Positions 1-37,095 of a stretch of 37,095 nucleotides of DNA are shown one piece after another. The position numbers and the translations under genes were made by a program. Each line of letters starts with the position of its first letter. Position 1 is the stretch's first letter. Source of the DNA: Clostridia bacterium (GTDB taxonomy: Bacteria > Bacillota > Clostridia > Christensenellales > Pumilibacteraceae); contig JAGAPA010000001.1 of NCBI GenBank assembly GCA_017623455.1, positions 1-37,095 on the forward strand, read 5' to 3'. A model generated the notes under the pieces. The model was not told the origin of the DNA. It made no database searches and saw only the letters and a list, made by a program, of their open reading frames with translations.

Positions 1-128
1 AACGGCAGGGTGGGCAGACCCACTGTCAATATGCGTAATTTAACAAATGTTAAGAATCAATTCTTGATAGTGTGCTTTTATAAACAGCAGAGATTGCCAC
101 GCCTACTTTGTAGGCTCGCAATGACGTC
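1..128. repeat. 128-bp direct repeat, copy 1
   Basis: Bases 1-128 recur without a mismatch at 284-411, an offset of 283 bp. The unit contains a GTGGGCAGACCCACT stem and a hairpin at 93-122 (ATTGC..GCCTAC-TTT-GTAGGC..GCAAT). The window begins inside this copy, so the repeat may extend or recur further left. The same hairpin words appear in the repeat region near 11.2-11.4 kb, so this is a dispersed intergenic repeat rather than a gene. No coding potential is credible. Confidence 0.9.
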
Positions 129-194
129 GTGGGGGTATATACAAACAAAACAACTAACTACACTCAATTACTTGCTCTGCTCAAAGCACTCATA

Positions 195-215
195 TTGGAT
201 GCAACGTCACGTTGC
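195..215. repeat. Short palindromic repeat (GCAACGT-C-ACGTTGC), copy 1 of 4
   Basis: The 21-bp word starting TTGGAT and ending in the 7-bp palindrome arms GCAACGT/ACGTTGC occurs here and at 10901-10921, 11156-11176 and 11381-11401. It ties the left-edge repeats to the repeat block beyond rpmB. Confidence 0.8.
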
Positions 216-224
216 CCACAAAAA

Positions 225-258
225 ATACAGTCTATCTTTTGATAGGCTGTGTTTTTTT
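225..258. terminator. Bidirectional Rho-independent terminator-like hairpin
   Basis: A 10-bp stem (ACAGTCTATC at 227-236 with GATAGGCTGT at 241-250, one G-U) and a 4-nt loop is flanked by A-rich sequence on the left and a T-run on the right. It can therefore work in both directions. It is the first plausible terminator downstream of the minus-strand gene ending at 495, and could also end a plus-strand transcript entering from outside the window. Confidence 0.6.
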
Positions 259-283
259 ATTTACGTAGTAAATGAGGGACTCG

Positions 284-411
284 AACGGCAGGGTGGGCAG
301 ACCCACTGTCAATATGCGTAATTTAACAAATGTTAAGAATCAATTCTTGATAGTGTGCTTTTATAAACAGCAGAGATTGCCACGCCTACTTTGTAGGCTC
401 GCAATGACGTC
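284..411. repeat. 128-bp direct repeat, copy 2
   Basis: Perfect second copy of bases 1-128; identity ends exactly where copy 1 reads GTCG and copy 2 reads GTCA. The internal hairpin lies at 376-405. The 155 bp between the copies (129-283) hold a GCAACGT-C-ACGTTGC palindrome and a terminator-like hairpin. Bases 412-494, up to the stop of the next gene, show nothing recognisable. Confidence 0.9.
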
Positions 412-494
412 AACGTGGAATAACTGACGGTAATTAACTACTACTAACAGTAAAGATTGCTACCTATGAAATTTTTTTATCCTTCCTACAGTCT

Positions 495-1289
495 TTATTT
501 GGTTTTTTCCCTTGTTTCCAAAATCTCGGCAAGCTCGTTGGCAAAATAACGGTACTCCTCCTCTGTCAGACTCAGGAAAATATCCAAACTGAAAACCTTG
601 TCCGGAGCTTCATCGAACTCATCTGCGCTCAATCCGTTTTCCGTACAATAATAATCTTTTACAAAACCCAGATTTGATAATTTTTCAAAAAATCTATCAC
701 GGAGAGCACTCTCTATTGCAAAAACCTCGTTATTATCATACTCGCTAATACGGTTACCGTATTCCGTCCAAGACCACTTTTCCAATTTTAAGTCGAGCTT
801 ACCATCACACAAATATATGAAAGAACGAACGTCCAAACCGCTGTTGTAAAAAATGCCGACATCGCAAATCTTGTAATACATACCTTTTTCTCTATCGTAT
901 TCTGCAGTTGACGCCAAAGACAGCAGAAGCGCGTGCTCTTCCGTTGTAAGCTGTTCAAGCTTCTTTTTTAACGGATCTTCACACACGTTTTCCACCTTTA
1001 GATAAAGCTCTGCTTCTTCATACTTTGTCATTATAAGGTCAGACAACTCTTTTCCTATAATCTTTGCAATCGTCACCATTGCAATCTTATCTCTTGGACA
1101 AGAACGGTATGCAAAGCTACGAATGTCCTTGCCGTCATAATAAGTCTTTCCGCTATGATTATTCGTTAGTAACATCACGTTCAGCTTTTTTGCAAAATCC
1201 TCGTATGAAATATTATTTACAAGTATAAAAGTCTTCAGATTTTCGGAAAAATTATCTACTTCTTTTTCCTTCTTTTTTATGTTTGCCAT
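495..1289 (-). CDS. Hypothetical protein with XRE-like N-terminal helix-turn-helix
   Basis: This 264-residue soluble protein is not recognised as a named family. The first ~95 residues read like a diverged Cro/C1-type HTH: a helix around LKTFILVNN, then ISYEDFAKKLN, an insertion (residues ~43-55) and a last helix near MVTIAKIIGKELSDL. The remainder is acidic and rich in Glu, Asp and Tyr, with no motif I can name. There is no signal peptide or membrane segment. The start is well supported: GGAGG lies 4 nt before ATG, and a good promoter (TTGAAA-17-TATACT with TGG) lies just upstream. A 9-bp-arm palindrome covers the -35 box, which suggests autoregulation if the HTH reading is right. It is a single-gene unit, convergent with nothing in view. 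DNA binding is inference. Confidence 0.6.
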   Translation of the reverse strand: MANIKKKEKEVDNFSENLKTFILVNNISYEDFAKKLNVMLLTNNHSGKTYYDGKDIRSFAYRSCPRDKIAMVTIAKIIGKELSDLIMTKYEEAELYLKVENVCEDPLKKKLEQLTTEEHALLLSLASTAEYDREKGMYYKICDVGIFYNSGLDVRSFIYLCDGKLDLKLEKWSWTEYGNRISEYDNNEVFAIESALRDRFFEKLSNLGFVKDYYCTENGLSADEFDEAPDKVFSLDIFLSLTEEEYRYFANELAEILETREKTK

Positions 1290-1314
1290 ATATCCTCCAT
1301 CTTCCGTTTTTTAT

Positions 1315-1343
1315 AGTATACCATAATATATCATCCTTTTCAA
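1315..1343 (-). promoter_or_regulatory. Promoter of the XRE-like gene
   Basis: Reading the minus strand, -35 TTGAAA (1338-1343), a 17-bp spacer and -10 TATACT (1315-1320) are preceded by TGG, making an extended -10. The predicted start lies about 20 nt upstream of the GGAGG ribosome-binding site. Confidence 0.75.
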
Positions 1344-1360
1344 CCTCATTTTGAGGTTGA
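1340..1360. promoter_or_regulatory. Palindromic operator candidate over the -35 box
   Basis: A perfect inverted repeat with arms TCAACCTCA and TGAGGTTGA and a 3-bp TTT centre overlaps the -35 hexamer of the XRE-like gene's promoter. Position and symmetry fit a repressor site. It has no following T-run in the transcribed direction, so it is not a terminator. Confidence 0.55.
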
Positions 1361-1430
1361 ATTTCAATAATACCGTTTGTCTTTTCCAATCTGTTTTACT
1401 GCAAAAAATAAAATTACTACAAATTGACGT

Positions 1431-1472
1431 AAAAAACACTCCAAAGTTTGTAATCCCTTTGGAGTGCTTTTT
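1431..1472 (-). terminator. Terminator after degV (bidirectional)
   Basis: A 10-bp perfect stem (CACTCCAAAG at 1437-1446 with CTTTGGAGTG at 1457-1466) has a 10-nt loop and T-tracts on both strands. It lies 7 nt past the degV stop codon. Confidence 0.85.
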
Positions 1473-1478
1473 GACTAC

Positions 1479-2351
1479 TTATCTATGCTTTGCGTAGAAA
1501 CTTATGCCTACGGTGTTTGGTCCGCAATGGCTTCCTGCGGTAGGATTAACGACAACTATCTCGGTGTTAAGGTCGTCGCCGTACTCCGCTTTTAGGCGAG
1601 ATTCAATATCCTTTGCAATCTCTATCGCGTCGCTATGTCCGATTATTACGCGGTGATCTTTGATGTTTTCGTTGAGGTCGCGAACGTACTCAAGGAGTTT
1701 TTCGGTAGCGTTACTTCTACCGCGCGCTTTGGATACGGAAACCATTTTACCCTCGCTATTCATGTGGATAATGGGGCGAATACCCAAAAGACCGCCCATA
1801 ATCGCGGTAAGACCGCTAACTCTTCCGCTTTTACCAAAGAACTTTAGGTCGTCGGCAAAGAAGTATACGGCGTGCTTATCCACTTCGGTTTTAGACCACT
1901 CCACTATTTCTTCGGGAGTTTTGCCTTGCTTTACTAAATCGCCGACAGCTCTAACGATATTATAACTTACTATCGTTATGCCCTTTGTGTCAACGGTGTA
2001 AAGCTTACGCTCAGGATATTTTTTGGACAGCTCTTCCCACGCCTTATCCATAAATCCGAACGTTGCGGACATTGCTCGGGAGAAATGCACGTACAAAATG
2101 TCCTTACCTTCCTTTAAGGTCGGCTCGAAGTACTCGATATACTTTTGAGGAGTAAGCGCGGTAGTCGTGGGGATTGTGCCTTTTCTCAAAATATCGTAAA
2201 ACACGTGATAATCAAACGTGTCAAAATCCTCGTACGGATAGACTGTTTCTTCAAGACTAAGTGCGTACGGCATACTTATAAGCTTGTATCCGTATTCGTC
2301 TGCAACCTCTGGGGTTATGTCGGTATCAGTATCTGTAAACAACTGAAACAT
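1479..2351 (-). CDS. DegV family protein (FakB-like fatty-acid-binding protein)
   Basis: This 290-residue cytosolic protein has the standard DegV length. Family marks are the N-terminal TDTDTD stretch (family TDStaDl), TTTALTPQKY near residue 62 (the loop contacting the fatty-acid carboxylate), FFGKSGRVSGL (family kGGRis) near 170, LGIRPI near 190 and a C-terminal SHCGPNTVGISF. DegV/FakB proteins hold a long-chain fatty acid while FakA phosphorylates it, feeding exogenous fatty acids to PlsX/PlsY. A FakA-like kinase (yloV) lies at 8150-9787, so both halves of a Fak system are in this window, though not in one operon. It is monocistronic, with its own promoter (2405-2433), an AGGAG site 8 nt before ATG and a terminator. 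The bound lipid cannot be read from the sequence. Confidence 0.85.
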   Translation of the reverse strand: MFQLFTDTDTDITPEVADEYGYKLISMPYALSLEETVYPYEDFDTFDYHVFYDILRKGTIPTTTALTPQKYIEYFEPTLKEGKDILYVHFSRAMSATFGFMDKAWEELSKKYPERKLYTVDTKGITIVSYNIVRAVGDLVKQGKTPEEIVEWSKTEVDKHAVYFFADDLKFFGKSGRVSGLTAIMGGLLGIRPIIHMNSEGKMVSVSKARGRSNATEKLLEYVRDLNENIKDHRVIIGHSDAIEIAKDIESRLKAEYGDDLNTEIVVVNPTAGSHCGPNTVGISFYAKHR

Positions 2352-2379
2352 ATAATTATCTCCTAATTCAAAACTGATT

Positions 2380-2394
2380 TGCGGAACGTCCGCA
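2380..2394. promoter_or_regulatory. Small palindrome in the degV leader
   Basis: TGCGGA-ACG-TCCGCA is a perfect 6-bp inverted repeat lying at about +4 to +18 of the predicted degV transcript. It could be an operator or a short leader hairpin. Its role is inferred from position only. Confidence 0.4.
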
Positions 2395-2404
2395 TTATAA
2401 AAAA

Positions 2405-2433
2405 ATTATAACATATTATGATTTTAATTTCAA
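2405..2433 (-). promoter_or_regulatory. degV promoter
   Basis: On the minus strand -35 TTGAAA (2428-2433), a 17-bp spacer and -10 TATAAT (2405-2410) are preceded by TGT (extended -10). Confidence 0.8.
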
Positions 2434-2539
2434 TATTTTTATGTAAATTATCCGTTTTTTTTATCTCCTCACAGTTTACTTAACATTTTTAATCGTTCAA
2501 ACCCAAATGTTTGTATTGTTATTTTATTGGGGCTTTAAA

Positions 2540-2576
2540 ATAAAAATCAAAACCACCGACACAACCGATGATTTTG
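2540..2576 (-). terminator. Terminator after the Mrp-type ATPase gene
   Basis: An 11-bp stem (2548-2558 with 2566-2576, two G-U pairs) and a 7-nt loop are followed on the minus strand by ATTTTTAT. It lies just past the stop at 2587. Confidence 0.75.
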
Positions 2577-2586
2577 ACTTTTGTTA

Positions 2587-3405
2587 TTATAAATTTTGAA
2601 GCATGGTAACAAAGTCGGAAAGCGAAGAAACGTCTACGGTTTCTATTTCTCCTGCGTCTACAGACGATGCTATTTCGGGATTGATAGGAAGCTTTGCAAC
2701 CGTTTTTACGCCATACTCGGCGGCGATTGCATCAATCTTGCTCTTACCGTAAATCTCGATCTTTTCGTTACAGTGTGGACACTTAAGATACGACATGTTC
2801 TCTACCATACCAAGAATGGGAATATTCATCATATTTGCCATGTTTGCAGCCTTTTTAACGATCATTTCAACGAGATCCTGAGGTGTGGTAACAATCACTA
2901 TTCCGTCAATCGGTAAAGACTGGAACACGGTAAGAGGTACGTCGCCCGTTCCCGGAGGCATATCCACGAACATAAAGTCCACGTCGCCCCAAATAACGTC
3001 CGTCCAGAACTGCTTTACCAAGCCTGCAATAACAGGTCCTCTCCAAATAACCGGAGCCGTTTCTTCTTGAAGAAGGAAGTTGGTACTCATAAGCTTTATG
3101 CCCGTTGCGGTTTCTCTTGGTAAAATGGCGTTTTCTACAACGTCTGCGCCACCGTGAATTCCAAACGCCTTGGGAATAGAAGGTCCTGTAATGTCCGCGT
3201 CAAGTATTGCCGTTTTACTGCCCTTAATCTGCATTGCAACGGCAAGAAGAGAGGTAACCAACGATTTTCCTACGCCACCCTTTCCGCTGACAATTCCTAT
3301 AATCTTTTTTACTTTTGTTCCGTCGTGCGGTTTTTCAATCATGCTCTCTTTGTTTTTGGACGAGCACGAGCTTCCGCAAGTTTCACAATTATGCGTGCAA
3401 CCCAT
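2587..3405 (-). CDS. Mrp/NBP35-family P-loop ATPase, iron-sulfur carrier
   Basis: This 272-residue protein carries a deviant Walker A, GKGGVGKS (41-48), then DADITGPSIPK (Walker A' region) and DVDFMFVDMPPGTGD (the MPPGTGD signature). A CPHC motif follows near residue 209 in MSYLKCPHC, the pair that bridges an Fe-S cluster at the dimer interface. The N-terminus adds Cys at 3, 7, 10 and 14, an extra cluster-binding tail like that of NBP35-type members and of some clostridial Mrp proteins. The family assembles and transfers 4Fe-4S clusters in the cytosol. It is monocistronic: own promoter (3441-3469), AGGAG about 10 nt before ATG, and a terminator. The client apoproteins are unknown. Confidence 0.88.
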   Translation of the reverse strand: MGCTHNCETCGSSCSSKNKESMIEKPHDGTKVKKIIGIVSGKGGVGKSLVTSLLAVAMQIKGSKTAILDADITGPSIPKAFGIHGGADVVENAILPRETATGIKLMSTNFLLQEETAPVIWRGPVIAGLVKQFWTDVIWGDVDFMFVDMPPGTGDVPLTVFQSLPIDGIVIVTTPQDLVEMIVKKAANMANMMNIPILGMVENMSYLKCPHCNEKIEIYGKSKIDAIAAEYGVKTVAKLPINPEIASSVDAGEIETVDVSSLSDFVTMLQNL

Positions 3406-3440
3406 AATAAGTTATCTCCTTATTTTGTAATTATAAAAGT

Positions 3441-3469
3441 ATTATACCACTTTAAATTATTTTTTACAA
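3441..3469 (-). promoter_or_regulatory. mrp promoter
   Basis: -35 TTGTAA (3464-3469), a 17-bp spacer and -10 TATAAT (3441-3446) on the minus strand, preceded by TGG. Confidence 0.78.
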
Positions 3470-3487
3470 CAAAATTATAACGTCTGT

Positions 3488-3527
3488 CCGTAATAAAGTA
3501 AAATCGGCTCCGTTATGAAACCGATTT
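3488..3527 (-). terminator. rpmF terminator
   Basis: An 11-bp stem with G-U pairs (AAATCGGCTCC at 3501-3511, GAAACCGATTT at 3517-3527) and a 5-nt loop is followed on the minus strand by TTACTTTATT. It starts 9 nt after the rpmF stop. Confidence 0.7.
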
Positions 3528-3535
3528 CCTTTTAA

Positions 3536-3724
3536 TTAGTCGTTTGCTTTTTTAACTTCTACTTTCTGAGCGCCGTCATAGTAACCGCAGTAACGGCATA
3601 CTCTGTGGTTCTGCTTAAGTTCGTGGCACTGAGGGCATTCACTAATAGAAGGATTTTTAATCTTCCAGTTAGCAAATCTTGAATTTCCAGCCTGTTTCGA
3701 AACTTTATGTTTTGGTACTGCCAT
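3536..3724 (-). CDS. rpmF: 50S ribosomal protein L32
   Basis: This 62-residue protein begins MAVPKHKVSK, the hallmark L32 N-terminus, and carries a zinc ribbon with Cys 30, 33, 43 and 46 (CPQC...CRYC). L32 is a small late-assembling protein near the peptidyl-transferase side of the large subunit. An in-frame ATG six codons upstream (3742) is rejected because AGGAGGT sits 6 nt before the ATG at 3724. It has its own consensus promoter and terminator. In many bacteria rpmF is followed by plsX and the fab genes; here it is alone. Confidence 0.95.
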   Translation of the reverse strand: MAVPKHKVSKQAGNSRFANWKIKNPSISECPQCHELKQNHRVCRYCGYYDGAQKVEVKKAND

Positions 3725-3763
3725 AATAGCACCTCCTATCAATGATTCTTAAATTGCTTAACT

Positions 3764-3792
3764 ATTATATAGGATTTAGTCGTGTTTGTCAA
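3764..3792 (-). promoter_or_regulatory. rpmF promoter (full consensus)
   Basis: -35 TTGACA (3787-3792), a 17-bp spacer and -10 TATAAT (3764-3769): a perfect housekeeping promoter, as expected for a ribosomal protein gene. Confidence 0.9.
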
Positions 3793-3866
3793 CAATTTTA
3801 ACACCGATTTACAAATAAATTTTAGGAATATCTGTAAGAATTTTCGTTATATTACGCCTTTTTATA

Positions 3867-5960
3867 TTAAAACCGCTTTAGAGCAAGAGTTGAACAGTCT
3901 AAAAGCACGGTATCTTCGTTTGCTCCTACCGCATTATCTATCTCTTCGTCGGTGTAATTCAGGGCAAAACAAGCCCCTGCCGTTTCTTTATAAGAATACG
4001 CGCGCACAAGACTGTACGTGGAAAGATATTGCCTGCTTAATTTATCCATATCGGTTTTATAGGAAGTCATGAGCACGTTCTTGTACTTATAACCCACAAA
4101 TTTTCCATCCTCCTCTATCTCGCGCAAAAGATTTTGAGAGGACGTTAGCTTTACCGTTACGTTATTTTGAACAAGTAACTGCACTTGCTCTGCAGGCGAA
4201 CTGTCGCGAACGTACACGGCATCAACGTTATACTTGTCCGCAAGTCTTGCTATAAAATACACGTTGTTTGCATTAAGATAAGTTACGTAAATACTGTCTA
4301 TTTTGTGCGCTCTTACATTGTTTACGCACGATTCTATTTTACAGGATTTTGTAACGTCACCAACGATCGCATAACTGTCGCCTGTTTTTATCAAAGTCGT
4401 AACGTCGTAGCGAGCATTTGCATAAACCAAATGCACCTCGCCGTTAAACCTGAGATTGTCGGCTAAAATAATTCCGCTTGCAAGCACGATACACATTATT
4501 ATTGCGATAAACTTTTTTGGCACCATAAAAAATCTACTCGATATGAAATATAAAAGGTAAAACGAAAGAATACCGAGCGTTCCGTATATCGTTATTTCGC
4601 TAAACGGCAACGAGCCGATAAATATATTAAGATAATCTATGGCAATAAACAGATATGCGGAAAGATGCAAAACGTAACCCATAAATGGCAAAAACGCAGA
4701 CAAAATACCCATTAACAGTACGTACACGTAAATAACGTTAAGCACGGGCATTGCTACGATATTGGCAATAACGGAATAAGGTGCGAACGATGAAAAGTAC
4801 AAAATCGTTGCCGGGAATACACCAAGCTGAGCGCATATACTCACAGATATTGCAGAAACAAGTTTTTGGCACTTGTTTTTAGTGATTTTAAGTAAAATCC
4901 CGGTAAGACTGTCTGAAAATACCGTTATTGCAAACACGCATCCTACACTCATCAAAAATCCCACGTCAAATAGAGAATACGGAAAAATGCACAGTATAAT
5001 ACTTACGGCAAGGGAAAGATTATTAAGCCTGTCATTCTGTTTTCCCAAAATTCTTGCAATAAACGCGATCATAAACATTATCGACGCTCGGATAATCGAA
5101 AAAGAAAACCCGACTAAGAAATTGTAGGCAAGCAGTATAACCGCGCATATCCAAGGCTGAACCTTTTTGTTTACCTTTATAGCACGCAAAAACAAACATA
5201 CCAAAGACATCAGAAAGCCTACGTGCAATCCCGATACCGCAAGAATATGCGAAAGACCGCTCACCGAATAGGCAGACCGAAAACTGTTTGTAAGCCCGTT
5301 CTTATCCCCGGTTATTATACTGTAAGCAAGATATCCGTACTTTCCCAGCCACTGATTGTAAGTACTTCTGAGCGAGCCCAATATCCTATCCCTAAAGCTT
5401 AAAGTTCCTGCCGTTACGCTAACGTTGTCTATTGCGCAATACGCATAATACTTAATATCATTGAATGAAAAATCCTCAAATTTTACTTTGCTTGTAATGG
5501 GTTTAGACACAAGCGAAACCTTATCACCCACACGTATGTAAGAAACTATTTTGTCGTTCTCGTTAAATCTAACACACATCTTTCCGCTTACAACGTCGCC
5601 GTCTATCACCAAATTCTCAAGCACGACCGAGTGGTTTGTATCATGACTTACCACTTCACAAACCCTGCCTGTTATACTAACGTCTTCTTCGTATACGTTG
5701 ACGGTGTTTCGGTCCATAAGGTACAGCCCTGAATACAAAAAGCAACCAACCGAGATTACGGCACATAGTATAAACGTTGTAAGACGAATAGGATTTTTTC
5801 TGAATACAATACAAAGAACAATAGATAAACCGGCTAATACACAACCTATAACAATTCCCAAAACGTTATTTACCGTAGCAAAAAGCGCTCCGCCGATAAC
5901 AGCGAAGATTGCAAACAATGCGGTAAATAAAAACGGTCTGAAATTTATTATCCTTTGCAT
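3867..5960 (-). CDS. comEC: ComEC/Rec2-type membrane protein with degenerate nuclease-like domain
   Basis: This 697-residue polytopic membrane protein has two TM segments near 10-60, then a soluble OB-like DUF4131 region (~75-190). The Competence domain (~205-480) follows with the signature HILAVSGLHVGF and several more helices; the C-terminal soluble domain spans ~525-697. ComEC forms the channel that passes single-stranded DNA into the cell during transformation. In typical members the C-terminal domain is metallo-beta-lactamase-like with SHxDxDH metal ligands. Here the equivalent stretch is T-Y-L-N-A-N-N (560-566), and LDVGQGD and LIDTG are also lost, so zinc catalysis is unlikely. The gene starts 18 bp after recG, with only a weak GGT site before ATG, so it is probably read from the recG promoter and partly coupled. 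No other com genes are in view. Confidence 0.88.
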   Translation of the reverse strand: MQRIINFRPFLFTALFAIFAVIGGALFATVNNVLGIVIGCVLAGLSIVLCIVFRKNPIRLTTFILCAVISVGCFLYSGLYLMDRNTVNVYEEDVSITGRVCEVVSHDTNHSVVLENLVIDGDVVSGKMCVRFNENDKIVSYIRVGDKVSLVSKPITSKVKFEDFSFNDIKYYAYCAIDNVSVTAGTLSFRDRILGSLRSTYNQWLGKYGYLAYSIITGDKNGLTNSFRSAYSVSGLSHILAVSGLHVGFLMSLVCLFLRAIKVNKKVQPWICAVILLAYNFLVGFSFSIIRASIMFMIAFIARILGKQNDRLNNLSLAVSIILCIFPYSLFDVGFLMSVGCVFAITVFSDSLTGILLKITKNKCQKLVSAISVSICAQLGVFPATILYFSSFAPYSVIANIVAMPVLNVIYVYVLLMGILSAFLPFMGYVLHLSAYLFIAIDYLNIFIGSLPFSEITIYGTLGILSFYLLYFISSRFFMVPKKFIAIIMCIVLASGIILADNLRFNGEVHLVYANARYDVTTLIKTGDSYAIVGDVTKSCKIESCVNNVRAHKIDSIYVTYLNANNVYFIARLADKYNVDAVYVRDSSPAEQVQLLVQNNVTVKLTSSQNLLREIEEDGKFVGYKYKNVLMTSYKTDMDKLSRQYLSTYSLVRAYSYKETAGACFALNYTDEEIDNAVGANEDTVLLDCSTLALKRF

Positions 5961-5978
5961 ATAATTACCTTTTTTTCA

Positions 5979-7970
5979 TCAGTTAAGCGTTATATCCTTA
6001 AAGTATTCGAACCTATTATCCGTTACGGTAGAGCCTATAATTTTTCGATAATTTTCGTCCGCCAAAAGCTCGTCTGAAATGGCTTTAGCGGTACGAATCC
6101 CATCCGCGTCAAAGCTAAATTCTCCGCTTCCGCCGTGCTGAGCCGTTCCTAAAAAGTCTCCGCCTCCGCGCATGGAAAAATCGTACTCGGAAAGCTCGAA
6201 TCCGTCCGAACAAGAACAAAAATAAGATATTCTTTCCTTTGTTACGCTACTCTCGTTGTCTGACAAAACGAAACAGTAGCTTTCTTTTTCGCCTCTACCC
6301 ACCCTGCCTCTGAGCTGATGAAGCTGAGAAAGACCAAATCTGTCCGCATTGTAAATAATCATAGTCGTAGCATTTTTTACGTCAATTCCCACCTCTATTA
6401 CAGTGGTTGCCACAAGCACTTTTATCTCACCTTCGGCAAACTTTTTCATTATTCGGTTTTTGGTTTCTTCTTTAAGCTGTCCGTGGATAACACCAACGTT
6501 GTCGCCTAAAATTGCGCTTGCTTTTTTGTAAATCTGACTTACGGACGTTATTTCGCCGTCCTCGTCCTCTTCTATGGCAGGGCAAACAACGTACGTCTGC
6601 TCGCCTGATTCCGCTTTATCTTTGACGTATTTCCACATTCCCTCCTCTTTTTCTTTGGGAATGAAACGTGTTTTAATACTTGCCTTATTTTTGGGCATTG
6701 TCTTTATTGTGCTTACCTGAAGTTCTCCGTAAAGGGTAAGAGCAAGCGTTCTTGGGATAGGTGTTGCCGTCATTGCAACAACGTCCGCGTCTTTCGTTTT
6801 ATTTTCAAGCGCGCTACGTTGCTTTACTCCAAATCTCTGTTGCTCGTCTGTTATAACAAGCGCAAGATTTTGGAAAGATACGTCGTCCGAAAATAACGCG
6901 TGAGTTCCCACTACTACGTCCGCTTCACCGTTTGCTATGCGCTCTAAGGTAAGTATTCTTTCGCTCTTTTTCAACGATCCGGACAAAAACACAACTTTAA
7001 CGCCGTACTTTTCAAGATACGATATTGCCGTCTTGTAGTGCTGAAACGCCAATACTTCGGTGGGCGCCATAAATACGCTTTGATATCCGCTAAGATACGC
7101 GTAATAAATCGCACACATAGCAACGGCAGTTTTACCGCATCCAACGTCACCCTGAACGAGCCTGTTACAGCCCTCGCCGTTTAGGTCGCTTATAATATTC
7201 TCCACCGTTTTTTGCTGATCTGTAGTAAGAACAAACGGAAGAGATTTGATAAAATTATAAAATTGACTTTTACTTGCATTATAAACTCGCTTTTTTTGAG
7301 CGGTATTGCTCTTTCTTACAAGCGCATATACGGAAATCATATAGTTAAGATACTCGATGCTTACCGTTCGCTTTGCCTGTAAAACCTCGTCCATGCTTGT
7401 GGGATGATGAACGCGTGCATATGCCGAGTTTATTTCACTAAGTCCGTACTTCGCGGTGAGCGAGGGAGGGATATATCCGTTAAGATGAACAGAAGATAGC
7501 ACCGTATCTATTGCAGATACCAACGTGCTTTGCGGTAAGCCTTTTATTTTTGTGTACACGGGAATTGGCAACGTATCTCCGGTAAAGGGGTAGAGCGTGG
7601 GGTTTGCAACCGTAAGCCCACCTTTTCTTTTTAACTTTCCGGAAATATAATAATACTTACCCTTTACTATATTTTTTGCCATGTACGGCTGATTAAAATA
7701 CGTGACGTACACGTTGAGATTATCGTAAATAAACTTGGCTTTTACGATATTCATATTTTTTCGGATATAGCTAACCTTAACGTCCTCATCCGTCTTTGCA
7801 AGAATAAGCACGTCGTCACCTTCGTTCGCGGTTTTTATATCACTCAATTTATTCAAATCAATATAACGTTTCGGGAAAAACGATATGAGATCCACGGGTG
7901 TATAAATTCCCGAATTATTCAATATTTCCAATCTTTTGGTTTTGATACCTTTTATATCCGAAAGAAGCAT
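5979..7970 (-). CDS. recG: ATP-dependent DNA helicase RecG
   Basis: RecG remodels stalled replication forks and branch-migrates Holliday junctions. The protein has an N-terminal wedge/OB domain (~1-240), then SF2 helicase motifs: Walker A GDVGCGKT, motif II DEQQRFGV (most RecG proteins read DEQH), TATPIPRTLAL, and the C-terminal IEVGIDVKNAT and QLRGRVGRG motifs. It ends with the RecG-type DFSMRGGGDFLGTAQHGG. A GTG three codons upstream (7979) is possible, but AGGTGG sits 5 nt before the ATG at 7970, so I take 663 residues. It lies between yloV and comEC. Its upstream region holds three perfect DnaA boxes and one near-match, the latter overlapping the ribosome-binding site. Confidence 0.93.
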   Translation of the reverse strand: MLLSDIKGIKTKRLEILNNSGIYTPVDLISFFPKRYIDLNKLSDIKTANEGDDVLILAKTDEDVKVSYIRKNMNIVKAKFIYDNLNVYVTYFNQPYMAKNIVKGKYYYISGKLKRKGGLTVANPTLYPFTGDTLPIPVYTKIKGLPQSTLVSAIDTVLSSVHLNGYIPPSLTAKYGLSEINSAYARVHHPTSMDEVLQAKRTVSIEYLNYMISVYALVRKSNTAQKKRVYNASKSQFYNFIKSLPFVLTTDQQKTVENIISDLNGEGCNRLVQGDVGCGKTAVAMCAIYYAYLSGYQSVFMAPTEVLAFQHYKTAISYLEKYGVKVVFLSGSLKKSERILTLERIANGEADVVVGTHALFSDDVSFQNLALVITDEQQRFGVKQRSALENKTKDADVVAMTATPIPRTLALTLYGELQVSTIKTMPKNKASIKTRFIPKEKEEGMWKYVKDKAESGEQTYVVCPAIEEDEDGEITSVSQIYKKASAILGDNVGVIHGQLKEETKNRIMKKFAEGEIKVLVATTVIEVGIDVKNATTMIIYNADRFGLSQLHQLRGRVGRGEKESYCFVLSDNESSVTKERISYFCSCSDGFELSEYDFSMRGGGDFLGTAQHGGSGEFSFDADGIRTAKAISDELLADENYRKIIGSTVTDNRFEYFKDITLN

Positions 7971-7971
7971 T

Positions 7972-8056
7972 TTATCCACCTATTTTGTGCAAAAAATAAA
8001 GTTATCCACAGAGTTATCCACAATTTGGGTGCATATTATACATTAAATGTGGATAA
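7972..8056. promoter_or_regulatory. DnaA-box cluster upstream of recG
   Basis: Perfect TTATCCACA boxes lie at 8002-8010 and 8014-8022 and an inverted perfect box (TGTGGATAA) at 8048-8056. A one-mismatch box TTATCCACC at 7972-7980 overlaps the recG ribosome-binding site. All sit within 85 bp around a TATAAT-type -10. The consensus match is direct; DnaA binding is inferred. Confidence 0.75.
8035..8040 (-). promoter_or_regulatory. Putative recG -10 element
   Basis: TATAAT on the minus strand, preceded by TG but with only a poor -35 (TGTAAA, 16-bp spacer). The inverted DnaA box lies in the spacer and the two direct boxes lie just downstream of the predicted start, so DnaA could repress it. The weak -35 makes the call tentative. 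Confidence 0.45.
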
Positions 8057-8059
8057 TTT

Positions 8060-8085
8060 ACACCGCATACTTACGCATGCGGTGT
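8060..8085. other. Hairpin beside the DnaA boxes
   Basis: Perfect 9-bp arms ACACCGCAT (8060-8068) and ATGCGGTGT (8077-8085) with an 8-nt loop. Neither strand has a following T-run, so it is not a standard terminator. It lies between the yloV terminator and the DnaA boxes. Confidence 0.5.
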
Positions 8086-8087
8086 GG

Positions 8088-8143
8088 AAAAAATCAAACA
8101 AAACACGGAATTGCCCATTGTTTTTTAAGGGACAATTCCGCGT
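8088..8143 (-). terminator. Terminator after yloV
   Basis: A long stem pairs CACGGAATTGCCC (8104-8116) with GGGACAATTCCGCG (8129-8142), with one bulge, and is followed on the minus strand by a T-rich tract (GTTTTGTTTGATTTTTT). It starts 7 nt after the yloV stop. Confidence 0.65.
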
Positions 8144-8149
8144 AATTTC

Positions 8150-9787
8150 TTATTCGAGAGATACGATATAATAGTAGAGAGGCTGACCGCCGAAGTGATA
8201 ATCAACGTCACACATCGGATACTTTTCGCCAAGATCGGATGCAACTTTTGCTGCTTCTTCCTCCGTCACGTGGTTTCCAAAGTAAAGAGTAATGGTGCTT
8301 ATCTCGTCGTTCATCATGGTGTCAACGAGCTGTTCGGTTACAGTTGTTACGTTGTCGCCCTTTGCAACAATGTTCTTATTATCCATACCGATAATATCAC
8401 CCTCAACAAGGTTGAAGTTATCGATTTGCGTGCTACGAACCGCGTAAGTTACCATACCTGCCTTTACGTACTGCAATGCGTCGTTCATTGCCTCTTCATT
8501 GTTTGCCACACTCTCTTCCGGGTTAAACGCAAGAACAGCGGACAAGCCCTGAGGTACGTTTCTTGAAGGTATGATATGTAATTTACGCTTAGAAAGCGCC
8601 TTTGCCTGCTCTGCCGCAAGAATGATATTCTTGTTGTTGGGAAGCACGAAAACGTCCTTTGCGTTAATCTTATCACACGCTTTTGCGATATCGTCGGCAC
8701 TCGGATTCATGGTCTGACCGCCTTCGATAATATTGTCTACAAGTAAATCCTTGAAAATATTGCTAAGTCCTTCGCCCGCGCATACCGAAACAATACCGAA
8801 AGGCTTCATTTCTTCTTTCTTTGTTCCGATAAGCTTACGATTCTGCTCAAGCATATTTTCAATCTTAAGCTGATCAAGTTCTCCAAGCTCCAAAGCGTGA
8901 GTAAGAACTACGCCCGGCTGATTGGAATGAACGTGAACCTTAACAAAAGACAAATCTCCGATTACGAGAACACAATCACCAAGAGTCATAAGAGTTTCTC
9001 TAAAGCGGTCGATATCCGCCTCGGTGGTCTTTTTGTGAAGGTTTATAATAAAGAATTCGGTGCAGTACGCGAAAGTGATTTCACCCAAATCGTTATAATC
9101 AAAGTGAGCTTCCTCGCTGAACTTGCTCTCGTCTGCCGAAACGGTGTCGTCAAAGGAAAGATTTACGTCTTCCTCTCCGTTAAGAACGGCAAGCCAGCCT
9201 TCAAATATGATAAGCAAGCCTCTTCCGCCCGCATCTACAACTCCTGCTTTTTTGAGAACAGGAAGCATTTCGGGGGTCTTTTTAAGCATTTCTTCGCCGG
9301 CATTAAGCACTTCTTTCAAGAATACGTCAACGTCGACTTTCTTTTTGCAATTTGCGGTTGCATACTCGCTCATAGCGCGCATAACCGTAAGAATAGTTCC
9401 CTCTTTTGGCTTGGTAACTGCTTTATACGCAATCTCAGTACCTTTTTCCAATGCTTCGGTAAGAGTTTTTACGTTAATTTCTTCACACTTGCCCAAAACG
9501 TCGGATAAGCCTCTTACTATCTGAGAAGAAATAACACCACTGTTGCCTCGCGCGCCACGCAAAGCTCCCTTTGCGAATGCAGAGCAAAGCTCACTCATTT
9601 TGTTGCTAGAACAATTTGAAACTTCTTTTGCTGCGGAAAATAAAGTAAGTGACATGTTTGTACCCGTGTCACCATCGGGGACGGGGAATACGTTGAGAGA
9701 GTCTACGTACTCCTTGTTCTTGTCGAGCAATTTTGCTCCGTTAAGAATCATTTTACGGAAAGTTGCTCCATTAATCTTTTTTTGCAT
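8150..9787 (-). CDS. DAK2-domain protein YloV / fatty acid kinase subunit FakA-like
   Basis: This 545-residue protein has full family length. The N-terminal DAK2 ATP-binding domain (~1-205) shows NVFPVPDGDTGTNMS, with Asp 38 and 40 placed to bind Mg-ATP, then GARGNSGVISSQI. The centre holds a His-containing stretch (KVHVHSNQPG near 285), and the C-terminal ~200 residues resemble the EDD/DegV-like fold of FakA. FakA phosphorylates fatty acids carried by DegV/FakB proteins, and such a protein is encoded at 1479-2351. It lies 18 bp after yloU and has GGAGG 4 nt before ATG. The yloU-yloV-recG order matches Bacillus, but the sdaAB-sdaAA genes that sit between yloV and recG there are missing. Substrate is inferred from family. 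Confidence 0.85.
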   Translation of the reverse strand: MQKKINGATFRKMILNGAKLLDKNKEYVDSLNVFPVPDGDTGTNMSLTLFSAAKEVSNCSSNKMSELCSAFAKGALRGARGNSGVISSQIVRGLSDVLGKCEEINVKTLTEALEKGTEIAYKAVTKPKEGTILTVMRAMSEYATANCKKKVDVDVFLKEVLNAGEEMLKKTPEMLPVLKKAGVVDAGGRGLLIIFEGWLAVLNGEEDVNLSFDDTVSADESKFSEEAHFDYNDLGEITFAYCTEFFIINLHKKTTEADIDRFRETLMTLGDCVLVIGDLSFVKVHVHSNQPGVVLTHALELGELDQLKIENMLEQNRKLIGTKKEEMKPFGIVSVCAGEGLSNIFKDLLVDNIIEGGQTMNPSADDIAKACDKINAKDVFVLPNNKNIILAAEQAKALSKRKLHIIPSRNVPQGLSAVLAFNPEESVANNEEAMNDALQYVKAGMVTYAVRSTQIDNFNLVEGDIIGMDNKNIVAKGDNVTTVTEQLVDTMMNDEISTITLYFGNHVTEEEAAKVASDLGEKYPMCDVDYHFGGQPLYYYIVSLE

Positions 9788-9805
9788 AAATCCTCCAAAA
9801 TTTAA

Positions 9806-10156
9806 TTAGAGTCTAACACCGACTACATTGATATTGACGGTGTCTACGACCATTCCGGTAAACCTTTCGACGTTGTATTTCACTACTTCCTTTAACGATT
9901 CACCTACCGCCGAAATGGATACCCCATATTTAATTATGATATATAAATCTATGAAAATTCTATCTCCGTTTGTAAGGATGCGCACTCCTCTGGAATCCGA
10001 TCTCTTCTTCATAAGTTCCATAAAACTGTCGGATAACCGTCTTGATACCAAATCAAGCACTCCGTAACATTCCAATGCGGTCCGTCCTGCGATTTGAGCT
10101 ATCGCTTCTTCGGTAATTGTTATATTGCCGTAAGCATTGGACGTGTTAACGCTCAT
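9806..10156 (-). CDS. Asp23/Gls24 family protein (YloU)
   Basis: This 116-residue protein begins with GNITITEEAIAQIAGRTALECYGV, the standard Asp23/Gls24 opening, and ends with VDTVNINVVGVRL. It has no membrane segment. The family is linked to envelope homeostasis in Gram-positive bacteria, but the mechanism is not settled. It leads the yloU-yloV unit, with AGGAGG 7 nt before ATG and a promoter at 10202-10230, and is divergent from rpmB as in Bacillus. Confidence 0.88.
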   Translation of the reverse strand: MSVNTSNAYGNITITEEAIAQIAGRTALECYGVLDLVSRRLSDSFMELMKKRSDSRGVRILTNGDRIFIDLYIIIKYGVSISAVGESLKEVVKYNVERFTGMVVDTVNINVVGVRL

Positions 10157-10201
10157 TGATTATCCTCCTTCGCAAAACATTGTACGCAAACTCACACATA
10201 T

Positions 10202-10230
10202 ATTGTACTATAAAATCAAAAATAAATCAA
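10202..10230 (-). promoter_or_regulatory. yloU-yloV promoter
   Basis: -35 TTGATT (10225-10230), a 17-bp spacer and -10 TACAAT (10202-10207) on the minus strand. Confidence 0.65.
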
Positions 10231-10464
10231 GGGTTTTTTTGCAATTTAGTTTTTTTTAGTCAATTTTGCAATAAACTTGTTGATATAGTTATATTACTAT
10301 TCCGACTGAATGTTGTATTTGTATAATTATTATTCTATCTAACTTTTACAGCAAGAGGTGGTTTTCAGTACTATTTTTACACCGAAAAGAGAAAAATTAT
10401 GAAAGTCACTAAAAAATAAGTTGCTTTTTATCTTAATTATTTTAAAAAAACGACCCTATTTTGC
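10231..10464. other. AT-rich gap between divergent yloU and rpmB promoters
   Basis: About 230 bp, very AT-rich, with long T and A runs. I see no ORF with a start codon and ribosome-binding site longer than 6 codons, and no RNA gene. It separates the two divergent promoters. Confidence 0.6.
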
Positions 10465-10493
10465 TTGCTATTCTTAAAAAAAAGTGGTATATT
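10465..10493 (+). promoter_or_regulatory. rpmB promoter
   Basis: -35 TTGCTA (10465-10470), a 17-bp spacer and -10 TATATT (10488-10493), preceded by TGG (extended -10). The transcript would start near 10500, about 20 nt before the ribosome-binding site. Confidence 0.75.
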
Positions 10494-10532
10494 ATTCGGG
10501 TAAGTCAAAATTCGCCCAGGGAGGTGCTTATA

Positions 10533-10715
10533 ATGAGCAGAGTTTGTGTTATTTGTGGTAAAGGAAAAACAAGTGGTAACAACGTAAGCCACTCTAATCG
10601 TCATACCAGACGTACTTTTAGCGCTAACGTTCACAAAGTAAAGGTAGAGATCAACGGTGTTACTTCTAACGAATACGTATGCACCCGTTGTTTGCGTACC
10701 AGCAAAAACGCGTAA
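10533..10715 (+). CDS. rpmB: 50S ribosomal protein L28
   Basis: This 60-residue protein begins MSRVCVICGKGK with NVSHSNRHTRR and ends EYVCTRCLRTSKNA, all L28 hallmarks. Cys 5, 8, 50 and 53 form the zinc-binding pairs of the Cys-containing L28 type; bacteria with zinc-dependent regulation often also carry a Cys-free copy elsewhere. AGGGAGG lies 8 nt before the ATG, which fixes the start over the longer in-frame ORF from 10461. It is the only credible plus-strand gene in the window, flanked by its own promoter and terminator, and sits between yloU and the rpe end of the yicC operon as in Bacillus. Confidence 0.96.
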   Translation: MSRVCVICGKGKTSGNNVSHSNRHTRRTFSANVHKVKVEINGVTSNEYVCTRCLRTSKNA

Positions 10716-10739
10716 TTTTTTATAGTATTTGCTACTTTG

Positions 10740-10771
10740 AGCGGTTTATACCTTGTATAGACCGCTTTTTT
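10740..10771 (+). terminator. rpmB terminator
   Basis: A 12-bp stem (AGCGGTTTATAC with GTATAGACCGCT, one G-U) and a CTT loop are followed by TTTTT. It lies 24 nt past the rpmB stop. Confidence 0.9.
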
Positions 10772-10850
10772 CGTTTGGAAAATAATAAATAAGGATCGGG
10801 GGAGGAGAATCCCCTCCACTACATTGAGAGTAAGCGGAGGCGTACTCCCA

Positions 10851-10921
10851 AACAAAAGAACTAATGGTGGTTTACTACTCTCTTTGCTAAAGGACAATAA
10901 TTGGATGCAACGTCACGTTGC
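10851..10921. repeat. 71-bp repeat unit, copy 1
   Basis: Matches 11106-11176 with a single G/C difference (offset 255 bp). It ends in the GCAACGT-C-ACGTTGC palindrome shared with 195-215. Confidence 0.85.
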
Positions 10922-10981
10922 TGTGCGCTTTCGCACCGGGAGGAGTTAAACCCCTCCCCTACAGTTAGTTGTAATAAAAGA

Positions 10982-11033
10982 GGGCGATTCGTGAATCGCC
11001 CCTACAAATAGAGTAACTATCGACAGTTAATTG
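10982..11033. repeat. GGGCGATTC-palindrome repeat, copy 1
   Basis: The palindrome GGGCGATTC/GAATCGCCC is followed by CTACAAATAGAGTAACTATC; the unit recurs at 11306-11357 with one base change. Confidence 0.8.
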
Positions 11034-11105
11034 TTTGGTTTGTTAAGGGACAAATATTGGGAGTGCGCCTTCGCACCGTCACGCATACTGCGGAGGCATA
11101 TTCCC

Positions 11106-11176
11106 AACAAAAGAACTAATGGTGGTTTACTACTCTCTTTGCTAAAGCACAATAATTGGATGCAACGTCACGTTGC
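11106..11176. repeat. 71-bp repeat unit, copy 2
   Basis: Second copy of 10851-10921. The last 30 bp also recur at 11372-11401. Confidence 0.85.
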
Positions 11177-11305
11177 CCTTCGCACCGTCACGCTTGCTCG
11201 CAATGACAGCGGGGGGAGATGGGGTTTTATTGGGATTGCCGCGCTATCGCTCGCAATGACGTCGGGGGGAAGAATTAGCGGTAGTTGTACCTCGTTTAGT
11301 CGTAC

Positions 11306-11357
11306 GGGCGATTCGTGAATCGCCCCTACAAATAGAGTAACTATCGACAATTAATTA
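11306..11357. repeat. GGGCGATTC-palindrome repeat, copy 2
   Basis: Second copy of the unit at 10982-11033 (cgacaGtta there, cgacaAtta here). Confidence 0.8.
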
Positions 11358-11544
11358 TTTGATTTATTAAAGCACAATAATTGGATGCAACGTCACGTTG
11401 CTGTGCGCCTTCGCACCGTCACGCTTACTGCGGAGGCGGTGGGCAGACCCACTCTCAATTTGAAGAACTAATGGTGGTTTGTTGTTTGATACGTTAAAGA
11501 ACAATAATCGGGTGTGCGCCTTCGCACCGTCACGCTTGTTAATT

Positions 11545-11584
11545 TAAGAAAAAACGACCAAGATTGTATTCTTGGCCGTTTTTT
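11545..11584 (-). terminator. Terminator of the yicC-to-spoVM operon (bidirectional)
   Basis: A 13-bp stem with one mismatch (11551-11563 with 11570-11582) and a 6-nt loop has T-runs on both strands. On the minus strand it starts 4-6 nt past the stop of the 20-codon ORF, as expected for the end of the operon. Confidence 0.85.
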
Positions 11585-11587
11585 GAT

Positions 11588-11650
11588 TTACTTAACGAAC
11601 AGTCTTAAGATATGCCGTATTACGGGTGGGGCTTTAATGCATATTATCAT
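11588..11650 (-). CDS. spoVM: Probable SpoVM, small spore-coat anchoring peptide
   Basis: This 20-codon ORF has a strong GGAGG 9 nt before its ATG, a TAA stop and a terminator straight after. The peptide reads M-II-C-IKAPP-VIRH-ILRLF-VK. It shares with SpoVM the IK-x-P core (Pro 8 here, Pro 9 in Bacillus), the basic/hydrophobic amphipathic pattern and the I-x-R spacing. SpoVM inserts shallowly into the curved forespore membrane and recruits the SpoIVA ATPase for coat assembly. In Bacillus spoVM lies between rpe/thiN and rpmB, on the strand opposite rpmB; this ORF occupies exactly that place, 64 nt after rpe. A short peptide gives little sequence evidence, so the call rests on synteny, ribosome-binding site and pattern. 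At 20 residues it is shorter than the 26 of Bacillus. It may have its own sporulation promoter; I see no clear one. Confidence 0.62.
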   Translation of the reverse strand: MIICIKAPPVIRHILRLFVK

Positions 11651-11714
11651 TATGATATTCCTCCGTTTTGCTTTGATAATATCATATTATGCGCTAAAAT
11701 CCCACGCGTTACTT

Positions 11715-12365
11715 TTACGCGTTTTTAAGAGTATTAATCATATCCTGAGGATTCTCTGCGTTGAACACGGCGCTACCTGCAACTAAGGTATCGGCTCCTG
11801 CCTTCTTTACCAAAACAGCAGTGCTTGCATTTATACCGCCGTCCACTTCTATACGAACGTTTTTTCCACTCTCTTTAACGTAAGCGGAAATCTCTTTGAT
11901 TTTATCTATAGAACCCTCTATGAATTTTTGTCCGCCAAAACCCGGATATACACTCATAACCAAAATCATATCGCAATCGTTTACATACGGTTTTACAACG
12001 GACGCAGGTGTATCGGGACTTATGGAGAGTCCGACTTTTACACCCTCGCTTTTTATAGCATCCAAAGTTGCCTTAAGATCTTTGCATGCCTCGTAGTGTA
12101 CGGTAATATAATCCGCTCCGCTTTGCGCGAACTGTTTGATATAACGGATAGGCTCGGTTATCATAAGATGAACGTCGAGCGGAAGCGTCGTGTAGGGGCG
12201 AATTGCTTTTAGCATTTGCGGACCGAACGTGATATTGGGCACGAAAACGCCGTCCATAACGTCGTAGTGAATCATATCCGCTCCGTTATCTTGCATTCTC
12301 TTTACGTCTTCTCCCATTCTTGCAAAATCTCCTGCTAAGATTGAAGGTGCGATAAAAATCTCCAT
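11715..12365 (-). CDS. rpe: Ribulose-phosphate 3-epimerase
   Basis: This 216-residue TIM barrel interconverts ribulose-5-phosphate and xylulose-5-phosphate in the pentose phosphate pathway. Marks are IAPSILAGDFARMGED at the N-terminus, MIHYDVMDGVFVPNITFGP (metal-binding His and Asp), LDVHLMI, MSVYPGFGGQKF and EVDGGINAST, in the standard order. It lies 21 bp after rsgA with AGGAG 6 nt before ATG, as in the Bacillus order rsgA-rpe. The thiN gene that often follows is absent. Confidence 0.95.
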   Translation of the reverse strand: MEIFIAPSILAGDFARMGEDVKRMQDNGADMIHYDVMDGVFVPNITFGPQMLKAIRPYTTLPLDVHLMITEPIRYIKQFAQSGADYITVHYEACKDLKATLDAIKSEGVKVGLSISPDTPASVVKPYVNDCDMILVMSVYPGFGGQKFIEGSIDKIKEISAYVKESGKNVRIEVDGGINASTAVLVKKAGADTLVAGSAVFNAENPQDMINTLKNA

Positions 12366-12386
12366 AGTTTTCTCCTTTTTTATCTT

Positions 12387-13235
12387 TCAATATTTTTTCT
12401 TTTTGTTTTTAAGTTCGTTATAAGTTTCCACGTAGCGAAGATATCTGTCTTTGCTGACAGAGCCTTCTTCTACCCTTTTCTTAACTTCGCATCCCGGCTC
12501 GTTTATGTGCTTGCACCTATGATATTTACAGCTCATTGACAGCTCTACGTACTCGCTGTAATACAAGTCAAGCTCGTCGTATTCCACGTCGAACACGTCC
12601 AAAAGACCAAAACCCGGAGTGTCTGCAACAAAAGTGCTTTCGTCAAGCTTATAAAGAGTTGCTCTTGTGGTTGTGTTTCGTCCTCTGTTTATCGCGCTAA
12701 GCTCTCCGCTTTTGGCAATCTTTTCGCCGTGGAGCGCGTTTACAATAGACGATTTACCAACCGCAGACTGTCCTGCCAAACACGAGAATTTGCCTTTAAG
12801 CGCGTCTGTAAGCTGACTAATATCGTTATCTTTTGCGCAAGTGGAAATAATTTTAACGTCCGCGCCGTACTGGTCTTGCACTTTGTTTAAGAAAGTATCG
12901 TCCAAGTCTGTTTTGTTAACGCAAATGATAAAGCCGATATTCCTACGGGCGCAATTTATATGCATTTTATCTACAAGATAGAAGTCCGGCTCGGGAACGG
13001 GCGCAATTGTCATAATTATGTTGTCTATATTGGCAATAGAGGGACGAATAAGGCTGTTTTTACGCTCCAAAACTTTTTTTACGGAAAGAACTCCGTCGCT
13101 ATTTTCAAGCTCGACAAAATCGCCAACCACAATATCCGAATTGCGCTTGACTTTTTTACGCGCGTAGCACGTTACGGTTTGACCGTCCATATCTACGGTG
13201 TATCTGTCGGTTTCTACCTTGATTACTCTGTTCAT
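12387..13235 (-). CDS. rsgA: Ribosome small-subunit biogenesis GTPase RsgA
   Basis: RsgA is a circularly permuted GTPase that checks late 30S maturation. In its 282 residues an OB fold (~1-65) comes first, then the G domain with NKTD (107-110), P-loop GQSAVGKS (155-162) and DTPGFG (205-210). A C-terminal zinc site follows with Cys 236, Cys 241, His 243 and Cys 249. Start and rlmN stop overlap as ATGA, so translation is coupled. In most Bacillota prpC and pknB lie between rlmN and rsgA; here they are missing and the two genes touch. Confidence 0.95.
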   Translation of the reverse strand: MNRVIKVETDRYTVDMDGQTVTCYARKKVKRNSDIVVGDFVELENSDGVLSVKKVLERKNSLIRPSIANIDNIIMTIAPVPEPDFYLVDKMHINCARRNIGFIICVNKTDLDDTFLNKVQDQYGADVKIISTCAKDNDISQLTDALKGKFSCLAGQSAVGKSSIVNALHGEKIAKSGELSAINRGRNTTTRATLYKLDESTFVADTPGFGLLDVFDVEYDELDLYYSEYVELSMSCKYHRCKHINEPGCEVKKRVEEGSVSKDRYLRYVETYNELKNKKKKY

Positions 13236-14269
13236 TCTGCCTCGCCTATATATTTACGTCTGAGTTGTCCGCACGCTCCGCCTATATCGCTTCCTTTACT
13301 CTTTCTTATGGTGGCGCTAACTCCCATAGAATTGAGTCTTTCGCAAAACCTGTCGGCCTCTTGCTTGGTGCATCCCTTTATTCCCTTTTCTTTTACGTAA
13401 TTTAGAGGGATAAGATTGACGTGGGAGGGATAGCCCGACGTAATCTCTTTTAGCCTCTTGCAATCGAAAAAGTTCATATTTATTTCTTTTATCATAGTAT
13501 ACTCGAAAATTATACGTCTGCCCGTCTTTTCGAAATAATACTTTACTGCTTTTACAATATCGGATATGGAATACTTGTTTGCTATTGGCATAACCGTTTT
13601 TCTGTATTCGTCGGTTGTAGCGTGCAAGGAAATGGAAAGATTAACCGAAAATCCCTCGTCTGCAAGCTTGTATATCTTATCGCACAGCCCACACGTGGAA
13701 AGCGATATATTACGCTCTGATATGTTTATGCCGTCCGGAGATGATACGAGGCGCAAAAACTTAGTAACCTCGTCGTAGTTGTCAAGCGGTTCTCCGCTTC
13801 CCATAAGAACGATGTTGGTTATCTTGCGTTCTTTGCCGTTGCCAAGCTCTCTGTTTACCGCAAGAACCTGTCCGAGTATTTCGCCTGCTGATAAATTCCT
13901 TACCAAGCCTCCAATACCCGAAGCGCAAAACCCACAACCCATTCTGCAACCAACTTGAGTGGAAACGCAAATGGTATTACCGTAATTTTGCATCATTAAC
14001 GCACCTTCTATAACGTTGCCGTCATAAAGCTTGTACAAATATTTTCTCGTTCCGTCCACGGAAACTAATTTTTCCAAAATCTCTATAGGTCTGTCTGAGT
14101 ACTCGGCTTTGAGCTGTTCGCGCAGAACAAGTGGCAGATTAGTCATTTGATCGTAAGACGAATACGAAGTAATCCATTCGTACACCTGTTTTGCGCGAAA
14201 CGCCGGTAAATTTTTTTGCTTAAACTCTTCTTTAAGCTCTTCTAACGTTAAATCGTGTAAAAAGGTCAT
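13232..14269 (-). CDS. rlmN: Dual-specificity 23S rRNA A2503 / tRNA A37 C2-methyltransferase
   Basis: This 345-residue radical-SAM enzyme has the cluster-binding Cys 108, 112 and 115 (CRMGCGFC) and a C-terminal catalytic Cys 333 in GGACGQL, which forms the covalent RNA adduct. GSGEPLDNY and SLHA are further RlmN/Cfr marks. It methylates C2 of A2503 in 23S rRNA and of A37 in some tRNAs. It begins 11 bp after rsmB with AGGAG 7 nt before ATG, and ends in an ATGA overlap with rsgA. The genomic place is that of housekeeping RlmN rather than the resistance enzyme Cfr. Confidence 0.95.
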   Translation of the reverse strand: MTFLHDLTLEELKEEFKQKNLPAFRAKQVYEWITSYSSYDQMTNLPLVLREQLKAEYSDRPIEILEKLVSVDGTRKYLYKLYDGNVIEGALMMQNYGNTICVSTQVGCRMGCGFCASGIGGLVRNLSAGEILGQVLAVNRELGNGKERKITNIVLMGSGEPLDNYDEVTKFLRLVSSPDGINISERNISLSTCGLCDKIYKLADEGFSVNLSISLHATTDEYRKTVMPIANKYSISDIVKAVKYYFEKTGRRIIFEYTMIKEINMNFFDCKRLKEITSGYPSHVNLIPLNYVKEKGIKGCTKQEADRFCERLNSMGVSATIRKSKGSDIGGACGQLRRKYIGEAE

Positions 14270-14280
14270 TTATCTACTCC

Positions 14281-15552
14281 TTACTGTTTCCTTTTGAGCG
14301 CAACAACGAAAAATCCGTCCGTTCCGTCTACGTCGGGAAGAAGGCGCACGTAATTTCGCTTATCGCAGTTTACTCCGTCAACCTCCGTCTTTACCACCTC
14401 AAAATCCGGATTGGAAGCTATAAAATTCTTTACAACGTTGTCGTTTTCGCGTCTTAATACCGTGCACGTTGAATAGAACAGAGTTCCGTCCTTTTTCAAA
14501 TACTTTGCCGATGTATTGAGAATTTTGAGCTGTAATTTTGCAAGCTCTGCAATATCTTCTTCCTTGCGGTTGAGTAATACGTCGGGCTTGGATGAAATAA
14601 CACCTATTCCGCTACACGGCGTGTCGCAAATAACGGCGTCGAACCCATCCAACCAATCTTCCTTAAGAACGGTTGCGTCGTTTTGCACAACGGAAAGATT
14701 TGCGCCCATTCGCTTTGCGTATTTTCCGATAAGCTCCACCCTGTGAGAATGAACGTCGCACGCTGTAATATCGAAATTGCCGAGCGACGACAAATAAACA
14801 GCCTTTCCTCCCGGAGCAGAACAAGTATCAAGCACTTTTGCTCCGTCTTTTATCAGCGAACGGTAGCACTGCGTTGCTATCATACTTGCAAGCGACATAG
14901 GCGTAAACTCGTCGGGCTTTAACTTTTTGAAAACCTCGGGTTTTACGTAGTAGCCGTACTTACTTTTAGTAAACGTGGTTACCTTTTTTTCGAACTCTTC
15001 GTCCGTGATTTTGTCGTAGTTTAGTCTAATATGCGTATCGGTAAGAAGCTTTGCGGTAAGAATGGCGGTTGCGCGTTCTTCTCCGTAATCTTTTATCATA
15101 GCTTTTGCAAGCCACTCGGGTACGGACGCAAGAACGGACAGGTATAACGTTTTATTGCTCTTGTCCGGCATTGGGCATTTCTCGCTTTTCCTCAGCACCG
15201 CGTTTACAAATCCGCTTACTTCTTTTTTTCCTATATCTTTACAAAGTGTAACTGTATTATCTATAACGGCATAAAGAGGCGAAGAAGAATATCTTACGCC
15301 GTATATGCCCATCTTAAGAAGCACGGCAATTGCGGGCTTGGGCTTTTTATCGCAAAGCTCGTTTATAAAGTACGTAAGGGCCGTATCTTTTTCGATAACG
15401 CCGTAAAACATGGCGGTTATACTTGCTTTATCCTCTTTTGTAAGCTCTTCGTTGCTCAATACTTCGTCGAGCTGAATCTGAGAATACGCCCCTTCTCTAT
15501 ACACCTTACAAAGAGCGTCGTATACTATTTTTTGTCTTTGAAGCGAGGTCAT
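14281..15552 (-). CDS. rsmB: 16S rRNA (cytosine-967-C5)-methyltransferase
   Basis: The 423-residue protein has an N-terminal NusB-like helical domain (~1-135) and a C-terminal Rossmann methyltransferase. It shows the SAM loop TCSAPGGKAVYLS, motif IV CDTPCSGIGV (Cys releasing the product) and YSTCTV with catalytic Cys 363. It makes m5C967 in 16S rRNA. The start overlaps the fmt stop as TAATG, so expression is coupled to fmt. Confidence 0.93.
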   Translation of the reverse strand: MTSLQRQKIVYDALCKVYREGAYSQIQLDEVLSNEELTKEDKASITAMFYGVIEKDTALTYFINELCDKKPKPAIAVLLKMGIYGVRYSSSPLYAVIDNTVTLCKDIGKKEVSGFVNAVLRKSEKCPMPDKSNKTLYLSVLASVPEWLAKAMIKDYGEERATAILTAKLLTDTHIRLNYDKITDEEFEKKVTTFTKSKYGYYVKPEVFKKLKPDEFTPMSLASMIATQCYRSLIKDGAKVLDTCSAPGGKAVYLSSLGNFDITACDVHSHRVELIGKYAKRMGANLSVVQNDATVLKEDWLDGFDAVICDTPCSGIGVISSKPDVLLNRKEEDIAELAKLQLKILNTSAKYLKKDGTLFYSTCTVLRRENDNVVKNFIASNPDFEVVKTEVDGVNCDKRNYVRLLPDVDGTDGFFVVALKRKQ

Positions 15553-16454
15553 TATAAAACCTCTCCGCTCATTTTTACGCCGTTAATAAAATCTTTTGCA
15601 CCCATGCGCTTTTTACCCGGCATCTGAAGCTCGGTGAAAAGTACGCTTGCATCCTTACAAGCGATCTCCACACCCTCTTTGCTGTGCGAAAGAATTTTTC
15701 CGCTTACGCCCTTTCCGCTTCCGATCTCCGCCTTATAAACCTTTACCGGCTCGTTATTGTACAAAAAGTAGCCGTAGCCCAAACCTCTTATTTTGTTTCG
15801 GATGTCTTTTGCGCACGCACAAAAATCGATTTTTGCATCCTCTTTAGTGATCATTCTGCACTTGGATGCCTCGTCTTCGTTTTGAGGCACAGGCACGATT
15901 TTACCGCTTACGTATTCGTCTATCGTGTCAATAAGCAGTTGCGCGCCTTTTGTTTTTAAGACGTTGTAAAGGTCTTCTAAGTACATATCGTCTTCAATTT
16001 TTACTTCGCACGCAGATACCATATCGCCCGTATCCATTCCTATTGCCGTTTTCATAATGGTAACGCCCGTTTTTTCCTCTCCGTCGATTATCGACCATTG
16101 AATGGGAGCGCTACCTCTGTACTTAGGTAAAAGCGAGCCGTGAACGTTAAGTATTCCGTACTTGGGTATATCTAAAATTTCCTGCGATAAAATTTGTCCG
16201 TACGCGCAGGTTATCATAATGTCCGGGGCAAGCTCTTTGAGGATTTGCACACCCTCTTCTCTGATTTTGTTAAACTGATATACGGGAATACCAAGATCTA
16301 TCGCGCGCTGTTTTACCGCTCCGAAAATAATTTCGCCTTTGCGGTTTTTTGCTTTATCGGGCTGACATATAACGGCAGATACACCGTACTTTTCATGCAA
16401 CGCATCAAGCGAGGGCACTGCAAAATCGGGGGTTCCTAAAAATACTACTTTCAT
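15552..16454 (-). CDS. fmt: Methionyl-tRNA formyltransferase
   Basis: This 300-residue enzyme formylates initiator Met-tRNA using 10-formyl-THF. It shows FLGTPDFAVPSLDAL at the start, the catalytic NVHGSLLPKYRGSAPI (Asn 103, His 105) and IGMDTGDM (Asp 141), and a C-terminal OB domain (~205-300). It follows def by 5 bp, so the add-formyl and remove-formyl enzymes are co-expressed as in most bacteria. Confidence 0.95.
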   Translation of the reverse strand: MKVVFLGTPDFAVPSLDALHEKYGVSAVICQPDKAKNRKGEIIFGAVKQRAIDLGIPVYQFNKIREEGVQILKELAPDIMITCAYGQILSQEILDIPKYGILNVHGSLLPKYRGSAPIQWSIIDGEEKTGVTIMKTAIGMDTGDMVSACEVKIEDDMYLEDLYNVLKTKGAQLLIDTIDEYVSGKIVPVPQNEDEASKCRMITKEDAKIDFCACAKDIRNKIRGLGYGYFLYNNEPVKVYKAEIGSGKGVSGKILSHSKEGVEIACKDASVLFTELQMPGKKRMGAKDFINGVKMSGEVL

Positions 16455-16459
16455 ATTAT

Positions 16460-16924
16460 TTACCCCTCTTTTTTTACCTTAGGCGGTAAAACCTTATCTA
16501 TATATAATATGCCGTCAAGATGATCAATCTCGTGACAAAATGCGGTTGCTAAAAATCCGCTTGCTTTAACCTTGTATTTATCACCGTGTCTGTCGTAATA
16601 TTCGACAACGACTTTTTTAGGTCTTTCCACAACGCCATAACGTTCGGGAACGGAAAGGCACCCCTCGTTGCTAAGCTGTGAGCCCGTCGTTACTTTTATT
16701 TCGGGGTTTACCATTTCGTAAATCGTTTCTCCGTCTACGCTTACTACGGCAATACGCTTAAGCACTGCAATCTGAGGCGCGGCAAGACCGACTCCGTTTG
16801 CTTTGAACATCGTATCTACCATGTCGTCGATAAGTTCGCCAAGTTTGTCGTCAAACTCGGTTACCTCTTTACATTTTTCGCGAAGAAGAGGGTTTCCTTC
16901 TTTTATTATATTTCTTATTGCCAT
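16460..16924 (-). CDS. def: Peptide deformylase
   Basis: This 154-residue metalloenzyme removes the formyl group from nascent chains. Motif 1 GVGLAAPQ (44-51), motif 2 EGCLS with metal-binding Cys 89, and motif 3 HEIDH (131-135; His 131, Glu 132, His 135) are complete. Motif 3 is preceded by Cys rather than the usual Gln (FCHEIDHLDG). It is short, as in type 1-like PDFs. It lies 12 bp after priA and 5 bp before fmt. Confidence 0.95.
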   Translation of the reverse strand: MAIRNIIKEGNPLLREKCKEVTEFDDKLGELIDDMVDTMFKANGVGLAAPQIAVLKRIAVVSVDGETIYEMVNPEIKVTTGSQLSNEGCLSVPERYGVVERPKKVVVEYYDRHGDKYKVKASGFLATAFCHEIDHLDGILYIDKVLPPKVKKEG

Positions 16925-16936
16925 TAATTCTTCCTC

Positions 16937-19141
16937 CTAACTTAAGTTGTTGGGGTTGACTTCCACGAATATGGAAATCTTTGGGTTCAGGTATTTATCT
17001 ACTATCGAATATACTTTTTTCGTTATTTCTTCCCGTTTATCTTTTATTCTCATTAATATTTGCACTCTGTGTTTTGTCTGAATACGTTTTACGGGCGACT
17101 TCATTGCGGAAAAATAAACTACGCTGTCCTTATTTGCATCAACAACTTCACCCACTTCGGTAAAGATGTTCTTCAGCGTGGTAATAGCAAGCTCTTCGTT
17201 TTCGGAAGACACAAGTATTCTGAGTATTCGCGAATACGGAGGATAGTTGGTGACCTCTCTTAAATTGCTTTCCTTATCGTAAAAACCTTTATAATCATTG
17301 GTGACCGCGTATTTGTATACGTAATGACGAGGAGAGTATGTTTGAAGCACAACCTCTCCGCTCTTGCTTTCTCTTCCTGCTCTGCCTGCCACCTGAGTTA
17401 TAAGCTGATAAGTGCGCTCGTTTGCTCTAAAATCCGAAAAATGCAAGCTCATATCCGCATCCACTATTCCTACAAGCGTTACGTCGGGAAAATCGTGACC
17501 CTTTGCTATCATTTGCGTTCCTACGAGTATTGACGCTTTTTTCTGAGCGAACGTTTCTAATATCTTTACTACAGAATCTTTGTTTCTCGTAGTATCGTTG
17601 TCCATTCTGAGGATGTTTTCTTGCGGAAACATCTTTTGTAAAAGTTCCACTACCTGTTGCGTTCCGATATAACCCTGCTTGATATACTTGCTTTTACATT
17701 CGGGACACTCTGTAAGGGGTCTGTACCTCAGTCCGCAGTAGTGACACTTAAGCGCGCAATCGTCCTTGTGGTACACAAGCGACACGTCGCAATCTTTGCA
17801 TTTTGCCACGTAACCGCAACTTCTGCACATCATATATGAAGAATAACCTCTGCGATTAAGGAATATCATTGCCTGATTTCCGTTGTCTACGCACTCTCTG
17901 AGCTTGCTTTCCAGACTTCTTGAAAACAGTCCGTTGTTACCGTGGTATATCTCGTTGCACATATTCACCACTTCGATATGAGGAAGCGGTTTTTTATTTA
18001 CGCGCTGAGGAAGCTCCACGAGAGCATACTCGCCCGTTTGCGTTTTGTAATAACTTTCTATAGAAGGCGTTGCGCTACCCATAACGAGATTACAACCGTT
18101 TGCCTTTGCTCTAAAGAGCGCCACGTCGTGAGTAAGGTATCTTGGGTTGCTCTCGGAAGCATAACTGCCGTCGTGCTCTTCGTCTATTATTATTACGCCC
18201 ACGTTTTTTACGGGCGCAAATATTGCAGACCGCGCGCCGACCGCCACCTTTGCTTGACCCGACAGCAATCTGCGCCACTCGTCAAACCGTTCTCCGCTTG
18301 AAAGTCCACTGTGAAGAAGAGCAACGGAGTCACCAAACCTTGCTCTGAAGTTTCTGAGCACCTGTGGCGTAAGAGAAATTTCGGGAACAAGCATTATTGC
18401 CGTTTTGTCTTTTGATAACGCGTCCGAAATAAGGCGCATATACACTTCGGTCTTTCCGCTACCCGTAACTCCATGCAAAAGGAACGGCTGATTGCTCGTG
18501 CTTGTAATTGCGTTTACCGCGTCGCGTTGCATTTGTGTGAGCGTTATATTCTTTTCTTTTTCCGCAACATTGTTTTTGTACGGTTCTCTAAAAACCTCTA
18601 CCTTGCGTACGGTTACTATTCCTCGCATAATAAAATTACGCAAAGAAGACGCGGAAAAGTTAGAGTTTAGGAAGGTAACGCTCTCCTCCTCTACCTCCAT
18701 AAGATATTCGTAAAGCTCTGCTTGAGCTTTTGCTCCCTTGCGAATAAACTCCGCAGAATCTTTATGCTTAAATTCTTCGGAAAGGGACGCGTATTCTTTA
18801 ATAAGCTCTTTTACCTTTCCTCCGCGAAGCTCGGACGGAATGAACAAACGAAGCACGTCCACTTTACGAAGATGATACTTGTCTGTCATATAGTACATAA
18901 GATCGAGCATCTCTTTGCCTATTACGGGCATGGGATCCAACGTTTCGATAATGCTCTTAAGCTTGCCGTTGTCGTATTCGCTCTTTTCCTTTAGCGCAAT
19001 TACGTAGCCTTCCTGAGTTTTAGGACCAAAAGGAATAAGCACTCTACTGCCCACGTCGGCGGAAGAATGCTCATCTACTTTATAGTCGAAAACCCTGTCG
19101 ACTTCGCTATTGCTTATGTCAACAATAACTTCGGCAATCAT
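16937..19141 (-). CDS. priA: Primosomal replication-restart helicase PriA
   Basis: PriA binds abandoned forks and reloads the replicative helicase. Its 734 residues hold an N-terminal 3'-DNA-binding domain (~1-100), a winged-helix region, SF2 helicase motifs (GVTGSGKTEVYMRL, DEEHDGSY, GSATPSIES, QVAGRAGR) and the zinc region with paired cysteines (CRSCGYVAKCKDC, CHYCG, CPECKS). The start overlaps the coaBC stop as TAATG. The window also encodes RecG and PcrA, so three fork-processing helicases are close together. Confidence 0.95.
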   Translation of the reverse strand: MIAEVIVDISNSEVDRVFDYKVDEHSSADVGSRVLIPFGPKTQEGYVIALKEKSEYDNGKLKSIIETLDPMPVIGKEMLDLMYYMTDKYHLRKVDVLRLFIPSELRGGKVKELIKEYASLSEEFKHKDSAEFIRKGAKAQAELYEYLMEVEEESVTFLNSNFSASSLRNFIMRGIVTVRKVEVFREPYKNNVAEKEKNITLTQMQRDAVNAITSTSNQPFLLHGVTGSGKTEVYMRLISDALSKDKTAIMLVPEISLTPQVLRNFRARFGDSVALLHSGLSSGERFDEWRRLLSGQAKVAVGARSAIFAPVKNVGVIIIDEEHDGSYASESNPRYLTHDVALFRAKANGCNLVMGSATPSIESYYKTQTGEYALVELPQRVNKKPLPHIEVVNMCNEIYHGNNGLFSRSLESKLRECVDNGNQAMIFLNRRGYSSYMMCRSCGYVAKCKDCDVSLVYHKDDCALKCHYCGLRYRPLTECPECKSKYIKQGYIGTQQVVELLQKMFPQENILRMDNDTTRNKDSVVKILETFAQKKASILVGTQMIAKGHDFPDVTLVGIVDADMSLHFSDFRANERTYQLITQVAGRAGRESKSGEVVLQTYSPRHYVYKYAVTNDYKGFYDKESNLREVTNYPPYSRILRILVSSENEELAITTLKNIFTEVGEVVDANKDSVVYFSAMKSPVKRIQTKHRVQILMRIKDKREEITKKVYSIVDKYLNPKISIFVEVNPNNLS

Positions 19142-20319
19142 TATATACTTTGTACCTTATCCAAAATTTTATCGGCAAGAGCAGTCTTGGTCATAATGGG
19201 AAGCTCTATAACTGCGTCCTTTGTAATAAAAGACGCAATATTGGTATCCACGTCAAAACCGGCACCTTGCTTGGTTACGTCGTTTGCAACCACCATATCC
19301 GCATTCTTTTTGATAAGCTTTTTACTTGCATTCTCAATAAGATTTTCGGTTTCGGCGGAAAACACGACGAGCTTCTTATTTCCTTTTACTTTGCCTACCG
19401 CCTGAGCTATATCGGGATTTTTGACGAACTCGAGCGTAAGCTTTTCGCTTTTTATCTTTTGAGGCGCACAGTCTACCCTGTAATCTGCAGGGGCTGCGGA
19501 TTTAATTATGATATCAGCGCTGTCCAGATTATCCATAACCGCATTGTACATATCAAGCGTTGTCTGAACTTCTATGATTTTTACTCCCTCGTCGGGCAAT
19601 ACGGACGTCGTGCCTTTTATGAGCAAAACGTTAGCTCCTCGCCTTAACGCCGCGTTTGCTATAGCTATACCCATTTTCCCACTTGAACGGTTTGTGATAA
19701 AACGAACGGGATCGATAGGCTCGCGCGTTGCACCTGCCGTAACCAAAACGGTTTTTCCCTCAAGGTCACGAACGGGGAATAATATTTCTTCGATTTTTTC
19801 CACGATATCCAAAGGCGCCGCCATTCTGCCTTTGCCTGTATCTCCGCAAGCTAAAAATCCGCTGTCGCCGTATATAAATTCAACACCACGCGCTTTAAGC
19901 TCGCTTTCGTTCTTCTCGTACGCAGGCGACGTCATCATACCCGTATTCATAGCAGGAGCTAAAAGAATAGGGGCTTTGGTTGCCATTACCGTGGTAGTGA
20001 GAAAGTCGTCGGCAATGCCGGAAGCGAATTTTCCCACAAAATTGGCAGTAGCAGGCGCAACTACGAAAATATCCGCTTTTTTTGCAAGCGAGATATGTTC
20101 TACCTCCCACTCTCTGTCCCTGTCGAACATATCGGTAACAACGCGATTGTTGGAAAGCGTTTCAAAAGTGAGGGGGGATACGAATTCGGTTGCGTGCTTG
20201 GTCATAACGACAAAAACGTCGGCTCCTCTTTTTCTTAAAGAAGATACGACTTCGCATACTTTGTAAACGGCTATTCCACCGGTTACGCCTATAACGACGT
20301 TTTTGCCCTTAAGGTTCAT
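19141..20319 (-). CDS. coaBC: Bifunctional phosphopantothenoylcysteine decarboxylase / phosphopantothenate-cysteine ligase
   Basis: This 392-residue enzyme carries out two successive steps to coenzyme A. The CoaC flavodomain (~1-185) shows GVTGGIAVYK, His in EVEHISLA, PAMNTGMM and the Cys loop FLACGDTGKGRMA. The CoaB domain (~187-392) shows TAGATREPIDPVRFITNRSSGKMG and SAAPADYRV with the KIKS lysine. It sits between rpoZ (7 bp) and priA (overlapping), the standard Bacillota order. Confidence 0.95.
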   Translation of the reverse strand: MNLKGKNVVIGVTGGIAVYKVCEVVSSLRKRGADVFVVMTKHATEFVSPLTFETLSNNRVVTDMFDRDREWEVEHISLAKKADIFVVAPATANFVGKFASGIADDFLTTTVMATKAPILLAPAMNTGMMTSPAYEKNESELKARGVEFIYGDSGFLACGDTGKGRMAAPLDIVEKIEEILFPVRDLEGKTVLVTAGATREPIDPVRFITNRSSGKMGIAIANAALRRGANVLLIKGTTSVLPDEGVKIIEVQTTLDMYNAVMDNLDSADIIIKSAAPADYRVDCAPQKIKSEKLTLEFVKNPDIAQAVGKVKGNKKLVVFSAETENLIENASKKLIKKNADMVVANDVTKQGAGFDVDTNIASFITKDAVIELPIMTKTALADKILDKVQSI

Positions 20320-20325
20320 CGTGTT

Positions 20326-20529
20326 TTAATCGTTTTCGTAAACGACTTTTACCTTGCCCTCTAAAATTTCTCGAGCAGCATAGGAAATTGCCGTAGAATC
20401 AGAGCATGCAAGCTCGTCTGCCTTTTTTACGAGGTCGAACTTTGCTCTCTTTGCGCAAGCAATTGCAAGAGCATACTTGCATCCGCCTACTTTTTCCAAC
20501 AATTTATCGTTGGGTGGATCGATGATCAT
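20326..20529 (-). CDS. rpoZ: RNA polymerase omega subunit
   Basis: This 67-residue protein shows the omega pattern: MIIDPPNDKLLEKVGGCKYALAI, the KRA segment, and AISYAAREILEGKV near the end. Omega assists folding of the beta-prime subunit. It lies between gmk (22 bp) and coaBC (7 bp), a conserved position that strengthens the call. Confidence 0.92.
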   Translation of the reverse strand: MIIDPPNDKLLEKVGGCKYALAIACAKRAKFDLVKKADELACSDSTAISYAAREILEGKVKVVYEND

Positions 20530-20551
20530 ATTTAGTACTCCTTTGATGTTA

Positions 20552-21166
20552 TTACTTTTTCTTGCTCTCTAATATCAAATTTATCTCTTCGATATTGTTT
20601 TTAATCTTTCTCTTTTCAGCGTCGATTATGGAAACAACTTCGTCAATAGCTTTTTCCTTGTTATCGTTGAAGACTATGTAGTCAAACATCTTGTACTTGG
20701 AAAGTTCGCCTTTTGCTGCACGCAATCTTCTTCTGATACTATCCTCGGACTCCGTACCTCTGGCTCTAAGTCTTTCTTCTAAAATTTCGAAAGAGGGGGT
20801 CATAAGGAAAATAGCGATTGCATCGGGATACTGCTTCTTAATGTTTTTTGCACCGTGAATATCGATTTCAAACATTACGTCATAACCCTTATCAAGCATC
20901 TCAAGCACGGGCGCTTTGGGAGTACCGTAGCAATTGCAGTAAACTTCCGCAGTTTCCAAAAACTCGCCGTGAGCTATCATTTCCTGATACTCTTCCATTG
21001 TCTTAAAATAATAATGGATTCCATCAATCTCGCCTTCACGGGGTGCACGAGTGGTTACCGAAATAGATTTCTTGATGGACGGACGGCGTGCTACAACCTC
21101 GTCATATACGGTTCCTTTTCCTGCTCCGCTGGGGCCCGAAATAATGTAAAGTGATCCTTTTGTCAT
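20552..21166 (-). CDS. gmk: Guanylate kinase
   Basis: This 204-residue enzyme converts GMP to GDP. The P-loop GPSGAGKGT (11-19), the GMP-binding SVTTRAPREGEIDGIHYYF and DIHGAKNIKKQYPDAIAIFL are all present. AAGGAGT lies 7 nt before ATG. It is 16 bp after yicC; remA, found between yicC and gmk in Bacillus and many Clostridia, is missing. Confidence 0.95.
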   Translation of the reverse strand: MTKGSLYIISGPSGAGKGTVYDEVVARRPSIKKSISVTTRAPREGEIDGIHYYFKTMEEYQEMIAHGEFLETAEVYCNCYGTPKAPVLEMLDKGYDVMFEIDIHGAKNIKKQYPDAIAIFLMTPSFEILEERLRARGTESEDSIRRRLRAAKGELSKYKMFDYIVFNDNKEKAIDEVVSIIDAEKRKIKNNIEEINLILESKKK

Positions 21167-21182
21167 TGTTCTTTACTCCTTC

Positions 21183-22058
21183 TTATTCTACGTTTCTTAT
21201 TTGTTCTTTAATTTTTTCAAGCTCGTTCTTCATTGCAAGAACGTACGACGTAAGTTCCTTATCGTTGGACTTGCTTCCCATCGTATTGATCTCGCGGTTG
21301 ATCTCCTGTGAGAGAAAGTCAAGCTTTCTGCCTGCAGGCTCGTTACTTTCGAGTATGTCGTTGTATTGCTTGATATGCGAGGTAAGGCGCTGAATTTCTT
21401 CGTTGATATCCGCCTTGTCCGCAAAGAAAGCAACTTCGTTGAGAAGCCTTGCTTCGTCAAGCTCTACGTTTTCTAAAATCTCGGTAATACGCGTTTGTAT
21501 CTTATTGCGGTACTCTTCCACAACGAGCGGTGCTCTTGTGATTGCTTTTTGTAAATATCCGTCGATATTATCTATCAAGCGTTTAAGATCCGCTTTTATG
21601 GTGACGCCTTCCTTTTCTCTCATGGCGTTAAGCGATGCGCACGCGCCCTTGATACATTCTTCAACGAGCTCTTTAAGGATGTTATCATCGTCTCCGCCGT
21701 CTTTTACCGAAAGAACCTCGGGTAAGGAAATAAGCTTCGTAACGTTGAAATCGGAAGCAAATCCGTAACGCTCCGCAACGTCATTAGCCGCTCTTACAAA
21801 CTCGTCGGCAAGCGCGTAATCTACGCTTACCTGTTTGCTCTTTTCGCTATTGTTCTCGTAATCGAAGTATACGTCTACGTTTCCTCTGCTAAGCTCGCTC
21901 TTAAGCGTCTTTCTTACGATATCCTCACAGCATGCGAAAATTTTGGGCATGTGCGGACTAACATCCAAAAATCTGTTATTTACGGTTTTTAGTTCTATGG
22001 TAAGTATTCGATCGTTTTTTTCAACCGAATATTTACCGTAACCTGTCATACTTTTCAT
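21183..22058 (-). CDS. YicC family endoribonuclease
   Basis: This 291-residue protein has the family opening MKSMTGYGKYSVE, then ELKTVNNRFLDVS, and the C-terminal GRKLDFLSQEINREINTMGSKSND, which is very highly conserved. YicC proteins are metal-dependent endoribonucleases studied mainly in E. coli. It is the first gene of the ~10-kb operon ending in the spoVM-like ORF, with GGAG 5 nt before ATG and a good promoter at 22104-22132. Confidence 0.92.
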   Translation of the reverse strand: MKSMTGYGKYSVEKNDRILTIELKTVNNRFLDVSPHMPKIFACCEDIVRKTLKSELSRGNVDVYFDYENNSEKSKQVSVDYALADEFVRAANDVAERYGFASDFNVTKLISLPEVLSVKDGGDDDNILKELVEECIKGACASLNAMREKEGVTIKADLKRLIDNIDGYLQKAITRAPLVVEEYRNKIQTRITEILENVELDEARLLNEVAFFADKADINEEIQRLTSHIKQYNDILESNEPAGRKLDFLSQEINREINTMGSKSNDKELTSYVLAMKNELEKIKEQIRNVE

Positions 22059-22103
22059 AATTGCTCCGATGAAATTTCTTGAGGACCAAATTCCCTCACT
22101 ACT

Positions 22104-22132
22104 ATTTTAGCACGAATTTCTCAATATTACAA
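22104..22132 (-). promoter_or_regulatory. Promoter of the yicC operon
   Basis: -35 TTGTAA (22127-22132), a 17-bp spacer and -10 TAAAAT (22104-22109), preceded by TGC (extended -10), on the minus strand. No terminator lies between it and the ligA stop at 22162, so read-through from ligA may add to it. Confidence 0.7.
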
Positions 22133-22161
22133 GTATTTGAGTGTATTTATATTTAATATTT

Positions 22162-24111
<1,950 letters not shown>

Positions 24112-24154
24112 TTAGTTCTTTATGATCTTTACCGCGTGTTTTGTTTTACGTATT

Positions 24155-26416
24155 TTATATAAGCTCTAAAGGTGCGTAATTAAGCATAAGCATAAGCTCG
24201 CACGTTGCAAATTTTACCTTAACGCAAACCTCGCCTGTTTTTACTACTTTGGTAATTACACCCTCGCCAAATTTTGTGTGACGGACTCTTGCCCCTTCAA
24301 CAAACTTGCTAACGTCTTTTCTGCCCGTTTTTGCAACGGTTTTTTGTGGAATCTTTAGCTTGGGGGAGGTGGAATAGCCACTATCATACGAGGGAACTTC
24401 GTCTGCGTTGTAAGCGGAATTGTAAGAAGTTTTGGAATAGCTACGCTCGTATCTTTCTTTTCCGTAAGAATTGTAAAAAGAAGATTTTTCCTCCTGCTTC
24501 TTTTGCTGATCAAATCCCATTTCAGGTAAAAATCTGCTCGGCATACAATACTCGGTAGAGCCGAACTTGAAACGCGTTTTGGCGCGCGTTACGTACAGTC
24601 TTTCTCTTGCTCGCGTTATTGCAACGTACAAAAGTCGGCGTTCTTCTTCGAGCTTGTCGTTTTCGTCGACCGACCTTGACGAAGGGAAAATTCCCTCGTC
24701 CATTCCCACCAAAAACACAACCTTAAACTCCAAGCCCTTTGCGCTGTGTATGGTTGCAAGCGTTACGTAATCGGACTCCTCGTCCATCTCATCCGTATCG
24801 GAATACAGGGATACGTTTTGCAGATAATCGGACAAATTGGCATCCGGATTGTCTTTTTCAAACTCCTCCATACTGTGAACGAGTTCCTTAATATTCATGC
24901 GGTGTTCCGCATTTTCTTCGGTATCCTCTTCATACACTGCCTTAATTCCCGCTACTTTACAAGTATACTTTGTAAGCATGGAAGGCTTGAGATTTTGCTC
25001 TACTGCGTTTAAAAGGCACTTAAGCACGGTTGCAAGCGGTGTTATCTTTTTAATTACAGAATTGGGTAAATCTTGATTTTGCTCGATATTTACAATCACG
25101 TCGAAAAGCGAAAGATTTTCCACTCTTGCGTAATTTATTGTTTGAGCAAGCGTCGCATCGCCTATTCCGCGTTTTGGAAAGTTTGCAATCCTCAGTAAGC
25201 TCTCTTCGTCTTCGTGATTATTCAGAAGCTTAAGATACGCGAGAACATCTTTAATCTCCTTTCTGTCAAAGAACTTAAAACCGCCGAAGATCTTATGTGC
25301 AACTCCGTACTGAATAAACTTTTCTTCGAACGTTCTCGTAAGCGCGTTGATGCGCATGAGCAATGCAAAATCGGACTTTTTATAGCCATAATTTGTCATA
25401 AGCGAACTCATTACGGTAATTACGTACTGAGCTTCGTCCTTGTCCGAGCCTGCGCAGTAAAATACAACGTTACTACCTTCCTCGTTTTCCGTCCAAAGAT
25501 TTTTATCAAGACGTTGCGTATTATTTTTTATGACCTTGTTGGCAAGCGCGATAATGCGCTTTGTGGAACGGTAGTTTTGCTGAAGCTTATACGTTGTCGC
25601 TCCCTCAAAATCACGCTGAAATGCAAACAGATTTTTGTAGTTTGCGCCTCGCCAACCATATATAGACTGATCCTCGTCGCCTACCGCAAAGATATTTCCC
25701 CACTTTGACGCAAGCAGTTTTACTATTTCGTACTGAACGGTATTGGTATCCTGAAACTCGTCGATGTGGATATAGCGGAACTTGTCGGCATAGTATTCCC
25801 TAACCTCCGCATCTTCGGACAAAAGCTTGTACGCAAAGTTAAGTAAGTCGTCGTAATCGAGCGCATTGTTACGCTTTAGCGCCTTATTATATTCGTCGTA
25901 AACCTCGGTTATTATACCTGCGCCGTGTTTAAAGGAATTGATTTGTCCGTAAACCTCGGGAGAAACGTTTTCGGTTTTTGCATCCGATATTGCATCCGCG
26001 ATTTCGGAAGAGGAAAGTCCGTCGTCCTCGTTTATGCCTTTTTCCTTGAGTATTTTTTTGATAAGCGAATTTTTTTCCTGCTCTGCATATATGGTAAAAT
26101 TACTCTTATATCCGATTTTATCTATATACTTTCTCAAAATTCTTACGCAAAGCGCGTGAAAGGTAAAAACCCAAAGCGAATTATCACAGCCCATTTTCTC
26201 CAATCGCTCTTTCATTTCGTTTGCCGCTTTGTTTGTAAAGGTAAGCGCAAGAATATTGTAAGGCTTTACGTCAAGGTCGTTTATAATATGATAGATACGG
26301 TGCGTAAGCAAACGTGTTTTTCCGCTACCTGCACCTGCCGTAACCAAAATAGCTCCCTCAGTATTTAACACGGGGATCATTTGTTCTTTATTAAGTTGAG
26401 TAAGATCTATTTTCAT
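24155..26416 (-). CDS. pcrA: UvrD/PcrA-type ATP-dependent 3'-5' DNA helicase
   Basis: This 753-residue SF1A helicase shows motif I AGAGSGKT (27-34), DEFQDTN, GDEDQSIYGWRGA, QNYRST, TIHSAKGLEFKVVFLVGMDEG and YVAITRARE. The C-terminal tail (~650-753) has a Ser/Tyr-rich linker and a small Tudor-like end (GARVRHTKFGEGVITKV), the RNA-polymerase-interacting tail of PcrA. It unwinds DNA in repair and limits rolling-circle and transcription conflicts. The start has AAGGAA about 9 nt upstream; a promoter lies at 26499-26527. Confidence 0.95.
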   Translation of the reverse strand: MKIDLTQLNKEQMIPVLNTEGAILVTAGAGSGKTRLLTHRIYHIINDLDVKPYNILALTFTNKAANEMKERLEKMGCDNSLWVFTFHALCVRILRKYIDKIGYKSNFTIYAEQEKNSLIKKILKEKGINEDDGLSSSEIADAISDAKTENVSPEVYGQINSFKHGAGIITEVYDEYNKALKRNNALDYDDLLNFAYKLLSEDAEVREYYADKFRYIHIDEFQDTNTVQYEIVKLLASKWGNIFAVGDEDQSIYGWRGANYKNLFAFQRDFEGATTYKLQQNYRSTKRIIALANKVIKNNTQRLDKNLWTENEEGSNVVFYCAGSDKDEAQYVITVMSSLMTNYGYKKSDFALLMRINALTRTFEEKFIQYGVAHKIFGGFKFFDRKEIKDVLAYLKLLNNHEDEESLLRIANFPKRGIGDATLAQTINYARVENLSLFDVIVNIEQNQDLPNSVIKKITPLATVLKCLLNAVEQNLKPSMLTKYTCKVAGIKAVYEEDTEENAEHRMNIKELVHSMEEFEKDNPDANLSDYLQNVSLYSDTDEMDEESDYVTLATIHSAKGLEFKVVFLVGMDEGIFPSSRSVDENDKLEEERRLLYVAITRARERLYVTRAKTRFKFGSTEYCMPSRFLPEMGFDQQKKQEEKSSFYNSYGKERYERSYSKTSYNSAYNADEVPSYDSGYSTSPKLKIPQKTVAKTGRKDVSKFVEGARVRHTKFGEGVITKVVKTGEVCVKVKFATCELMLMLNYAPLELI

Positions 26417-26455
26417 ATAGCGATTTCCTTGCCGTTTGTTTTATCTCTGTTTTTA

Positions 26456-26497
26456 CAAAAAACAGGACGAACGCCTTATTTTTGAGCCTCGTCCTAT
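26456..26497 (-). terminator. Terminator between the 135-residue gene and pcrA
   Basis: AGGACGA (26464-26470) pairs with TCGTCCT (26489-26495), extended by GC pairs, and is followed on the minus strand by GTTTTTTGT. It overlaps the start site of the pcrA promoter. Confidence 0.65.
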
Positions 26498-26498
26498 T

Positions 26499-26527
26499 AT
26501 TGTATCAAATTGTGAGATTTTAGTCAA
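26499..26527 (-). promoter_or_regulatory. pcrA-ligA promoter
   Basis: -35 TTGACT (26522-26527), a 17-bp spacer and -10 TACAAT (26499-26504), preceded by TGA. The -35 overlaps the stop codon of the upstream gene and the start site falls inside the terminator's first arm. Confidence 0.65.
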
Positions 26528-26931
26528 CAGGTTTTTATCTTTTCAAGCCTATATCTCTCCTTCATTTCACAGTATTTTTTGGAAAGATACAGCACGTATT
26601 TCTGTTTTGCCATAGCATCCATATTGTCGTACGCTTCACTGTCGATAAGTCTACCTATAGGGTTTTGGGGATCGTCGTCCTCGTCAAGCATTTTACACAC
26701 CTTCAGATAAAGCTCCTCTTCTTCCTTTGCCTGTACGCTGTTAAGCGAAATAAGATTGTCACGGTTGAACTTCTGCCGTCTTACCTCGTCTGCCACCGCT
26801 ATTGCCTGAGCGGTGTTTCCGTTAAGCATAATCAAATCGTCACGTTCCCTTAAAAGGTTTTGCCAATATCCCATCTTAAGTCTTTGCTTTGCAAGCATTG
26901 CGCGCTTTTTTAGTTCGCTGTATTCTTTCAT
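26524..26931 (-). CDS. Conserved-looking small helical protein, function unknown
   Basis: This 135-residue soluble protein is charged and largely helical (KKRAMLAKQRLKMGYWQNLLRERDD, then EEEELYLKVCKMLDEDDDP and a basic Tyr-rich tail ending KIKTC). There is no signal peptide, membrane segment or zinc motif, and I do not recognise the family. It looks real: AAGGAGT 7 nt before ATG, a TATAAT extended -10 at 26961-26966, its own terminator, and codon use like its neighbours. It sits upstream of pcrA, but with a separate promoter for pcrA a shared role is only a guess. Confidence 0.75.
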   Translation of the reverse strand: MKEYSELKKRAMLAKQRLKMGYWQNLLRERDDLIMLNGNTAQAIAVADEVRRQKFNRDNLISLNSVQAKEEEELYLKVCKMLDEDDDPQNPIGRLIDSEAYDNMDAMAKQKYVLYLSKKYCEMKERYRLEKIKTC

Positions 26932-26960
26932 CTTTTTTACTCCTTTCTCTTTTTTTGTCG

Positions 26961-26969
26961 ATTATAACA
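26961..26969 (-). promoter_or_regulatory. Extended -10 of the 135-residue gene
   Basis: TGTTATAAT on the minus strand, 17 nt before AAGGAGT plus a T-rich leader. There is no good -35; the extended -10 may compensate. Confidence 0.5.
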
Positions 26970-27027
26970 TATAAAGTGAAAGGTTGCATACAAATCGCAA
27001 TATTCGACAGTTTTCGATAATACTTCC

Positions 27028-27049
27028 TAAAAAACCAATTTGTTTTTTA
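27028..27049 (-). terminator. Weak terminator-like hairpin after the amidohydrolase gene
   Basis: Perfect 8-bp arms TAAAAAAC and GTTTTTTA with a 6-nt loop lie 10 nt past the stop. The stem is almost all A-T, so termination is uncertain. Confidence 0.4.
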
Positions 27050-27058
27050 CATCAGCCT

Positions 27059-28036
27059 TTATCGGAGCGAAAACAAATTCTTTGCGTTATCGTAAAATAT
27101 TGCATTTATTTCCGTCTGAGTAAGATCTGATAGCATAAAGGCGAGCTTGTGCGCAATAAGGCTTTCGGCGATAAGATGAGCTGGCTTGCAATTAGGCGGA
27201 AGATTATCTCCCGTTATCCAGCAAAATCCCGAACCCATACCGATTGGTTTACCGATATTAAGACATATTGGATAATCAGTTCCCCATACTACACGCTTAC
27301 CTTTAGTCTTTTTTAGACACGCAATAACTGATGGACTTTCGCATATTGCGGCTGTATCAAACCATATATTTTCATTGTCTGCAATCTTGTCTGCAGAACG
27401 TACAACGGTGTGCGGGGCAAACGATCTTCCGCAATGCGCAAGCACTAATTTTGCATCCGGATATTTTTCCGTCATACGGTTTACGTACGTGATATTCTCA
27501 CTATCCAAAATAGCGTTAATACGCATTACGTGTAAAATTATCGGAAGCTTTTTTTCATTTGCAACGACCCATGCACTTTCGGGCAAAAAATCCGATATTA
27601 CACAGGTTTCAGGATCGGGGTTCGGTGCGGAATAATGATAACACTTAAGAGCCTTTATTCCGTTATTTGTCACTAAATCTCCGATACGTTGTTCGCTATC
27701 CGTAACATGAACATACACGCTTCCTATGTTTTTATTGTCGTTTTTAAGTATATTTATAAGGTATGCGTTGGCTTTATCCACAACGGTTTTATCACTCTTG
27801 ATTTTTATATCGGGCATAGGAATCATATTTATCTCAAAGTCACAGCCCGGAAAATAATCCGACATATCCGCCGTATAGGTTTCGTGATTTACGCACTCTC
27901 TGTAAAACACACCGCTTCCGCAAGCAGTGGGGAGTCCTGCTCCGTTATAAACGTGAGCGTGAGCATCGAATATTTTGCTTGGAAGCATATCCTTATAAAT
28001 CTCGATAAGTTTATAGTCTTCTTCGGTCAATATCAT
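27059..28036 (-). CDS. Amidohydrolase_2 family metal-dependent hydrolase
   Basis: The 325-residue TIM-barrel hydrolase shows FDAHAH (His 26 and 28, first metal site), a candidate Lys in IKALKCYHYSA, LPIILHV (His), KLVLAHCGRSF (His) and VVWGTDYPI (catalytic Asp), the full set of COG2159/PF04909. Members act on carboxylic or cyclic substrates, for example as decarboxylases or lactonases; the substrate cannot be read here. A start nine codons upstream (28063) lies inside an inverted repeat; GGAG 7 nt before the ATG at 28036 decides for the shorter form. It follows the giant lipoprotein by 58 bp on the same strand, separated by a perfect hairpin, so co-transcription is possible but not shown. Confidence 0.82.
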   Translation of the reverse strand: MILTEEDYKLIEIYKDMLPSKIFDAHAHVYNGAGLPTACGSGVFYRECVNHETYTADMSDYFPGCDFEINMIPMPDIKIKSDKTVVDKANAYLINILKNDNKNIGSVYVHVTDSEQRIGDLVTNNGIKALKCYHYSAPNPDPETCVISDFLPESAWVVANEKKLPIILHVMRINAILDSENITYVNRMTEKYPDAKLVLAHCGRSFAPHTVVRSADKIADNENIWFDTAAICESPSVIACLKKTKGKRVVWGTDYPICLNIGKPIGMGSGFCWITGDNLPPNCKPAHLIAESLIAHKLAFMLSDLTQTEINAIFYDNAKNLFSLR

Positions 28037-28053
28037 ATTTTTTCTCCAATGTA

Positions 28054-28082
28054 TATACGTCACGCTCAGAGCGTGACGTATA
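28054..28082. other. Perfect 14-bp inverted repeat between the giant lipoprotein and the amidohydrolase
   Basis: TATACGTCACGCTC and GAGCGTGACGTATA flank a single A. On the minus strand, which both neighbours use, no T-run follows, while on the plus strand GTTTTATCGTTTTATTTT follows. It could slow polymerase, protect the upstream mRNA or bind a protein; it ends 7 nt before the amidohydrolase ribosome-binding site. Confidence 0.7.
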
Positions 28083-28094
28083 AGTTTTATCGTT

Positions 28095-31000
28095 TTATTT
28101 TACACCAAGTTCTGCAAAAGTCGCCTCAACAGCAGTTTTGTCGGTTTCTATAGAAACGTCCTTAAATCTTATTCTCGTATACTGATAAGACGTTGCAAGA
28201 GTAAGACCGAACACACATTCGCCCGTTGCGGACTCGCCCTCTTTGAAGTTGTATTCGTATGCAAATACAAACTCTCCGTTCTTTTCAAAATACATATACC
28301 AGGTGTTATTGAGATATATGCAAAGGAATGATTGCTCAGTTCCGTATTCTGAAAGATTTTTGGGAAGAACGTTACTTACGGGCTGTTTCGTACAGGTTGC
28401 CCAACTTCCGTTCACGTCCGTTCTTACCCTCGCGCTCGTTCCGTGATAGCCAACGCTTGACGCAACCGTTCCGTTTCCAAAGTATACGCTTACGGTAGCA
28501 TCCTGTTCGTACTTTGCCCCTGCAGGAAGATCGGCAGGATTAAGGAAACACTCGGAGGTAAATCTGATAACGGCACAGTCAGACGATACGCCTGTAAACA
28601 TTACCGTTCCCAAAGCTCCCACGTCTTTACAGCTTGCAATCGTTCCTGCGTTGTTGATATAATAGCCCGAAGTATTGGACGAATACGTGTTACCGTTTAC
28701 GGTTGCCTTGCCACCAATTGTTTTTCCGATAATAGATACGTCGAAAGTTGTAGCTGCGCTCACGCTTAAGGTATAAGTTTCGCATCCTAAGCCGTTGCCG
28801 AATACATACACTGTGTACTTGTCGGCAGGAAGATTTACGGTGTAGGATAAATTCGCTTTAAGCTCTCTTACGTATCCGCTTTCGCCCACAAACCTCAACG
28901 TTACGTCGGACGCAAGGTTACCGTCCTTAGTAAGACTTCCCGTTACCTTGTACACCGTGGCAACCGTATTAGCACTCACTGTAACGACAGCATCCTTATT
29001 GTCCGTATATTCCATAACAAGCTTTCCGTTCTCCATAAGCGAAGTCTTATCCTCTCCGTTTACGGTAACAGCCTTTACGGTTAATTTATCCGCAGTAACA
29101 ATCGGAGAAACAGCCATATAAAGTTTATCCGTATATATAAAGCTTACGTTGGGATCAATTCCGTAGTGAGAATACGTCGTTATATAATATATATCCTTTG
29201 TCGCGGTATTTATTTTGTTTTTATCGGTATTGTAATCAATGCCGGCAAACTCGGTTACCGCTCCCTCGCTGTAAAGTCCAACCTCGACGTTTCCGCTGAT
29301 TGAACGCTCGGCATAAACGAACTTGCCGTTTACGAATATACAGAGCATTGATGCATTTTTTACAAGCTTAAAAGACGTTGTATTAGTATAACTGTCGCCA
29401 AAAGCTCCGTTATCATCGTATATTTTACTCTTAATTCCGTTTTCCATCGAATAGAGAACTATTCTGCTGAGCTTTCCTTTATTCATATACGACGTATCAA
29501 GCAAATATGCTTTTTCTATACTGCGGTTTTTAAGTACGTAACCTGCATAAGAATTTGCTTTTGCCGTAGCCGTAACGGTTGACGTCAATTGTAACAAGCT
29601 ATCATTTTTTCCGTTAAGGAAGATTACGCTTCTCTCGTTACCTACCGATGTTGCTTTAGTTGTTTTTTCGGTTTTCCATTCGCCTTTAACACCACTCGTA
29701 CCGTTTGTTCCGAAAGCCGACGTATACGGTGAAACGTAACCGTTTCCGTTAAAACCGACCAAAGTATCCGTATCGGTAATATCTGAATTACAAATATTGT
29801 AATAAGCCGGGGAAACCTCGTTTGAGGAAAGAGGACGGTAGTAAGTAAGGGTAAGGTATGCCTTGTCGGTTTTGGTTATTCCGTACATCGAATACGGGAA
29901 GAACGCCTCTACTGTAAAGCTATGATCCGTTACCGTATTTATCGCACCGCTAAAGCTCATGCTTGCCGTAATGGGATAGGATGATTTTACCTGATATGGG
30001 GATATATTTACACTTCTTAACGAGGACGTCTTAGTTCCGTTATTTACAAGCACACCCATGTTAAGGTACGTATTTTTGTACCAGCGACCCATTCCTTCAA
30101 ACTTAGGATCGTGACCGCCTCCGCCCATATGGAACAGGTATTTATCGTAAACTGTTGCGGTAACATATACGCCATCCTCGCCCGGTATTGCGGTTGCTTT
30201 TGCGAAAAATTCGCCGTTATCGAACAAGTACCAGTTCTTATCTTTCCACTCCTTGTCGTTTGCAATGCCGTCTACGATATAATTGCTTTCAGTATCGTTT
30301 GCGGAACGGAATTCAAAGTCTTTCTTTTCTTTTCCGTCCGCTCTGCCAAGAACTACGATATCTCCGATTCGGATCACATTGTTTGCGGTATTGTATTTAT
30401 CCTTGCCGTTTACCGCAATCTCAATCTTCTTTACTTTAACCTCTTCAAAGTCGGCAACTATGCTTCCTCCGTATCTCATTACCTTTTTGAGCGTATTGCA
30501 ATTATCAACGTTTTGAGTAAGGTTATTGAACGTAATTATCTTGCCGTCTGCAAGGGTAAGAGTGAGCGAGCTGAGTTTTTTGAGCGCGTAATTATACTGC
30601 GCTGAGTTGTATACCATTACCGAACGAATGGAACGAGCTGTGGGGAAAGTTAAGCTGATAACGTCCTCTCCCTCCGTCTGATACTCCCAATCCTTATATA
30701 CAGTATGGGTTACGTACAGTCCGTCCTTTAGGTACTGCATTCCGGTTGCATTGGGATTTGTATAACTGATTATTGCCTCGTCGGTAATATTTTCATATCC
30801 GCTTACAACCTCGGGAAGGGGCTGAACCGAATAAGTAGGTCCGTTGCCGTAAAGCACGGGAAGAGGCGTTGTTCCGCTTGCGCTGTCAAGATCTCCATAA
30901 GTAATAGAGGGAGAGGTTATTATCTTCACTCTGTCTACGGATATGCATCTACCCATAAAGCTTCCGTTTTGATTGTAATTGTTTATGGGGTTGGGGAAGG

Positions 31001-34000
31001 AGTGATATACGGCAAATATCTCGTCGCCTGCCTTTACAAAGCTATGATGTCCCGTTCCTGCCATATAGTCTATGGATGCGGAATAGTCCTTACTCATCGT
31101 GTAATCGATATTTCCGTTACCGGAGCCTGCACTATTCATATTAACTATACCTACAACTGTAAAGCCCTTATTAGGATCGAGCTTGGTAAAAGGTCCGAAA
31201 GGCGAGGTAGATACTGCCTGACAAATGGAATATCCTCTGTTTCCGTATCCGTAAGGCGAATACGTGAGATAGTAAAGCCATTGCTTGTTTACCTCGTCGT
31301 AATGAGCGATAGTGAACGCGCCTTCGTTTACTCCTCCGCCGTTGACGTTTCCATCAAAAGCATATCGGGTAACCTTGTCTTTGGTGCTTGCGTTAGTTCC
31401 GTAATTTATTCCCGAGTTTACGTACGTCTTAAAGTCGAGAGCTTTTACGGAATATCCAGGAATGGACACGACGTGCATCGTTGAGTAGTCGGGGGTTATG
31501 TAATCCTTCATCTTTACAACCCAGATAACGTTACCCGACGATACCGAGCTTACGTGCTGAGAGAAGTAGCAGTACATATCACCCGTTGCAGGATCTACAA
31601 ACGGAGAAATATCGATTGCAGGCCAGAAGTCTGCATTTTTTCCTGCCGATTTGTATGCTGCAGCAATCTCGGGATTGTAACGATAGAAATTGAACGCAGG
31701 AGTATTTCTGGTTACTGCATTTCCGTTCTTGTTTACCTTTGTAGTATTGTCGCCGTAGAACTGATAGTAGTTGTTCGTATCTACCATCGTATAAGGTCCG
31801 TACGGACAGTCTGATACACCTATTCCTATATATAATCTATCCCAGTCCGTTCCTGTTTTAGAGGTATATTCGGTGTTAGCGTTACCAACTTTACTTTGAG
31901 CACTAAAATAGATGTAGTATCTGTTTTTCTTTACGCCGTCAACTTCGATAGTTTCTTGCAAAAGCTCAGGCGCCCAATAATGCCCCATAGACCAATCCTT
32001 AGTGGGATCTACGGCAAGTGCGTACCCTCCGTTTGTTCCACATTGCTCCCAATCAATAAGATTTTTACTTCTATATATGGGATATGCGCCGTAAGTTTTT
32101 GTTGTATTATGCCCTTCAAACCCGGTTACCGCCATATAGAACCAACCACCGTAAACGGGGTCGTCCTCTACTGATACGTAGATTGCGCCGGGGTCTGCGC
32201 CGGACAAATCCTGATCGTTTCTATAATACAGCGAGGTGTCGTAGTTGTGTTCGCCCATTGTTCCGTCGCTGAATTTTATTCCGTTATTTTCTCCGGTTTC
32301 AAATACTGCCTTTACGCAAACGGTCGTATCTTTAATTAAGTAAGACAACGTGTAATCGTTCCAAGCTGTATAAGTAGCTTCACAGTCGATATTGTTAACG
32401 CTCAAAGATTTAAGGTACTTGCCCTCGTCGGGAGTAAGACGGAAGGTAATGGTTTTTCCAAGCTTGGCAAGATCTGCATCGTACGAGATTGATCCGCCGT
32501 CAATATTTGCTTCTATCTGCGCTTCTACAATACCGAGTACGTCTTCCGTATTTACGGAATAAGATATATCGCTAATCTCTACAGTAGAATGAGTAAATGC
32601 ACTTGCATTTGTGGATGCAATGAAAGCAAAATAGCACTCTCCGCTAATAAGCGTGTTGGAATACGAACCCGAAAGTCTGTAAGTTCCGTCCTCACACAAA
32701 ACGTAATAAGACACAGTAGCGCCCTGCTTTACAAACGCAAAGTAATATTTTTCTCCAATATTGTGAATATTGTAATATTCGGATGCTGATCCGTAAGGAA
32801 CGTTTGACCAGCTTCCGTTAAGAAGATATCTGGATTTATTGCCTACTATATGCGTGTACAACGTATTTGACGTTGTCGCATTCTTAAGATAAATACCTAT
32901 TCCCGGATCTGTTTCGTACTTCTCAATCGATGTGTCGGTTATATTTTTTACGCTGAAGAATACTACGCCGTCCTCTGCAAGCATACCGTTAAGGTACAGC
33001 GGAGTTCCGTTAAACTTGATTGTCGTGGTAATCTTTTCGCTTTTAGACTGTTCGTCGTACACTATATCCACCACCGAAAGCGCGCTCTCGGAGCTTACGC
33101 CTACCGTTCTTTCTCTTACAATAAGAGTTTCTACGGTTGCAAACGGTTTGTCGGGAGTAATAGATACGGGGTTACTGTAATGAGTATCGGTGTCCGCTTT
33201 GAATATATACGTATTGCGAGGAGCGGTATAAGTATACTTTCCGTCGTTATCGGTAACGAGAACATCGTCGCCTACTCTTACGTTTATTCCTTTAGCTCTT
33301 ACGCCGTCCTCATACTCTGCATAGCCCGTAAATTTAACCGCAGTAAAATCAAACGTTGCATGCACCTTGATATCGGAGGTTATATTACTGATAACCGCCG
33401 TATTATCCGTTATGGCAAGAGGCTGACCGTCTACCGTTGCGCTTACCACCTCGTAGCCACTGCTCGGAACGAACGTAACCGTTATCGGCTCGAACTGAGA
33501 TGGGTTTGCGTTATCTATTCTTATATAACCGTTTTCGCAATCAAGCGCAGTTACGGTATATCTTATTGCCGTAAATCCGCATATTATCTGAGTATCCTCG
33601 GTTGCAATGAAAACGTATTTACCGTCGGTTATGGTTTTAGGAACGCCGTTTACCGTAAGTACGGTAGGTCTGTATCCCGGCTTGGGAGAAACCGTTACCG
33701 TTACCTCGTCGCCGTAAACAAAACTGTCGGCGGAAAGAATTACGCTTCCGTTAGCCGATGACGAAGCCGTCACGGTAAGAGAAATCTGCTCGTATTCGCA
33801 CTTAATATCCGCATCTTCGTAAATTTTGAAAGTATACTGATTATTAATAACGGAAGCCGTCACGTTTTTATCGTTTACCGTAAGCTCTTTGATTCGGTAG
33901 CCGATTTTGGGAATCATCGTAAGGGTTACGTTTGTTCCCCATTCTCCCGTTCCTTTGGGTGTTATGCTTCCATTTTCGGGTTTGTTTACGGATATGTTAT

Positions 34001-34379
34001 ACTTTATAACCGCATAGTAAACCGACACGGAAAGATTAGACGAAACGTTTTCTACCGTAAACGAGTTTCCGTCAAGCGTTTCCGTTACGTTTGTTTTATT
34101 TACCATTACGCCAATTATTTCATAACCTTGCTTTACGGCAACAGTAAAATCAACGGTACTGCCTTCTTTTACGTCCGTACCCTTCATTTCATCCGCCGTC
34201 CAGCTAAGCTGACCATGCTTGTTTGGACTTGTATCGGTTATTTTGTAATACACGTCCTGAGGCGTGGGTGATGGCACTTCGTCATCAGGCGGAGCAACAC
34301 AACCTACAACCGCCAAACTTAATACTGCTATAAGAATGCATAAAATCATGCTTGACAAAACTTTTACCGTTTTTCTCAT
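28095..34379 (-). CDS. 2094-residue modular surface lipoprotein with GH43-type glycosidase domain
   Basis: The N-terminus is a lipoprotein signal with Cys 27 (LAVVGC). Four ~75-residue divergent InlB-B-type beta repeats follow (44-347), then a carboxypeptidase-regulatory-like domain (348-425), a concanavalin-like module (~426-615) and a fifth B-like repeat (~617-695). The GH43-like five-bladed propeller (~700-1165) has Asp 729 (GADPGAIY), WAPEL (802-806), Asp 923 (AIDISPF), Glu 1019 (NEGAF) and GHHSF (His 1111), matching the base, pKa-modulating and acid residues. The C-terminal part reads as a discoidin-like (~1200-1350), a CBM9-like (~1360-1570), a second (~1574-1720) and a third concanavalin-like module (~1882-2094), with Cna-B-like and B-like spacers. 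GH43 enzymes cleave arabinan, xylan or galactan chains. No sortase motif, SusC/D or transporter is near. AGGAGG lies 6 nt before ATG. Domain names outside GH43 are inferred from pattern. Confidence 0.85.
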   Translation of the reverse strand: MRKTVKVLSSMILCILIAVLSLAVVGCVAPPDDEVPSPTPQDVYYKITDTSPNKHGQLSWTADEMKGTDVKEGSTVDFTVAVKQGYEIIGVMVNKTNVTETLDGNSFTVENVSSNLSVSVYYAVIKYNISVNKPENGSITPKGTGEWGTNVTLTMIPKIGYRIKELTVNDKNVTASVINNQYTFKIYEDADIKCEYEQISLTVTASSSANGSVILSADSFVYGDEVTVTVSPKPGYRPTVLTVNGVPKTITDGKYVFIATEDTQIICGFTAIRYTVTALDCENGYIRIDNANPSQFEPITVTFVPSSGYEVVSATVDGQPLAITDNTAVISNITSDIKVHATFDFTAVKFTGYAEYEDGVRAKGINVRVGDDVLVTDNDGKYTYTAPRNTYIFKADTDTHYSNPVSITPDKPFATVETLIVRERTVGVSSESALSVVDIVYDEQSKSEKITTTIKFNGTPLYLNGMLAEDGVVFFSVKNITDTSIEKYETDPGIGIYLKNATTSNTLYTHIVGNKSRYLLNGSWSNVPYGSASEYYNIHNIGEKYYFAFVKQGATVSYYVLCEDGTYRLSGSYSNTLISGECYFAFIASTNASAFTHSTVEISDISYSVNTEDVLGIVEAQIEANIDGGSISYDADLAKLGKTITFRLTPDEGKYLKSLSVNNIDCEATYTAWNDYTLSYLIKDTTVCVKAVFETGENNGIKFSDGTMGEHNYDTSLYYRNDQDLSGADPGAIYVSVEDDPVYGGWFYMAVTGFEGHNTTKTYGAYPIYRSKNLIDWEQCGTNGGYALAVDPTKDWSMGHYWAPELLQETIEVDGVKKNRYYIYFSAQSKVGNANTEYTSKTGTDWDRLYIGIGVSDCPYGPYTMVDTNNYYQFYGDNTTKVNKNGNAVTRNTPAFNFYRYNPEIAAAYKSAGKNADFWPAIDISPFVDPATGDMYCYFSQHVSSVSSGNVIWVVKMKDYITPDYSTMHVVSIPGYSVKALDFKTYVNSGINYGTNASTKDKVTRYAFDGNVNGGGVNEGAFTIAHYDEVNKQWLYYLTYSPYGYGNRGYSICQAVSTSPFGPFTKLDPNKGFTVVGIVNMNSAGSGNGNIDYTMSKDYSASIDYMAGTGHHSFVKAGDEIFAVYHSFPNPINNYNQNGSFMGRCISVDRVKIITSPSITYGDLDSASGTTPLPVLYGNGPTYSVQPLPEVVSGYENITDEAIISYTNPNATGMQYLKDGLYVTHTVYKDWEYQTEGEDVISLTFPTARSIRSVMVYNSAQYNYALKKLSSLTLTLADGKIITFNNLTQNVDNCNTLKKVMRYGGSIVADFEEVKVKKIEIAVNGKDKYNTANNVIRIGDIVVLGRADGKEKKDFEFRSANDTESNYIVDGIANDKEWKDKNWYLFDNGEFFAKATAIPGEDGVYVTATVYDKYLFHMGGGGHDPKFEGMGRWYKNTYLNMGVLVNNGTKTSSLRSVNISPYQVKSSYPITASMSFSGAINTVTDHSFTVEAFFPYSMYGITKTDKAYLTLTYYRPLSSNEVSPAYYNICNSDITDTDTLVGFNGNGYVSPYTSAFGTNGTSGVKGEWKTEKTTKATSVGNERSVIFLNGKNDSLLQLTSTVTATAKANSYAGYVLKNRSIEKAYLLDTSYMNKGKLSRIVLYSMENGIKSKIYDDNGAFGDSYTNTTSFKLVKNASMLCIFVNGKFVYAERSISGNVEVGLYSEGAVTEFAGIDYNTDKNKINTATKDIYYITTYSHYGIDPNVSFIYTDKLYMAVSPIVTADKLTVKAVTVNGEDKTSLMENGKLVMEYTDNKDAVVTVSANTVATVYKVTGSLTKDGNLASDVTLRFVGESGYVRELKANLSYTVNLPADKYTVYVFGNGLGCETYTLSVSAATTFDVSIIGKTIGGKATVNGNTYSSNTSGYYINNAGTIASCKDVGALGTVMFTGVSSDCAVIRFTSECFLNPADLPAGAKYEQDATVSVYFGNGTVASSVGYHGTSARVRTDVNGSWATCTKQPVSNVLPKNLSEYGTEQSFLCIYLNNTWYMYFEKNGEFVFAYEYNFKEGESATGECVFGLTLATSYQYTRIRFKDVSIETDKTAVEATFAELGVK

Positions 34380-34393
34380 AACATTCCTCCTGT

Positions 34394-34415
34394 CTTAAAA
34401 AAAGCTTTTTTTAAG
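34394..34415. promoter_or_regulatory. Perfect 22-bp palindrome on the start site of the giant lipoprotein gene
   Basis: CTTAAAAAAAG followed by its exact reverse complement. It abuts and partly overlaps the -10 (34414-34419) and covers the predicted start. It may be a repressor site or a leader hairpin. Confidence 0.55.
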
Positions 34416-34443
34416 TATACCACAAATAATATCATTGTAGCAA
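34414..34443 (-). promoter_or_regulatory. Promoter of the giant lipoprotein gene
   Basis: -35 TTGCTA (34438-34443), an 18-bp spacer and -10 TATACT (34414-34419), preceded by TGG, on the minus strand. Confidence 0.65.
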
Positions 34444-34528
34444 CAAAAAAATGAGGAAATAATTGCTTTTTTAATCGCAATTTTTTCCAATTACGCTATC
34501 TATGCCATAATTATAAATTTTTTTATGC

Positions 34529-34566
34529 AAAAAAAAATCCAACCGCATTATTTTTGCGATTGGATT
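34529..34566 (-). terminator. rpsU terminator
   Basis: A 12-bp stem (AATCCAACCGCA at 34536-34547 with TGCGATTGGATT at 34555-34566, one G-U) is followed on the minus strand by eight or more T. It isolates the lipoprotein gene from rpsU. Confidence 0.9.
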
Positions 34567-34595
34567 TCTTTGTTGAGCTTTTTGTGGCGCAAGGA

Positions 34596-34772
34596 TTAGT
34601 TCTTAATACGCTTTCTTGCAGCTTCTGCTTTCTTCTTTCTACGAACAGAAGGCTTCTCGTACTGTTCCTTACGACGAAGGTCTCCCATAATGTTGTCTTT
34701 CTGACACTTTCTCTTAAAACGCTTAAGTGCGTTCTCCAAGGATTCGTTATCACCGACTCTTATGCTGGACAT
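34596..34772 (-). CDS. rpsU: 30S ribosomal protein S21
   Basis: This 58-residue protein reads [20 protein letters not shown]..., with the middle [19 protein letters not shown] and a lysine/arginine-rich tail, typical of S21. S21 helps initiation by supporting the anti-Shine-Dalgarno region. Another frame over the same bases (34523-34753) is longer but has no family resemblance and is rejected. AAAGGTGG lies about 10 nt before ATG, with a consensus promoter upstream and a strong terminator downstream. The yqeY gene that often follows rpsU is absent; the giant lipoprotein occupies that place. Confidence 0.95.
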
Positions 34773-34806
34773 TGCTTACACCACCTTTGTTTTTGATTTC
34801 CTAAGT

Positions 34807-34835
34807 ATTATAATGTTTTTATAGCAGATTGTCAA
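34807..34835 (-). promoter_or_regulatory. rpsU promoter (full consensus)
   Basis: -35 TTGACA (34830-34835), a 17-bp spacer and -10 TATAAT (34807-34812) on the minus strand. Confidence 0.9.
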
Positions 34836-34847
34836 CTGATTTTAACG

Positions 34848-35189
34848 TTAAAGTTTGGGAAAATCCATTTTTTGTCCGCCCAAAACGTGAATATGGAGGT
34901 GTGGAACGGTCTGACCGGGGTCGTCACCCTGATTTACGCACAGTCTATATCCGCCCTCTAAGCCCAGAGATGGAGCAAGGTCCGCTATCTTTTTAAGCAT
35001 TCTGCCCACCATCTTACTATCCTCTTCGGTCATATCCGCAAGATATTTGAAGTGCTTTTTGGGGATTGCAAGATAATGCTTAATGGCTTTGGGATCGATG
35101 TCGTTGATGATAAACATCTCGTCGTCCTCGTACACCTTTGGTGAAGGAATTATTCCTGCGTTGATTTTACAAAAGATACAATCGTTCAT
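34848..35189 (-). CDS. HIT-family nucleotide-binding hydrolase (Hint type)
   Basis: The 113-residue protein starts MNDCIFCKINAGIIPSPKVYEDD, with the Cys 4/Cys 7 pair of zinc-binding Hint proteins, and carries the histidine triad HLHIH (97, 99, 101) before VLGGQKM. Hint proteins hydrolyse nucleoside phosphoramidates such as aminoacyl-AMP; the physiological role is unclear. It overlaps the mtaB stop as ATGA and reads towards rpsU without a terminator between. Confidence 0.93.
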   Translation of the reverse strand: MNDCIFCKINAGIIPSPKVYEDDEMFIINDIDPKAIKHYLAIPKKHFKYLADMTEEDSKMVGRMLKKIADLAPSLGLEGGYRLCVNQGDDPGQTVPHLHIHVLGGQKMDFPKL

Positions 35190-36442
35190 ACTGTTTCTCC
35201 TTTTACACCCTCGCCGTAAATTTCGGTAAGCTTGTGCTTAAGACAGCTTCCGATAGGCGCGAGAGAATATACTTTGATAAAATTGTCGGTATAGCCGACG
35301 TTGTAATCGCCTTCCTTTTCCTCTATAAAAACTTCGTGGATTGCGCCCGTTTGTGAGGAAAGGAAATCGTTTTTCATATTTTCAGAAAGCTGAATAAGGC
35401 GGTTTGCGCGCTCCACTCTTATCGCTTTGTCTACCTGTTGCATTTTGCTTGCTTTTGTTCCTGCACGCTCTGAATAAGGGAACACGTGCATGTGTAAAAA
35501 TTTTGCTTTCGAGCAGGTTTCTACCGTTTGTAAAAACTCTTCCTCACTCTCTTCGGGAAAGCCTGCAATTACGTCGGTCGTTATTCCTGCGTCGGGATAA
35601 TATTTACGGATAAGCCCTACTATTTGCAAAAACTGTTCGCTCGTATAACGCCTGTTCATCTTCTTTAGTACGCTATCGCATCCGCTTTGCATGGATAGGT
35701 GGAACGATCCGCAAAAACCGCTATCTTTCATAGCTTGCAACATTTCATCGTTTATGACCGTGCACTCTAAAGATCCGAATCTTTTACGCATGGGAATATC
35801 CGCAAGGCGACGAATCAGATCGATAACGTTAAGCCCAATATCCTTGCCGTATGCCGATACATTTATGCCCGTTATTACAAGCTCGCGAGTTTTTCCAATA
35901 AGACTGCTTGCCTCGTCGTATATACTGTCCAAACTCCTACTTCTGCTTCTACCCCTAAGGTATGGAATAATGCAGTAAGAGCAAAAATTATTACAGCCGT
36001 CCTGAACTTTTATATATGCTCTGCTGTTTGTGAGCGAGGGAGAAAAATCGTCCTCATAGACGGTTGGAAGCGGTGCAATTTCTACGGTTTTGTCGCATTT
36101 TCCAGATAACGTATCGAGGATTTTTGTTACAAACTCCATTTTGTCGGCAACTCCGCCAACAAGAATTACGCCGTCTTTTTCCTCAAAAGGTTTGCTGTTG
36201 TTTTGCGAAGAACAACCCAAAACGTACACTTTTGCGTCCTTGTTAAGCTTTTTTACTCTTGCTACCGCCTGACGGGATTTCTTGTCCGCTTCGCTTGTAA
36301 CCGAGCAGGTATTGATTACGTATGCGTCGGCATACTCCAATCTATCGGTTGCTTCAAAGCCGTGCTCGATAAATTTTTTTACCATGCTCTGACCTTCGTA
36401 CTGATTGACTCTACACCCGAGCGAAAACACTACGAATTTCAT
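35186..36442 (-). CDS. mtaB: tRNA (t6A37 C2) methylthiotransferase MtaB
   Basis: This radical-SAM enzyme converts t6A37 to ms2t6A37 in tRNAs reading ANN codons. The N-terminal UPF0004 domain supplies three Cys for one Fe-S cluster (SLGCRVNQYE, INTCSVT, VLGCSSQ). The radical-SAM Cys triad lies in CNNFCSYCIIPYLRGRSRSR. A C-terminal TRAM-like segment follows. SLGCRVNQYE and the rsmE-mtaB-hinT order point to MtaB rather than MiaB. An ATG five codons upstream (36457) is less likely: GGAG sits 9 nt before the ATG at 36442, which gives an ATGA overlap with rsmE and 418 residues. Confidence 0.9.
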   Translation of the reverse strand: MKFVVFSLGCRVNQYEGQSMVKKFIEHGFEATDRLEYADAYVINTCSVTSEADKKSRQAVARVKKLNKDAKVYVLGCSSQNNSKPFEEKDGVILVGGVADKMEFVTKILDTLSGKCDKTVEIAPLPTVYEDDFSPSLTNSRAYIKVQDGCNNFCSYCIIPYLRGRSRSRSLDSIYDEASSLIGKTRELVITGINVSAYGKDIGLNVIDLIRRLADIPMRKRFGSLECTVINDEMLQAMKDSGFCGSFHLSMQSGCDSVLKKMNRRYTSEQFLQIVGLIRKYYPDAGITTDVIAGFPEESEEEFLQTVETCSKAKFLHMHVFPYSERAGTKASKMQQVDKAIRVERANRLIQLSENMKNDFLSSQTGAIHEVFIEEKEGDYNVGYTDNFIKVYSLAPIGSCLKHKLTEIYGEGVKGETV

Positions 36443-37095
36443 TGCTTTATTCTCCATTCGCCCATTTCGTACATAACGGCGGAAAGCACTGCAACCGAGG
36501 CGGTTTCCGCGCGCATAATACGACTGCCAAGGGACACGGACGTTGCGCTTTTTTCCTCAATTCTCTCCGCTTCTTCCTGCTTAAAGCCACCCTCGCTTCC
36601 CACGATTATTGCTATTTTATTGCCAAGATTGCCTTTTCTTAAAAACGTTTTAAGATCGGTTTCCTTTGCGTTTTCGTAGGGGAAAACAATGGTATCATAG
36701 CTGTTAAGCTCGTTTATAAGCGTATCGAAAGTAATAACTTCGCAAATATCGGGAATTATTCCTCTTCCGCATTGCTTGGAGGCTTCCTCCGCTATTTTTT
36801 TTAGCCTGTCCACCCTTACGGCGGTTGGTCTGCACTCGCAGTTTTGCGACACGAACGGACGGATCGCGTTTACGCCAAGCTCCGTGCATTTCTGAACGAC
36901 AAACTCCATTTTATCGCCCTTAAGTATTGCAGGGTATAACGTTACGTCTATCTCGGGCTCGGTTGTAACGGGTGTGTACGAACCTACCGAAAGCACCGTT
37001 TCGTTTTTTGTAATGCGGATGATTTCGCACTCGTAGTCGATCTTGTCACAGCACAAAATCACTTTATCGCCCACACGTGAGCGCATTGCATATGC
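36439..37095 (-). CDS. rsmE: 16S rRNA (uracil-1498-N3)-methyltransferase, 5' end outside the window
   Basis: The SPOUT-fold enzyme shows the RsmE pattern: AMRSRVGDKVILC (family VLR...GD.i), KGDKMEFVVQKCTELGVNAIRPF, and SAM-binding IIVGSEGGFKQEEAERI and LGSRIMRAETASVAVLSAVM. The frame stays open to the window edge through codons Ala-Tyr-Ala before the first visible Met, and the family's N-terminal ~25 residues (PUA-like start) are missing, so the true start lies to the right of the window. It heads the visible rsmE-mtaB-hinT-rpsU cluster, normally preceded by dnaJ-prmA. Confidence 0.93.
   Translation of the reverse strand, partial: AYAMRSRVGDKVILCCDKIDYECEIIRITKNETVLSVGSYTPVTTEPEIDVTLYPAILKGDKMEFVVQKCTELGVNAIRPFVSQNCECRPTAVRVDRLKKIAEEASKQCGRGIIPDICEVITFDTLINELNSYDTIVFPYENAKETDLKTFLRKGNLGNKIAIIVGSEGGFKQEEAERIEEKSATSVSLGSRIMRAETASVAVLSAVMYEMGEWRIKQ

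Follow-up and report, generated by a model that had tools for sequence, protein, structure and literature searches.

A 20-codon open reading frame (ORF) downstream of rpe, in the 37,095-nt window analyzed here from the genome of an uncultured Clostridia bacterium (contig JAGAPA010000001.1; order Christensenellales, to which Candidatus Allochristensenella also belongs), is by its sequence an ortholog of spoVM, real, conserved and very short, and its product is probably functional. The most likely reading, to which we assign a probability of about 0.93, is that the gene is spoVM and that its peptide works as in Bacillus subtilis. This SpoVM identity, which agrees with the interpretation of the first-pass annotation, is supported by synteny, a match to a genus-independent profile, a same-genus intermediate that passes the NCBIfam model NF033436, and purifying selection. 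The ORF, its orthology, the selection on its protein and the presence of SpoIVA and SigE in the genome are direct observations. The features of the locus are as follows.

10533..10715, plus strand: rpmB (ribosomal protein L28), Pfam PF00830 at E 5e-18, convergent with spoVM
11549..11584, minus strand: hairpin terminator, a 15-bp hairpin of 36 nt that begins 3 nt past the spoVM stop codon
11588..11650, minus strand: spoVM ortholog, 20 codons from ATG to TAA, peptide MIICIKAPPVIRHILRLFVK; the sister genome has an equal ORF
11660..11664, minus strand: GGAGG ribosome-binding site, 9 nt 5' of the spoVM ATG, identical in the sister genome
11684..11691, minus strand: CATAATAT, possible -10 element for SigE/SigK, 41 nt 5' of the spoVM ATG, identical in the sister genome
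11715..12365, minus strand: rpe, ribulose-phosphate 3-epimerase, Pfam PF00834 at E 7.9e-77
12387..13235, minus strand: rsgA GTPase, Pfam PF03193 at E 3.7e-36
13232..14269, minus strand: rlmN-like radical SAM methyltransferase, Pfam PF04055 and PF21016

The coordinates and the translation that the first-pass annotation had given for a 20-codon spoVM-like gene are borne out, as are its GGAGG site, found to lie 9 nt before the ATG, and its immediate terminator. Pfam assignments of the flanking genes agree with the claimed place downstream of rpe and opposite rpmB. The genes rlmN, rsgA, rpe and the ORF follow each other on the same strand, with 64 nt between the rpe stop and the ORF start, and rpmB is convergent (its ATG after a GGAGG was picked by eye; the start in the ORF list is a TTG at 10461). 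The neighborhood rsgA-rpe-(thiN)-spoVM facing rpmB is present in the window, with thiN absent, and beyond rpmB lie genes for Asp23-like and FakA-like proteins by Pfam. The hairpin stretch downstream of spoVM folds at -19.4 kcal/mol (z -7.43). A simple terminator scan reported this hairpin on the plus strand only; it is symmetrical, with an A-run and a T-run, and thus possibly serves both directions. Between this terminator and rpmB no gene was read on the spoVM strand. Direct repeats, some with units of ~80 bp and others shorter, occupy the gap of ~870 bp from rpmB to the spoVM stop (10716-11587); GGGCGATTCGTGAATCGCCCCTACAAA, for example, is there in two exact copies. Matches of three of its repeat-unit sequences (up to five mismatches) within the window are confined to this gap.

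Scored against a SpoVM profile made from 38 SpoVM-like peptides downstream of rpe in relatives, none of them from the window's own three-member genus, the ORF reached 38.2 bits (E 5.8e-11). The runner-up among the 1134 ORF/start candidates of 15-80 residues in the window scored 7.8 bits, and the top score in 60 Markov-randomized windows was 13.8 bits. Comparison of the window genome (G000) with that of the sister species (G001; Rpe 92% identical) revealed 10 nucleotide differences in the 60 coding bases of spoVM, affecting eight codons, seven of them silently and one by a change from Val to Ile. When 10 changes were placed at random, none of 200,000 placements gave one or fewer amino-acid changes. 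The start, the stop, the ribosome-binding site and the upstream block CATAATATGATATTATCA are identical in the two species, and 8 sites differ in the 64 nt 5' of the ORF. The sequences diverge 3' of the stop, where each species has its own terminator. The first-pass annotation had proposed to look in close relatives for selection on the ORF and for frameshifts or stops: the excess of silent changes between the two species strongly argues for purifying selection on the peptide, and neither of the two genus relatives read has a broken copy.

The same annotation had proposed a search with PF08183, which did not recognize the peptide: the 20-mer matched neither Pfam PF08183 nor an NCBIfam model even at E 10, a null result to be read with the fact that HMMER filters drop weak matches, and an order-specific profile was therefore used instead. 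Searching the whole window genome with NF033436 at E 0.01 also gave no match. The corresponding peptide of the third genus member (G002) passes NF033436, with 35.8 bits against a cut-off of 31. Among five order peptides beside that of the window, two reach the NF033436 cut-off, one of them exactly, and one reaches that of PF08183. Such a curated cut-off is a detection threshold and no biological trait. Across the class, NF033436 matched 94 of 291 genomes. Just one of the 94 belongs to the order of the window, and its matching sequence is interrupted by a stop.

Of the 61 genomes searched, 60 have rpe, and the region downstream of it was read in 59 (the window genome included; one with rpe at a contig edge was left out). 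A SpoVM-like ORF of the expected pattern was found in 41 of the 59, directly after rpe or after thiN (thiamine pyrophosphokinase, Pfam PF04263 in both relatives tested). Among the 18 pattern misses, G043 and G052 do carry SpoVM at this site, their Asn at position 7 not having been allowed by the search pattern, and G038 and G041 gave a profile match, that of G041 being weak (E 0.0037). The order profile, derived from the alignment of the 41 syntenic peptides (A1), was run on 297 genomes of the order and at E <= 0.01 matched 192, although some of the lowest-scoring matches could be fortuitous. In the window genome its single match is the window ORF. A search of the PDB with this profile retrieved B. 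subtilis SpoVM (2mvh) at E 0.00025 over residues 1-17, and chain 2mvj, with Ala for Pro9, scored lower (E 1). In a scan of named genomes the profile found SpoVM-like ORFs at 8 of 80 loci; the many Lachnospiraceae loci of that scan showed no SpoVM-like ORF near rpe.

With window residue i corresponding to B. subtilis residue i+1, the peptide keeps the equivalents of Ile6, Lys7, Pro9, Ile15 and Arg17 (I5, K6, P8, I14 and R16), so that the IK-x-P core named by the first-pass annotation aligns to Ile6, Lys7 and Pro9. It is devoid of equivalents of Lys2, Lys10, Gly13 and Gly14, and the chain ends at position 21. The position aligned with Lys2 is the start Met; since Lys or Arg stands there in only 33 of 41 order members, Lys2 is not a defining residue. 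Pro9 is matched by Pro in 41/41 A1 rows and 27/27 rows from other orders, the search patterns having required Pro, and a named metagenome-assembled genome (L108) has Thr there. Position 6 is Ile, Val or Phe in 41/41 A1 rows, and position 7 is Lys or Arg in 40/41. The stretch after the first proline would be amphipathic if helical, with a hydrophobic moment of 0.80 that only 1.2% of 5000 shuffles reach. In the published SpoVM alignment Pro9 is the only fully conserved residue, and in B. subtilis it is needed to recognize positive curvature (PMC5607322). The same source describes that in B. subtilis I6A abolishes SpoIVA binding, and that K2A and I15A block the cortex.

The peptides of the window and of the sister species have 20 residues, compared to 21-35 in the other 39 A1 rows (the G017 row was entered in shortened form and understates its peptide), 21-55 in the 60 other order members found by profile and 22-29 in 27 members of other orders. 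These two are one residue shorter than any of the other 126 of the 128 sequences collected, with start codons chosen mainly by the ribosome-binding site and uncertain in some. The earlier expectation of one of the shortest SpoVM peptides thus holds within this sample. Part of the order (L204, L205, L211, L213, L222, L226-L228, L235, L044 and L046) has Asn for Lys7, followed by Pro-Pro (C-x-N-P-P), which forms a second variant of the core. In family f29 (L194, L199, L210, L212, L214-L216, L220 and L221) the peptide has a charged N-terminal extension of ~7-11 residues, and most of these genes show a CATA-containing box just 5' of the start codon selected and no obvious ribosome-binding site; their mRNAs might be leaderless or have very short leaders.

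The sequence CATAnnWW resembles the -10 element consensus of SigE promoters. It occurs within 90 nt upstream of spoVM in 35 of 88 order members; in 200 shuffles the count averaged 11.3 and never exceeded 19. The 88 upstream regions comprise the 41 A1 rows, G043, G052 and 45 of the 60 profile-found peptides; fifteen were left out, among them one duplicate peptide and nine of family f29. Combined with an ATA -35 at 14-18 nt, CATAnnWW was found in 1 of the 88 regions, not above the shuffle mean of 1.9, and CATAATAT in the window has no -35 match. CATAATAT is a candidate for part of the SigE/SigK-type promoter from which the window spoVM might be read.

The first-pass annotation had proposed to look for spoIVA, spo0A and sigE/sigK elsewhere in the genome. 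The window genome is a draft of 2.40 Mb in 96 contigs and is 77.6% complete; that of the sister species is 94% complete. SpoIVA and Spo0A score above their cut-offs, and SigE and a SigK-like protein each above one of two. SpoIVA (G000:C90:34890-36365, 492 aa) reaches 586.5 bits against 459.9 and matches its model end to end, and the Spo0A C-domain reaches 142.7 bits against 25. SigE passes NF006158 (359.1 against 339) and lies below TIGR02835 (344.7 against 348.6). The protein nearest to SigK passes the subfamily model NF004471 (288.8 against 252), which the SigE protein also passes (260.3), and lies below TIGR02846 (288.3 against 298.65). Two further proteins stay below their cut-offs, one that most resembles SigG (351.6 against 372) and one that is SpoIIGA-like and encoded directly upstream of SigE (92.6 against 209.55). 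On contig C90 (L073 and L077) the SpoIIGA-SigE pair and the SigG-like gene lie side by side on opposite strands; in B. subtilis spoIIGA, sigE and sigG are co-directional. The gene for the SigK-like protein, on contig C62, is preceded on its own strand by one for another Rpe-like epimerase with 38% identity to the window Rpe (L076). With SpoIVA, Spo0A, SigE and the SigK-, SigG- and SpoIIGA-like proteins, the genome carries much of the mother-cell program in which SpoVM works, and the organism may make resistant spores.

Other sporulation genes are represented unevenly. SigF was not among the sigma factors found with the SigG model in the 77.6% complete draft, and neither SpoVAC nor GPR was found there. 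SpoVAC is matched in 18 of 21 genomes, five above the curated cut-off and none of these in the window's family; the matches of G001 and G002 are below it, and so is every other match in an f1 genome. GPR exceeds its cut-off in both G001 and G002, and 16 of the 21 genomes match, 15 of them above the cut-off. The alpha/beta SASP family (PF00269) was found in one of the 21 order genomes (G000-G012 and G037-G044) and remained undetected in the other 20, including all three genus members; either these proteins are now too divergent for the model to recognize, or GPR, the SASP protease, cleaves other proteins. TIGR02764, considered as a model for SpoIIE, was rejected as it describes the PdaB family; it matched 20 of 21 genomes, none above the cut-off, and 11 of 14 controls as well. 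Metagenome-assembled genomes near Borkfalkiaceae have been described with sporulation genes, and cultured Christensenella as non-spore-forming (PMC11536998).

SpoVM of the order differs from that of the other orders at position 5, adjoining the SpoIVA-contact residue 6. Cys stands there in all 101 SpoVM peptides collected from the order: in 41/41 syntenic members, picked by patterns that required Pro and not Cys, and in 60/60 further members found by a profile that favors Cys; G043 and G052 have it too. The position is Val, Ala, Ile or Thr in 27/27 peptides of other orders of the class and Cys in none, this set having been found with NF033436, which may disfavor Cys, and 3 of the 30 loci there having yielded no peptide. 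B. subtilis SpoVM has Thr at this position. The window SpoIVA has glycine at 486, counted back from the C-terminus, the site at which G486V rescues SpoVM I6A in B. subtilis (PMC5607322). Full-length SpoIVA from 29 of 37 loci was aligned (six were missed by the script motif and two were fragments), and a C-terminal cysteine, fourth from the end and three after the Gly486 site, is present in all 29 clostridial proteins, 15 inside and 14 outside the order. Another cysteine, 166 residues from the C-terminus in G000, stands in 14 of the 15 proteins from the order and in 3 of the 14 from outside it. For B. subtilis SpoIVA the single substitution C98S is enough to give a protein free of cysteine (PMC4396682). 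B. subtilis has neither SpoVM Cys5 nor the C-terminal SpoIVA cysteine. A search for co-variation of SpoVM Cys5 with SpoIVA cysteines gave no clean pairing, as the C-terminal cysteine also occurs outside the order and the one 166 from the end in 3 of 14 others.

SpoIVA was found in 39 of 41 genomes with a syntenic spoVM ORF and in 13 of 18 without (Fisher p 0.023); adding the four genomes with a SpoVM match changes the counts to 43/45 and 9/14 (p 0.006). Among the SpoIVA genomes without the syntenic ORF, G038, G041, G043 and G052 have a SpoVM profile match, and G042, G045, G051, G053 and G059 have none in the order-profile search; G005, G014, G029 and G033, also SpoIVA-positive, may or may not belong to the order-profile sample. 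A speculative reading, which we consider unlikely, makes SpoVM of this order a thiol-bearing anchor, joined now or in the past through Cys5 to the C-terminal Cys of SpoIVA by a covalent bond. With such a thiol lock the peptide could have shrunk to 20 residues. The link is a hypothesis for which, among the lineages seen, thiols stand at both places in this order only. In the mother-cell cytoplasm of an anaerobe, a disulfide would be unexpected unless oxidation came later. A full-text literature search found no paper joining SpoVM with Christensenell*, and no examined passage of papers on SpoVM, cysteine and SpoIVA describes the residue at position 5.

By analogy with B. subtilis, SpoVM of the window would be made in the mother cell under SigE and form an amphipathic helix that contains the conserved proline (Pro8, equivalent to B. 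subtilis Pro9). This helix would insert into the membrane that surrounds the forespore and stems from the mother cell, read its curvature, and recruit SpoIVA via Ile5, the equivalent of B. subtilis Ile6. Translation, membrane binding, SpoIVA binding and timing are predictions from the known system. That the stretch from rpe to the terminator holds a chance ORF, or a small ORF of another kind such as one for a leader peptide, is extremely improbable: 20 codons are short enough to arise by chance and family profiles do not recognize the product, but the score lies far above those of the 60 randomized windows, there are syntenic orthologs and an excess of silent changes, and the terminator lies directly 3' of the ORF with no same-strand gene read before rpmB. 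It is very unlikely that the gene is a relict, in decay because its lineage no longer sporulates or is giving sporulation up. The shortened C-terminus and the missing Lys2 in what is, with its sister, the shortest of 128 peptides would fit such decay, as would the undetected alpha/beta SASP in the three genus members and the absence of GPR and SpoVAC from the window draft. However, seven of eight changed codons are silent, start and stop are identical, SpoIVA, SigE and Spo0A are present, and the 94% complete sister genome has GPR and a SpoVAC-like match.

The peptide could also derive from SpoVM and have been kept for another membrane or stress role instead of coat anchoring, for example via FtsH, which is named as a SpoVM partner in the title of a reference. 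Residues tied to cortex signaling in B. subtilis are lost, and C. difficile has little need of SpoVM (PMC5607322). Nevertheless, the equivalents of Ile6, Lys7, Pro9, Ile15 and Arg17 are kept, SpoIVA is kept with the Gly486 equivalent, and the SigE-like -10 is enriched upstream of spoVM across the order, so that we regard this role as highly improbable. Even for a coat-anchoring SpoVM, a need of the spore for it cannot be assumed, because SpoVM of C. difficile is described as largely dispensable (PMC5607322).

An uncultured order thus has a core coat gene that current profiles overlook, although Christensenella, its cultured representatives, are described as not forming spores (PMC11536998); the new order profile has matches in most of the genomes searched. 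Galperin et al. 2012 listed 70 spoVM genes that annotation had left out and that they newly identified, and called the protein rarely recognized (PMC3533761). As this under-annotation was already known, the new content lies in the order-wide cysteine and in the shortest form in the sample: the kind of protein is known, and the Cys5 pattern and the brevity are new. The finding bears on the open remark of the same authors about distant clostridial SpoVM where standard searches failed, though not for the genera that they named (PMC3533761). Moreover, the 20-residue form offers a tool to find the part of SpoVM that senses curvature. The order-wide cysteine leads to a testable prediction.

Compared to B. 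subtilis SpoVM (26 aa; PDB 2mvh), the window peptide shares Ile6-Lys7-x-Pro9, Ile15 and Arg17, and its amphipathic stretch has a moment of 0.80 against 0.78 for segment 10-17 of the B. subtilis peptide. It differs in length (20 residues), in the absence of Lys2 and of the last five residues, and in having Cys for Thr5, Pro for Lys10 and Arg-His for Gly13-Gly14. In B. subtilis, spoVM lies downstream of rpe and next to the convergent rpmB, with thiN between rpe and spoVM; the window locus has this arrangement minus thiN. With respect to the family models NF033436 (SpoVM_broad) and PF08183, the same-genus G002 peptide passes the former, whereas the window peptide is scored by neither. The proximity of spoVM to rpmB is described as conserved, and SpoVM of C. 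difficile, compared here by its description and not by sequence, is likewise a small basement-layer peptide, a partner of SpoIVA, encoded near rpmB and controlled by SigE (PMC5607322). The site of Gly486 is Asn in C. difficile SpoIVA according to the same source, whereas the window SpoIVA keeps the glycine of the B. subtilis protein.
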